Source: Gammaproteobacteria bacterium (GTDB taxonomy: Bacteria > Pseudomonadota > Gammaproteobacteria > Chromatiales > Chromatiaceae). Taken from it: DNA of 64,000 bases. Of the stretch, positions 1 to 64,000 are shown one piece after another (position 1 is the first letter of the stretch; each line of letters begins with the position of its first letter). The position numbers and the translations under genes are program-made. The stretch is taken from positions 22,197 to 86,196 of the forward strand of contig RZZN01000010.1 of the NCBI GenBank assembly GCA_009929855.1. The letters are read 5' to 3'. Below the pieces are notes generated by a model. The model made no database searches, was not told the DNA's origin, and saw only the letters and a list, made by a program, of their open reading frames with translations.

Positions 1-206
1 GGCACAGCCCGCGAGCGCCGCGCCGCAGAGCGCCGGGAAGAATGATCGAATCATGGGCATCCTCCGCATGGAATCAGGATAGAATCATCCGCGCCTTGGG
101 CGGGTCACCTGCACGGGGCCAGACCTTCAAGCGAGCGTGAAGGTCGGGACGCGCGCCAGACGCGCCCACCTCACATTCGAGCCCAGCGACATGGAGCAAC
201 CGCGCG

Positions 207-656
207 ATGTCAGCACAGCAGCGCCTTGCGAGCACGGCCGATCGGTTCACCAGGGTCAGCGCTCGGTGGATCGCAGCGACCCTTGTCTCTTTCCTGCTCC
301 TGGCCAGCTGTGCCCCGGCGCAGCAGTCGGGCAAGCCGTGGTCACAACGGCTCGAGGAGCGCCAGTGCATCGAGGCCTGCCAGACGACCAAGGCCGCTTG
401 CGAGACCGCGGCCCGTTTCGACTATCGTCAATGCCAGGCCGATTACAGCCAAGCCTTTCGAGACTATCGCTGGTGTCTCGCCGCGGCGGCGAATCGCGGC
501 GATTGCGGCTATCCCTGGTGGCCCTGTGCCGAGAACAGTTTCGGCGCCTGCGCCAATCGTGCCAGCGCGTGCGAGCGTGCCTGTCGCGCCACGCCCGCAC
601 CCGCCGAGACGCCGCCCGCGCCGGCTCAATCCGCCGCGGCACGCGCGCCGATGTAG
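207..656 (+). CDS. Cys-rich putative lipoprotein, hypothetical
   Basis: Signal peptide with lipobox-like LLLASC, many Cys residues; 3' end overlaps gltX 3' end on opposite strand. Confidence 0.6.
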
Positions 657-2041
657 CGCAGCGCCTGGGCGATGCGACGCAGCGTCGCATCCTTGCCGAC
701 CAGCCAGAGTGTCTCGTCGATCCCGGGCGAGGCGGCGCGTCCGACGATCGCCACCCGCAAGGGCTGGGCGACCTTGCCCATGTTGACGCCCAGCTCCTCG
801 GCGACACGCTCGACGACGTGCTTGAGCTCGGCGGGCGTCCAATCCTCGAAGGACATCAGCTCGAAGGCAGCGGCGAGCTGCTCCAGGGACTCGCGCGCGA
901 CCGGGCGTAGATGTTTCTTGGCCGCGCCCTCGTCATATCCTTCGAAATCGCGATAGAAGAAGGCACTGATCTCGGCGAGCTCGACCAGTGTCTTGGCCCG
1001 CGCGGCCTGCACCCTGACGACCTCGGCCAGATCCGGACCGGTCGCTGGATCGATGCCGAGCCGGCCCATGTGGGGGCTGAGCAGACGGGCGATCCGCGCC
1101 GGATCGGCATGCTGGAGATATTGTTGGTTGAGCCAATCGAGCTTGTCGGTGTTGAAGGCGGAGGCAGCCCGATTGACATCACCGATGGAGAACAGCTCGA
1201 TCATCTCATCGAGCGAGAAGATCTCCTGATCGCCATGCGACCAGCCCAGACGCACCAGATAGTTCAGCAGTGCCTCGGGCAGATAGCCCTGATCGCGATA
1301 GGCGATGACGCTGACCGCGCCATGACGCTTGGAGAGTCGCGCCCCATCGTCGCCGAGGATCATGGGCACATGCGCATAGCGCGGCACCTCGCGCCCGAGC
1401 GCACGCAGGATGTTGATCTGACGCGGGGTATTGTTCAGATGATCGTCTCCGCGGATGACGTGGGTGATCCCCATGTCGGCGTCGTCCACGACCACGCTCA
1501 GATTGTAGGTCGGCGCGCCGTCGCTGCGGCGGATGACCAGATCATCGAGCTCCTCGTTGCTGAAGACCACGCGCCCACGGATCATGTCATCGACGACCAC
1601 CACCCCCGTGTCCGGGTTCTTGAAACGGATGACATGGGGCTCGTCGGCGCTGACCTCCTTGCCACGACAATGACCGTCATAGCGCGGCTTGAGACGCTCG
1701 GCCATCTGCTTCTCGCGCAGCTGCTCGATACGCTCCTTCGGACAGGCGCAGCGGTAGGCAAGCCCGCGCTCGAGCAACTCATCGATGATTTGGTCGTAGC
1801 GCTCGAACCGCTGGGTCTGATAGAAGGGCCCCTCGTCATACTCCAGCCCGAGCCAGGTCATGCCCTCCAGGATGGCGTTGACCGACTCGGTCGTGGAGCG
1901 CTCCAGATCCGTGTCCTCGATCCGCAACACGAACTGCCCGCCGTGTTTGCGCGCGAAGAGATAGCTGAAGAGTGCGGTACGGGCACCGCCGACATGCAGA
2001 TAACCGGTCGGGGAGGGGGCGAAGCGGGTACGGACGGTCAT
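626..2041 (-). CDS. gltX: Glutamate--tRNA ligase
   Basis: [25 protein letters not shown] (HIGH-type motif) and ARLSKRHG (KMSKS-type). Confidence 0.96.
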
Positions 2042-2126
2042 GGTCGTGCGCTAGGGTCTCGGTGATGGTGGATCGCACGATTCTAGCAGAGCCCCGCCCA
2101 ACTGCCCGCTTGTTCGGTCACGGCCG

Positions 2127-2528
2127 ATGGGGTATGTTCGAGCCATGAGATTCTCCGAGACAGAGCACGGCGACGGCTACGCGATCGAGGCCTATGGAAC
2201 CGAAGGCATCCTGATCGGCGGGCGTCGTTACACCGGCGGGCTGATCATCAGCCCAGAGCGGATTCAACCGGACTGGGGCCCCGCGCACGTTGCCGATCTG
2301 CGGGCCGCGCATCTCGATGAGCTGCTCGCCGTCAGCGACCCGGGCGCGCCGCAGGTGATCATCCTCGGCACGGGCGCGGCGCAGGTCTTCCCCCCCGCGG
2401 ACATGCTGCGCGCGATCGCGCAGTGCGGCATCGGCTTCGAGATCATGGATACCGGTGCGGCCTGCCGCACCTACAATATCTTGATGTCCGAGGGGCGGCG
2501 CGTGGTCGCCGGGTTGCTGCCTTGGTGA
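2127..2528 (+). CDS. Mth938-like domain (DUF498) protein
   Basis: Small protein with GGRRYTGGLIISPERIQPDW and VIILGTGAAQVFP motifs typical of the family. Confidence 0.8.
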   Translation: MGYVRAMRFSETEHGDGYAIEAYGTEGILIGGRRYTGGLIISPERIQPDWGPAHVADLRAAHLDELLAVSDPGAPQVIILGTGAAQVFPPADMLRAIAQCGIGFEIMDTGAACRTYNILMSEGRRVVAGLLPW

Positions 2529-2602
2529 CCGCCCGCCAGACGGCCGCTGAGGCGCGGCGAGCGGTTTGACGAACAGCAACGACGAGCGACGACCACTCAA
2601 CC

Positions 2603-3313
2603 ATGGATCGACACATCCTATTGTCAGTGCTCGGGATTGCCGTCCTCGGCTTCCTCGGGATGCTGCTGCTGATGCCGGCCACGATCGAGGACGAAACCCC
2701 GCGTCTGCCCTGGTTGATCAGCCAGGACGCGCAGGGACGGTCGCAGGTCTTCGGTTTCACGATCGGCGAGACCCGCCTGGCGGAGGTGCGCGAGCTCTTC
2801 GGCGAGGACGGCAAGATCAACCTCTTCCAAGACCTGGCCGTGCCCGAGCGCTTCGGTGTCGAGGCCTTCTTCGAGCAGATCCATCTCCAACGGCTGCGCG
2901 CCGACTTCGTCTTCGCGCTGGATGTCGACCAGGACACGCTCGAGCAGATGTATGCGCGCGGTCTGCGCATCAGCCAGCTCGGTAGCGGCAGTCGCAAGGT
3001 CAAGCTCGACCCGAGCGACATCAACCTGCTCTTGGAACGACCGATCCGTGGCATCAGCTATCTGCCCAAGGCGAGACTCGACGAGGCGCTCATCGAGCAG
3101 CGCTTCGGCACCCCGACGCAACGGCTCACCGAGCCCGGTACGGGTGTCGTGCACTGGCTCTATCCCGAGCGTGGGATCGACATCGCACGCGACGGTAGCG
3201 GCCATGTGGTCATCCAATACGTCAATCCAGCCGACTTCGAGCGGCTGATGCAGCCGCTCGAGGATGCGCTGAGGGCGGCCGGACAGGTGGAGCAGGACCG
3301 CGCCGCACCCTGA
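2603..3313 (+). CDS. Conserved hypothetical membrane-anchored protein
   Basis: N-terminal TM segment, 236 aa, intact ORF. Confidence 0.6.
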   Translation: MDRHILLSVLGIAVLGFLGMLLLMPATIEDETPRLPWLISQDAQGRSQVFGFTIGETRLAEVRELFGEDGKINLFQDLAVPERFGVEAFFEQIHLQRLRADFVFALDVDQDTLEQMYARGLRISQLGSGSRKVKLDPSDINLLLERPIRGISYLPKARLDEALIEQRFGTPTQRLTEPGTGVVHWLYPERGIDIARDGSGHVVIQYVNPADFERLMQPLEDALRAAGQVEQDRAAP

Positions 3314-3485
3314 CCCGCCGCTGCCCCGGCATGCGTCTGACCGGATCAGGATGGGGCAGGGCTTGATGGAGTCGGAGTGGGCGCGCGCGTCGCTCGCCCT
3401 CACGCAACGCACCCATGTTTCGACCATGTCTCGCAACGCCCATGTCGTCGCGCCCAGTCCAAGCACTTGCACGCGGAGACCATCG

Positions 3486-4478
3486 ATGCCCAAACGCTCA
3501 CTCATCCTTGCGCTCGCCTGGTTGTCCATCACACTGACCGCGAGCATGAGCGCCCTCGCCGAACCCTTGGTCAAGGTGCGCTTGGTCACCGACTGGAAGG
3601 CACAGGCACCCCACGGCGGCTTCTACCAGGCCAAGGCGCGCGGCTTCTATGCCGAGCAGGGTCTCGCGGTCGAGATCATCCAGGGCGGACCCGCGGTGAA
3701 CGTGCCACTGCTCCTCGGTGCCAATCAGGCCGACTTCGGCATCGGCTCCAACAGCTTCATCCCACTCAACATCGTCCAGGCCGGGATCCCGGTGGTGGCG
3801 GTCGCCGCGATCTTTCAGAAGGATCCACAGGTTCTCATCACGCACCCGCGCGAGGACGTTCGCGCGATCGCCGACATGGTAGACAAGCCGATCATGATCT
3901 CGGATGCGGGTGTCGGCAGTCACTGGGTCTGGTTGAAGGCCAGGTTCGGCTTCACCGATCGTCAGATCCGCAAGTACACCTACAATCTTGCGCCGTTCCT
4001 CGCCGATCCCTCGGCCATCCAGCAGGGCTATGTCACGAGCGAACCCTACGAGATCGAACAAGCGAGTGGGATCGCGCCCCAGACCTTCCTGCTCGCCGAT
4101 GAGGATTATCCCTCCTATGGGAACCTGATCCTGGCCTCGGCCACGCGCATCGAGCAAGACCCGGAGATGGTGCGTGCCTTCGTGGCCGCCTCCATCGCCG
4201 GCTGGCGGGACTATTTGACCGGCGATCCGACCCCTGGCAACGACTTGATCAAGACCGACAATCCAGAGATGAGCGACGCGTTGCTCGCCCATGCCATCGC
4301 CGAGATGAACCGCCATGCGCTCGCGACCGCCGCCGATGCCGCGAGCGCTGGGATCGGGGTCATGACCGACGCGCGCTGGCAGTCATTCTTCGAGACCATG
4401 TCGAGCCAGGGCATCTATCCCCCAGACCTCGAGTGGCGACACGCCTACTCGCTCGACTTCCTGCCGGGCACGCCATGA
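3486..4478 (+). CDS. ABC transporter substrate-binding protein (NMT1/THI5-like)
   Basis: Signal peptide then VRLVTDWKAQAPHGGFYQAKARGFYAEQGLAVEI; start chosen at MPKRSLILALAW. Confidence 0.88.
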   Translation: MPKRSLILALAWLSITLTASMSALAEPLVKVRLVTDWKAQAPHGGFYQAKARGFYAEQGLAVEIIQGGPAVNVPLLLGANQADFGIGSNSFIPLNIVQAGIPVVAVAAIFQKDPQVLITHPREDVRAIADMVDKPIMISDAGVGSHWVWLKARFGFTDRQIRKYTYNLAPFLADPSAIQQGYVTSEPYEIEQASGIAPQTFLLADEDYPSYGNLILASATRIEQDPEMVRAFVAASIAGWRDYLTGDPTPGNDLIKTDNPEMSDALLAHAIAEMNRHALATAADAASAGIGVMTDARWQSFFETMSSQGIYPPDLEWRHAYSLDFLPGTP

Positions 4479-5215
4479 CCCACGAGCTCCAGCTGGATCG
4501 GCTGGGCAAGACCTTTCAAAATGGCACGCCGGCCTTGGATGAGATCAGCGCCCATATTGGCGCTGGATCCTTCGTGGCCCTACTGGGTCCCTCGGGCTGT
4601 GGCAAGAGCACCGTGCTGCGACTGATCGCGGGGCTCGATGAGCCGACCCGCGGTCGGGTGCTCTGGCCGAGTGGCCGCGCCGCGCTCGGATTCGTGTTCC
4701 AGGACCCGACGCTCATGGCCTGGGCCAGCGCGACGCGCAATGTATCGCTGCCGCTCGATCTGGCCGGACGCCCGGCGCCCGAGGCGCGTGCGCGCGCACT
4801 CACCGCGCTCGAGAAGCTCGGGCTTGGCGCGTTTGCCGAGTCATTGCCTCGCGAGCTCTCGGGCGGCATGCGCATGCGGGTCTCGATCGCCCGCGCGCTG
4901 GTTGCCTCGCCCGATGTCCTGCTCATGGACGAACCCTTTGCCGCGCTCGACGAATTCACACGCTCACGGCTCAACGAGGATCTGTTGAGGCTCTGGGCCG
5001 AGCGCGGCTTCACCGGCATCTTCGTCACCCACTCGGTCTTCGAGGCGGTGTACCTGGCGCAGCGTATCCTCATCCTTGGCGGCCGACCTGGGCGTCTGGT
5101 CGCCGACCTGACGAACCCGGCGCCCTATCCGCGCGGACGCGACTATCGGACATCGGCTGGCTTCAATGCCCTGGCGCGCGAGATCCTGGATGTGCTGGAG
5201 GGGGTCTCCGGATGA
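4475..5215 (+). CDS. ABC transporter ATP-binding protein
   Basis: Walker A GPSGCGKST, signature LSGGMRMRVSIARAL, Walker B DVLLMDEPF. Confidence 0.93.
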   Translation: MTHELQLDRLGKTFQNGTPALDEISAHIGAGSFVALLGPSGCGKSTVLRLIAGLDEPTRGRVLWPSGRAALGFVFQDPTLMAWASATRNVSLPLDLAGRPAPEARARALTALEKLGLGAFAESLPRELSGGMRMRVSIARALVASPDVLLMDEPFAALDEFTRSRLNEDLLRLWAERGFTGIFVTHSVFEAVYLAQRILILGGRPGRLVADLTNPAPYPRGRDYRTSAGFNALAREILDVLEGVSG

Positions 5216-5994
5216 TGCGTGCACTGCGCGTGATTCTGCCGATCGGGCTCTTCGCCGCCTTGATCTGGTTTTGGGGATGGGCGGTGGAGCACTGGCGGAT
5301 CCCACCCTTCATCCTGCCGCCGCCGCGCGCCATCCTCGAGGTCTTCGTCAACGATGCCCAGTCGCTGCTCGGCTCGGCCTGGACCACCTTCGGCATCACG
5401 GCCACCGCCTTCGTGCTGGCGGTGGTCTCTGGCACGGCACTCGCCACACTCTTCGCCTCCAGCCGACTCGCCGAGGCCATGCTCTCGCCCTATGCGGTCA
5501 CCCTGCAGGTCACCCCCATCATCTCCATCGCGCCACTGGTCATCGTCTGGGTCGGACTCGATCAGGCCTGGCTCGCCGTGCTCATCCTTGCCTGGATCAG
5601 TGCATTCTTTCCGGTCCTAGCCAGCGCCACCGCGGGACTCAAGGCCGTGGATCCCAATCTTCGCGATCTCTTCAGACTCTATCGAGCCAGCTTCCCGCAG
5701 ACCTTCCGCCGACTCCTGGTCCCCTCCGCGCTGCCGTATCTGTTGGCCGGCATCAAGACCGCCGGCGGACTCGCGCTGATCGGGGCAGTCGTCGCCGAAT
5801 TCGCCGCCGCCTCTGGCAATACCAACGGGCTGGCCTGGCGGATCCTCGAGGCCGGCAACCGGCTCCAGATCGCCAAGATGTTCGCCGCACTCATCCTACT
5901 CGCGCTCATGGGCATCCTGATCTATGCCGTGCTGAGCTTCATCGAGTGGCTACTCCTCCATCGTTGGCACGGCGACACCCGCTCTCGCGCCTGA
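5212..5994 (+). CDS. ABC transporter permease
   Basis: Hydrophobic BPD_transp_1-type protein overlapping the ATPase gene by 4 bp. Confidence 0.9.
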   Translation: MMRALRVILPIGLFAALIWFWGWAVEHWRIPPFILPPPRAILEVFVNDAQSLLGSAWTTFGITATAFVLAVVSGTALATLFASSRLAEAMLSPYAVTLQVTPIISIAPLVIVWVGLDQAWLAVLILAWISAFFPVLASATAGLKAVDPNLRDLFRLYRASFPQTFRRLLVPSALPYLLAGIKTAGGLALIGAVVAEFAAASGNTNGLAWRILEAGNRLQIAKMFAALILLALMGILIYAVLSFIEWLLLHRWHGDTRSRA

Positions 5995-6140
5995 CCGCCC
6001 CGGGCACCCAGACGCGCGGGAGCCCGACAGCCCAAGAAGCCCTGAAACCTGGGATTGCCGGATTGCACTCGGCCATCCCACCGCGGCCGATGTCCTGGTG
6101 CTGTCCTGGCGATTGACGGCGTGCAGTCGGGGCAGGCGAT

Positions 6141-6456
6141 GATCCTCACTCGGGGCCGGGAGGCCCCGACTCCCCTGGGGCCGCAGGCCACGAGTGGAGT
6201 CGGGGCGTCCTCGCCCCGAGGAAGGAGGGTTTCAGCGTGACCCCAAAGGTCGAGCGATCATGGGGCGTCACATTGCTCTACTGGCGCTCGAAGATCCTCA
6301 CTCGGGGCCGGGAGGCCCCGACTCCCCTGGGATCCGGAGAGCCAGCTCCCCTGGGGCCGCAGGCCACGAGTGGAGTCGGGGCGTCCTCGCCCCGAGGAAG
6401 GAGGGTTTCAGCGTGACTCCAAAGGTCGAGCGATCATGGGGCGTCCTCGCCCCGGG
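6141..6456. repeat. Two ~130-170 bp near-identical tandem copies of a GC-rich palindromic repeat unit
   Basis: gatcctcactcggggccgggaggccccgactcccctgg...aggaaggagggtttcagcgtga[c/t]cccaaaggtcgagcgatcatggggcgtc appears from 6141 and again from 6293. Confidence 0.9.
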
Positions 6457-7032
6457 CTAGCGTGCGAGCATGGCGCGGACTGGGCCAAAGCTGCGACGAT
6501 GCTCCGGACAGGGTCCGAGTACGCGCAAAGCGGCGAGATGGGCACGGGTGGGATAGCCCTTGTGCATGGCGAATCCGTAACCCGGATGGCGTCGGTCGAG
6601 CTCGCACATCAATTGATCGCGGGCGACCTTGGCGAGGATGGAGGCGGCCCCGATCGCTGGATCGGAGCGATCCCCACCAACCAGCGCGCGGGTCTCGCAG
6701 GCGAGCGCTGGACAATGCTTGCCGTCGACCAGGGCCAGTGTCGGGGCCGCGGTCAGACCCGCAACGGCACGCTGCATGGCGAGCAGTGAGGCCTGGAGGA
6801 TATTGATCCGATCGATCTCCTCGGCGCTCGCCCAGGCCACCGACCAGCTCAGCGCGCACTCACGGATGCGTTCCGCCAAGGTCTCCCGACGGCGCGCGCT
6901 CAGGGTCTTCGAATCGGCCAGCCCGGCGATCGGCTGACGTGGATCCAGGATGACGGCGGCCGCGCTCACTGGCCCGGCCAAGGGTCCACGGCCCGCCTCG
7001 TCCACCCCAGCGATCAGCTCGGCGAGCCTCAT
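6457..7032 (-). CDS. rnhB: Ribonuclease HII
   Basis: [15 protein letters not shown] motif. Confidence 0.95.
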
Positions 7033-8195
7033 GGATGAGCCGCCGGGCGGGCCTGTCCGATCAGCTGCAGGACCGCCTCAGCCGCCGAGTCCGCGGCACC
7101 CTGTCGCAGCCTCAGATGGATCCGTCGATACTCGTCCTGAATCGCGGCGACCCGCTCTGGAGCCGCGAGAAAGGCCAGTAATGCCGCCGCCAGCAGATCG
7201 GGGCGGCAGTCACCCTGAATGAACTCGGGCGCCAGCTCGCGTCCGGCCAGGATGTTGGCCATGGCGATCTGTGGAACCTTGACCAGATCGAGCTGCTTGA
7301 CCAGGTGATAGGTGAGTGGATGCACCCGATAGGCGACCACCATGGGTCGCTTGGACAAGAGCGCCTCCAGTGTCGCGGTCCCAGACGCGGTGAGCACCAG
7401 GTCGGCGGCCGCCAGTGCGAGGCGACTCTGGCCATCCAGCAGGGTCACGGGCAGCCGTGGTGCGCATCGATTCAGCGCTTGGGTGAAGCGCTCGCGCAGT
7501 CCAGCGTGCACCAATGGCACGATGAAACGCAGCTCGGGGCGCAGCGCATGACATCGCGCGGCCGCCTCGATGAAGGGTTCGGCCAGACGCGCGACTTCCC
7601 CCACTCGACTTCCCGGCAGCAGGGCGATGAGTGTCCCCTGGATCGGCAGCCCCAGTGCGCGTCGCGCGCCATCGCGATCGCTCTCGAGCGGGATCTCGTC
7701 GGCGAGTGGATGTCCGACATAGCGCACCGCGACACCCGCCTCGCGCAGAAAGGGCTCCTCGAACGGGAAGATGCTCAGCATCAGATCGACAGCGCGCCGA
7801 ATCGCCTTGACCCGACCGGCACGCCAGGCCCAGACGGTCGGGCTGACCAGATGTACGGTGCGGATACCACCCTGGCGCAGGCGCCGCTCCAACCCCAGGT
7901 TGAAGTCGGGCGCGTCGACACCGATGAAGACATCGGGTGGGTCGTTGCGGAAATGGCGCAGCAGGCCTCGCCGCAGTGACAGGAGCTCGGGCAGATGCGC
8001 CAGGACCTCGGTCAGACCCATCACCGAGAGTCGTTCCATCGGAAAGAGTGTCTCGCACCCCTCGGCCAGCATGCGTGGCCCGGCCACCCCGACGAAACGG
8101 ACCTCGGGAGCGCGTGCGCGGATGGCGCGCACCAGCGCGGCCCCCAATAGATCACCGGAGGGCTCGTTCGCGACGATCCCGATCCGCAACATCAA
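7029..8195 (-). CDS. lpxB: Lipid-A-disaccharide synthase
   Basis: [10 protein letters not shown]-type start, [13 protein letters not shown]; lpxA-lpxB order. Confidence 0.95.
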
Positions 8196-8986
8196 CGGAC
8201 GATGCTACGACGACTGTCGAGGATGAAATCGGCCAGGATGCCGATCTCGGGCGCATCCGCGGCCATGCGGCGCAGCTCGATCATGGCCTCGGCCAGCTTG
8301 AGATTGCCCAGATAGAGCGTGCGATAGGCGCGCTTGATGGATTGGATGGTGGCGTCGCCGAAACCACGTCGCTTCAGTCCCTCGACATTGATGCCGTGGG
8401 GCTCGGCCGGGTGACCGCTGACCATGACATAGGGTGGAACATCCTTGCCCAGGACCGAGCCCATCGCGCAAAAGCTATGCGCACCGATCCGACTGAATTG
8501 ATGGACGATGGTGAAGCCGCCGAGGATCGCCCAATCCTGGATCTGGACATGTCCGCCGAGCGATGCCGCATTGGCCATGATGACATGATCGCCGATCCAG
8601 CAATCGTGGGCGACATGGGTGTAGGCCATGAAGAGATTATCGTTGCCAATGCGGGTGAGGCCCTGATCCTGCGCCGTCCCGCGATGAATGGTGACACATT
8701 CGCGAATCTGATTGCGGTCACCGATTTCCAGTCGCGTTGGCTCGCCACCGTACTTCTTGTCTTGCGGATCCTCGCCGACCGAGGTGAATTGAAAGATCCG
8801 ATTGTCACGCCCGATCCGGGTCTGCCCCATGATGATCGCATGTGGACCGATACGGGTTCCCGCGTCGACCTCGACCGCGCTCCCGATCACGGCGAAGGGG
8901 CCAACCTCGACACTGGAGTCCAGCCAGGCGCCTGGGTCGACGACTGCGGTCGGATGGATCAAGCCGTGAAGTCTCGCGCCGTGCAC
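8192..8986 (-). CDS. lpxA: UDP-N-acetylglucosamine acyltransferase
   Basis: Hexapeptide repeats, [26 protein letters not shown]. Confidence 0.95.
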
Positions 8987-9468
8987 ATGATCTCGGCACT
9001 GGCGACGATCCGGTCGTCGACGCGCGCCTCGCCATCGAACTTCCAGATCCCGCGACGCACTGGTCCCAGCTTGACGTCGAGGATCAGTTGATCACCCGGC
9101 TCCACTGGCCGCTTGAAGCGCGCCTTGTCGATGCCAACGAAATAATAGAGCTTGTTCCCGACCTCGTGCGGACGTGAGGCCATGGCGAGCAGACCCGTGG
9201 CCTGGGCCAACGCCTCGACGATCAAGACCCCTGGCATCACCGGGCGCACTGGAAAATGGCCGGTGAAGTAGGGCTCGTTGAACGAGACGTTCTTCAAGGC
9301 GATCAGATACTCGTTGACCCGATAGTCGAGCACCCTGTCCACGAGCAAGAAAGGATAGCGGTGCGGCAACAAGCTCAGCACCTTGTGGATATCCATCGTG
9401 CTCACGGCGTCCTCCAAGCGATCGAGACGCGGCTCGTGATCGGTCAGCGTGGGATGTGATCCCTCCAT
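8959..9468 (-). CDS. fabZ: 3-hydroxyacyl-ACP dehydratase
   Basis: [35 protein letters not shown]. Confidence 0.95.
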
Positions 9469-9469
9469 A

Positions 9470-10528
9470 CTAAGTACCCCCCTGCTCTGTTGATTCGTCG
9501 AGCATGGCGAGACGTGCCTCGAGCCGCTTGAGGCGTCGGGCGAGCTCGTCCAATTGTTTGAAACGCGCCACGTTTCGTCGCCAATCGATGCTTGGCATCG
9601 CAGGGATGCCGCTACTGTAGGAGCCCGCTTGCGAAACCGATCGAGTCACCATCGCCATCCCAGTGAAATGCACATGGTCGCCGATCTCGAGGTGACCCGC
9701 CATCCCGACCGCACCCGCGATGGTGCAGTTGCGCCCGATCCGCGTCGAGCCCGAGATCCCGGTGTTGGCCGCCATCGCGGTATGGTCACCGATCTGCACG
9801 TTGTGGCCGATCTGGATCTGGTTGTCGAGCTTCACACCCTGGCCGATCACCGTATCCTCGATGGAACCGCGATCGACCGTGGTATTGGCTCCGATCTCGA
9901 CGTCATCGCCAAGGATCACGCGTCCGATCTGAGGAATCCGTACCCATTGCTCGCCATCTCGGGCGAATCCGAAACCCTCGCGACCGATGACGCATCCTGG
10001 ATGCAAGAGTGCGCGCTCACCGACACGCGTCCCGGCACAGAGTGTCACGCGCGCCACCAAACGACTCCCTGCGCCGATCAGCACGTCCTCACCGATGAGA
10101 CAGCCGGGGCCGACAAAGACCGCGGGACCGATGATGGCGCCTGACTCCACGACGCTGGTCGGGCCGATCCAGGCTGTGGGATCGATCCGCGCGCCCCCAT
10201 CGACCACCGCGCTAGGGTGGATCCCACCGACCACCGGGGCTGGGGGATGCAGGATCTGCGCCGCGCGGGCAAAGGTGAGGTATGGATTGTCGCTGAGCAG
10301 CACTGGCCTCGACACGACAGCCGCATCGGCCGGCGTCAAGATGATGCAGCCGGCCTGCGTGGCTTGCAGCGCGCGCGCCAGACGCCGATCGCCGTAGAAG
10401 GTCAGGCAGCGCGCGTCGGCCGTGCCAAGTGCGGCGACCCGCTCGACGAGCAGGTCTCCCGGTCCGCGCAAGTGCACGCCGAGACGGGCCGCGAGGTCTG
10501 CAAGTGAGATCGCCAAGGCCGTGGTCAC
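9470..10528 (-). CDS. lpxD: UDP-3-O-acylglucosamine N-acyltransferase
   Basis: Hexapeptide repeats; likely GTG start at 10528 ([17 protein letters not shown]). Confidence 0.92.
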
Positions 10529-10553
10529 ATCCAATACGGGGGATCGATGCGAA

Positions 10554-11078
10554 TCATCGCTTGTCCTTGAGGTCTTCTTTGAGCCGCTTGATGACCTGCT
10601 CGGAGATATCGATGCGTGGACTGAAATAGACGATCCCCTCGCTGATGACCAGATCGATCTTCTCTTCCTTGGCAACCTCGATCACGACCTCGCGGACCTG
10701 CTGGGCCAGCCTGGTGCGCAGCTCGTTCTGTCGCAGCGCGAAGTCCTCCTGGAATTCATCACGTGCATACTTGAGCTTGCGTGTGCGACTGCGAATGTCG
10801 TTTTGCAGACGCTGGAGCTCGCTTTCACTCATCAGCGGCCCCTCGCGCTCGAGCCGTCCTTGGAGCGCCGAGATCTGATCCTGCTGCTCGCGCAGTAAAC
10901 GCTCGCGTTCTTCGACCTCGCGCTGGAGCGCGATCCCGGCGGCCTCGTATTGAGGGGACTGCTCGACCACCCGGTTGGGATCCACCACCGCGATTCGATA
11001 CTCGGTGGCCATGAGTGATTGCCCACTCGTGAGCAGGGCCAAACCAGCCAGCGCGACGATTCTCGAGCAACTGTTCAT
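10554..11078 (-). CDS. skp: OmpH/Skp family periplasmic chaperone
   Basis: Signal peptide, [18 protein letters not shown], coiled coil; between bamA and lpxD. Confidence 0.88.
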
Positions 11079-13409
11079 CTAGAAGGTCTGCCCGATACTG
11101 AACTGGAAGACCTGGGTCTCATCGCCCTCCTTGTCGTTCAGTGGAACGGCGAGGCTGAGCGACAGTGCACCAATCGGCGATAGCCAGGTTGCGGACAGAC
11201 CAGTCGAGTAGCGCAATTCACCCAGATCGAAACCAGTCGGCTCGATCAGATCGGAATCATTGGTCTCCCACACATTGCCCACATCGAGGAAGGTCCCCAG
11301 ACGCAGGGTCTTTTCGAGCTCGCCGCCCACGGGAGGTGGCGCGAAGAGCTCCAGACTCCCCAGCATCCTGAAATTACCGCCGACCGGATCGTCGTACTGG
11401 ACGTCGCGCGGCCCCAGCGAGTTGGCGACGAAACCGCGGACCGAGCGCGGTCCGCCGGCGTAGAAGTTCTCGAAGAAGGGCATCGAGCTGTTGTCGCCAT
11501 AGCCAGCGCCGTAGCCCAGATCACCAGACATCGCCAGGACGAAGCGGCGCGTCAGTGGGATATAGAGCTGCTCCTGATAGGTCAGCTTGTAGTACTGAAG
11601 GTCACTGCCCGGAATCGACACGTCACCCCGCACACCCCGCATGACACCCCGTGTCGGAAACATCGCATTGTCACGACTATCCTTGGTGTAGCTTGCGAAC
11701 AGGATGAAATCATTGAAGATGTCGCCATTCTCATCGGCGAACTCCTGGGCGATGTCGGACAATCCGGGCTTGAAGTTGGTGTACTGATAGCGCCCGCCGA
11801 AACCGAACCGACTGGTCTCGGAGATCGGAAGACCGAAATTGATGCCGAGCGAGCCCACATCGGTGGTGTAGTCGGCGCCGATCAACTCGTCGAAGTTGGT
11901 CTCGCGATAGCCGATGCTGAAGCCACGGCTGATCCCATCGACCGTGTAATAGGGGTTGTTGTAGGACAACTGATAGTACTGGATGGCCGAGCTGGTGTTG
12001 AATCCAGCCGAGACCCGCTTGCCAGTGCCCAGGAAGTTGTTCTGGGTCACGCTCGCGTTGAACAGGACCCCTTGGGATTGGGAGTAGCCGATGCCCGCGG
12101 CGAGATTGCCCGCCGGGCGCTCGGTCACTGTGACGTCGACATCGACCTGATCGGCTGATCCAGGGACCGCCGGGGTCTCGATCGAGACATCCTCGAAATA
12201 GCCCAAGCGCATCAGACGATCGCGCGACTGACGCACCAGGTCGGCCGAGAACCAGGCCGATTCGAGCTGACGCATCTCACGACGCAGCACCTCGTCACGC
12301 GTCCGCGTATTGCCCTTCATGTTGATCCGGCGCACATAGACCCGCTGGCCAGGGTCGATGAAGAAGGTGATCGCCACCTCCTTGGCCTCTTCGTCGATCT
12401 CGGGAACTGTGTTCACGTTGGCGAAGGCATAACCCCGATCACCCAGCAGACTCGAGATTCGCTCCGCGCTCTCGGTGGTGGCGCGGCGCGAGAAATGCTC
12501 GCCACGCTTCAGATGGATGAGCGGGAACAGCTCCTCGGCTGGGATCGCTGGCTCCCCGGCAAGCTTGATGTCACTGATGCGGAAGGCGTCACCTTCCTTG
12601 ATGGCGACGGTGATATAGATGTCTTGCTTGTTCGCGCTGATCGAGACCTGGGTGGAGAGGATCTCGAACTGGATGAAACCGCGGTCCAGATAGAAGGAGC
12701 GCAGCGACTCTAGATCACCGGCCAGTTTCTGTTTCGAATACTGATCGTTCTTGGAGTAGAAAGAGCTCCAGCCGGTCGAGCCCAACTGAAATTCCTTCAG
12801 CAGCTCCTTCTCCGAGAAGCTCTCGCTGCCGATGATACTGATCTGCTTGATCCGGGCGGTCAGGCCCTCGGTGATCGCGATGCGCACGGCCACGCGGTTG
12901 CGCTCGAGCGGCGAGACGGTCGACTGGATCAATACGCCATACTTGCCGCGCGAGAAATATTGACGCTCCAGCTCCTGCTCGATCCGATCCAACACCGAGC
13001 GATCGAAGACCCGACCCTCCTTGAGACCGATGTCGGCGAGCGCCGACTTCAGCGCCTCGGTATCGATGTCGCGGTTACCGGTGATGTCGATCTGGGCGAT
13101 CGCGGGACGCTCGCGCACCCAGAGTACCAGGACGTTGCCATCCCGCTCGACCCGCACATCGTCGAAGAAACCGGTCTGGTAGAGGGTGCGGATGATCCCG
13201 CCGGTGACGCCCTCCCCGACCGTATCGCCGACCTGCACCGGCAGATAGTTGAACACCGTTCCCGGCGCGATGCGCTGGAGCCCCTCGACGCGGATATCCG
13301 CGACCTGAAAGGTCTCCGCGAGCAGTGAGCCGTGGATGAACAGCAAGCCGAGCAGCAGCAAGAGCTGTCGCCTGAAGCGACAGCGGGTCATCTGAGTTAT
13401 CGCGCGCAA
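11079..13409 (-). CDS. bamA: Outer membrane protein assembly factor BamA
   Basis: Five POTRA-like repeats plus C-terminal beta-barrel ending in QFSIGQTF. Confidence 0.96.
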   Translation of the reverse strand: MRAITQMTRCRFRRQLLLLLGLLFIHGSLLAETFQVADIRVEGLQRIAPGTVFNYLPVQVGDTVGEGVTGGIIRTLYQTGFFDDVRVERDGNVLVLWVRERPAIAQIDITGNRDIDTEALKSALADIGLKEGRVFDRSVLDRIEQELERQYFSRGKYGVLIQSTVSPLERNRVAVRIAITEGLTARIKQISIIGSESFSEKELLKEFQLGSTGWSSFYSKNDQYSKQKLAGDLESLRSFYLDRGFIQFEILSTQVSISANKQDIYITVAIKEGDAFRISDIKLAGEPAIPAEELFPLIHLKRGEHFSRRATTESAERISSLLGDRGYAFANVNTVPEIDEEAKEVAITFFIDPGQRVYVRRINMKGNTRTRDEVLRREMRQLESAWFSADLVRQSRDRLMRLGYFEDVSIETPAVPGSADQVDVDVTVTERPAGNLAAGIGYSQSQGVLFNASVTQNNFLGTGKRVSAGFNTSSAIQYYQLSYNNPYYTVDGISRGFSIGYRETNFDELIGADYTTDVGSLGINFGLPISETSRFGFGGRYQYTNFKPGLSDIAQEFADENGDIFNDFILFASYTKDSRDNAMFPTRGVMRGVRGDVSIPGSDLQYYKLTYQEQLYIPLTRRFVLAMSGDLGYGAGYGDNSSMPFFENFYAGGPRSVRGFVANSLGPRDVQYDDPVGGNFRMLGSLELFAPPPVGGELEKTLRLGTFLDVGNVWETNDSDLIEPTGFDLGELRYSTGLSATWLSPIGALSLSLAVPLNDKEGDETQVFQFSIGQTF

Positions 13410-13488
13410 GACAGGATCCCCTCGCTCAAGCCGAAGCGGGCGGCGCAGTCGGCGTTTCAGGCGCGCTAGTATACGGGATTCGCGACGC

Positions 13489-14859
13489 CTAGCCCAATAG
13501 TCGGGAGAGGTCCAGATAGAAGACCAGTGTCATGAGGCCCGCCAGGATCACGAGCCCGATCTTCTGGCCCTGGAGCTGCGCGGCTTCGGAGAGTGGACTG
13601 CCCTTGACCCATTCGATCAGATAATAGAGCAGATGCCCGCCATCCAGGATGGGGATTGGTAGCAGATTGAGTATGCCGAGACTGATACTGACTATCGCCA
13701 GGAATTTGACGAAGGCGTCGAAGCCGTAGCTGGCGGTGCGTCCAGCGGTCTCGGCGATGGTGATGGGTCCGCTGAGATTTTCGATCGAGGCTTGTCCGAC
13801 GAGCATGCGTCCGATCACCTTCAGCGTCATCACGCTCATCTCGAGCGTTTGGTCGGCGGCATGCCCGAGTGCCTCGATCGGCCCATATCGTATCTGCACC
13901 TGATAGGCATCCATGAAATCATCCGGGATGTGCACGCCCGCCCCGATACGCCCGATCTCCTGTCCATCGACCAGGACCGCGCGTGGAGTGATCGGCAGGC
14001 TCAGACGCGTGCCATCGGCGCGCTCGACCTCGACATCCAGGGCCATGCCAGGGCGCTCGCGCACTCGCTCGACCCAGTCCTGCCAAGTCGCGATCGGCTG
14101 GCCGTCGACCTGCAGGATGCGATCGCCGAATGCCAGACCGGCGCGCTCGGCCGCCTCGTCGGGCACCAGCTCACCGATCACGGCTGGTAGCATCGGCCGG
14201 CGTGGCGTCAAACCAAGCTGTCCGAGCACGTCCGGCCCCTCGGTCAGGGTCCGTAGATCATCGGCTGGAATCCAGCGATCGAGCTCGCTTCCCGACTCCT
14301 CGCGCACCCGCACCACGACCTCGCGCCCATCGAGCGCGCTGGCGATGAAGGCGACCAAAGCGGTGTCCCAGCTTCCGGCGGTACGCTCACCGATCGACAA
14401 CAGCTCATCGCCGGGCTGGAAACCGGCTTGGGCGGCGATCGATTGTGGAGCGACCTCGCCGATGACCGGACGCAGACCGGTGTCGCCCGACACGAATACC
14501 GCCCAATAGGCGAGGATCGCGAACAAGAAATTCAGCGCCGGCCCGGCGGCGACGATCGCCGCGCGCTTCCAAAGCACTTGGCGGTTGAAGGCAAGGTGCA
14601 GCTGCTCGGGGGGGATGGCGACCTCGGCCTCGCGCTCGTCGAGCATCTTCACATACCCGCCGAGCGGGATGGCCGCGACCACGTATTCGGTGTCATCGGC
14701 CCGTCTTTGATAGCGCAGCAGGGGACGGCCAAAACCGATGGAGAAGCGCAGGACCTTGACGCCGAGTCGCTTGGCGACCCAGTAATGACCAAACTCGTGG
14801 ACGGCGATGAGGATCGCCAGGGCGAGCACGAACCAACCGATTGTCAGCAGGATGTCCAT
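13489..14859 (-). CDS. rseP: RIP metalloprotease RseP
   Basis: MDILLTIGWFVLALAILIAVHEFGHYWVAKRLGV (HEFGH) and PDZ domains; longer ORF upstream is spurious. Confidence 0.95.
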   Translation of the reverse strand: MDILLTIGWFVLALAILIAVHEFGHYWVAKRLGVKVLRFSIGFGRPLLRYQRRADDTEYVVAAIPLGGYVKMLDEREAEVAIPPEQLHLAFNRQVLWKRAAIVAAGPALNFLFAILAYWAVFVSGDTGLRPVIGEVAPQSIAAQAGFQPGDELLSIGERTAGSWDTALVAFIASALDGREVVVRVREESGSELDRWIPADDLRTLTEGPDVLGQLGLTPRRPMLPAVIGELVPDEAAERAGLAFGDRILQVDGQPIATWQDWVERVRERPGMALDVEVERADGTRLSLPITPRAVLVDGQEIGRIGAGVHIPDDFMDAYQVQIRYGPIEALGHAADQTLEMSVMTLKVIGRMLVGQASIENLSGPITIAETAGRTASYGFDAFVKFLAIVSISLGILNLLPIPILDGGHLLYYLIEWVKGSPLSEAAQLQGQKIGLVILAGLMTLVFYLDLSRLLG

Positions 14860-14864
14860 AGCGC

Positions 14865-16052
14865 TCAATTGACCTGGCGACCGGTCATTTGTTCCGCATG
14901 CGCACGGGCACGGCGGTCGACGTCGAGCAGGAAGTCCAGATCGCACCCCTCGACCGACTCGATCGGCAGGGTCGCGAGTGTCTGATCGACGATCGCGGCG
15001 ATCCCGGGAAAGTCGATCCGCCGCTCGAGGAAGGCGGCCACCGCCACCTCGTTGGCGGCATTGAGGATCGCCGGCGCCGTGCCACCCTGCCGCGCGGCCT
15101 GAAAGGCCAGGTCGAGACAGGGGAAACGTGCCAGATCCGGCGCCTCGAAATCCAAACGCCCGACCTGGAACAGATCGAGCGCGGTCACGCCCGCGGCCAG
15201 GCGCCGTGGCCAGCCGAGTGCATGCGCGATCGGGGTGCGCATGTCGGGGTTGCCGAGCTGGGCCAGCACCGAGCCGTCCTGGTACTGCACCAATGAATGG
15301 ATCACACTCTGTGGGTGCACGACCACCTGCACGCGGCTGGTATCCGTGCCGAACAACCAGCAGGCCTCGATGACCTCCAGCCCTTTGTTCATCATGGTGG
15401 CCGAATCCACCGAGATCTTGCGTCCCATCGCCCAAGTCGGATGGGCACAGGCTTGCTCCGGGGTCACCGCCGCCAGCTGCTCCGCCGGCCATTGGCGAAA
15501 TGGCCCGCCCGAGGCGGTCAGGAGGATGCGCTCCACGCCGACGCTCGGCAGGCCCTCGCCGAAATTGGGCGGCAGACACTGGAAGATGGCATTGTGCTCA
15601 CTGTCGATCGGCAGGATCTCGGCGCCGCTCTGCGCGAGCGCCTCCATGAGCAAGGCGCCGGCCACGACCAGAGCCTCCTTGTTGGCAAGGAGCAGACGCT
15701 TGCCCGCGCGCGCGGCCGCCAGCACTGGTGGCAAACCAGCGGCACCCACGATCGCCGCCATCACGTACTGGGTCTCGGGCATGGCCGCGACCTGCTCGAG
15801 CCCAGCCACGCCAGACCAGATCTGTGGCGGGTCCGGCATGTCGGCGAGTCGCTCGGCCAAGGCGCGCGCAGCCGCGGGATCGACCATCACCGCGACCCGC
15901 GGATGATGCAGACGACATTGCTCGGCCAGCCGCTCACTGTCACGGTTCGCTGTCAAGGCAACGACTCGAAAGCGATCGCGGTGACGCGCGAGGACATCCA
16001 GGGTGCTCACACCGACCGAGCCGGTCGAGCCGAGTACGGTGACGCCGATCAC
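14865..16052 (-). CDS. dxr: 1-deoxy-D-xylulose 5-phosphate reductoisomerase
   Basis: [30 protein letters not shown]; probable GTG start at 16052. Confidence 0.95.
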
Positions 16053-16153
16053 GCTGTCTCTCCTCTTGATTGTATCCAGTTGAATCCAGGCCCTTCCGGT
16101 CGGAGTCGGATCAGCCCGGACCATCCGCGGCGATCCCACGAGCGACGTGAGGA

Positions 16154-16987
16154 CTATGCCAGCACCCAGGCCATGGCGAGTGCGAACACGGGTGCGGCGG
16201 CGGTGAGACTGTCGATGCGGTCGAGCATGCCGCCATGGCCAGGCAGGAGTCGCCCCGAGTCCTTGAGTCCACGCTCACGCTTGAGGAGACTCTCATAGAG
16301 ATCCCCCACCACCGAGATGGCGACCGTGAGCATGCAGACGAACAGGATCGCCAGGGTCCAGACGAGGCTGGCGTCCTGGAGCCAGGCGAAGATGAGGCCA
16401 CAGATGGCACCACCGGCGAGCGCCCCATAAACGCCGACCCAGGTCTTGCCTGGACTCAAGCGCGGAGCGAGCTTGGCACGCCCCGCTCCCCAGGCACGTC
16501 CGACGAAATAGGCCATCGAATCGGCGGTCCAGATCAGCAGCATCAGGAACAGCAGCAGCCAGGAGCCGATCGGCGAGTGCGCATGCAGCACGACGATCGC
16601 CACCCAGGGGCCGACCAGGACCAGGCCACCGATCGCCAGCAGGTCCAGACGCCACCCATGGCGGACCTCCACCTGCTGGATCCGAGGCAGGCGCACGGCC
16701 TGGACACCCCACCAGAGCAGACAGAGTCCAAGCAGCCAGGGTTGCCACTCGGGCCATGACCAGAAGAGGAGCATGACCAGCCCGAGCAGCGCCAGATAGG
16801 CGATCCGCCCCGGTCGACTCGTGATCCCGGCCAGGACACACCATTCCCAGGCCGCGAGCAAGAAGACTACCGCCATGCCGATGGCCAGCAGCGGGGTGGG
16901 CAGGAGGAGGATCGCGGCGATGACCAGCGGTGTCAGGATCAGCGCGGTCACGACACGGCGGCGCACATCGTTGGCGGCGGCCATCAC
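16154..16987 (-). CDS. cdsA: Phosphatidate cytidylyltransferase
   Basis: Polytopic, C-terminal [37 protein letters not shown]. Confidence 0.95.
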
Positions 16988-17787
16988 CTCAACTCCCCCT
17001 CCAGTGGATCCGCGATCGACTCCGGGTGAGTCGTCTCGATCTGCTCGCTGATCTGTCCAAAGCGCCGTTGGCGCCGAGCGAAATCACTGATCGCGCATCG
17101 ATAGGCGGCGGCATCGAAATCGGGCCAGAGGATCTCGGTGAAATAGAGCTCGGCATAGGCCGATTGCCAGAGCACGAAATTGCTCAGGCGCTGCTCGCCG
17201 CCGGTGCGGATGAAAAGATCCGGTTCGGGCAGGTCCGGGAAGGACAGCCGGGAGGCGACCGTTCGCTCATCGATCATTTCCGGGTCGAGGATGCCGGCAC
17301 GGACATCGTCGGCCAGTCGGCGCGCCGCCTGCATCATGTCCCAGCGCCCGCCGTAATTGGCCGCGACTTGGAGATGCAAGGCCCGATTGTCGGCGGTGAG
17401 ATCCTCGGCCTCGATGATCCGGCGCTGCAGCTTGTCGGGGAAGGCGGTGCGATCGCCGATGATGCGCAGACGCACGCCGTTCTCGTGCAGACGACGCACC
17501 TCGCCGCGCAGCGCGCTCATGAACAACTCCAAGAGGATGTTGACCTCGGAGCGCGGACGCCGCCAATTCTCACTGCTGAAGGCGAACAGCGTGAGTGTCC
17601 CGACACCAAGGCGGATACTCTCCTCGACGACCACACGTACCGTCTTGACACCTTCACGATGCCCAGCCGTGCGCGGACGACCGCGTTGCTTCGCCCAGCG
17701 ACCATTGCCGTCCATGATGATCGCGACGTGCCGAGGCACGGACGCTTCGGCCTCGTCCATGCCGGCCATGGACATTGCATTCTCCAC
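16984..17787 (-). CDS. uppS: Undecaprenyl pyrophosphate synthase
   Basis: HVAIIMDGNGRWAKQRG; C-terminal FIRTGGEQRLSNFVLWQSAYAELYF. Confidence 0.95.
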   Translation of the reverse strand: MENAMSMAGMDEAEASVPRHVAIIMDGNGRWAKQRGRPRTAGHREGVKTVRVVVEESIRLGVGTLTLFAFSSENWRRPRSEVNILLELFMSALRGEVRRLHENGVRLRIIGDRTAFPDKLQRRIIEAEDLTADNRALHLQVAANYGGRWDMMQAARRLADDVRAGILDPEMIDERTVASRLSFPDLPEPDLFIRTGGEQRLSNFVLWQSAYAELYFTEILWPDFDAAAYRCAISDFARRQRRFGQISEQIETTHPESIADPLEGELR

Positions 17788-17828
17788 CTTGGTGCTGCCA
17801 GTGAACTTGTACAGAGGTGCGAATAGGA

Positions 17829-18386
17829 TCAGATCGACATCAAGTCGCTTTCTTTGTCGGCCAGCACCACATCGACCTCCTTGACGTACTGGTCGGTGAG
17901 CTTTTGCACCAACTCCTGACCCCGTCGCTCATCGTCTTCCGAGATCATCTTGTCCTTGACCATCTCCTTGAGCGAATGATTGGCGTCGCGGCGGATGTTG
18001 CGCACCGCCACCCGGGTCTGCTCGGCCTCGTTGCGCGCGACCTTGATGAGGTCGCGCCGCCGCTCCTCGGTCAATGGCGGCATGGGCACCCGAATCACGG
18101 TACCCGCGGTATTGGGGTTGAGGCCCAAGTCGGACTGCATGATGGCCTTCTCGACCGCCTGCACCATGTTGCGCTCCCAGGGCGTCACCGCCAACGTCCG
18201 CGCGTCCTCCGCGTTGACATTGGCCACCTGGCGGATCGGCACTTCCTGTCCGTAGTAGTTCACCATGACGTGGTCGAGCAGCGACGGATGTGCCCGTCCG
18301 GTGCGGATCTTCGCCAGCTCGTGAGTCAGCGCCTCCACGCTCTTGGCCATTCTGTCGGCCGCATCCTTCTTGATGTCGTCGATCAT
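17829..18386 (-). CDS. frr: Ribosome recycling factor
   Basis: [38 protein letters not shown]. Confidence 0.96.
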
Positions 18387-18387
18387 G

Positions 18388-19110
18388 TCAGTGTCCACTC
18401 GTGACCAGCGAGCCGACCTCTTCGCCGCGCGCCAATCGCAGCAAGGAGCCGGGCTGGTTGATATTGATGACTCGCAATGGCATGCCATGGTCGCGACAGA
18501 GCACGATGGCCGTCGTGTCCATGACCTGCAATCCCTCGGCAAGGGCCCGCTCATAGGTGAGGCGCGCATAGAAGACGGCTGCCGGATCGCGCAGCGGATC
18601 GGCCGAGTAGATGCCGTCGACCTTGGTCGCCTTGACCAGGAGCTCCGCGCCCACCTCGATGGCCCGGAGACTGGCCGCCGAGTCGGTCGTGAAGAATGGA
18701 TTCCCGGTCCCGGCGGCGAGCACCATCACCTGGCCTTGATCGAGTCCACGAACCGCCGCGTGCCGGTCGAAGCCCTCACAGATCTGCGCGATCCTCAAGG
18801 CCGACATGACACGCGCATCCACCCCGAGACGCGCCAGCGCATCCTGCATCGCCAGCGCGTTCATCACCGTGGCCAGCATCCCCATCTGATCCGCCGTCAC
18901 CCGATCCATCCCGCGCGCGGCGAGTCCGGCCCCACGGAACAGGTTGCCACCGCCGATGACCAGGGCGACCTGCACGCCGAGCTGATTGAGATCACGAACG
19001 TCCCCGGCATACTGCTCCAGGATCTCTGGATCGATGCCCGCGGAACCCGCGCCGCTCAGGGCCTCGCCGCTGAGCTTGAGCAGGATGCGTCGATAGGCTG
19101 GCGCGGTCAT
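18388..19110 (-). CDS. pyrH: UMP kinase
   Basis: [25 protein letters not shown]. Confidence 0.96.
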
Positions 19111-19172
19111 CGGGGCCTCTCCTCCTCGGGACTCGGTTGGTTCAAACGGGTGACGAAGGGCACGCCCGGTCG

Positions 19173-20060
19173 TCAGCCGCCGCGCACCTGCGCCATCACC
19201 TCCTCGGCGAAATTCTCGGTCTTCTTCTCGATGCCCTCACCGACCTCGATGCGCACGAAGCCGTGGACCTTGGCCCCCGCCCCGTCGAGCAGCTTCGCCA
19301 CCGACATGTCCGGATCCTTGACGAAGGGCTGCCCGAGCAAGGTCACCTCTTCCAGGAACTTGCGCACCCGGCCGTCGATGATCTTGTCCACGATCGCCTC
19401 GGGCTTGCCACTATCGAGCGCCTGCGCCTTGAAGATCTCGCGCTCCTTGGCCATCGTCTCGGCCGGCACCTCATCGGCATTCACGCACAGCGGGCGGCTC
19501 GCGGCGACATGCATCGCCAGATCGCGCCCAAGGCCCTCATCGCCGCCGCTCATCTCCACGACCACACCGATGCGCAGACCGTGACGATAACTGTAGAGCT
19601 GCCCCGCGGTCGGCGCGAGCCGCACCAGTCGTCTGACCTGGATGTTCTCGCCGATCTTCGCGATCAGGGCCTGACGCGCCATCTCCACGGTGGTGGCTGG
19701 GTCAGTCACCAGCGGGGCCTCGGCCAGGGTCGCGACATCGGTCATGGCGCCGTCCAGCGCCGTGGTCGCGACCGCCTTGGCAAAGGCCTGGAAGTTGGCA
19801 TCCTTGGCGACGAAATCGGTCTCGCAATTGATCTCGACCAGGACCCCGCGCCGTGCGTCGGGGGTGATCTCGATCATGACGACGCCTTCGGCGGCGATGC
19901 GCCCCGACTTCTTCGCCGCGGTCGCCTGCCCGGCCTTGCGCATGGCGTCGATCGCGGCCTCGATGTCCCCACCCGACTCGACCAGCGCCTTCTTGCACTC
20001 CATCATCCCGGCGCCAGTGCGCTCACGCAGCTCCTTGACCAATGCCGCTGAAATCGTCAT
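19173..20060 (-). CDS. tsf: Elongation factor Ts
   Basis: [32 protein letters not shown]. Confidence 0.96.
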
Positions 20061-20195
20061 GAACTTGGTTTCCTTCGCCCCTGGCGGGGCGCGCTTGAGT
20101 TGGTTTTCGATCGCCGGCGGATCCGCCATCAGGGCGGCCACCGCGCGCAAGAGGTTCGCTGCCCGGCGCGCGGCGCCGGGTCACTTCAGCGTGTC

Positions 20196-20957
20196 CTATG
20201 CGGTTTCGGACACCGCGGCCTCGACGGCCGCCGCCTCGGCGATCGGCATCTCGTCGCGACCGACCATCGCCGCGGCCGTGCGCCGCCCGTCGAGGATGGC
20301 GTCGGCGGCGCCTCTGATGTAGAGCTGAACGGCTCGGATGGCATCGTCGTTGCCGGGGATCACATAATCGACCCGACTGGGGTCGTTGTTGGTATCCACG
20401 ACACCCACCACCGGGATACCCAGCTTGTTGGCCTCGCTGACGGCGATCTTTTCATGGCCGACATCGATCACGAACATGGCATCGGGCAGTCCGTCCATGT
20501 CCTTGATGCCGCCCAGGCTCTGCTCGAGCTTCTCGCGCTCGCGCGCGAGTCCCAGCGCCTCCTTCTTGTTGAAGCGCTCGATGGAACCATCCTCGAACAT
20601 CGCCTCGAGCTCCTTCAGACGCTTGATCGATTGGCGGATCGTCTTGAAGTTGGTCAGCATGCCGCCGAGCCAACGATGATTGACGAAGGGCATCGCGCAG
20701 CGCTGGGCCTCCTCGCGGATGGCCTCACGCGCCGCCCGCTTGGTCCCGACGAACAGGATGCGACCCCCATTGGCCGCCAGCGTCCCCATGAAATTGACCG
20801 CATCCTGATAGAGCGGGAGGGTCTTTTCCAGGTTGACGATATGGATCTTGTTGCGCTGGCCGAAGATGAAGGCACCCATCTTCGGATTCCAATAACGGGT
20901 CTGATGGCCGAAATGGACACCAGCCTCCAACATTTGACGCATCGAAACTGCGCTCAT
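20196..20957 (-). CDS. rpsB: 30S ribosomal protein S2
   Basis: [43 protein letters not shown]. Confidence 0.97.
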
Positions 20958-21298
20958 CTTGATCTACCTTAACTTGCTCGGGTTGAGCCTCCACGCGCCC
21001 CGGAGCGCAACCTCGGCGAGGAGGCACCCAGCGACCGGTATCGACACGTGTGTGGACGTTCACCGGAGCCGCGACATTGCACGGACCGGCATGGCATCGG
21101 GATGCGGGAGAGCCCGCACGAGGCGGCGACTTCCGATCGATCGACGACTTCCCAACAGGGCGTCGTCGAGTGCGCGCGAAGGACGTCTCGGATATCCCAG
21201 CAACCGTGCGAAAAACCTTGGTATTCCAGGTCAATCGCACGCCGCGCGGCCCCCCGCCGGGGCGAGGACGTATGCTGGTTTGCGGCCGCGCGCGAGCT

Positions 21299-21328
21299 TT
21301 TATAACATAGGCTGTTATGCACGGGCAA
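21299..21328 (-). promoter_or_regulatory. Candidate sigma70-type promoter for rpsB (TTGCCC-N18-TATAAA)
   Basis: Minus-strand boxes at 21328-21323 and 21304-21299, in the divergent rpsB/map intergenic region. Confidence 0.4.
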
Positions 21329-21385
21329 TTACACTAAAGGTTTCCAGCGAGATCGGAGTCCGATGACTAGACAGCAGCAGACGCG

Positions 21386-22168
21386 ATGAGTGTGCCGATC
21401 AAGACGCCAGAGGCGATCGAGAAGATGCGCGTGGCGGGCCGCTTGGCCGCAGACGTCCTCGACATGATCGCACACTATGTCGAGCCCGGAATCACCACGG
21501 AGGAGCTCGATCGGATCTGTCACGACTACATCACGCGTGAACAGCGAGCCATCCCCGCCCCGCTCAACTATCGGGGGTTTCCCAAGTCGATCTGTACCTC
21601 GGTCAACCACCAGGTCTGTCATGGGATCCCCACCAACAAGCGGCTCAAGAAGGGCGACATCATCAACATCGACGTGACCGTCATCAAGGACGGTTATCAC
21701 GGCGATACCAGCAAGATGTTCTTCATCGGCGAGCCCACCATCCTCGCCCGCCGACTCGTGAACATCACCCAGCAGGCCATGCGACTGGGCATCGCCCAAG
21801 TCCGGCCGGGCGCGACGCTCGGTGACATCGGGTTCGCCATCCAGCAGTATGTCGAATCCCAGTCCTGCTCGGTGGTGCGCGAGTACTGTGGTCACGGTAT
21901 CGGTCAGGCCTTTCACGAAGAGCCCCAGGTGCTGCACTATGGCAAGCCCGGCGAGGGTCTGAGATTGGCGCCCGGCATGTGCTTCACCATCGAGCCGATG
22001 GTCAACGCCGGCAAGCGCTTCATCAAGCTCCTGCCCGACGGGTGGACGGTGGTGACGAAGGATCGCAGCCTCTCGGCCCAGTGGGAGCACACGGTACTCG
22101 TCACCCCGGACGGGCACGAGGTCCTCACCCTCCGCGCCGAGGAGCGCGAGGATAGCGCCAAGGTATGA
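21386..22168 (+). CDS. map: Methionine aminopeptidase type I
   Basis: SVPIKTPEAIEKMRVAGRLAADVLDMI, GHGIGQAFHEEPQV. Confidence 0.95.
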   Translation: MSVPIKTPEAIEKMRVAGRLAADVLDMIAHYVEPGITTEELDRICHDYITREQRAIPAPLNYRGFPKSICTSVNHQVCHGIPTNKRLKKGDIINIDVTVIKDGYHGDTSKMFFIGEPTILARRLVNITQQAMRLGIAQVRPGATLGDIGFAIQQYVESQSCSVVREYCGHGIGQAFHEEPQVLHYGKPGEGLRLAPGMCFTIEPMVNAGKRFIKLLPDGWTVVTKDRSLSAQWEHTVLVTPDGHEVLTLRAEEREDSAKV

Positions 22169-24831
22169 GCGCCCCGCCGCGCCCAGCCGATCCCAGCCCA
22201 ATCCACATCGCGACCATGCCCGCAACGCCGTGCACCAGCAAGCTCTCGCTCTGGAAGCAGCGACTGAAGGCAGGTCGCGCCGAGCTCTTCGAGCGCTATG
22301 ACCAGGGCGCGCCGATCGCCGATCTGGTGCTGGCACGCAGCCAACTGATCGATACCGTGCTCAGCGAGGTCTGGGACCGATTCCTTGGCGACACCGCCGA
22401 CGCCGCGCTGGTCGCGGTGGGGGGCTACGGCCGGCAAGAGCTTCATCCCGCCTCTGACATCGACATCCTCATCATCGTCGAGCCCGCGGCCGACGCAGCA
22501 CTCGCTCCGGCCTTGGAGCAGTTGGTCACCACCCTCTGGGACATCGGTCTCGATGTCGGTCACAGCGTGCGCACGCCACCGGAGTGTGCCCGCGAGGCGG
22601 CGGGCGATGTGACTGTGATGACCAATCTACTGGAGGCCCGCTTGCTGCGCGGCAGCCGCGCGCTCTGCCAGGCCATGCGCGAAGCCACCGCGCCCGAGCG
22701 GTTCTGGGACAGCGCGCACTTCTTCGCCGCCAAGACCAGCGAGCAACGTGCCCGCTGGCAGAAATACGGTGGCACCGCCTACAACCTCGAGCCGAACATC
22801 AAGGAGAATCCCGGGGGATTGCGCGACATTCAGATGATCGGCTGGGTGGCCAAACGTCATTTCGGCGCCGATACACTGCATGAGCTGGTCGGTCATGGGT
22901 TTCTCACCGAATCCGAATATCAGACACTGATCGCCGGACAGACACTCCTGTGGCGGATCCGCTTCTCGCTGCATCGCCTGGCCGGGCGACGCGAGGATCG
23001 ACTGCTGTTCGACTATCAGCGCACGCTGGCCCAGCAATTCGGTTTCGAGGACGGGGGGAACAACCTCGCGGTCGAGCAGCTCATGCAGCAGTATTATCGC
23101 ACCGTGCAGGAGCTCAACCGTCTCAACGAGATGCTGCTGCAGCTGTTTCGCGAGGCGATCCTGCTGCATGATGCGATCGGACCGCCGGTGCCGATCAACC
23201 GCCGCTTCCAAGCGCGCAGCGGCTATCTCGAGGTGACCGCGCCGACGGTCTTCCAGCGCTGGCCGATCGCGCTGCTCGAGCTCTTCCATGTCTTGCAGGT
23301 CCACCCACAGCTCGATGGCGTGCGCGCCAGCACCATCCGTCTGATCCGAGAGAACCGCCACCGCATCGATGACGACTTTCGCGCCGACCTGCGCGCGCGC
23401 AGTCTCTTCATGGAGATCCTGCGTCATCCCAGCGGACTGAGCCAGGCGCTGCGGCGGATGAACCGCTACGGGATCCTGGCCGCCTACATCCCGGTCTTCG
23501 CCAACATCGTCGGACGGATGCAATACGACCTCTTGCATGTCTACACGGTCGACGAGCATACCCTGTGCCTACTGCGCAACCTGCGCCGCTTCACCATCCC
23601 CGAGCACGACGACGAGTTTCCGCTCTGCAGCGCCATCGCCCGGCGCATCCCCAAGTTGGAGCTCTTGTATCTTGCCGGCTTGTTCCATGATATCGCCAAG
23701 GGTCGCGGTGGTGATCACTCGGTTCTTGGCGCGCGCGATGCCTGGGATTTCTGCCAGCTCCATGGTCTGCCCGAGTTCGATAGCCGGCTGGTGGCCTGGC
23801 TGGTCGGCAAGCACTTGCTGATGTCCATGACCGCGCAGCGCAAGGACATTCGCGATCCCGAGGTCATCCAGGCCTTCGCCGAGATCGTCGGCGACCCGAC
23901 CCGGCTGGACTATCTTTACCTGCTGACGGTGGCGGACGTGCGCGCGACCAATCCGGACCGCTGGAACGGCTTCAAGGACGCACTGCTGCGCGACCTCTAC
24001 CATGGCACGCGTCGGGCCCTGCTGCGCGGACTCGAGAATCCGGAAGCCCAGGATGATCTGATCCGGCAGAAACGTGCCGAGGCACAGCGACTAGTGACCC
24101 GCTATGGTGGTGATCCCGACGCCTGCGATCGACTCTGGTCACGGTTCAGCCAGGATCTGTTCCTGCACAACTCGCCGGACGAGATCGCTTGGCAAGCCCG
24201 CCAGATCCAGGCACGCGAGCCCTCGCAGCAACCACTCGTGTCCATTCGTCCGGTGACCGCACGCGGTGGAACCGAGATCTTCATCTATACCGGCGATCGC
24301 CAGGACCTCTTCGCACGCACCACGGCACTCCTCGACCAGATGCATCTGAGCATCATGGATGCGCGGATCATGACCACCGATGACGGCATGGCGGTGAGCA
24401 CCTACCAGGTCCTGGACCAGGACGGCAATCCGGTGGATGATCCGATCCGCATGGAGGAGATTCGCGCGGGATTGTGCGCGAACCTGGCGGAGGATACGCG
24501 CCGCGGCATTCAGGTGGTCCGCACCATGCCGCGCCGCCTCCGCTACTTCCCGATCGAGACGCGTGTGAGCTTCGCCATCGACGAGCCGAACCGGCGCACC
24601 ATCATGCGCCTGACGACACTCGACCGGCCTGGACTGCTGGCCGAGGTCGGGGCCGTCTTCGAGGAATGCGGCATCCGTCTGCAGAACGCCAAGATCGCGA
24701 CGGTCGGCGCCGAGGTCGACGATGTCTTTTTCATCACAGACGAGGATGACACTCCCATCACCTGCGAAACGGCGCTGACCTGTCTCAGACGCGAGATCCA
24801 CAATCGATTGGAAGGACATGAGCCATCTTGA
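22165..24831 (+). CDS. glnD: [Protein-PII] uridylyltransferase
   Basis: GGYGRQELHPASDIDILI nucleotidyltransferase, HD domain LFHDIAKGRGGDHS, two C-terminal ACT domains; actual start may be 22216. Confidence 0.94.
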   Translation: MSAPPRPADPSPIHIATMPATPCTSKLSLWKQRLKAGRAELFERYDQGAPIADLVLARSQLIDTVLSEVWDRFLGDTADAALVAVGGYGRQELHPASDIDILIIVEPAADAALAPALEQLVTTLWDIGLDVGHSVRTPPECAREAAGDVTVMTNLLEARLLRGSRALCQAMREATAPERFWDSAHFFAAKTSEQRARWQKYGGTAYNLEPNIKENPGGLRDIQMIGWVAKRHFGADTLHELVGHGFLTESEYQTLIAGQTLLWRIRFSLHRLAGRREDRLLFDYQRTLAQQFGFEDGGNNLAVEQLMQQYYRTVQELNRLNEMLLQLFREAILLHDAIGPPVPINRRFQARSGYLEVTAPTVFQRWPIALLELFHVLQVHPQLDGVRASTIRLIRENRHRIDDDFRADLRARSLFMEILRHPSGLSQALRRMNRYGILAAYIPVFANIVGRMQYDLLHVYTVDEHTLCLLRNLRRFTIPEHDDEFPLCSAIARRIPKLELLYLAGLFHDIAKGRGGDHSVLGARDAWDFCQLHGLPEFDSRLVAWLVGKHLLMSMTAQRKDIRDPEVIQAFAEIVGDPTRLDYLYLLTVADVRATNPDRWNGFKDALLRDLYHGTRRALLRGLENPEAQDDLIRQKRAEAQRLVTRYGGDPDACDRLWSRFSQDLFLHNSPDEIAWQARQIQAREPSQQPLVSIRPVTARGGTEIFIYTGDRQDLFARTTALLDQMHLSIMDARIMTTDDGMAVSTYQVLDQDGNPVDDPIRMEEIRAGLCANLAEDTRRGIQVVRTMPRRLRYFPIETRVSFAIDEPNRRTIMRLTTLDRPGLLAEVGAVFEECGIRLQNAKIATVGAEVDDVFFITDEDDTPITCETALTCLRREIHNRLEGHEPS

Positions 24832-25360
24832 TCCCAACCAATCCAGGCACAACCGCCGCGGCGCGCATCTCGGCGTCGTCATCCTGCTCCTTGCATGGGG
24901 CGCATTCGTCAACCCAGTGACCGCGGACTCCGAGCCGGCCGATCAAGATGTGTCGCCGCCGTGGCTGGGCGAGCCGCACGGACTGGAGGATGGCACCCCC
25001 TGGCTGGACGAGGTCCGGGCCCAGCGGCAGGCGCGAGAAGCCATGCGCGAGTCCAACCGCCAGGCCTACGAGGCCCGTCGACGTGCGCACAATCCACGTG
25101 GCGCCGCATTCCAGGAGGCATGGGAGGAGGATGTTCGGCGACGCCGCAGCGCGAATCTCGAGCGCATGGATCAAGAACGCGAACGTTTCCTCAACAGTGG
25201 ACCGACACCGCCAATGTTCGCCAACCCGCCTTGGAGGATGCCTTGGCACAGTCCACATCCGCCATGGACCGAGCCTAGCGGGGGTCCACCAGGGTCTGGG
25301 GAGCCCCCGCTCTTTGCGCCGCCCGACTGGGATAATCTTTGGTATTTCAGAGGCTTCTAG
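24818..25360 (+). CDS. Secreted Pro/Trp-rich hypothetical protein
   Basis: N-terminal hydrophobic segment, Arg-rich centre, PPWRMPWHSPHPPW tail; overlaps glnD 3' end. Confidence 0.5.
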   Translation: MSHLDPNQSRHNRRGAHLGVVILLLAWGAFVNPVTADSEPADQDVSPPWLGEPHGLEDGTPWLDEVRAQRQAREAMRESNRQAYEARRRAHNPRGAAFQEAWEEDVRRRRSANLERMDQERERFLNSGPTPPMFANPPWRMPWHSPHPPWTEPSGGPPGSGEPPLFAPPDWDNLWYFRGF

Positions 25361-25412
25361 CTGATTCATCGCGCTGCGCGCGGGCGCCCCACGTGTGTCG
25401 GCGGTGTCTGGC

Positions 25413-25787
25413 TCAGCCACGCTCGATGAGCTCGAGCGCATTGCCATCCGGGTCGCGACAAAAGAGCGCTGGGCGCCCCGAGCGACTCATCGTGTAAGAC
25501 ACGCCACGAGCATCCAAGCGCTCGATCAGCGGCGCCAAGCGGGTCACGCGCAAGGCCAGATGGCGGTCCCGTCCGCCGTGGTCTGGACGCCCAGTGACCG
25601 GATCAGGATTGGTCAGCTCCAATAGATGGATCTGACGCTCGCCGACCTTGAGCCAGGCCCCGGCAAACGGCAGATCGGGACGCTCCGAACAAAGCTCCAG
25701 TCCCAGGATCCCCTGATAGAACGCCAGCGCGCGGCCGGTATCGGCAACGATCAGGCTGGCATGATGGATGTCTTCGATCAAATGCAT
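25413..25787 (-). CDS. Glyoxalase/VOC superfamily protein
   Basis: IHHASLIVADTGRALAFYQGILGLEL ... LFCRDPDGNALELIE. Confidence 0.88.
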   Translation of the reverse strand: MHLIEDIHHASLIVADTGRALAFYQGILGLELCSERPDLPFAGAWLKVGERQIHLLELTNPDPVTGRPDHGGRDRHLALRVTRLAPLIERLDARGVSYTMSRSGRPALFCRDPDGNALELIERG

Positions 25788-25950
25788 CGAGCGCTCCAGT
25801 CGGTCTTGGAGTGGAGTCGTTGGAGACAGCGGTTGGGGTCAGGCGAACTGTTCGCGCGCATCGTTGGAGCGCGGCAGTCGCGGCCCGGCGGACCTCTCGC
25901 GAGCATAGCACCAGGCTCGCCCATGGCTCCAGCATGGCGATGGCGCCGAC

Positions 25951-26005
25951 TGCACCTCGGCGATCCAGCGACCAGGCTCGACAGCCTGGGATCGCCGAGT
26001 TGCAC
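25951..26005. repeat. Long imperfect hairpin repeat
   Basis: TGCACCTCGGCGATCC..CCAGGCT-cgac-AGCCTGG/GATCGCCGAGTTGCA; related half-copy near 6052-6078. Confidence 0.7.
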
Positions 26006-26153
26006 TCGGTCAGTCCACGACACTTGAGATCCTACACGACGGCCAAGGTCACCGCCCACCGCCTAGACCCTGTGCTTCTCTTGGCTCCATCCTGCTCGTC
26101 CTGACTCGTCTTGGCTTGACTTGTCCGGATTTGCCCTGACTCTCGGGAGTCGC

Positions 26154-26181
26154 TCGACATCCAGATCTGGATGACTATACT
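26154..26181 (+). promoter_or_regulatory. Candidate promoter TCGACA-N16-TATACT with a perfect 16-bp palindrome filling the spacer
   Basis: -35 at 26154-26159, -10 at 26176-26181, CATCCAGATCTGGATG at 26158-26173. Confidence 0.5.
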
Positions 26182-26250
26182 GACTATTTTTATCCAAATC
26201 CTTGGTCCGCTCGCGGACACCTCGCTGAGATTCACGCAACAGGTGCAACG

Positions 26251-26388
26251 ATGAGAGGATGTAAACTGTGCAGATACAGTACGGTCTGTAACGATCTCCC
26301 GGGCGTGTGCATCCTCCTGATCTATGCCACGATCGCCGTGGTCGTCTTGGCGGTGGGCTTTCTTTTCATCACCCAGGAGCTCTTGTGA
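26251..26388 (+). CDS. 45-aa four-Cys single-pass membrane protein
   Basis: ATG...TGA translates to MRGCKLCRYSTVCNDLPGVCILLIYATIAVVVLAVGFLFITQELL; below the size cut-off of the ORF track; upstream promoter and AGGTG as possible SD. Confidence 0.6.
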   Translation: MRGCKLCRYSTVCNDLPGVCILLIYATIAVVVLAVGFLFITQELL

Positions 26389-26440
26389 CCCAGTCCAACC
26401 CAGTCCAGTCGGGACGCGCGTCAGAGCGACACCATCGATC

Positions 26441-27202
26441 ATGAAAGGCCCCATCGTACTCATCGGTGTCGGTGAGATGGGCGGCGTCTTTGCACGTGGT
26501 CTCTTGAAGCTCGGACATCCCGTCTTCCCGGTGACACGGGGGGCATCACTGGCGATGGCCGCCGCTCAGCTGCCCGAGCCGCGGCTCGTGCTGGTGGCGG
26601 TCGGTGAGGCCGACCTGCCCCCCACCCTGGCCGCGCTGCCGACATGCTGGCGCGATCGTCTCGGGCTGTTGCAAAACGAGCTCTTGCCGGCCGACTGGGC
26701 CGGTTTACCCGATCCGACCCTGATCTCGGTCTGGTTCGAGAAGAAGCCGGGGCGAGACCACAAGGTCATCATCCCATCTCCGATCCATGGTCCAAACGCG
26801 ACCCTGCTCGCCGACGCCCTGGCGACCCTGAAGATTCCGACCCGCATCCTCCCCGACGCCGATGCCTTGGTGTTCGAGCTGGTGCTCAAGAACCTCTATA
26901 TCTTGACGACCAATCTCGCCGGTCTGCGCACTGGCGGCACCGTGGCCGAGCTCTGGGAGCAGCATCGCGACCTCGCCGAGCAGGTCGGGCATGAGGTCAT
27001 CGATCTACAAGAGGCGCTGACCGCTCGCCGTTTCGATCGCGCCGCGCTCTTCGCTGGTCTCGCCGCGGCCTTCGCGGGCGATCCCGAGCACGCCTGCATG
27101 GGACGCAGCGCGCCGGCCAGACTCACCCGCGCGCTCCAGCGTGGCGAGGCGCTCGGGCTGAACCTGCCGGTGCTGCGCGCGATCGCGGCCGAGCGCGCTT
27201 GA
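26441..27202 (+). CDS. Ketopantoate reductase-like NAD(P)-binding protein
   Basis: KGPIVLIGVGEMGGVFARGLLKLGHPVFPVTRG; start set at MKGPIV. Confidence 0.65.
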   Translation: MKGPIVLIGVGEMGGVFARGLLKLGHPVFPVTRGASLAMAAAQLPEPRLVLVAVGEADLPPTLAALPTCWRDRLGLLQNELLPADWAGLPDPTLISVWFEKKPGRDHKVIIPSPIHGPNATLLADALATLKIPTRILPDADALVFELVLKNLYILTTNLAGLRTGGTVAELWEQHRDLAEQVGHEVIDLQEALTARRFDRAALFAGLAAAFAGDPEHACMGRSAPARLTRALQRGEALGLNLPVLRAIAAERA

Positions 27203-27672
27203 ACACTCCCACACGCGCCACCGACATGGCCGAATCCAGTCGACTCATCGCCCCCGGTCGGTCAGTGGAGTTGCATCTGGAGATCCGCTTCTCCGATGGA
27301 TTCGTCGCGCTCTCGACCTTCGGCGAGGAGCCAGTGTGCTGTGTCATCGGCGACGGGACCCTGGCACCCGCGCTGGAGTCGGCGCTGCTCGGTCTGGCCG
27401 CGGGGAGCGAGACCCATGTGATCGGCAACGGCTCGGAGCTCTTCGCGCCCTATGACGAGACCAATCTCCATTGGATGGAGCGCGAGGACTTTCCAGCGGT
27501 GATGGATCCACTGCCGGGTCAGGTCATCGCGTTCACGACCCCGGCTGGACACGAAACCTGCGGGCTCGTGCGCGAGTGTGACGAGCAGCGGGTCCGGGTC
27601 GACTTCAACCATCCCTTCGCGGGGCGCTCGCTGACCATCCGCGTCCGCGTCCTCGCGGTCGGGTCATGCTAG
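27199..27672 (+). CDS. fkpB: FKBP-type peptidyl-prolyl isomerase (SlpA-like)
   Basis: VELHLEIRFSDGFVALSTFGEEPVCCVIGDGTLAPALESALLGL; upstream of ispH as is usual. Confidence 0.85.
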   Translation: MNTPTRATDMAESSRLIAPGRSVELHLEIRFSDGFVALSTFGEEPVCCVIGDGTLAPALESALLGLAAGSETHVIGNGSELFAPYDETNLHWMEREDFPAVMDPLPGQVIAFTTPAGHETCGLVRECDEQRVRVDFNHPFAGRSLTIRVRVLAVGSC

Positions 27673-27749
27673 AGCGCCGCTCTCCCGCGGCAAACCCAGC
27701 GCGGGCTGGACTTGACACCCTTGACCACGAGATCTGACGCTTCCACCCG

Positions 27750-28694
27750 ATGAATATCTTGCTTGCCAATCCACGCGGATTCTGTGCCGGGGTCGACCGT
27801 GCCATCGAGATCGTCGAGCGGGTGCTCGAGATCTACGGGGCGCCCGTCTATGTCCGTCATGAGGTCGTACACAACCGTTTCATCGTCGATGGACTCCGCC
27901 AGCGCGGCGCAGTCTTCATCGAGGACATCGCCGAGGTCCCCGACGGCGCGACGCTCATCTTCAGCGCACATGGGGTCTCGCAACAGGTCAGACAGGAGGC
28001 CGAGGGGCGCGATCTGCGCGTTTTCGACGCGACTTGCCCGCTGGTCACCAAGGTGCACCTCGAAGTTGCGCGTCACTGTCGCAACGGGATCACGGTGCTC
28101 TTGATCGGCCACCCTGGCCATCCGGAGGTCGAGGGCACCATGGGACAGTGCCTGAGCGACGGTGGGCGCATCCATCTGATCGAGTCGATCGCGGACATCG
28201 ACACCCTGGTGATCGAGGATCCAGAGCATCTCGCCTATGTCACCCAGACTACACTCTCGGTGGATGAGACCAGCGGGATCGTGGCGGCCTTGCGCGCGCG
28301 CTTCCCGGCGATCCAGGGGCCCAAGAAGAGCGACATCTGTTATGCCACCCAGAACCGGCAGGATGCCGTGAAGGATCTCGCCAAGCGTTGCGATCTGTTG
28401 CTCGTCGTGGGCTCGGCCAACAGCTCCAACTCGAATCGATTGCGCGAGCTGGCCGAGAAACAGGGTTGCCGCGCCTATCTGATCGATGGGCCGCAGGACA
28501 TCCAGGATGACTGGTTGAGCCCCACCACGCGCGTCGGCTTGACCGCCGGAGCCTCGGCTCCCGAGGTCCTGGTCAAGGCCGTGATCGCCCGGCTCGAGGC
28601 CGCCGGCGCAACCGATGTCGAGGAGCAGGCGGGGATCCGTGAGCAGGTCGTCTTCGCCCTGCCGCGCGAGCTGGGCGAGAGGATGAGTGCATGA
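27750..28694 (+). CDS. ispH: 4-hydroxy-3-methylbut-2-enyl diphosphate reductase
   Basis: [27 protein letters not shown], Fe-S cysteines. Confidence 0.96.
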
Positions 28695-28720
28695 GCCATG
28701 ACTGGATCGACGGCCATGCC

Positions 28721-28747
28721 AGCGTGCTCGCCACTGGCGAGCACGCT
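28721..28747. repeat. Perfect 12-bp inverted repeat with 3-nt loop
   Basis: AGCGTGCTCGCC-ACT-GGCGAGCACGCT between ispH and tsaD. Confidence 0.8.
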
Positions 28748-28784
28748 CGGCACCCGCGCCCGGCCCTGATCGCTCGCACCCAGG

Positions 28785-29822
28785 ATGTCTGATGTGATGC
28801 GCGTCCTGGGGATCGAGACCTCATGCGATGAGACAGGCATCGCCGTCTATGACGGCGAGCGTGGGCTGCTGGCCCAGGCGGTCTACAGTCAAGTCCCCAT
28901 CCACGCCGAGTATGGCGGGGTGGTTCCCGAGCTGGCCTCGCGCGACCATGTGCGCAAGACGCTGCCACTGATTCGCCAGGTGCTCGACGAGGCCGGGATC
29001 AGGCGTGACTCACTCACTGGGATCGCCTACACGAGCGGCCCAGGCTTGGTCGGTGCGCTCCTGGTCGGCGCGGCGCTCGGGCGGAGCCTGGCCTGGTCAC
29101 TGGGGATCCCGGCGGTCGGTGTCCATCACATGGAGGGACATCTGCTGGCCCCCCAGCTCGAGACCCCGGCCCCCGAGTTTCCATTCGTGGCGCTCCTGGT
29201 CTCTGGCGGACACACCCAGCTGGTCGACGTCCAGGGCGTGGGCCGCTACCGGATCCTCGGCGAGTCGCTCGATGATGCCGCCGGCGAGGCCTTCGACAAG
29301 ACCGCCAAGATCCTGGATCTGCCCTATCCGGGTGGTCCGGCGTTGGCCGCGCTCGCCGAGCGGGGCGATCCCTCCCGCTTTCGCTTCCCGCGGCCCATGA
29401 CGGATCGTCCCGGCCTGGATTTCAGCTTCAGCGGCCTCAAGACCTTCGCACTCAACACCATCCAGAGCGCCCTGCCCGAAGCGGCCGACCCACACCAGAC
29501 GCGCGCCGACATCGCACGCGCCTTCGAGGACGCGGTGGTCGACACGCTCGTGATCAAGTGCCGTCGCGCACTGATCGAGACCGGTCATCGGAGACTCATC
29601 CTCGCCGGCGGTGTCGCGGCCAACCGCCGACTGCGCGAGCGCATGAACGCCGCGATCAGCGCCGCGGGCGGCGAGACCTTCTATCCACGTCTGTCACTCT
29701 GCACCGACAATGGCGCCATGATCGCCTATGCCGGCTGGCAGCGTCTGCGCGCTGGCCAGACCGAACCGCTGGCCTTCAAGCCCCGCGCGCGCTGGCCGAT
29801 GGAGACCCTGCCGCCACTCTGA
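28785..29822 (+). CDS. tsaD: tRNA N6-threonylcarbamoyladenosine transferase TsaD
   Basis: [28 protein letters not shown]. Confidence 0.96.
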
Positions 29823-29893
29823 GCGGATGGCGCGCCGCGCGATGGCGGCCCCCCGAGCGACCCGCGCGCACTGAATCAAGCGGAAGAAGACGC

Positions 29894-30241
29894 ATGTCCC
29901 AACCGGCCCTGCCCACCCCCCTGACCGATCTGAGACGTCGAGTGAACCTCGCCCGCGGGCAGATCCGCGCCGTGCTGAGCGAGCTGGTCGGCCCAGTCGA
30001 GCCGCACTTCGAGTTCCATCGCGAGTGGAACGGCTGCTGGTGCGTACGTGTGGAGATCCGCGAGCCACTGCGGGCGCGTCTGGATTTCACCCTGCTCGAC
30101 ACCCCCGCCGGCGGACTGCTCGCCCTGCCTCGGCCATTGCCCGAGCGCTGGCGCCGCGAGACCGGCATCCCGGCCAGTGACGGCAGCCGCTGGAGTCTCG
30201 ATCCACAAGGCCAGCTCATCGCCTTCACTCACCGCGGCTGA
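29894..30241 (+). CDS. Hypothetical protein
   Basis: Intact 115-aa frame starting MSQPALPTPLTDLRRRVNLARGQ. Confidence 0.5.
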   Translation: MSQPALPTPLTDLRRRVNLARGQIRAVLSELVGPVEPHFEFHREWNGCWCVRVEIREPLRARLDFTLLDTPAGGLLALPRPLPERWRRETGIPASDGSRWSLDPQGQLIAFTHRG

Positions 30242-30403
30242 GCTGAGCGTCACCCGCGTCCTCACCAACCGCGCCACCACCGCTCGAGCGCGACCTGCGC
30301 TGACTCGGACCACGCCAGTCCGAATCCCACCAGCGCGCGGGACACAGCGCCGCGCGCGCCTCCCAACGCATCCTGGATCGGCGCTCGAGGGATCTTGACT
30401 CAG

Positions 30404-31112
30404 GTCAAGTGTTGGATCGAGCGTCACGTCCAGTTCGAGACCGCGGCCACCGATATCGGCTATGGATTGCGTCCCGAGCACCCGCTGGAGATGAAGGCGG
30501 CCAACGCCGGCAGCGGGGCCAAAAGTGCATCGAGCTTCGAGCAATTCGCCAAGCAGGTCGAGCCCTATACGCTCGATTTCGTCTCCGAGCTCTCGGGCGT
30601 GCCACGCGAGAACCTGCTGCGGCTCGGATCGCTTTCCCTTCGAGGGCGCGGTCGTCGACGCCAGTGGCAATCGTTACGGCAACCACGGAGCGCCGACTTT
30701 GGCTTCCATGTCCAAAAAGGGCTCTTCGAGGAATACCGGCTCTTCAACAGCGGGCCCGACATCCCGAAGAAGGGCCACGAGATGGCCGAGCTCGAAACCT
30801 ATCACCAGGTGCGCGGCTTGCGCTAGCCGGTGGTCAACGGCAAGTAGACGCTGTGGCGTTTCCGCGAGGGCTACGACCCCCATGTGCGCACCATGAATCC
30901 CGAGGTCGCCAAGGGCGATGTCTATTTCTACGGCAATCCGAATGGCCGTGCCAACATCATCTTCGCCCCCTACGAGCCACCGGCCGAGAGCCCGGACTCT
31001 GAATACGACCTCTGGCTCTGCACCGGCCGGGTGCTCAAGCACTGGCATTCGGGCTCGATGACCCGACGCGCGCCCGAGGTGCATCGCGCGGTGTCCGACG
31101 CGGTGATCTACA
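30404..31112 (+). pseudogene. napA: napA (periplasmic nitrate reductase large subunit) remnant
   Basis: WIERHVQFETAATDIGYGLRPEHPLEM...[gap]...VQKGLFEEYRLF...YHQVRGLR*PVVNGK*TLWRF...[35 protein letters not shown]; in-frame TAG at 30824 and 30845. Confidence 0.88.
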
Positions 31113-31351
31113 TGAGCAAGCATCCGATCGACAAATACAACATCGATCTGCGCCAGAACGGCTGTCTGAAATGTCACAGCCCGGCCACTTACGAGATCAA
31201 CAAGGCGCCCAAGGTCGCCGACAATCATTTCTTCGATCGCGATGGCAACCTGTTCGAGACCATCGCCCCGCGGCGCTACTTCTGTACCCAGTGCCATGCT
31301 GCCCAGGCCGGCGCCATGCCGCTGGTCGAGAACGTCTTCGACAAACGTTGA
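31113..31351 (+). pseudogene. napB: napB C-terminal remnant fused in frame to napA
   Basis: [41 protein letters not shown]...[24 protein letters not shown]; two CxxCH motifs. Confidence 0.85.
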
Positions 31352-31389
31352 CCGCCGTCAGACCCATCCGAATGCAGGTGTGCCATGCC

Positions 31390-31577
31390 CGATTCATTTC
31401 ATCTCGATGGATTACACCAAGCAGGAGTCGCGCAGCTCACAGGTGCATCAGGATGGCGAGGACGCCGGGCTGACATGCATCGATTGTCACAAGGGGATTG
31501 CCCATCGTCTGCCGATGCAATACGACCCCGAACAGGACGCGCCCGGTCGGAGCGTCGTCTACACCAGTCAGCGCTAG
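31390..31577 (+). pseudogene. napC: napC C-terminal remnant
   Basis: FISMDYTKQESRSSQVHQDGEDAGLTCIDCHKGIAHRLP. Confidence 0.8.
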
Positions 31578-31749
31578 ACTGAGCGCACGTCGGCAGCCGT
31601 CCAGTCTGAGGGCGCGGACACCCGAGCACGCCCCCAGACGACCATCGGGCACCCGGTCGGGCCGAGTCGACCAGGCCTGATCCGAGCCATTCGCATCGGG
31701 CCTCGAGTCTCGGACCGTTGCGCTGAATGGGGTGAAGCCCAGCCAGCGC

Positions 31750-33102
<1,353 letters not shown>

Positions 33103-33819
33103 TCATGACGGCTCTTTCGGTTGGATGGTCCGCGCGCCGCGCCGCGTGGCGACACCAACAGGCACCGCCGACGCGATGAGCTGGGCACAATCAGCGCGCA
33201 GCACGCAACGATCACAGGCCGGGCGCGTTCGACAGACCGACTTGCCCTGCGCCACGATGAGGGCATGGTACTCCTTGAGCACAGGCACGTCAGGACCGAG
33301 CGCCGACTCGAAGCGCCGACGGATCGACTCATAGCCGGCCGCGGCCTCGATCAGGCCGAGTCGCGCAAAGAGTCTTCGGGTATAGGCGTCGACGACGAAG
33401 ACCGGTCGCTCGAAGGCATAGAGCAGGATGTCATCCGCGGTCTCTGGACCGATCCCAGTGATGGCCAACAGCCACTCGCGCAGAGACAGGGTGTCCAGTC
33501 GAGCGAGCTCGGCGAAGCCACCCACCTGCAGATAGGCCGCGCAGAAGGTCGTCAGACGTCTGGCCTTGACATTGAAATAGCCCGCTGGGCGCACCGCCTC
33601 GGCGAGGACGTCCGGATCGAGCGCGAGGATCGTCTCGGCCGCGAGCGGGATGCGCGCACGCAGACGATCCAGTGCACGCTCGACATTCGACCAGGCGGTA
33701 TTCTGGGTGAGGATCGCGCCGACCATGACTTCGAATGGGGTCTCGGCGGGCCACCAGTCTTGCGGGCCGAAGGCCCCGAGGAGCTGGCCATAGAGTGCGC
33801 GCAGCCGAGCCGACTCCAT
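33103..33819 (-). CDS. Endonuclease III domain (HhH-GPD) DNA repair protein
   Basis: PFEVMVGAILTQNTAWSNVERAL, LLAITGIGPETADDILLYAF...VDAYTRR, C-terminal Cys cluster CRTRPACDRCVLRADC. Confidence 0.9.
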   Translation of the reverse strand: MESARLRALYGQLLGAFGPQDWWPAETPFEVMVGAILTQNTAWSNVERALDRLRARIPLAAETILALDPDVLAEAVRPAGYFNVKARRLTTFCAAYLQVGGFAELARLDTLSLREWLLAITGIGPETADDILLYAFERPVFVVDAYTRRLFARLGLIEAAAGYESIRRRFESALGPDVPVLKEYHALIVAQGKSVCRTRPACDRCVLRADCAQLIASAVPVGVATRRGARTIQPKEPS

Positions 33820-33916
33820 CACGCCCCGCCTCGCGCGATACCCTGCCGGTCGGTCCGTCCGCGCGCGGCCTGGCCCCGCCAGTGCATGCAAGCGATCACC
33901 ATCATCAGGGCGCGGC

Positions 33917-35158
33917 TCAGACCGGATCGACCCGGGTCACCACCACGACGCCCTGCTCGGAGACATAGAAGCGCTCGCGGTCGGCCTTCAGATTGAGGCC
34001 GATCTGGCTCTGCGCTGGGATCTCCACATCCTTCTCGATGATGCAGTTGCGCAGATGCGCGCCCTCACCCACGACCACGCCATTGAAGAGGATGGACGAC
34101 TCGACGATGGCGCCATCATTGACCCGGACTCGTGGGAACAGGATCGAGTGATTGACCCCGCCGCCACTGATGACACTGCCGGCGGCCAGCATGGAATTGA
34201 CGAAGATGCCCTCGTTTCCGCTGGTCCTGCCTGGCACCGTGCGCGCCGGCGGATACTGGCCCTGATAGGTGTGGATGGTCCAGTCGGCTTGATAGAGATC
34301 CAACGGTGGATCGGTGCGCAACAGGGCCATGTTGGCCTGGTAATAATCATCGACCGTGGCCAGATCGCACCAGTACCGATCCGGGGTCACCCGACCACGC
34401 TGCTGACCGAAACGGTAGGCCATGACCCGGGCGCTATGCGTCAGGGGCGCGATGATATCGAGCGCCAGATTGCAATCCTCGCCGGCGCGGCCATCGCGAT
34501 GCGCCTGATCATGGCGCCGCATCTCATCGAGCAGGAAGCGCCGATCGAAGAGATAGACACCCATGGTCTGTAATCGGTCGGCCTCGGCCGGCGCGGACTC
34601 GTCGCCCTCGTCATCCACCACCGGGCGACGGATCGCACCGATGCGATCGGACTCGGCCAGCTCGACCTGCGCCTGCGTCGCGGACCCCTGGCCAGTGACC
34701 GCGCGCACCGCGACCGTGACCTCGGCGCCGCATTCTCGATGCGCCCTGACCAGCTCGGCATAGTCCATGCGGTACACGCAACCGCCATCCAGCACCAGGA
34801 TCTGGCGTGCCTGGCTACGCTCGATCAGATAGCGATTCTGACGAATCGCGTCGAATGGCCCCGCGTACCACTCCTGGCTCTCGCGCATCTGGGGTGGCAC
34901 CGGGGTGATGAACTCAGCGAGCTCTGGATTGAAGATCGACCAGCCATCACGCAGGTGTTTGTGCAGCGAGTGACTCTTGTATTGAGTCAAGACCAGCACC
35001 TGACGCAGCCCTGAGTGCAGACAGTTGGCGAGGGTGAAATCGATGACCCTGAACTTGCCAGCAACCGGCACCGCGGCCTTGGTGCGCTGCTCGGTCAGGG
35101 GCTCGAGCCCGGCGCCGCGATCGATGGCCAGGATGAGGATGAGTGTATCGGCTGCCAT
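33917..35158 (-). CDS. GlgC-like protein (ADP-glucose pyrophosphorylase family), probably catalytically divergent
   Basis: GKFRVIDFTLANCLHSGLRQVLVLTQYKSHSLHKHLRDGW, YWCDLATVDDYYQANM, C-terminal left-handed helix; canonical catalytic motifs replaced (see findings). Confidence 0.88.
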   Translation of the reverse strand: MAADTLILILAIDRGAGLEPLTEQRTKAAVPVAGKFRVIDFTLANCLHSGLRQVLVLTQYKSHSLHKHLRDGWSIFNPELAEFITPVPPQMRESQEWYAGPFDAIRQNRYLIERSQARQILVLDGGCVYRMDYAELVRAHRECGAEVTVAVRAVTGQGSATQAQVELAESDRIGAIRRPVVDDEGDESAPAEADRLQTMGVYLFDRRFLLDEMRRHDQAHRDGRAGEDCNLALDIIAPLTHSARVMAYRFGQQRGRVTPDRYWCDLATVDDYYQANMALLRTDPPLDLYQADWTIHTYQGQYPPARTVPGRTSGNEGIFVNSMLAAGSVISGGGVNHSILFPRVRVNDGAIVESSILFNGVVVGEGAHLRNCIIEKDVEIPAQSQIGLNLKADRERFYVSEQGVVVVTRVDPV

Positions 35159-35164
35159 ACCGCA

Positions 35165-35944
35165 TCACCCCCGCGCCGCCAGATCGATGATGTGCTTCAT
35201 GTCCCGCACCGCCCGATCGAGACCCGAGAAGATGGCGCGGGCGATGATCGAATGACCGATGTTGAGCTCGCGCAGCCCGGGGATGGCGGCGACCGCCTTG
35301 ACATTGTGGTAGTCCAGGCCATGTCCGGCGTTGACCTGCAAGCCGAGCGAGCGGCCCAACCCGACGCCTTGCCGGATCCGCGCCAAGGCGCTGGCCCGCT
35401 CGGCGGGGGTCAAGGCGTCGGCATAGTGGCCTGTGTGGATCTCGATCACGGGCGCCCCGACCGCATGCGCGGCCTCGATCTGGCGCGGATCGGCGTCGAT
35501 GAAGAGCGACACCCGCACCCCGGCCGCGGCCAGGCCGGCGCAGAAGTCGCGCAGATAGGGCTGATTGGCGGCCACGTCCAGACCGCCCTCGGTGGTCAGC
35601 TCTTCACGCCGCTCGGGCACCAGACAGCAGTCGGCGGGCTGGATCCGCAAGGCGATCTCGCCCATCTCGCGGGTCGCTGCCATCTCCAGATTCATACGGG
35701 TCTGGAGGATGCCGCACAAGAGCTCCACGTCGCGCTCCTGGATATGTCGGCGATCCTCGCGCAGATGCAGTGTGATCGAATCCGCGCCGGCCTGCTCGGC
35801 CGTCAGGGCAGCCTGGATCGGCTCCGGATACCGCGTACCACGGGCCCGGCGGATAGTGGCGACATGATCGATGTTGACGCCGAGCAGAACCCCGGCCGCG
35901 CTTGACTGTGTCACTGTTGGAGACTCCGATTCACACTCACGCAT
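35165..35944 (-). CDS. pdxJ: Pyridoxine 5'-phosphate synthase
   Basis: [24 protein letters not shown]; start may be internal. Confidence 0.95.
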
Positions 35945-36723
35945 TCGTTTGATGTGAGATGAGGGATGGTCGCGCCTGGACTAGCGACTGGGCCGCTCGG
36001 GGCGGCGCGCGCGCCTTGGCGAAACAGCTCGCGACTGCGCATCGGCCGTCCACCGAGATGAGGTGCGAGCAGACGTCGCAAGAGTGCCCGCGCCTCGCGG
36101 ACCTGATGTCCCGACGATGGCGGCTCCCCGCGCGCCAGTGCCAACAGGGTCTCACCCGAGAATAGATCGGGCGCCGAGCCCGCGCTGACGCGCCGCACGC
36201 CCTCCCCTGGCTCGACCTGATACCAGCCCTGCGCCACGACCGCCTCACCCTGCCGCGTGTCCAGATCCAGCACCGGGGCGTAGCCCAATTCGGCGAGCAG
36301 TTGCAGCTCGAAGCGTCGTAACACCTGATCGAGGCCACGCCCATCGGCCAGTGCGCTCAGCGCGGCATGATAGAAGGCGAACACTGGATCCTGCGGATCA
36401 TCGCGTCCGAGCAGACGCGTCAGCAGCTCGTTCAGATAGAAACCGCAGAAGAGTGCATGGCCACGCAACGCCAGTGCCATCCCGGCGGCCTCGACCCGGC
36501 TCAGTGTCCGGACCTCGCCGCGCCCGAGCACGCCCACCCAGAGCGGCTGAAAGGGCTGGAGCAATGCGCTCGCCGGATCACGCGAGCGTCGCGCGCCCTT
36601 GGCGATCGCGGGAAAGCGCCCGCGACCGACCGCGAAGAGCTCGACCAGCAGGCTGGTGTTGCCATGGTCACGGCGGTGCAGCACGAAGGCCTGCCGCAGC
36701 TCGCCACGGGTGAGCTCGCTCAC
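35911..36723 (-). CDS. recO: DNA repair protein RecO
   Basis: [36 protein letters not shown]; between era and pdxJ. Confidence 0.93.
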
Positions 36724-36768
36724 CTTGGCCCCACCCAGCGCGCGATCAGGCCGCCAAACGCCCCCGGA

Positions 36769-37734
36769 TCAATCATTGCCATACCCCAGACGACCGAGTG
36801 CCGCCTCGTCGCTCGACCAGCTCTTCTTCACCTTCACCCAGACCTCAAGATGCACCGGACAGCCGAAGAGCTTCTGCATCTCCATGCGGGCTTGGGTGGC
36901 CGCGGCCTTCAAGGCCTCGCCGCGCCGGCCGATGATGATCGCCTTCTGGTTCGGACGCTCGACCCAGATCAGCGCATAGACGCGGTAGCGCCCGCCGAGA
37001 TCCTCGAACCGCTCGATCTCGACGGTCGTGCGATAGGGCAGCTCCTCGCCATAGCGTTGCACCAGCTGCTCGCGCATCAGCTCGGCGGCGAAGAAACGCT
37101 CGGAACGATCGGTGATCTGATCCTCGGGAAACAGCGGTTCAGCCTCCGGCAGCGCGCGCAGCAAGGCGCGCTCCAGCTCATCGAGCTGATCGCCACGACT
37201 GGCCGATATCGGGACCAGCGCGAGAAAATCGTGACGCTCACCGAGTTGGCGCAGATAGGGCAGCAGCTGCGCCTTGTCCGACACCTGGTCGACCTTGTTG
37301 ATCGCCGCGATCGCCGGGACGCCAGCGGCGACGAGCGCGGCGAGCGCCGCGGCATCCTCGTCGCTCCAGCGCAGTGCCTCCACGACGAACAGCACCAGAT
37401 CGGTCTCGACGAGCGCGGTGCGCGCGGCTCGGTTCAGATAACGATTGAGCGCATTGTCGCCGCGCTGGTGAATCCCTGGGGTATCGACGAAGAGGATCTG
37501 ACCCTCGGCACGCGTCTTGATCCCGAGGATCGCATGACGAGTCGTCTGCGCCTTGTGTGAGGTGATGGCCAGCTTCTGCCCGATCAAGCGGTTGAGCAGG
37601 GTGGATTTACCGACATTGGGACGGCCAATGATGGCCACTGTCCCGCAGCGGGGGAGAGGGGTGTCAGACATCATCGAGTTGCTCGAGCATGGCCTGCGCA
37701 GCGCCCTGCTCGGCGCGCCGTCGCGTCGTCCCAT
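36769..37734 (-). CDS. era: GTPase Era
   Basis: GRPNVGKSTLLNRLIGQKLAITSHKAQTTRH, C-terminal KH domain. Confidence 0.95.
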   Translation of the reverse strand: MGRRDGAPSRALRRPCSSNSMMSDTPLPRCGTVAIIGRPNVGKSTLLNRLIGQKLAITSHKAQTTRHAILGIKTRAEGQILFVDTPGIHQRGDNALNRYLNRAARTALVETDLVLFVVEALRWSDEDAAALAALVAAGVPAIAAINKVDQVSDKAQLLPYLRQLGERHDFLALVPISASRGDQLDELERALLRALPEAEPLFPEDQITDRSERFFAAELMREQLVQRYGEELPYRTTVEIERFEDLGGRYRVYALIWVERPNQKAIIIGRRGEALKAAATQARMEMQKLFGCPVHLEVWVKVKKSWSSDEAALGRLGYGND

Positions 37735-38341
37735 CGGCCTGGGTGATCAGATCGACATCGTTCAGTGTGCAGGTCACGATGAAGGTCTGCGCATGCTGAT
37801 CGCCTCCAGTGGCGACCACCTGATATTCGGGAAGGGGGCGATGTCGGGCTTGTAGCCATTCTTGCAGGCGCGTCTTGGGATCCTTGCCAGAGCGCTCCAG
37901 GCTGGTCTGCCCGATCCCGGCCGCGAACAGACGGCGCACCAGCCCGCGCGTCGTCTCGAAACCGGCGTCCAGATAGACCGCGCCCAGGAGCGCCTCCATC
38001 GCATCGGCAAGGATCGAGTCACGCGCATATCCCCCGGTGCGGACCTCCCCGGTCCCGAGTCGCAGGGCATCACCGAGATTCAAGCCACGGGCCAGGGCCG
38101 CGAGTGATTCACGCTTGACCAAGGAGGCACGCAACCGACTGAGCGTGCCTTCGTCGGCCTGTGGAAACCGCTCCCACAGGGCCTCGGCGATCAATAGACC
38201 GATCAGTGCGTCACCGAGAAACTCCAGACGCTCGTTGTTGACCGCGCCGGCACTGCGATGGGTGAGCGCCTGATCGAGCAGCTCGGGGCGTGCGAAGACA
38301 TGGCCGACAGCGCGCTCCAGACGGTCCATGGTGGCGCTCAC
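37664..38341 (-). CDS. rnc: Ribonuclease III
   Basis: NERLEFLGDALIGLLIAE, dsRBD C-terminus. Confidence 0.95.
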   Translation of the reverse strand: MSATMDRLERAVGHVFARPELLDQALTHRSAGAVNNERLEFLGDALIGLLIAEALWERFPQADEGTLSRLRASLVKRESLAALARGLNLGDALRLGTGEVRTGGYARDSILADAMEALLGAVYLDAGFETTRGLVRRLFAAGIGQTSLERSGKDPKTRLQEWLQARHRPLPEYQVVATGGDQHAQTFIVTCTLNDVDLITQADGTTRRRAEQGAAQAMLEQLDDV

Positions 38342-38721
38342 CGGCGGGTCACGGCGACATGGTGCGAGAAGCGCATGACCGCATCCAGATTTGAAAAGAG
38401 ATGCTTGCGATACTCATAGTCGAGACTGACCGCATAGCCACCGCCCTCACCTGGCTTGATCTGCATGTCCGCGGTGGAGACCTGTTGAATCCCATTGATC
38501 TCCAGCTCGCGGCCGATCCGCGCGAGCAGCTCGCGTGCTCCACCATCCGCGGCGTCCGCCTGGCTGGCCACGCGCTCCAGGATGGAGCCGATGCTCGCAT
38601 CCTGGACGTAGACGGGGATCAGCTTGAACGCCACGACCAGGAACAAGAGGACCAGCAGGATGATCGGCAGGATCGCCAAGAGTCCCAGGCCGGCCTGCTG
38701 TCGACGTCGCTGTGTGCTCAT
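38338..38721 (-). CDS. DUF4845 domain protein
   Basis: Single TM small protein between lepB and rnc, typical context. Confidence 0.8.
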   Translation of the reverse strand: MSTQRRRQQAGLGLLAILPIILLVLLFLVVAFKLIPVYVQDASIGSILERVASQADAADGGARELLARIGRELEINGIQQVSTADMQIKPGEGGGYAVSLDYEYRKHLFSNLDAVMRFSHHVAVTRR

Positions 38722-38730
38722 GCTCGCTCC

Positions 38731-39576
38731 TCAATGGATTGCGTTGCCAAGTCGTCCCCAGGCAATCGGCAGACCATCGCGTCGGCCATCCCAGTGCATC
38801 CAGATGGCGAAGGCCTCGCCGACCAGATTCTCCTCCGGAACGAACCCCCAGCAGCGGCTGTCGTTGCTGTTGTCACGGTTGTCGCCCATCACGAAATACT
38901 GGCCATCGGGGATCTTGATCGGCCCATAGGCCAACAGGCGGCAGCCGGGGGGCAGATCGGGTGCGTTGCGCCGCGTCAGGATGCGGTGCTCGACCTCGCG
39001 CAACTGCTCGAGCGACTCTTGCGCACCAGTCATCTCGCTGCCCGATCCCACACCCGTGAAGCGGCCGATCGGCATCTGCGGGACCGGCTCGCCGTTGCGG
39101 TAGAGGATCTTGTTGACATAGGCGATCTCGTCACCCGGTACGCCGACCACCCGCTTGATGTAATCGACCGTTGGATCCTGGGGGAACTTGAACACCACCA
39201 CATCCCCGACCTGCGGATCCCCGATCTCGAGGAAACGTGTTTTGAGCACCGGCCACCGCAAACCATAGGCGAATTTGTTGACCAGGATGAAATCACCCGT
39301 CAGCAGTGTCGGCATCATCGAGTTGGATGGGATGCGAAACGGCTCGACGATGAAGGAGCGCAGCACCAGCACGGCGAGGATGACCGGGAAGAATGAGCGG
39401 GCATACTCGACCAGCAGCGGCTCCTTCGGCGCCGTCGGGGGCGCCTCGGCGTCGGCAGCCGCATGCGACTCGGCAAGCCGGCGCCGCCGCGGTGCGAAGA
39501 GCATCGCATCGAGCAGCCAGATGCCACCAGTCACCGCGGTCGCTATCACCAAAAAGGCAGGAAAATCAAAGTTCAT
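38731..39576 (-). CDS. lepB: Signal peptidase I
   Basis: FRIPSNSMMPTLLTGDFILVNKFAYGLR, KRVVGVPGDEI, GDNRDNSNDSRCWG. Confidence 0.96.
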   Translation of the reverse strand: MNFDFPAFLVIATAVTGGIWLLDAMLFAPRRRRLAESHAAADAEAPPTAPKEPLLVEYARSFFPVILAVLVLRSFIVEPFRIPSNSMMPTLLTGDFILVNKFAYGLRWPVLKTRFLEIGDPQVGDVVVFKFPQDPTVDYIKRVVGVPGDEIAYVNKILYRNGEPVPQMPIGRFTGVGSGSEMTGAQESLEQLREVEHRILTRRNAPDLPPGCRLLAYGPIKIPDGQYFVMGDNRDNSNDSRCWGFVPEENLVGEAFAIWMHWDGRRDGLPIAWGRLGNAIH

Positions 39577-39830
39577 GATTGATTTCGTCGTCTCTTTCCG
39601 GCGTCCTTTTCCCGAGCGGGCTCAGGAATCGGGCGTGGTTTGTCGGGCGCCAGGCGTGATCGGCGTCCAACCCATGATCACATGATGTCGCAACCAACAT
39701 CAGGGGCGGGCGCGCACGGCATCCGCGGGGATCGTGCTGGATCCGGCCGCGGCGCGGGGGTGCGACGGTGCCAGCGGATGAGCCGCCGCACGGGAACGGT
39801 CGGCACCGGCGGAGACCATCGCGCGGGCCG

Positions 39831-41633
39831 TCAATTATCCTTGCCGACCTGCAACACGGCAAGGAATGCCTCCTGCGGGATCTCGACACGCCCGACCTGT
39901 TTCATCCGTTTCTTGCCGGCCTTCTGCTTCTCCAGCAGCTTGCGCTTGCGCGTCACGTCGCCACCGTAGCACTTGGCGGTGACATTCTTGCGCAACGCCT
40001 TGACCGTGGTGCGCGCGACGATCTTGCTGCCGATCGCGGCCTGAATCGCCACCTCGAACATCTGGCGCGGGATCAGATCCTTCATGCGCACCGTGATCTC
40101 GTGTCCACGCGTCTGCGCGGAGGCCCGATGCACGATCGATGACAGCGAGTCGACCTTGTCACCATTGATCAAGACGTCGAGCTTGACCAGATCGGCCATC
40201 TGAAAACGCTTGAATTCATACTCGAATGAGGCATAGCCGCGACTCACCGATTTGAGTCGATCGAAGAAGTCGAGCACCACCTCGCTCAGCGGCATCTCGT
40301 AGCTCACCTGGACTTGCCCGCCCAGATACTGAATCTGCTTCTGCACCCCGCGCTTCTCGATGCAGAGATTGATCACGGCGCCCAGATAATCCTGGGGGAC
40401 CAGGACATGGGCCTCGATGATCGGCTCGCGGATCTCGCGCATCTGGCCCGGCTCGGGCAGATTGGCCGGATTGTCGATCTTGACGACCTCACCATCATTG
40501 CGCAGCACCTCGTAGACCACGGTCGGCGCGGTCGTGATCAGATCCAGGTCGTACTCGCGCTCGAGTCGCTCCTGGATGATCTCCATGTGGAGCATGCCGA
40601 GGAAGCCGCAGCGGAATCCGAAGCCGAGCGCTTGCGAGACCTCCGGCTCGTAATGGAGCGCGGCATCGTTCAGACGCAGCTTGCTCAGTGCCTCGCGCAG
40701 ATCCTCGTAATCGTCCGAGATCACGGTATAGAGACCGGCGAAGACCCGAGGACGCACCTCCTTGAACCCTGGGAGCTTCTCGGCTGGGGCATCGGGACGG
40801 GTGATGGTGTCGCCGACCGGCGCGCCGTCGATCTCCTTGATCCCAGCGATCATGAAACCCACCTCGCCAGCACCGAGACGATCGCGCTCGGTCTTCTTGG
40901 GGGTGAAGACACCGACCGCATCGACCTGTTGGGTGCGCCCCGTCGACATGATCAAGACCTTGTCGCGACGCCGAATCTCGCCATTCACCACCCGCACCAA
41001 AGAGACCACGCCGACATAGGGGTCGAACCAGGAGTCGATGATCAAGGCTTGCAGTGGCGCATTCGGGTCGCCCTGGGGTGGTGGGATGCGCGCGACCAAG
41101 GCCTCCAGGAGGTCCGGGATCCCCTCCCCCGTCTTGGCGCTGACCAGCAACGCATGCTCGGCATCCAGCCCGATGATCTCTTCGATCTCCTTGATCACCC
41201 GCTGCGGATCAGCCGAGGGGAGATCGATCTTGTTGAGGACCGGCAAGACCTCCAATCCCTGCTCGATCGCGGTATAGCAGTTGGCCACGCTTTGCGCCTC
41301 GACGCCCTGCGCGGCATCCACCACCAGCAAGGCGCCCTCGCAGGCCGCTAGCGAGCGCGAGACCTCGTAGGAAAAATCGACATGCCCTGGCGTATCGATG
41401 AAATTGAGCTGGTAGGTCTGGCCATCGTGTGCGACATAGTCGAGCGTGACGCTTTGCGCCTTGATGGTGATGCCGCGCTCACGCTCCAGATCCATCGAAT
41501 CCAGGACCTGGCTCGACATCTCGCGATCGCTCAAGGCGCCACTGAGCTGGATGAAGCGGTCGGCGATGGTCGATTTGCCATGATCGATATGGGCGATGAT
41601 CGAGAAATTGCGGATATGACTCAGGTCTGTCAT
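39831..41633 (-). CDS. lepA: Elongation factor 4 (LepA)
   Basis: [39 protein letters not shown]. Confidence 0.97.
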
Positions 41634-41789
41634 CGGGATGAGGATCGCCCGTAAGTGATTGGGAGAACGTGACCTTGCGGCCGGAAATAGCCGCGCATCA
41701 TAACAGAGCCAGCCACTGGCCGCATGAGCAGGGCTGGGCGGCCGACCGGACGGTTGGGCAGCTGGACTGGACAGGAGCCATCAAACAAG

Positions 41790-42004
41790 GTGTTGGTCAC
41801 CGCCCGACCTGCCCACTCAGCAACTCCTCCAGGCGCACGCACAGCGTCGGCCAGTCGGGCTGGCGCCACCGCGAAATGGCGCCCGAGGTTCAGCCAGGTG
41901 ACCTGTCGGACTGTGCCACCGACCCGCGTGGATCGCACCTGGCGGTGGGTGTGGTCGGCCTCGCCGGTGGCGCGGTTACGGGTCTGGGTGCGACGGATGG
42001 ACAT
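41790..42004 (-). pseudogene. Transposase N-terminal remnant (IS1634-like)
   Basis: MSIRRTQTRNRATGEADHTHRQVRSTRVGGTVRQVTWLNLGRHFAVAPARLADAVRA, resembles N-termini of IS1634-type transposases; no remaining catalytic region. Confidence 0.55.
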
Positions 42005-42115
42005 GCTCGGACGCTCGACCACAGGCCAGCGGATGTCTAGGGGTCGACCAACAGAGGATGGCACTCGCTTTTGGATCCAGGCCAATGTGTACACATGAAA
42101 CAATGGTCTATGCCA

Positions 42116-42156
42116 CGCGCCAGCCCGAAATCGGGGTGATGGTGTTAAAGATGGGC
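42116..42156. repeat. Direct repeat copy 1
   Basis: cgcgccagcccgaaatcggggtgatggtgttaaagatgggc. Confidence 0.9.
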
Positions 42157-42170
42157 GAAGACCGTTCCAC

Positions 42171-43679
42171 TCAGAGCGACGCTTGGTCGAAGTCTCGATT
42201 CGGGTCATGATGGCGGACCTTCTCGAGCAGGCGCTTTGCCAGATCCGAATAGGTCTGAATCTTCGAATAATCGAGCGGCTGGTTGTTCAGATACTGTAGA
42301 ACCAAGCCTTCATTCACCGCGCAGTGTGGCAGGATACCGGCGAAGAAAAAACCGAGCTGTTCCATCTCACCCGTCAGGTGATGGGTGGCTGGATCGGTCA
42401 TATCCAGAAAGAGATAGATCGCCGCGACCTGTTTGACACACAGCGATCGCAGGGCGGCATGCACCTCATGCACGGCGTGCTCGCCGGCGCGAATCAGATG
42501 GATCTCGGCAAAATTCTCGGTGGTGTCGAGCTCGATATCGATCTGCGAGGCCTCGGCAGGCAGCAGCGCCGGTTGCGCTGGAGCGACATAGTCATGGGTG
42601 ACCCCGAGATTCCGATAAATGGCCTCGATCATCTCCCGGTGCTGCGGCGGCGCGTAGATGGTCAGGCGTTCGGGCGCCACCAGGTATTTGAAGCTCGTGA
42701 CGACACTGAGACGTTGGGTGCTTTTTTCCATGCCCTTGAACTCCCAAGTCGCGGGACTCGTGGCCAGCTCGATACAGCAGTCGCCGAATCCGTACTTGAG
42801 CATCACCTTTTGCGTGAACACATGATTGGTCACCGCGTAGGCATAGATCCCATGCAGATGATGCTCGACCTGATTGAACAGATAATCGCACAGCCGGTTC
42901 ATGCAACCCTGGCCGCGATACTCGAGGTTGACGAAGACGAAGGTGAGCTCGGCGATTTCAGCCCCAAGCTTGGGATAGACCAAGGCGGCGTGACCCATGA
43001 AAGTTCCGTCTTTCGTCACGGCAACAGCCGAAATCATCTGCCCCGATCGATTCAGCTCGATCAAGCGATCCGGAAAATAGATGTGCTCATCGAAAAAGGT
43101 ATAGCCGTGGGATTTGTAGGCGCAGCGTGACACCTCGATCGCCTCGGAGGGCTGCAACAGCCGAACCTCGTAGTCGATCCGCTCGGTGATGACCTCGGGC
43201 TCGCGCGCGGACTCATCCGCGCCTGGCAAGAGATCCTCGGCAGTCTCGACACCGGGGGTCGAGCGGTATTTGACGAGATGCGTTTCCTTGCCTTCCAGCC
43301 CGAGATTGTGGAACGAGACCTCGTCCATCACACTGTTCATCAGATACAGGCCGAGACCCGTCGGGGTCTCCTCAGACCCGATCTGGGCCGGATCGTAGCT
43401 CGCCACGAGGCGCGGATCGAAGGGAATGCCCTTCTCCTTGATACGAACCTGCAGACCCAAAGGGACGCGCTCGAAGATCAAATCGAAGGTCTTGCCGGCC
43501 TCCGCCCGGTAGGCATGCTCGATGACGTTCGAAACGGCCTCCTCGACAGCCAGCTCGATCTTCCCGATCGATGGCTCATCGAACCCGAACAGGGTGGCCA
43601 CGGCACGCGTGCATTGCTCGGCAACTCCGAGATAAGCAGTCTCGGCGGGTAGGCTCAAAACGACGGCACTCTGTTTCAT
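42171..43679 (-). CDS. RsbW-like HATPase + GNAT acetyltransferase fusion
   Basis: ELAVEEAVSNVIEHAY (N box), PTGLGLYLMNSVMDEV (G2), then GNAT-like AELTFVFVNLEYRGQGCMNRLCDYLF. Confidence 0.8.
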   Translation of the reverse strand: MKQSAVVLSLPAETAYLGVAEQCTRAVATLFGFDEPSIGKIELAVEEAVSNVIEHAYRAEAGKTFDLIFERVPLGLQVRIKEKGIPFDPRLVASYDPAQIGSEETPTGLGLYLMNSVMDEVSFHNLGLEGKETHLVKYRSTPGVETAEDLLPGADESAREPEVITERIDYEVRLLQPSEAIEVSRCAYKSHGYTFFDEHIYFPDRLIELNRSGQMISAVAVTKDGTFMGHAALVYPKLGAEIAELTFVFVNLEYRGQGCMNRLCDYLFNQVEHHLHGIYAYAVTNHVFTQKVMLKYGFGDCCIELATSPATWEFKGMEKSTQRLSVVTSFKYLVAPERLTIYAPPQHREMIEAIYRNLGVTHDYVAPAQPALLPAEASQIDIELDTTENFAEIHLIRAGEHAVHEVHAALRSLCVKQVAAIYLFLDMTDPATHHLTGEMEQLGFFFAGILPHCAVNEGLVLQYLNNQPLDYSKIQTYSDLAKRLLEKVRHHDPNRDFDQASL

Positions 43680-43859
43680 CGGAATCCTGGCTGGCACATG
43701 AGCGGCGGGCAGCCCGCCTGATCGTACTGTCCGGAACCGATTGGACTGAACAGGCATTCGGGGGCCAGGTCAGATCTTGACGTCTTCTCGAGCATGTCTG
43801 GCCAAGGTGACGTTGCCAGGAGCCTGTCCCCGATTCAAGGATCGTTGTCGGTTCGCGAT

Positions 43860-44291
43860 TCAGCGCCGCGGCTGGATTGCGACCAGGTTCGCATGCGCCA
43901 GAAGCTGCCAGTCCTCGCCTTCGGGGATGAAGACGCTCAGACGATAAGAGGGCTCCGTGCTGACCGGCTGGCCATCGATCATCTCCTGAGCGGCGACCGA
44001 ATAGGTGACGATCAAAAGATCCGCCTCACGGGTCACCTTGAAATCCGCAAGCGCGTAGTCGCCGAGCTGCAACTGTTTTAGCAACGCCCGTTCCGCGTCG
44101 CGATCCCGCGCGCCGTCCTGATGAACCGATTGAAACCCCGCCGCCAACGACGCACCGGCCGGATTGGCGAAGAATCCCCGAACCAACTGCTCGCCGAGTG
44201 CGGCATCCGTGGCCGGCTCGGACGCACTCAGCGTCGCGGCCGTCGCCAGCAGTGCAGAGCCGATGAGCCACATTCCCATGTTTCGACACAT
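43860..44291 (-). CDS. Secreted hypothetical protein, possible nuclear-transport-factor-2/DUF4440-like
   Basis: Signal peptide MGMWLIGSALLATAATLSA; DADLLIVTYSVAA..SYRLSVFIPEGEDWQLLAHANL-type ending. Confidence 0.6.
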   Translation of the reverse strand: MCRNMGMWLIGSALLATAATLSASEPATDAALGEQLVRGFFANPAGASLAAGFQSVHQDGARDRDAERALLKQLQLGDYALADFKVTREADLLIVTYSVAAQEMIDGQPVSTEPSYRLSVFIPEGEDWQLLAHANLVAIQPRR

Positions 44292-44468
44292 GATGACAAA
44301 GCCTCCATTGATACGGTTGACGAAGACAGGATCAGGGTACAGGTTCACCCGCAGGCTCACCACCCCATGTCGGGTTCGATCAGCCGCGACCCGTGGGTCG
44401 CGACACGTCTTCCGCCACAGCGAATCCAGTCCATGAACCCGCAAGCCGCCTTCATCAACATCGGCGAG

Positions 44469-44510
44469 CGCGCCAGCCCGAAATCGGGGGTGATGGTGTT
44501 AAGGATGGGC
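44469..44510. repeat. Direct repeat copy 2
   Basis: cgcgccagcccgaaatcgggggtgatggtgttaaggatgggc, abuts degP stop codon. Confidence 0.9.
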
Positions 44511-45931
44511 TAGGGGACACGGATCGCATGAAACATCCGCCCCGCATCGCGCTGGACGAGGACCGCCACCGAGCGGCCGGATGGGATGGCCTCGATGATG
44601 CGATCGAATTGCGCGACATCCGCTACCGGCTGATGATCGACCATCAGGATGATGTCGCCCGCGCGCAGTCCGGAGCGCTCCGCCGGACCTGGGTGGACGC
44701 GCTCGACCAGCACGCCCTCGCTGGCCGTCAGGCCCAGTTGCTCGCGCTGCTGCGGTGTCAGCTCGCGCACCGCCAGAGCGAAGCGGTTCGCCGGCGTTGC
44801 CAAGGGTGGCTCGGACTCCGACCCAGCGAGCGCATCCTCCTCGGGAAGCTCGCCGATCTCGACCACGATCGTGAGCGTTTGACCGCCTCGAATGATCTGC
44901 AGCGTCGCGCGCTCCCCGACCGGCGCAGTACCCACCATGGGCGGCAGGGCGGACGAGCTGAGGATTTCGCGACCGTTGAAGCTCACGATGATATCCCCAG
45001 CCTGCAAATGCGCGGCTTCGGCTGGGCTTCCCGGCAGGGTCTGGGCGACCAAGGCGCCAACCGCTTGCGGCATGCCGAAGCCCTCGGCAAGCTCGCGGGT
45101 CACGTCTTGAATGAGCACACCCAACCACCCACGGCTGACACGTCCCTTGGAGCGAAGCTGATTGACGACATCCATCGCCACATCGATCGGGATCGCGAAC
45201 GACAGTCCCATGAAGCCACCCGTGCGGCTATAGATCTGACTGTTGACCCCGATCACTTCACCCGCGAGATTGAACAGTGGGCCACCCGAGTTGCCTGGAT
45301 TGATGGCCACGTCGGTCTGGATGAAGGAGACATAGCTCTCGCTCGGCAAGCTGCGTCCCATGGCGCTCACGATCCCGGCGGTCGCCGAGGATTCGAAGCC
45401 GAACGGCGAGCCGATCGCCAAGACCCACTCACCCACCTTGAGCTCGGTCGATGAGCCGATGCGCACCGCCGGCAGACCCTCGGCCGCGACCTTGAGCAAG
45501 GCGATATCACTGCGCTGATCCTTACCCACCACGGTCGCCAACAGCTCGCGTCCATCGCTCGTGCGCACGACGATCTCCTCGGCGCCCTCGACCACGTGCG
45601 CATTGGTCAACACATCACCGTCGGCGGAGAGGATGAAGCCGGAGCCCAGCGAGCGCGACTGGAGAGTGTCGTCGGGCAGCTCGCCCTCCTCGCCGAAGAA
45701 GTGCCGAAAGAAGTCTTGGAGCGGGCTATCCTGCGGGAGCTCCGGAACCATGAGGTCCGGCCCCGGCCCCATCTCGGGCGCCTGCTTGCTGCTGATGTTG
45801 ACCACCGACGGACCGTTTTGCGCGACCAGATCGACGAAGCTCGGCAGCTCACGGCTCCCGGCCGGTGTCATCCAGAGTGTACCGCAGAGCACGGCGGCCA
45901 AGACCAGCGAGAGGAATGAAGTGCGACGCAT
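44510..45931 (-). CDS. degP: Do family periplasmic serine protease (DegP/MucD)
   Basis: TNAHVVEGAEEIVV, NPGNSGGPLFNLAGEVIGVNSQI, two PDZ domains. Confidence 0.95.
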   Translation of the reverse strand: MRRTSFLSLVLAAVLCGTLWMTPAGSRELPSFVDLVAQNGPSVVNISSKQAPEMGPGPDLMVPELPQDSPLQDFFRHFFGEEGELPDDTLQSRSLGSGFILSADGDVLTNAHVVEGAEEIVVRTSDGRELLATVVGKDQRSDIALLKVAAEGLPAVRIGSSTELKVGEWVLAIGSPFGFESSATAGIVSAMGRSLPSESYVSFIQTDVAINPGNSGGPLFNLAGEVIGVNSQIYSRTGGFMGLSFAIPIDVAMDVVNQLRSKGRVSRGWLGVLIQDVTRELAEGFGMPQAVGALVAQTLPGSPAEAAHLQAGDIIVSFNGREILSSSALPPMVGTAPVGERATLQIIRGGQTLTIVVEIGELPEEDALAGSESEPPLATPANRFALAVRELTPQQREQLGLTASEGVLVERVHPGPAERSGLRAGDIILMVDHQPVADVAQFDRIIEAIPSGRSVAVLVQRDAGRMFHAIRVP

Positions 45932-45995
45932 GAGGGCTCCGGTGGCGTCTCGCCGCGGCGCGCAGCCTGGCGATCCGTGTTGAAGACTCGACAGT

Positions 45996-46532
45996 TTAAG
46001 CCCGATGGTGAGGTGCCTGCGCGGTCTCCCCGGGCATGCCAACCGACCGTGCGTGGGTTTCGATCGAATCCATGCAAGCGGCATCGTCGATCCGTTTGAT
46101 CACCTGCACGCCCTGCTCGCGGCGCGACGCGGCGCGGTCACTGAAGCGACGCAGCCATGAGAGAGCCAGCGCGAAGCCGATGAGACCACCCAGAAGACCG
46201 GCGAGATCGCCACCCGCGCCCGCGAAACGAGCGGCGAGCAGATCGCCACCGAGCGCGCCCAGGATGAGCGCGAGGATCGGCACCAGATAGACCGCCAGCG
46301 CCGCCGTCAGCAGACCGCGCTCCGAGACCCCGATCACGACAGGGTCACCGATCCGCGCCCCGATCCGATTGACCGCGCGCACCCGAGGTGGGACACGGGA
46401 GAAGACCCGCTCCAGGAGCGAGGTCCCGCAGCCACCCCGCGCGGCACACCCACCGCATGGCGAGCGGCGCTCGGTCTGCACCTCGGCAAAGCGCCCATCG
46501 ATCGCCGTCACCCGTCCCGACGCCTCGATCAT
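45996..46532 (-). CDS. rseC: RseC-family sigma-E regulator
   Basis: PCGGCAARGGCGTSLLERVF; two TM helices. Confidence 0.9.
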   Translation of the reverse strand: MIEASGRVTAIDGRFAEVQTERRSPCGGCAARGGCGTSLLERVFSRVPPRVRAVNRIGARIGDPVVIGVSERGLLTAALAVYLVPILALILGALGGDLLAARFAGAGGDLAGLLGGLIGFALALSWLRRFSDRAASRREQGVQVIKRIDDAACMDSIETHARSVGMPGETAQAPHHRA

Positions 46533-47545
46533 GGAGCCGCATCCGAGATCAGCCGCACCCCGGCGACGGCGGCCTCGACCGTCGCCGCCGGAACCTCGCC
46601 AACCGCGGTCACCTGATAGCCATCGATCTGCCGACCCGCGGCGTTGACCGCGCCGATCCGCGTCAGGCCCGACAAACCATCGTGGGTGTCGACCTCGACA
46701 TAGATCGAATAGGCCGAGAGCCGATCGGTGAACAGGAAATGCTCGACCTCGGCGCCCTTCGGATGATCCATCACCCCCTGCTTGACCAATTGAAACCCCG
46801 CCGGACGGCCGTCGAAACGCCAGCGTCCCAGCTCCTGGGTCGGCGCCGCGCTCCTCAATCCAGGATGACTCGGCAGCGCTTCGATCTCGGTGTCGGCCTC
46901 CTCGACGGTGATCGAGGTGAACATCAATTGCTCGAGTGCTCGGCCATCACGATCGATCAGGTCGGACTTCAACGGCAGGGCGGTGTCGCGATCGATGTAG
47001 AACCGATACCCGTAGCGCAGCTCATCACGCGGTACGATGTCCACCACCTCGGTGTCACGACCGGCCACGCGCGCCACTCCTGGGAGATCCACCTGGTAGT
47101 AGGCGAGGATCAGGGTCGGGTCGATGCTGCGCGTGCTCAGCAGACTACCAGCCGCGCTCTGGCGCTTGATCATGATCGGCTCACCCTCGGGCAGCACGCA
47201 CATGACACGGTCATGCTCGCGCGTCACGGCCCGCAGCGGGCCACTGAGCGACATGACTCGCTCGAGCACCTGCCCCTGCTCGATGCGGTGCACCAGATGC
47301 AGTGATTCGAGGCGGTTGTCGTGTGAATAGACGAGGGTGCCCTCATAGCTGAGCGAGCGCAAGGCCTCTGCCATCCGATCCAACAGGTCGCTCGCGCGCT
47401 CGGTGGCCGATGCCTCGCCCACCACCTCGCCCACCACCTCGCCATGGACCAAGGGCACGATCAGCAGGAGGCCCAACAGCCCACCGATTCGCCCCACATT
47501 GTACACGCGATTAATGCCCTGCTTCATAACCGACGAATGTTGCAT
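46529..47545 (-). CDS. rseB: Sigma-E regulatory protein RseB/MucB
   Basis: YEGTLVYSHDNRLESLHLVHRIEQGQVLERVMSLSGPLRAVTRE. Confidence 0.92.
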   Translation of the reverse strand: MQHSSVMKQGINRVYNVGRIGGLLGLLLIVPLVHGEVVGEVVGEASATERASDLLDRMAEALRSLSYEGTLVYSHDNRLESLHLVHRIEQGQVLERVMSLSGPLRAVTREHDRVMCVLPEGEPIMIKRQSAAGSLLSTRSIDPTLILAYYQVDLPGVARVAGRDTEVVDIVPRDELRYGYRFYIDRDTALPLKSDLIDRDGRALEQLMFTSITVEEADTEIEALPSHPGLRSAAPTQELGRWRFDGRPAGFQLVKQGVMDHPKGAEVEHFLFTDRLSAYSIYVEVDTHDGLSGLTRIGAVNAAGRQIDGYQVTAVGEVPAATVEAAVAGVRLISDAAP

Positions 47546-48104
47546 AGGGCAGCATCCCCTTGGCCCCGGCGGCAGGGGCGGTGTCTTGGTGGGTCACCAG
47601 GAAGAGATCGAGCTTATTGGCAAGCTCGGGGCGGTCGAGGTGCCAGCGCTTCGTCGGCGCCTCGCTGGCGACCATGCGCGCGGTGAAGGGGGGGGCGCTC
47701 CCGGCACCACTGCTCCCCGAAGTGCCGCCATCGATCCAGACCGGGAGGACCACGAAGACCGCCACGAATGCCGCGGCCGCCGCCAAGGCGATGCCCGCAT
47801 AGGCGGACTTCGCCCTTGGCCTGGGTCTGTGCTTGAACGGATGCCTCGGGTGTCGCGGCTCGACCCGACCGGGTGCCAACACGGTGGGCTCGGTCGCCAA
47901 GCGCTCACGCACGCCATCCGCGATCGACCGCCGCTCGATGGCGAGTGGCTCGTTGCGGATCGCGAGCCCGATCAGGTGATAACGCTCCCAGACTCCGCGC
48001 AGTTGCGGATCGATCGTCAAATCATCGACGAGATGCGCGGCACTGGTCCTGTCAAGCTCCCCGTCCTGAAGCTCGGAAATGCGTTGTCGTTGCTCATCGA
48101 TCAT
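47511..48104 (-). CDS. rseA: Anti-sigma-E factor RseA/MucA
   Basis: ISELQDGELD..WERYHLIGLAIRNE; single TM; between rpoE and rseB. Confidence 0.9.
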   Translation of the reverse strand: MIDEQRQRISELQDGELDRTSAAHLVDDLTIDPQLRGVWERYHLIGLAIRNEPLAIERRSIADGVRERLATEPTVLAPGRVEPRHPRHPFKHRPRPRAKSAYAGIALAAAAAFVAVFVVLPVWIDGGTSGSSGAGSAPPFTARMVASEAPTKRWHLDRPELANKLDLFLVTHQDTAPAAGAKGMLPYATFVGYEAGH

Positions 48105-48198
48105 TGCTATGCGCCTGCATGATCATGGTCTTGCGCCAGAATTGAGTGATGTTGGCGGAACGCGTCGCGCTCACTGCCTGTTTGACGTTGGAAGCCCC

Positions 48199-48783
48199 TC
48201 AAGGTTCGAGCAAGGGACGCAATCGTTTATCGATCGCCTCGCGCGCGCGGAAGATGCGCGAGCGAACCGTTCCGATCGGGCATTCCATCGCGGTCGCGAT
48301 CTCCTCGTAGCTCATCCCCTCGAGCTCGCGCAGGACGATGGCCGTGCGCAGGTCGTCGGGCAGCTCATCGAGCGCGCCTTGCACCGTCCGCGCGATCTCA
48401 TCGCTCAACAGATGCCGCTCGGGCGTCCCCGTCTCGCGCAGCCGCGCTCCCATGTCCATCTGCTCGGCCACCTCGGCCTCGACATCATCGCCGGGCGGGC
48501 GCCGTCCTTGCGCGACCAGATGGTTCTTGACCGTGTTCACGGCGATCCGATAGAGCCAGGTATAGAAGGCGCTCTCGCCGCGAAATGCCGGCAGCGCGCG
48601 ATAGGCCTTCAGGAAGGCCTCTTGACTCACGTCCAACACCTCGGCGGGATCCCGGATGTAGCGTGAGATCAGGTTCGCGACCTTTTGCTGATACTTGAGC
48701 ACCAACAGGTCGAACGCACGCTTGTCGCCACTCTGAGCGCGTGCAACGAGCGTTTGATCGGTGGCACGCTCAGACATGGACAT
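48199..48783 (-). CDS. rpoE: RNA polymerase sigma factor RpoE/AlgU
   Basis: ATDQTLVARAQSGDKRAFDLLVLKYQQKVANLISRYIRD, ECPIGTVRSRIFRAREAIDKRL. Confidence 0.96.
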   Translation of the reverse strand: MSMSERATDQTLVARAQSGDKRAFDLLVLKYQQKVANLISRYIRDPAEVLDVSQEAFLKAYRALPAFRGESAFYTWLYRIAVNTVKNHLVAQGRRPPGDDVEAEVAEQMDMGARLRETGTPERHLLSDEIARTVQGALDELPDDLRTAIVLRELEGMSYEEIATAMECPIGTVRSRIFRAREAIDKRLRPLLEP

Positions 48784-48818
48784 GCGCCTCGACGCTGGAT
48801 CTCAGCGTGACCATCGCC

Positions 48819-48845
48819 ATCGACAGCTCCCCGATTCGGAAGTTC
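48819..48845 (-). promoter_or_regulatory. Candidate sigma-E autoregulatory promoter (GAACTT-N16-TCGAT)
   Basis: Minus-strand -35 at 48845-48840, -10 at 48823-48819, 36 nt upstream of rpoE ATG. Confidence 0.5.
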
Positions 48846-49018
48846 ATCAGCCCGCGCACATGTGGTCCGTTGGGTCGAAATAAAGTGAAGAAGGCTTGAT
48901 CCAGGAATCAAAATCGGTGAGTTTACGATCAATCGGCCCGACTGCCCACCCCAGTCAACCAATCGGTCAGTCCAGATGCCGTGCTCTTTCTCACACTCAT
49001 GCGCGCAGGCCCGCCATC

Positions 49019-50650
49019 ATGCCAGTCAACTCTCACCGTCACGATGTCTTGATCCTCGGGAGCGGCGCCGCGGGTCTCAGTCTCGCGTTGCGACTCAATG
49101 AGGGGCTCTCGGTCGCCGTGATCTCCAAGCGCGAGCTCAGCGAGGGCAGCACCGTCTATGCTCAGGGCGGAATCTCCGCCGTGCTCGACGCCACCGATTC
49201 GATCGAGTCGCATGTCCAGGATACCCTAAAGGCGGGGGCGGGGCTCTGCGATCCCGAGGTCGTCCGCTTGGTCGTGGAGCGCGGCCCCGACAACATCCGC
49301 TGGCTGCTCGACAAAGGGGTGGAGTTCACCCGCGACGAGGGCCATGGCTCCGCGGGCGGCTATCATCTGACCCGCGAGGGCGGACACACCCATCGGCGCG
49401 TGGTGCATGCCGCGGACGCCACTGGACGCGCCGTCGCCACCACGCTGGAATCACAGGTGCGCGCCCAGCCGAACGTGCAACTGTTCGAGCAGCATATCGC
49501 GGTCGATCTCATCACCACGCGCCATCTCCACGGCCATCCTGGCCATCGCTGTCTCGGCGCCTATGTGCTGGATCTTGGCACCGGTCGGGTCGATGTGTTT
49601 CTGGCCCGTTTCGTGGTGCTGGCCACCGGTGGGGCCAACAAGGTCTATCTCTACACCAGCAATCCCGATGTCTCCACCGGCGATGGCATCGCCATGGCCT
49701 GGCGCGCCGGCTGCCGCGTCGCCAACATGGAGTTCATGCAGTTTCACCCCACCTGTCTCTATCACCCGCAGGCACGCTCATTCCTGATCACCGAGGCACT
49801 GCGTGGCGAAGGGGCGCGACTCCTGCTGCCGGACGGTGAGCGGTTCATGCCGCGCTTCGACGCGCGTGCCGAGCTCGCGCCTCGCGACATCGTGGCACGC
49901 GCCATCGACCACGAAATGAAAAGACTCGGCACCGAGCATGTCTATCTCGATATCTCGCACCGCCCGGCCGATTTCGTGATCGCGCATTTTCCGACCATCC
50001 ACGCCCGCTGTCTGGAGCTTGGAATCGATATCACCAAGGACCCCATCCCAGTCGTCCCGGCGGCCCATTACACCTGTGGCGGCGTGCTCGTCGACACCCG
50101 TGCCCGCACCGATCTGCCAGGGCTCTACGCCAGCGGTGAGACCGCCTACACCGGACTTCACGGCGCCAACCGCATGGCCAGCAACTCGCTCCTGGAATGT
50201 CTGGTCTACTCCGAGCTGACGGCCAAGGACATCGAGCAACAGCTCGCCGAGGTCGCGCATCCGCCCGCGGTCCCGCCTTGGGACGAGAGCCGGGTCACCG
50301 AGCCGGACGAGGAGGTCGTGGTGACCCACAACTGGGACGAGCTGCGTCGCTTCATGTGGGACTATGTCGGGATCGTGCGCACCAACAAGCGCCTACGCCG
50401 CGCCAAGCGTCGTGCCGACCTGCTGCAACAAGAGATCATCGAGTACTACAGCCATTTCCGGGTCAGCAATGACCTGATCGAGCTGCGCAACCTGCTCGAA
50501 GTCGCCGACCTCATCATCCAGTGCGCGTTGCGCCGGCGCGAGAGCCGTGGACTGCATTACACACTGGACTTCCCGGACAAGGATCCGAGCCAACGCGGGC
50601 CGACCATCCTGATCCCGGATACCTATCGCCCGCGCGGCGGCACCGACTGA
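49019..50650 (+). CDS. nadB: L-aspartate oxidase
   Basis: [56 protein letters not shown]. Confidence 0.96.
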
Positions 50651-50670
50651 CCGCGCGGACCTTCGCTCGA

Positions 50671-53322
50671 TCAGTGCGGCGCGCCTTGCGCGCAGGTGTG
50701 ACGTTTCAGCCAGTCACAGAGTCCGGCATATTGGATCGGGATCTTCTGCGTGCTCTCTCCCGACGGCACGAGCTCGCTCAACAACTGCTTCAGCAGACCA
50801 TAGCCAAGCTCTCGATAGGCCTCGAACTGCGCCTCGTCGAACCACTGGTCACCGGTCGTCTGATCGGGAAAACGCGGATGCGCCCGCTTGTAGGCATAGA
50901 GATCGGCTGGCAGCCGATGGGTCAATGTCGTCTTGAGATAGACCAGATAGCCATGCTCGGGCTCATCATTGGGTTTGGATGGGTGTGGAGGAAGCTCCTG
51001 TTGTCCTTCGCCATTGGTGTTGGATGAGCGCGGTGGATAGAGGATGCGCGCCAAGGCCACGCCACGCGTGGCGAGCGGAAAGACCTGGCTCAGTGGCTCG
51101 TCCGATGGCAATGGAAGCAAATGACGCAGATCCCAGTCCTGGTCGATGAATTCGATGTCCACACCAAAATCGACACGACACCGCTCGATCGCGTTGCCCA
51201 GGTCGGCAAAGCTGAATTTCGGATCACAGCCGGCATCGGCCGCGATGATGATCTTCACCCGGCGACGGACCAACTCGTAGATCCCGAGGTTCTCGAAATG
51301 ACCGCCATCGGACAGCTCGATGAATCGAGCAAACTCACTATGGATGCCACGCCAGGTATAAAGCTCGGAGGACGGTCTTGCAGAATCCATGACGTGTTCA
51401 CGCTTGGGCGGTCCCCAGAGCAAGCCCGGCAGGATACTCATCCAGGTTGGTTCAGGAGTGCTGAGATCTGGCGCGCCCTGACGTGAGCCTTGATGAGCGT
51501 GGGACGGATTCAACGCCCAAAAGCCCAACCTGAGATTGAGAAGACCCATGATGATGGAGACGAACCGCTGGCGCGTGGGTCCCCGTCCACCGCTGCCGGC
51601 ATTCGGGTTGAGTGCCGCCCCCGAGATCGCCATCGCGGTGGCCAACGACAGTCGATCGGACGCTGAGTCACGCCCGGCCAAGCGCATCCAATGCTGCGTG
51701 TGTCGCCAACCGGTCGCATTGCTCCCGCAATAGAGCGGAGAGAGTGTGAAGCTGTCTCCGCCGCGTCCCGCATAACTGGTCGTGTCCGAGCGTGTCAGGA
51801 TGAGATTGGTGTTCAGTAGTTGATAGGGACCGGTACTGCTCGGGGCACAGACATCGGCGAGTGCAAGCCTCTCGGCATCGGTGGCTCGATGCCATAGACC
51901 GATCTCGCACTTATTGTCGTTCGGCATGAAGGTCTCCATCAGACGATCGCGATAGAGCCGATGCAATGCGATCAGATTCAGATCCGCCGACCTGATCAAA
52001 GTGAATGCCACCACGAGCAGCACCAAGAAGAGGCCCCACTCCCATCTCAACCAGTGCGCGAGGTGCGTCGGGTACAACGCATTGGCGAGCAACAAGGACA
52101 GCATGAGCACGCCATACAGCATCAGCCCGGCCCCGACGATCGCCAATGGACCCATGAGCTTGATCCGACCCCGAGACGCGAAGAGCCCCTGAAAGGCGGT
52201 GATCCCGCCAAGCAGACTCGTGATGAAGGCAATGATCGAGGTGGTCGTTGTCGTGTTGGCCCAAAGGTGCAGTGTCTCGACCGAGAATGGAAGCGAGCCG
52301 ATCACCATCAGGATGAGAGCCCCCTTCAACAATATCCCGAGGAACTGTTGAAACCAGACCCGAAACCCATAGTTCCGATCGACCCAACGCGCATTGATCT
52401 TGTGACTGGTGATGACTGCAAGCACGGCCATGATGATGAGGATCAGGATGGCCACCAGGAGCCAATCCGTCAAAAACCATGCGCTACCCAGAGTCCATTC
52501 ACTGTCCGAGGTCGGCTTCTTATCGCTTAGTAATTTCTTGAGCACGGGCTCCGCGGCATTCGTTTCAGCCCCGCCCTCAAGCTTCGCGGGCGCTGCCTCT
52601 GGTGAGACGGCAGGGGTCTCGGTCGCCGCCGTTGGTGCGACGGTAGGGGTCTCGGATGTCGTCTGCCCAGGCCCGCCAGCAAGCCTCAGAGCCTCGGGCA
52701 AGGATCCATGGAGCGACTGAGGGATCATCCAGAGCAGGATCAAGACCAGTGTGGCAATCGGGATCCAGATCAGCACACCGAGCAGGATGGATCTCAGCAC
52801 CATGGCCACGAACGAGAACAAGCCAAGATTATTGCCTTGCGTCAGATAGTTGCCATGACCGCGGATATGATTCAGGAATCCATTGAGCGTGCCATCCGCG
52901 TGCTTGGCACCGATGAAACGAGAGCCTAAAAGACCCCCGCGACCATGGTTCTTGCGGTCGATGGCCTGGGTGACCGATGCGCAGCCCCTGACCGTATCAT
53001 TCGGATACGCCTCGATCCGCTTGGCCTCGAGATAGGTCAATGTCGAGCCGATATAGCCGCCTCCGGACACCGTCGAGAGATAATCGATGGAGTACAAGAG
53101 ATCGCATCGCTCCAAGGCATGCAGCACGCCCAACCCGAAGGCCGCCGAGCGAATGCCACCGCCCGAGAGTGCCAAGCCCGCCGTGACCGAATCATCGGCA
53201 TCGTCGCTGGATAACAGACCCTTCTCGACCCTTGCTCGACGAATCTGCTGGATGCGTTCAAGCTCCGCCGCTTCGACGATCTTGAACTCTTTGTTAAATT
53301 CTTCCAGATGCTCGCACGACAT
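50671..53322 (-). CDS. Patatin-like phospholipase with multi-TM insertion
   Basis: AGLALSGGGIRSAAFGLGVLHAL, YLSTVSGGGYIGST, SDGGHFENLGIYEL; several hydrophobic segments in the middle. Confidence 0.85.
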   Translation of the reverse strand: MSCEHLEEFNKEFKIVEAAELERIQQIRRARVEKGLLSSDDADDSVTAGLALSGGGIRSAAFGLGVLHALERCDLLYSIDYLSTVSGGGYIGSTLTYLEAKRIEAYPNDTVRGCASVTQAIDRKNHGRGGLLGSRFIGAKHADGTLNGFLNHIRGHGNYLTQGNNLGLFSFVAMVLRSILLGVLIWIPIATLVLILLWMIPQSLHGSLPEALRLAGGPGQTTSETPTVAPTAATETPAVSPEAAPAKLEGGAETNAAEPVLKKLLSDKKPTSDSEWTLGSAWFLTDWLLVAILILIIMAVLAVITSHKINARWVDRNYGFRVWFQQFLGILLKGALILMVIGSLPFSVETLHLWANTTTTTSIIAFITSLLGGITAFQGLFASRGRIKLMGPLAIVGAGLMLYGVLMLSLLLANALYPTHLAHWLRWEWGLFLVLLVVAFTLIRSADLNLIALHRLYRDRLMETFMPNDNKCEIGLWHRATDAERLALADVCAPSSTGPYQLLNTNLILTRSDTTSYAGRGGDSFTLSPLYCGSNATGWRHTQHWMRLAGRDSASDRLSLATAMAISGAALNPNAGSGGRGPTRQRFVSIIMGLLNLRLGFWALNPSHAHQGSRQGAPDLSTPEPTWMSILPGLLWGPPKREHVMDSARPSSELYTWRGIHSEFARFIELSDGGHFENLGIYELVRRRVKIIIAADAGCDPKFSFADLGNAIERCRVDFGVDIEFIDQDWDLRHLLPLPSDEPLSQVFPLATRGVALARILYPPRSSNTNGEGQQELPPHPSKPNDEPEHGYLVYLKTTLTHRLPADLYAYKRAHPRFPDQTTGDQWFDEAQFEAYRELGYGLLKQLLSELVPSGESTQKIPIQYAGLCDWLKRHTCAQGAPH

Positions 53323-53422
53323 ACCCCTCCCCACGCTGAGTCTTCTCACCGCATCGATCCTGCTGGATCGATCGACCGCGCAGGATCGAGGCCCGCGCGG
53401 GATCAGGTCCGGTGCCGGGGAG

Positions 53423-54319
53423 TCATGCACTCCGCTCGTCGGTCTCGCCTTCGATCTGGGTCTCGACGGATGGGTGATTGTAGCGTTCGCCCTGTCGTGG
53501 CTTCACGCTGTAGTGCAGACGATCGCCCGCGCGGAGCTGGCGGTGCGGATTCTTGATCGGGTCGGTACTGGCCGGCCGAATCTCGGCCTCCGGATCTCGT
53601 CCCGCTGCGGCAGCGGCGAGCTTATCCGACTGGATCGGCAAGCCATTGGCCTGGGCTTTGCACAGCATCCAATAGAATGCGATGTCATTGAGTCCGCTGT
53701 TCTCGTTACCGCCACCGACATCCGAATGGACACCACGAAACCAGACTTCGTGGGCTTGAGCATCCACTCGGGCATCAGCATCCACCCGGGTTGGCCGATA
53801 GCTCTGACGACGCTCATCGAGCGCAAGCGCATGATAGCAACGCACCACACTTGGGCTCAGCTTCAAACGATACCCAAGATTGATGCGCGAAAATGGCACA
53901 CCGATATCGATTGGAATGCCAAAGGCAGCCACGACGTCCCACAAGCCCAAGAAACGAATCCTAGGCACGGCTTTAATGACTTTACCCGAGCGGTCGCGCA
54001 CACCTTGACTCGCGATCAGATTGGCGAAATTCAATGCCAAGGCCGCGCCACGACTGAAGCCGATGATATCGATCTGGTGATCCCCACTCGCCCAACAATC
54101 GCCGAGATCGGCCATGGCCCGCGTCATCCTGTCCTTGCCACCCACTCCGAACGCGCCACCCAGGAGCTTACCAATAATACCGTATCGTGTCCCAACGCCA
54201 GAGTAAAAATACGTCTGACCTGAATAGGCATCACGAAATCGAACAACGTTCGTGTTCTTGCCATATTCACCGCCATCCTTTTGATCGTTCCAGGTTCCAT
54301 CGAATGCATAGAGTGCCAT
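53423..54319 (-). CDS. DUF2235 alpha/beta hydrolase
   Basis: MALYAFDGTWNDQKDGGEYGKNTNVVRF, IDIIGFSRGAALALNFANLI (GFSRGA), WFRGVHSDVGGGN. Confidence 0.88.
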   Translation of the reverse strand: MALYAFDGTWNDQKDGGEYGKNTNVVRFRDAYSGQTYFYSGVGTRYGIIGKLLGGAFGVGGKDRMTRAMADLGDCWASGDHQIDIIGFSRGAALALNFANLIASQGVRDRSGKVIKAVPRIRFLGLWDVVAAFGIPIDIGVPFSRINLGYRLKLSPSVVRCYHALALDERRQSYRPTRVDADARVDAQAHEVWFRGVHSDVGGGNENSGLNDIAFYWMLCKAQANGLPIQSDKLAAAAAGRDPEAEIRPASTDPIKNPHRQLRAGDRLHYSVKPRQGERYNHPSVETQIEGETDERSA

Positions 54320-54873
54320 CTTGCCCTCCTTCCAGCGCAGCGCTTGCACCGCCCACCAGAGGCGGCGACAGAAACCCCACTCCTGGCCACTCTGAGCGGC
54401 GGGTGGCCGTGTTTTTTCCATCTCTTTACATCGAGTCTAGCAGGCGCGCTCGACTTGTCGAATGCAACTCGACATCGAGCGCATGGGTGTTGATACCGAG
54501 ACCTGCGCGGATGCGTGCGAGCGCCCCGTGCCTTCGGTCTGGGTCAAGAGACTGGGCCACCAGACAGATGAATCCGCGGTGCAATGCCCCTTCGAGAAAT
54601 GGCCACTAGCTTGCGGATCAGGGTGGGCAAAAGTCGATGCTGATACTGATCTCGATGCTGATTCCGACTGACTCTCGCCCGAACCCTGCGTGACCTCGCG
54701 CATTTCATTCGGAGTCAACCGGCAATCCGGCCCGTCGCCATTGCGGTAGGCCGTCCGCGAGCGGCGGCCCGAGCGCCCGGGCCATCAAATGAAAACATTC
54801 AACTCTCAGGCTGAACAGTGCACACTGATCTGCCACTATCTGACCATCCGACTCAAGCCGGGAGACCCCCATC

Positions 54874-55749
54874 ATGGAAAGCTTCGTTCAGACCCACGAG
54901 GCGGCCATCCGTCTCAGCGCCTTCATCGGCATCTTCGCCATCATGGCCCTGTGGGAGCTCGCCGCCCCGCGGCGAGCACTGACACTCTCCAAGACGGTAC
55001 GCTGGGGCAGCAACATCGGCCTGGTGGTGCTCAACACACTGGTATTGCGGCTGATCTTTCCGGCGGCGGCGGTCGGCGTGGCGGCCTTCGCCGCCGAGCG
55101 CGGGATGGGACTGCTCAACATCTACCAGATCCCGGCCCTGCTAGCCCTGGTGCTTGCCGTGGTGGCGCTCGATTTCGTCGTCTGGCTGCAGCACGTCATG
55201 GTGCACGCCATCCCCGCCCTCTGGCGCCTGCACCGGGTCCACCACGCGGATCTCGACTACGACCTGACCACCGGGGCGCGCTTTCATCCGCTCGAGATCC
55301 TGCTCTCCATGCTGATCAAGTTCGCCGCGATCCTGGTGATCGGTCCCTCGGTCGTGGCGGTCGTGATCTTCGAGGTGGTGCTGAACGCCACCGCCATGTT
55401 CAACCACGGCAATGTCCGTCTGCCCGCATGGCTCGACCGGCGCCTGCGCTGGGTGCTGGTGACCCCGGACATGCACCGGGTGCACCACTCGGTGGAGGAC
55501 GACGAGACCAACTCCAACTTCGGCTTCAACCTCTCGATCTGGGACCGTCTCTTCGGCACCTACCGTGACCAGCCACGGGCCGGACACCTGGGCATGACCA
55601 TCGGCATCCGCGACCACCGCGAGCCGCGTGAGGTCGCTCACCTGCCGGGCATGCTGATGCTGCCCTTCCGCGGGGCCATCACCGACTACGCCATCAACCG
55701 ACGTCAGTGGGCCGACCCCACGCCCCCCACCAAGGGTGAGTCGCGATGA
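54874..55749 (+). CDS. Sterol desaturase / fatty acid hydroxylase family protein
   Basis: His-box motifs HVMVHAIPALWRLHRVHHAD, HGNVRL, HRVHHSVED. Confidence 0.9.
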   Translation: MESFVQTHEAAIRLSAFIGIFAIMALWELAAPRRALTLSKTVRWGSNIGLVVLNTLVLRLIFPAAAVGVAAFAAERGMGLLNIYQIPALLALVLAVVALDFVVWLQHVMVHAIPALWRLHRVHHADLDYDLTTGARFHPLEILLSMLIKFAAILVIGPSVVAVVIFEVVLNATAMFNHGNVRLPAWLDRRLRWVLVTPDMHRVHHSVEDDETNSNFGFNLSIWDRLFGTYRDQPRAGHLGMTIGIRDHREPREVAHLPGMLMLPFRGAITDYAINRRQWADPTPPTKGESR

Positions 55750-56474
55750 GCCGCAACCTGGCGCGGACCCTCGGGACCATCGCACTGGTGGTCGCGGTGG
55801 GTCTCGCCCTGACCTATCGGGACCTGCTCGACGCCGACGCACTCACCGCCTGGGTGAGCGCCGCCGGCGCCGCCGGACCGGTCCTCTTCATCGGGGTGTA
55901 CGCCATTGCCACGGTCCTCTTTCTGCCCGGGATGGTGATGACGCTCGCGGGCGGGGCCCTGTTCGGCCCGGTGTGGGGCACCCTCTACAACCTGCTGGGG
56001 GCTACACTCGGCGCGGGGCTCGCCTTCCTCATCGCCCGCCGCCTGAACAGTGGGCGGATCCCGCTTGCCTTGCAGAAAAAGGGATCCGCCCCCCTGGTCG
56101 GTTTGATGCAGGGGGTGGAGGCGGAGGGCTGGCGCTTCGTCGCCTTCACCCGGCTGGTGCCGCTCTTTCCCTTCAACCTGCTCAACTACGCACTCGGTCT
56201 CACCCGCATCCCCTTCGTCCCCTACCTGCTCGCAACCCTGATCTTCATGCTCCCCGGCGCCTTGGCTTACACCTACCTCGGCTTCGCCGGGCGCGAGGCC
56301 ATCGCCGGCAGCGAGGATCTGATCCAAAAGGGCCTGATCGCATTGGCCTTGCTGGCGACGGTCGCCTTCCTCCCGCGGCTGGTGACGCGGCTGCGCCAGC
56401 GACCCATGCGCCCAGTCACCGAGCACAAGGCACGCCTGGACGCGGGGAAGGATCATGAATCTGGCCCCTTGTAG
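55746..56474 (+). CDS. TVP38/TMEM64 family membrane protein
   Basis: FLPGMVMTLAGGALFGPVWGTLYNLLGATLGAGLAFLIAR. Confidence 0.9.
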   Translation: MSRNLARTLGTIALVVAVGLALTYRDLLDADALTAWVSAAGAAGPVLFIGVYAIATVLFLPGMVMTLAGGALFGPVWGTLYNLLGATLGAGLAFLIARRLNSGRIPLALQKKGSAPLVGLMQGVEAEGWRFVAFTRLVPLFPFNLLNYALGLTRIPFVPYLLATLIFMLPGALAYTYLGFAGREAIAGSEDLIQKGLIALALLATVAFLPRLVTRLRQRPMRPVTEHKARLDAGKDHESGPL

Positions 56475-56484
56475 GAATCCAACG

Positions 56485-56600
56485 ATGACGATCCCGATCA
56501 TCCTTGGTGCGGGACACGAGCACGGCTGGCGTCCAGGCACCGAGAACGTCCCTCATATCGTCGGCCTGGGTGTCGCGGCCGAGCTCGCCCGCTCTCGGTC
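56485..56600 (+). pseudogene. Cysteine desulfurase internal fragment
   Basis: PIILGAGHEHGWRPGTENVPHIVGLGVAAELA matches the conserved G-GHE-G-R-GTENV block of NifS/IscS-type proteins. Confidence 0.75.
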
Positions 56601-56763
56601 AGCCCGGCTCGAACGGACTCGAAGGCGGCTGTCCGCCGGTTGCCAGTTGCAGCAAGGCTTCGGCCGCTTCGGCGGGCAGATGATCCGCCAGTTCGAGCAG
56701 GGTGTCCTCGTTCGCGAGTCGGGCGAGACTGTCAGTGAAGGTGTCGGCGATACGGAAGCCCAT
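56599..56763 (-). pseudogene. Remnant of UvrD/Rep-like helicase N-terminus with internal deletion
   Basis: MGFRIADTFTDSLARLANEDTLLELADHLPAEAAEALLQLATGG: two blocks I recognise as separated in full-length relatives. Confidence 0.5.
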
Positions 56764-57023
56764 GCTTCGTCCTGTCGGGTGACGCGTCACGCGGCATCGC
56801 GGATGTCGGCATGGATCAGGATTTCGTCGTAGGGCGCGGACAGTCCGCCATCCGCGTTAAACGAGTCGAGGCGTGACGGCTTACTCCATCTGTGCGTCCT
56901 GCCAGGTCTGAGTGAACACCTGCAATGCAGCGGACGATTTCAGGATACTGATCTCGATGCGCTTCATTTCCCACCTCCAGCCCGCCAGACGGACACCATC
57001 TTGCCGAAAAAGGACAACCCCGA

Positions 57024-57527
57024 TCACACCCGAAACACCTTCATCACCTCGTCCCCCAGGTGGTTGATCACCTTCACCGCGATGCGCCCGGAGGCGGGTT
57101 TGAGGAAGGGCCGGGAGGTGTCGCTGTTGAGGCTCGCCCAGGCGTCTTCGTCGATCTCCGCCTTGAGGGTGGTCTTGAGCGCCTTGTAAGGATCTTCCGC
57201 GCCGAGGAAGTAGGCGTGGCGGACGAAGAAGCTCTCTTCGTTGTAGTCGGTGTCGATGAACCAACAGGCGATGCCCTCGGGGCCGTCGCTGCGGACCTCG
57301 CCGGCGCCGGGATGGAAGACATCCACGCCGTTGAAGGTGAAAGTGATCTTGTCGTCCTTGTGCGCCTGCTGCTCGGCGGGTCCCCGCGCATAGGCCACCC
57401 GCACCGGGTCTTGCTCATCCTTGCGCATCACCGACTGGTATTCGGCCGTCGGGATGTTGTTGCGGGTGGCCTCGTCGTGAGTGATCGTCTCGACGTTCAG
57501 CGATGAGGTCTTGGGTGTGCGGGCCAT
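57024..57527 (-). pseudogene. Remnant of type III R-M methyltransferase (Mod), N- and C-termini joined
   Basis: MARTPKTSSLNVETITHDEATRNNIPTAEYQSV...fused to...NEESFFVRHAYFLGAEDPYKALKTTLKAEIDEDAW...RIAVKVINHLGDEVMKVFRV; no methyltransferase motifs remain. Confidence 0.65.
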
Positions 57528-57552
57528 CTTGGTTCCTTAGATGAACGGATTC

Positions 57553-57774
57553 TCAACGATTCATTTGCTCGCGCGTCAGCTTTTGCCCAATGCGGACCTT
57601 CCCACTCAGCTCTTGTGTCAAGGCATCGAATGCTCGCACCGCCTCCTCCCGCTCGGGGTCATCCGTGACCCAACGGCGCAACAGATCATCGAGTGTCGTG
57701 TGCTCCGACGCGGCGCGTCGTGTCGCGGCTTCGATCAGCCCTTCCTTGATGTTGAAGGTGATGCTCTTCGTCAT
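57553..57774 (-). CDS. Antitoxin-like small protein, no toxin partner visible
   Basis: MTKSITFNIKEGLIEAATRRAASEHTTLDDLLRRWV. Confidence 0.55.
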   Translation of the reverse strand: MTKSITFNIKEGLIEAATRRAASEHTTLDDLLRRWVTDDPEREEAVRAFDALTQELSGKVRIGQKLTREQMNR

Positions 57775-57912
57775 GGTCTTGAGCCTCTGGATGGTTATCC
57801 TCAATGGGCCTTGATCTTAGATCCTGCCATCGTGGCACTTGGCGCAGAGCGCCACGGGTCATGCGTGACACCGCAGAGCGGATGTCACGAGCTATGCCTT
57901 GGTCGTACGACA

Positions 57913-58248
57913 CTATTCATCGGCCGCGCCGCCTTGACGTCGACGCACCTCGGCGTTGATCTCATCCCAATCCATCAGATGCATGCCATCCGCAATGGCG
58001 TCCTCGCGTAGGCTCAACAGATGCTGCCATTGGGCTGCGCGTGCGGGATCCTCACCCGCGATGGAAACATCGGCGGATTCGGCGCCGGAATGCGGCTCGC
58101 TTCCCCCCAAACGTGCGAGACGACGGGCACTCTCACGCGCAATCAAAGCCTTCAAGCCTTCTTGGATGAGATCCTTCCGTTGGGTCAGACCGGTCAGCCG
58201 TTGGGCTTCCTCGAGCAAGTGGTCATCCAGGGTCACGGTCGTACGCAT
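57913..58248 (-). CDS. VapB-like antitoxin with atypical C-terminal extension
   Basis: MRTTVTLDDHLLEEAQRLTGLTQRKDLIQEGLKALIARESARRLARLGGSEP + LREDAIADGMHLMDWDEINAEVRRRQGG. Confidence 0.65.
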   Translation of the reverse strand: MRTTVTLDDHLLEEAQRLTGLTQRKDLIQEGLKALIARESARRLARLGGSEPHSGAESADVSIAGEDPARAAQWQHLLSLREDAIADGMHLMDWDEINAEVRRRQGGAADE

Positions 58249-58267
58249 CGCGGTGTTGCCTCCCCTA

Positions 58268-58560
58268 TCATGTCGGTGTTTCGAGCCCGCCGACGACGCT
58301 TTCAATCATGCTGTTGAACGCACTCTCGACCTTGGCCTTGAAGTCGGCCTCGATCTGGTAGACATCGGCGCATTCGGCGAAGGCCCAGCGGCCGTGCGTG
58401 CCAAGGTTGTTCACGCCAGGCACCCAGTAGACCTCCATGGTGGTCTTCTTCTCCTTGGCGTCCTCGCCGCGATACCCCTTGATCTCGACCGTGAGGTTCA
58501 GCAGATCCTCCTCGCCGTGGCCGTCGTCGATCTGCGTAAGCGTCCGGAGAAATACATCTA
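58268..58560 (-). pseudogene. Type III restriction endonuclease (Res) C-terminal remnant
   Basis: LLNLTVEIKGYRGEDAKEKKTTMEVYWVPGVNNLGTHGRWAFAECADVYQIEADFKAKVESAFNSMI. Confidence 0.7.
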
Positions 58561-58773
58561 TCCCCCCCACTGCACGCTCGGCATGATGCGCCAGGCAATA
58601 ATCAGAAACAGCATGAGTGCGCGCTCGATGCGCTCGATGTGCCCCAGCTGCAAGCCCTCGACCCGGCAGCCCCCCTCGAGGGTCAAGAACAGCCGCTCGA
58701 TGTCCCAGCGCGCGCGGGACCAATCGATCAGCTCGGCAGCCTCATCCAGTGTCTGCACCCGGCGATTGGTCAA
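58558..58773 (-). pseudogene. IS4-type transposase C-terminal remnant
   Basis: RVQTLDEAAELIDWSRARWDIERLFLTLEGGCRVEGLQLGHIERIERALMLFLIIAWRI. Confidence 0.75.
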
Positions 58774-58930
58774 CAGCCCCCAGACGAAAAGTGTTGCTCA
58801 ATGTGCATGCGCTGCGCATAGAGACACTCCAGCCGCTTCGCGTTGGTCATCGCAGCCACAACAAGCGCACGTCGAGCAATCGATCGTCCAATTGCGTTTC
58901 CAGCCAATCCTCTATCCGCTCCCGAGCCGG

Positions 58931-59362
58931 CTAGTCGCTCCCGAGTGAATAGTCGGTCTCGAACAGATCCTGCCAGGACAGGGTCGAGACACTGGACAAG
59001 CGCCCCATCTCAGCCTCCGCGTTGCGCTTGGCGATCACGAATGCCTTGTCCCAGAGGTCCTCGATGACGCGCTCGTTCAGGCTCGGTATCTCTTCACGGA
59101 TGTCGGCAATCTCGTCACGCGCGTCCGCGATGCTCGCAGCCCAGCTCAGCGACCTACGCTCGGGCTGTGTCCGCCATTTGATGATGTGGAGCATCAGGCG
59201 AGTCAGTTGGCTCTTGAGGGCGCGCTTTTCGGATCTTGACAAGGCGTCGATCAGCTCCTGGAGTCCGATGGCGGCCTCGTCCAGACGGCCCTCTTCCAGC
59301 TCGTGCTTGACGGCCACCGCGGTCTTGTACGGCGACTCATTGGACAGTGTCTGCCAGCTCAT
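58931..59362 (-). CDS. DUF29 family protein
   Basis: LEEGRLDEAAIGLQELIDALSRSEKRALKSQLTRLMLHIIKWRTQPERRSLSWAASIADARDEI. Confidence 0.85.
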   Translation of the reverse strand: MSWQTLSNESPYKTAVAVKHELEEGRLDEAAIGLQELIDALSRSEKRALKSQLTRLMLHIIKWRTQPERRSLSWAASIADARDEIADIREEIPSLNERVIEDLWDKAFVIAKRNAEAEMGRLSSVSTLSWQDLFETDYSLGSD

Positions 59363-59589
59363 GTGTTGAATACTCGTGTCTGGTCGAAGCTGGGGCCCGC
59401 GCTGAACCCTTGGCGCGTCTTGCGTCGAGAATTGTGACTTGGCCCAATTGCACGGGTCAACACCGTCAGCTGCCGCGGAGCCCGAACGCTTCAATAACTG
59501 GTAATCCTATGATTTATTTGGGAAAAATGCCGTGCCGGCATGAAACCTCATGCCGACCGCATGCCTGGCGGTTGCGGCAGAGGTGTGAT

Positions 59590-62500
59590 CTAGTGTCCGT
59601 CCTGTGCACCGCTCGTCATGTCCATGAGCGCAGACCAATCCACACCATGAAGCTCCTCCGCTGACGCGGCCAGATCGGGGATCGGGAAAAGCGGACTCCC
59701 AGGCGACCAGAGCTCGGTGCTATCTGGGTGCTGGTCGTAATAGTCGCTGTCGGTCGTCACCCGCACGGGCGCCGGCAGACCTGGCGCCAGGTAGGAGACA
59801 TCCTTGCTGCCCAAGGGTTTCGCCTCGATGCCGGGCGGCAGCAGTGAGGGATCTCGCAGGATCCGTCCCAGATCGGCCAAGCAATAGAGGGCTGCCGGAC
59901 GTGCCGGCTCATCCAGATCGGACTCGGCCATCTCATCGAGGTCGAATCCCCCCTGATCGGCGGCATCCACATCGGACTGGATACCGCTCACCAGATTGGC
60001 CCTGGCGCGGTCACGGTCCTGGGGCCGTCCGAGCGTCACCTCAGTGAGCGCCCTCGGCAGACGCGCGAGGATGGGCTGGAGTCGGCCCACGAAGGTCTGG
60101 AACAGGTCGATCCGGGTGCGCAGCGCTCGATAGACGTCCGCCTCCACCGTGTCGGCATAGTGCAAATTGACGATCCGGATCCGCGGGTGCTCCTGGCCGA
60201 GTCGATCGATGCGCCCGATGCGCTGCTCCACGCGCATGGGGTTCCAGGGCATGTCGTAGTTGATCAGCGCGCCGCAGAACTGGAAGTTCAGACCCTCCGC
60301 GGCGGCGTCGGTGCAGACCATGATCTCGGCCCGTCCGTCGCGAAAGCGTTGCTTGGTCGCATCGCGTGAGATGGTCTCCCAGGCTCCCGAGCTGGACAGG
60401 ATCTCGCCCCCGCGGCCAGAGAAGCAGATCACGCCCGGACCAAAGGCATCGGCGATGCGGATCCGCAGGGCGTCCATGGTATCCGTGTATTGGGTGAAGA
60501 CCATGACCTGGCGGTAGCCCTGCTCGCGCAGACCCCGCAGCTCTTCCAGCAGCACGTCCGCCTTGCTGTCCGGCGGCAACCGCTTGATGGCGGCCAGCAG
60601 GGCCTTGATGTCCAACAGCTCCTCGGCAGCGAGTGACTGTCGCTCAAGGTCGACGGCCTCGTCCGGGTCCATGACCTCCTCCGCCAGCTCGTCGTCGAGC
60701 AGGTCCTCCTCGGGGTGCTGGATGGGGGGTCCCATCAGGCTTGCCTGACCGTCGACCGCCGCAAGACGTCCCTCCAAGGTCCGCTCCAAGGCGAAGAAGC
60801 TGCTGGCCAGCCGGCGCCGGTAGATGGTCATGACGAAGCCGACGGCGGTGCGCTCCTCGGCGGCGATGTTGTTGTAGGTGCTCCCGATGTAGTCCTCGAC
60901 CTGCTCGTAGACACGACGCTCGGCAGCGGTCATCTCCACGAAACGGTCATCCACATCCCGGTCGGCGATCGGCGTCGCGAGCTTGCCGGCCTTCTGATAG
61001 CGGCGCAGCAGCTCGCGGGTATGACGTGAGATGAGACGACGCAGCGGCGTGTTGGCCTTCATCAGCCGGACGGCGGCCTGACGCTCGGCCGTCTCGAGCT
61101 GTTTCAGCGGGATCGACGCCTGATCGCGCAGCGCCCGCAGGATCTTGCGGACCTTGAGCCGGCTCATGTCAGGCAGCAGGCGGGCGGCCTCAGCGTCCGA
61201 CAGAGATCCATACACCCGCTCGGTGGCTCGGAACAGCTCGGCCATACGCCCCATCTGTCCATGTGACGGGCTGGGCCTGGCGACATCCGCGAAGAAGTCC
61301 AGGAACGCCTGGGTGTGCCACTCAGGCGGCAGACCCAAGAGGGCGAGCAGGTCCCAGATCTCCACCGGACTCACCTGCATGGGCGTAGCGGTCAGCAGCA
61401 CCAGGCCCTGAACACGGCTACGCAGTGCCTGCATCAGACGCAGGAGCTGATTCGGACGCTGGTCAGTCCCCAGACCACCCCCGGCCCGGCGGGCATGATG
61501 CGCCTCGTCCAGCACCAGCAGATCCCAGGGCTCTGCCTCGCTCACGAGCGCCTGCGCCCTGGCGCCGCGGCGCATGAGCTGGCTGGAGGCGAGCACGCAG
61601 GGCTCCTGGTGCCACTCGTTGGCACCGACGACGCGGTGTACCGCCCCCTGAAAGCCGGGCGACTGCAACCAGCTCAGACGCTGACCATCGTAGATCGGCC
61701 AATTGAGGTTGAGCTTCTCGCGCAGCTCGATCTGCCACTGGGTCAGCACTGCCTTGGGGGCAAGGACCAGGATGCGCTTGGCGCGACCAGATAGCCAGGC
61801 TTGGCGCAGCAGCATGCCGGCCTGGATGGTCTTGCCCAGACCCACCTCGTCCGCGATCAAGAGGCGCGGTGGCGACTGGTCGTAAAGACGCTGGAAGGCG
61901 CGCACCTGGTGCGGCCAGGGTGTCACCGTACTGGTGGCCTCGCCGATCCGCTCCCCGCCATTGGGCCAGCTCGGGGCATGTCGGATGAAGCCCCAGACCA
62001 GACGTCGCCGATCGAGAGCGGACTTGGGGAGTGACTCGGGCTTGCGGTGCTCGCTTGGCGTCTCCGCTGGCTGCTTGCTCCCCTGCTGGGCCTGCCTCAG
62101 TCGACCGGGCAGGTCATCCCTCGGCAGAAATTCCAACAGCGCTGCACGCACCGCGGTCGGCACATCCATCACGATGGCGCTCTTGGCCTGGTCCGCCCAG
62201 AGTCGCTGGAAGCTCTGCTCCTCGGCCTCCACGTGAGGGGTATCGCTGGTCCAGGTGGTGTAGACGTGGAAGCTCTCCCAATTCTGCTTCCAGCCGAATG
62301 CGGTCTCGTTGATGCTGCCGCTGAAGGCAAGCCGGTTGCCCTCGGCGTCCTCGATGATGCCGGCCTTCTCGTGAAAGATCCCCTGTCCGGCGATGGGCGT
62401 GCGCTTACTGTCACAGGGCACGGCCACCTTCACGTCCAAGTAATGGTTGGCCACCATCCAGGCGAGCAGCGCCAGCGCATCCACGGCCGCGCCGTCCTCG

Positions 62501-62817
62501 GTCGCGAGCGGTGTCACAAGCAGGGCCGCCGCGACTGTGTCGCGCAGATCCTCCCCCTGTTGAATGGCCGCGAGATCCTGATCAGTCAGGGTGCAGCCGA
62601 CGATGAGACGCATCCGACCCCGATTGCGCACCAGCCCCTCGATCCCACGGGCCGCCAGCGCCAAGGCATAGGCGGAGAAAAAACCGGTCGAGCGGTCATA
62701 ACGGACCGCGCATTGCAGCGCCGGGACATAGAAATCGGCGACCAGATCACCGGACTCGGGGGTGTATTTGCTCGCCCACGCTCTCGCGGTCAGGGTCGCG
62801 GGACTCGTTTCGGCCAT
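59590..62817 (-). CDS. PLD-domain + SNF2-family helicase (defence-type)
   Basis: PLD FHEKAGIIEDAEGNRLAFSGSINETAFGW; RLLIADEVGLGKTIQAGMLL; LVLDEAHHARR; VCTDAAAEGLNFQFCGALINYDMPWNPMRVEQRIGRIDRLGQ. Confidence 0.88.
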   Translation of the reverse strand: MAETSPATLTARAWASKYTPESGDLVADFYVPALQCAVRYDRSTGFFSAYALALAARGIEGLVRNRGRMRLIVGCTLTDQDLAAIQQGEDLRDTVAAALLVTPLATEDGAAVDALALLAWMVANHYLDVKVAVPCDSKRTPIAGQGIFHEKAGIIEDAEGNRLAFSGSINETAFGWKQNWESFHVYTTWTSDTPHVEAEEQSFQRLWADQAKSAIVMDVPTAVRAALLEFLPRDDLPGRLRQAQQGSKQPAETPSEHRKPESLPKSALDRRRLVWGFIRHAPSWPNGGERIGEATSTVTPWPHQVRAFQRLYDQSPPRLLIADEVGLGKTIQAGMLLRQAWLSGRAKRILVLAPKAVLTQWQIELREKLNLNWPIYDGQRLSWLQSPGFQGAVHRVVGANEWHQEPCVLASSQLMRRGARAQALVSEAEPWDLLVLDEAHHARRAGGGLGTDQRPNQLLRLMQALRSRVQGLVLLTATPMQVSPVEIWDLLALLGLPPEWHTQAFLDFFADVARPSPSHGQMGRMAELFRATERVYGSLSDAEAARLLPDMSRLKVRKILRALRDQASIPLKQLETAERQAAVRLMKANTPLRRLISRHTRELLRRYQKAGKLATPIADRDVDDRFVEMTAAERRVYEQVEDYIGSTYNNIAAEERTAVGFVMTIYRRRLASSFFALERTLEGRLAAVDGQASLMGPPIQHPEEDLLDDELAEEVMDPDEAVDLERQSLAAEELLDIKALLAAIKRLPPDSKADVLLEELRGLREQGYRQVMVFTQYTDTMDALRIRIADAFGPGVICFSGRGGEILSSSGAWETISRDATKQRFRDGRAEIMVCTDAAAEGLNFQFCGALINYDMPWNPMRVEQRIGRIDRLGQEHPRIRIVNLHYADTVEADVYRALRTRIDLFQTFVGRLQPILARLPRALTEVTLGRPQDRDRARANLVSGIQSDVDAADQGGFDLDEMAESDLDEPARPAALYCLADLGRILRDPSLLPPGIEAKPLGSKDVSYLAPGLPAPVRVTTDSDYYDQHPDSTELWSPGSPLFPIPDLAASAEELHGVDWSALMDMTSGAQDGH

Positions 62818-62898
62818 CGGCTCCTTTGCCTTGATCTGTTGAGGTTGGTAGCGTCCGTTCCTCCGCCCGGCCTTGATCATCACTCCGCCAATCCCGTC

Positions 62899-62919
62899 AT
62901 TCCGGCAGGATGCCGGAAT
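62899..62919. repeat. Short palindromic repeat ATTCCGGCA-GGA-TGCCGGAAT
   Basis: Perfect 9-bp arms, 3-nt loop, within gtcATTCCGGCAggaTGCCGGAATccag. Confidence 0.8.
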
Positions 62920-63050
62920 CCAGTGCCATGGATGGCAAGCCTCAGGATTGGCTCAACGGTTGACATCCTGGCACGGCGTCTCGGCATCCTGCCGGGACGA
63001 CGACTGGACGAGATCATGATCAAGACCCACGGATCAGTACCGTTGACCGC

Positions 63051-63272
63051 TCATGCAACGCGATAGATCACCGGCCGGTATAAGGGTGGAGGAATTGGCT
63101 TGCCGTTTTGCTTCGCGGATGCCAGCCAGCCATCTTTGGCTTTGAGCACTTCCGTCAAGGCTTCGTTCGGTGTTTCGGAAAAGGCTGAGCAGGCTTTAAG
63201 ATCTGGAATGTCAGCGATATAGCCCTGATCTTCCTCGCTATAGAAAATATTGATGTGGTAATCTTTCATCAT
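63051..63272 (-). CDS. HicB-like antitoxin
   Basis: MMKDYHINIFYSEEDQGYIADIPDLKACSAFSETPNEALTEVLKAKDGWL. Confidence 0.85.
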   Translation of the reverse strand: MMKDYHINIFYSEEDQGYIADIPDLKACSAFSETPNEALTEVLKAKDGWLASAKQNGKPIPPPLYRPVIYRVA

Positions 63273-63526
63273 GAGTCTCGAAGTTGAATATTGTGTATTT
63301 CGACCAATTCTAGCATCTGATTGATTTGGTATGGCTTCGCATTCCCTTTGAGCTCCTGTAGATTCAGCAGCTCCAGGATATCTGGATGCACGAAAATGTG
63401 ATAACTCCCATTGATCCTATCCAATCGGAACCCGAAGGCTTCAGCAACAGCTAAGGCTTCGCAAAACCGCACGTCTTTTGTATCCGAGAGTAGCTTTTGG
63501 AGAAGCTTTCGCTTTTTCATGCCCAA
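63269..63526 (-). CDS. HicA-like toxin
   Basis: KRKLLQKLLSDTKDVRFCEALAVAEAFGFRLDRINGSYHIFVHPDI; overlaps hicB by 4 bp. Confidence 0.8.
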   Translation of the reverse strand: MGMKKRKLLQKLLSDTKDVRFCEALAVAEAFGFRLDRINGSYHIFVHPDILELLNLQELKGNAKPYQINQMLELVEIHNIQLRDS

Positions 63527-63788
63527 GAACTTGGCCTATCTATCGCACGCTGTATCTTTGAAGCCGAAGGATCAAGGTGATCCGGCTAGCCCACTGCATG
63601 ACGCTTGAGATCCACTACAACGCCGTTCGCGCTGGGTCGGCTTGAGCGACTCCTTAAGCCAGCTTCATGTTCATAATTGAGCGTGGGTCTTTTTCCCTAT
63701 CGAACAAGGAATCGGTCCCTTTTTACTCTAACCACAGCTTGAGCGATAGCGAAGACCGAAGTTTGGCGTCGGCGCAAGTTTGGTTGTT

Positions 63789-64000
63789 TTAACCAATCTT
63801 CTCCTTTCCGGTTATCGCGTTAATGTAGATGAGGCCCTTGTTCTGTGCTGCTGTTATCTTCTTATCAATCATGTCCGAAAAGGTCTGCATTCCTTCCAAA
63901 ACCATAGTTAGTGCCTGAACGGAAACCGCTTTATTCATGCAGAACAATGGGTTAAAATATTTCTCGACTCCGAAGATCGCGAGCCTGCTCGGCGTCCTGA
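63789..64000 (-). CDS. C-terminal part of an unidentified protein, truncated by window edge
   Basis: Open frame from window edge: RTPSRLAIFGVEKYFNPLFCMNKAVSVQALTMVLEGMQTFSDMIDKKITAAQNKGLIYINAITGKEKIG*. Confidence 0.5.
   Translation of the reverse strand, partial: RTPSRLAIFGVEKYFNPLFCMNKAVSVQALTMVLEGMQTFSDMIDKKITAAQNKGLIYINAITGKEKIG

Follow-up and report, generated by a model that had tools for sequence, protein, structure and literature searches.

The window analysed here (the whole stretch of 64,000 nucleotides, from a member of the Chromatiaceae) carries on its minus strand a single intact open reading frame that begins with ATG, contains no internal stop and encodes 413 amino acids (Table 1). 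We call the product dead GlgC2, that is, a catalytically dead GlgC paralogue, for the reasons given below. Only a few bases separate the stop codon of pdxJ from the ATG of glgC2, which makes it likely that the two genes are co-transcribed and coupled. The gene order lepA..rnc-era-recO-pdxJ-glgC2-nth is conserved in many Chromatiaceae, and the locus is situated away from glgB and glgA. PdxJ acts in the synthesis of pyridoxal phosphate (PLP), which is an in vitro activator of E. coli GlgC (PMC6773804); the adjacency of pdxJ is probably a coincidence of operon position. Elsewhere in the window (30395-31577, plus strand), a C-terminal (molybdopterin-binding) piece of NapA runs into NapB in one short open reading frame and is followed, in another frame, by a NapC/NirT fragment; these look like what is left, compressed or broken, of an operon for periplasmic nitrate reductase (nap).

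Table 1. Features of the glgC2 locus, with positions in the window
Feature	Position	Strand	Basis
Dead GlgC2 (catalytically dead GlgC paralogue), 413 aa	33917..35158	-	ORF, family profiles, AF2 model, fold match
Former nucleotide-binding loop LAGGRGxRL, now LAIDRGAGL; GG and R32 gone	35105..35131	-	Alignment; lost in 65/65 core orthologues
R25, K27, R37 (E. coli R40, K42, R52): effector phosphate-site Arg residues and K42, kept	35048..35086	-	Invariant 65/65
Q59 (E. coli Q74), allosteric trigger residue, kept	34982..34984	-	Alignment; role PMC3691274
W97-Y98 (E. coli W113-Y114), allosteric trigger loop, kept	34865..34870	-	W113 role PMC3691274, PMC5474683
Former AGDHIYKxDY, now LDGGCVYRMDY; D142>G, interface D148 kept as D132	34760..34792	-	PMC5474683, PMC10461462
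Former FVEKP glucose-1-phosphate motif, now AIRRPV; E194 and K195 gone	34619..34636	-	Alignment
YWCD: metal ligand D265 (E. coli D276), kept	34364..34375	-	Alignment; role PMC5474683
K376 (E. coli R386), effector site, conservative R>K	34031..34033	-	Invariant 65/65
pdxJ, immediately upstream of glgC2	35165..35944	-	Stop a few bases before glgC2 ATG
HhH-GPD base-excision-repair (Nth-like) gene, downstream neighbour	33103..33891	-	Neighbourhood order

The protein is certainly a member of the GlgC family, which it matches along its whole length (NCBIfam PRK00725, E=7e-120; Pfam NTP_transferase and LbH domains). An initial annotation, made from the letters of the sequence, had proposed a full-length ADP-glucose pyrophosphorylase (AGPase) fold in an otherwise intact frame; the frame is indeed unbroken, and the AF2 model (pLDDT 91.5, pTM 0.91) has the complete GT-A and left-handed beta-helix fold of the GlgC superfamily, its best match in the PDB (by Foldseek) being the E. 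coli AGPase 5l6v (TM 0.89). The protein misses the curated glgC cut-offs (315.7 against 424.9 bits for TIGR02091; 400.6 against 470 for PRK00725), which are passed both by the canonical GlgC1 of the same genome and by a motif-intact GlgC2, L163 (515.7 and 478.8 bits, respectively, with TIGR02091). Besides the TIGR02091 score, the NTP loop GXGXRL, the complete metal-ligand pair (of which D276 alone is kept) and E194-K195-P that would mark a catalytic GlgC are all lacking. Identity with GlgD (TIGR02092) is ruled out by a score of 158.4 bits against a curated cut-off of 236.6. Proteins like this one are likely to carry the annotation glucose-1-phosphate adenylyltransferase, so that statements about 'two or three glgC genes' would overcount the enzymes. 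PMC4301808 counts two glgC genes in Allochromatium vinosum and, in the passages concerned, says nothing about catalysis; expression of the present gene in that organism was looked for in the literature with no usable result.

Residues are numbered here as in E. coli GlgC, by alignment to that protein, unless the protein's own numbering is specified. The stretches singled out in the initial annotation (LAIDRGAGLEPLT, LDGGCVYRMDY, AIRRPV and YWCDLATVDDYYQANM) are all present, and the loss of the substrate motifs described there stands: G27 is replaced by I, G28 by D, R32 by G, D142 by G, E194 by R and K195, which binds glucose-1-phosphate, by P, the columns of E194-K195-P thus holding R-P-V. That account lacked what has been retained, including K42, the other metal ligand (D276) and the regulatory arginine residues. 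The kept residues include R40, K42, R52, Q74, W113, Y114, R130, D148, W274 and D276, with a lysine in place of R386. In AGPase, the literature treats R32 and D142 as critical and D142 and D276 as the metal ligands (PMC5474683), so that half of the metal site has gone. Effector-site roles are attributed to R40, R52 and R386 (PMC6773804), roles in the allosteric signal or trigger to Q74 and W113 (PMC3691274; for W113 also PMC5474683), and D148 is a residue of the subunit interface (PMC10461462).

Orthologues are found in Thiocapsa, Thiorhodococcus, Chromatium, Thiocystis, Marichromatium, Lamprocystis, Thiodictyon and Candidatus Thiosymbion among the named Chromatiaceae, and in many further genomes of that family. 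By these matches, the source of the window belongs to Thiocapsa or stands close to it. In the core clade of 65 distinct full-length sequences (mean identity 66%, minimum 54%), the GG pair and R32 are missing from every member and D142 from 59 (six keep it), and E194-K195 has gone from essentially all, with one alignment-dependent E-K string remaining. All 65 share R40, K42, R52, Q74, P103, W113, Y114, R130, D148, D276 and the lysine at 386, in a clade in which 100 columns (25%) are fully invariant, rising to 44% among ancestrally conserved columns. Thus, loss has struck the substrate residues and spared the allosteric and interface residues tested, which is the combination expected of a regulatory AGPase subunit. 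Among 103 ancestrally conserved positions, 21 have been lost (including G27, G28, R32, D142, H143, E194, K195, S212 and F240, the set shifting slightly with sampling), the kept set includes R52, Q74, P103, W113 and D148, and the rest are intermediate. Neither chance nor sequencing error comes near to explaining motif loss on this scale, and an error or frameshift is ruled out by the recurrence of the same losses in dozens of independent genomes.

The reading frame is intact in nearly all orthologues. One copy (L191, at 1716-7140 in its own sequence, from genome G167) is locally rearranged, in three pieces with the C-terminal half present twice, and in Chromatium okenii LaCa (L046) and in G199:C14 the open frame lacks the N-terminal c. 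40 residues; the copy in C. okenii DSM 169 (L040) is complete. For 45 pairs within Thiocapsa, dN/dS was 0.12, compared with 0.04 for GlgC1 of the same genomes and 0.11 for PdxJ, which indicates that dead GlgC2 is not decaying. It is hardly credible, then, that we are dealing with a slowly decaying, functionless duplicate, as might be suggested by a dN/dS three times that of GlgC1 and by the few broken copies (the G167 fragments and the N-terminal losses in G199 and C. okenii LaCa): the diversity of the 65 sequences, their intact frames, the invariant columns and the dN/dS value itself all speak against it, and on the last two we reject it. The initial annotation had taken this to be a non-catalytic protein maintained by selection, a view that inconsistent motif loss among orthologues would have undermined; the alignment across the Chromatiaceae revealed consistent loss, which together with the dN/dS and the intact frames supports it. 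Judged from these comparisons, residues that bind ATP and glucose-1-phosphate have been lost throughout the clade while purifying selection continues.

From this, dead GlgC2 would be unable to make ADP-glucose. A residual, low-activity AGPase with shifted motifs is conceivable by reference to half-altered relatives (the L016 type and L146) that have lost only the EKP motif and could keep some activity, but it is very improbable for the present protein, in which all three substrate motifs have gone, including R32 and D142 (critical according to PMC5474683). Somewhat less improbable, yet still doubtful, is a re-purposed enzyme whose altered pocket would carry out a different reaction on a different substrate by way of the kept D276, K42, Y114 and W274. 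The conservation of those four residues would fit such an enzyme, as would the retention of D142 in six core sequences and the fair uniformity of some pocket replacements (P43>A in 98%, T117>P and A118>F in most). Against it, the G-loop glycines, R32 and E194-K195 have gone, and what stands in place of E194-K195 varies in both sequence and length, which is not the picture of a conserved active site newly formed.

The trees place the protein in a second GlgC lineage, GlgC2, apart from the canonical GlgC1 encoded beside glgB. A strong GlgC2 match was present in 26 of 274 genomes sampled across the Gammaproteobacteria, and most of the sequences fetched from this class-wide set are motif-intact, with several altered. 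The motif-intact forms (such as L163, L246 and L248, from other Gammaproteobacteria) belong to the same lineage as dead GlgC2, differing from it in their intact substrate motifs and having in common with it the GlgC2-specific residues H48, L55, K67, R70, D71 and E316 (numbering of the protein itself). The best explanation would be that dead GlgC2 descends from a motif-intact, once-active AGPase. In the IQ-TREE analysis, monophyly of the core clade was well supported (UFBoot 99) and that of GlgC2 as a whole poorly (UFBoot 25); in a larger tree, the GlgC2 grouping had a FastTree support of 0.95. A six-member group in genus g8 (UFBoot 100) has lost EKP and kept the G-loop, and is nested with motif-intact sisters at 98; further losses of substrate motifs were seen in L170/L174, in L173 and in a side clade of other families. 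As these trees have it, the substrate motifs have been lost several times independently and apparently half-dead intermediates survive (Dollo counts of the losses are rough, and we place no reliance on exact numbers). Adjoining the core clade is L146, which has lost EKP and kept GG, R32 and D142; this suggests that the sugar-phosphate (EKP) motif may have been the first to go, the position of L146 being moderately supported (UFBoot 67).

A second GlgC in the same genome, which the initial annotation had recommended looking for, was found together with a third, both motif-intact: GlgC1 (C20, beside glgB) and GlgC3 (C180). There are also three GlgA proteins. GlgC1 is present in all the core-clade genomes checked except G014, G052, G099 and G127, each of which has GlgC3; in G183, GlgC1 is represented only by a contig-edge fragment, and GlgC3 is present. 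A single fixed partner is ruled out, since neither paralogue occurs in every genome (GlgC1 is absent from G014 and G127, GlgC3 from G047 and G187). A catalytic paralogue, as a regulatory subunit would need, thus accompanies dead GlgC2 in its own genome and in all the core-clade genomes checked, though not in part of the side clade.

We put at about even the chance that dead GlgC2 serves an active AGPase as a non-catalytic subunit or partner that senses an effector; the case for a pseudoenzyme is strong, and the partnership is the part we infer. The protein would still bind a phosphorylated effector at the site formed by R40, R52, R386K and R130, would join catalytic GlgC1 or GlgC3 in a mixed oligomer and, by analogy with GlgD and the plant large subunits, would tune the activation of the catalytic GlgC in that oligomer. 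Against this reading stand the position of the gene, apart from glgB and glgA, the want of any one universal partner, and the side-clade genomes described below; Q74, W113 and D276, moreover, could have been kept for folding.

The side clade bears on a further reading. In four of its genomes with motif-altered GlgC2, no other GlgC was found (G349, 98% complete; G237, 93%; and two incomplete ones, G279, 78%, and G030, 75%); there was no glgA match in G349, G279 or G030, and one weak glgA-like match in G237. The strict rule that a dead copy occurs only where an active GlgC exists therefore holds in the core clade and fails for G349 and G237 (G030 and G279 being incomplete), and we do not use it as proof. 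If the absences are real, regulation of a GlgC cannot be the role of the motif-altered copies in G349 (L265) and G237 (L266). In the G349 copy the motif loss is partial, D142, K195 and D276 being kept, and this protein may be less than fully dead. W113 has also been lost from GlgC2 copies of the partner-less side clade, so the role there may differ from that in the core clade. These genomes might be taken to favour a stand-alone metabolite sensor, a homo-oligomer binding AMP or a sugar phosphate at the kept site whose target would be not a GlgC but, for instance, some different glg enzyme or a protein of a neighbouring pathway, as might the invariance of the effector-site residues and the linkage of the gene to the era-recO-pdxJ operon and not to glg genes. 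We think this unlikely for the core clade, where a catalytic GlgC is always present and where the trigger and interface residues fit the GlgC tetramer and are invariant, W113 being lost where partners are lacking; this last objection is weakened by the loss of W113 in some relatives that do have GlgC1. Two genomes (82% and 90% complete) yielded no full GlgC apart from a motif-intact GlgC2, which we count in favour of the reading preferred above. In G111, which has a motif-intact GlgC2, GlgC1 (L208, G111:C12) is split into two open reading frames by an internal TAG, possibly a reverse replacement of GlgC1 by GlgC2, or a sequencing error.

Proteins of the kind that we propose, a non-catalytic partner of an active enzyme, are known already (GlgD, the plant large subunit and GMPPA), and the first two, named as precedents in the initial annotation, are apt as analogies. 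GlgD of Firmicutes is a GlgC paralogue without activity that accompanies a catalytic GlgC and modulates it; it is stated to be absent from Proteobacteria (PMC9093745). Dead GlgC2 is likewise a seemingly inactive paralogue in a genome with catalytic GlgC, the role being known for GlgD and read here from sequence. It differs from GlgD in belonging to another branch (158 bits with the glgD model against 400 with the proteobacterial GlgC model) and in lying outside a glg operon. Its loss of the G-loop, D142 and K195 goes further than what is known for the potato tuber large subunit. That subunit, too, is non-catalytic and modulatory and arose by duplication with the fold kept (PMC3691274), but the origin of dead GlgC2 is independent. 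Animal GMPPA is also a non-catalytic sugar nucleotidyltransferase paralogue, regulating the catalytic GMPPB (PMC11228364), although it is eukaryotic and of a different (GDP-mannose) family. Targeted literature searches, with partial coverage of the literature, yielded no report of a dead GlgC branch with living intermediates in Proteobacteria.

Proteobacterial AGPases are treated as homotetramers (PMC9093745, PMC3691274). It is possible, if in our view slightly more doubtful than not, that Gammaproteobacteria have repeatedly evolved a non-catalytic regulatory AGPase subunit from GlgC2, independently of plants and Firmicutes, giving mixed enzymes in bacteria described as homotetrameric; this would be a third independent origin of the split between catalytic and regulatory subunits. 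The glycogen store of purple sulfur bacteria is tied to anaerobic dark metabolism, and a conserved dead GlgC would add a layer of control to this key step of carbon storage. As intact, partly altered and fully altered relatives coexist, the order in which catalysis is lost as a regulator evolves can be tested, and if living species do represent active-looking, half-dead (with EKP the first to go) and dead stages, one can test directly how an enzyme turned into a regulator.

Finally, we draw attention to a sporadic fourth type of GlgC (L222, L223, L224, L225, L228 and L229), 44-46% identical to GlgC1, which has FGADHIYRMN, and an HEK whose K is not followed by the usual P.
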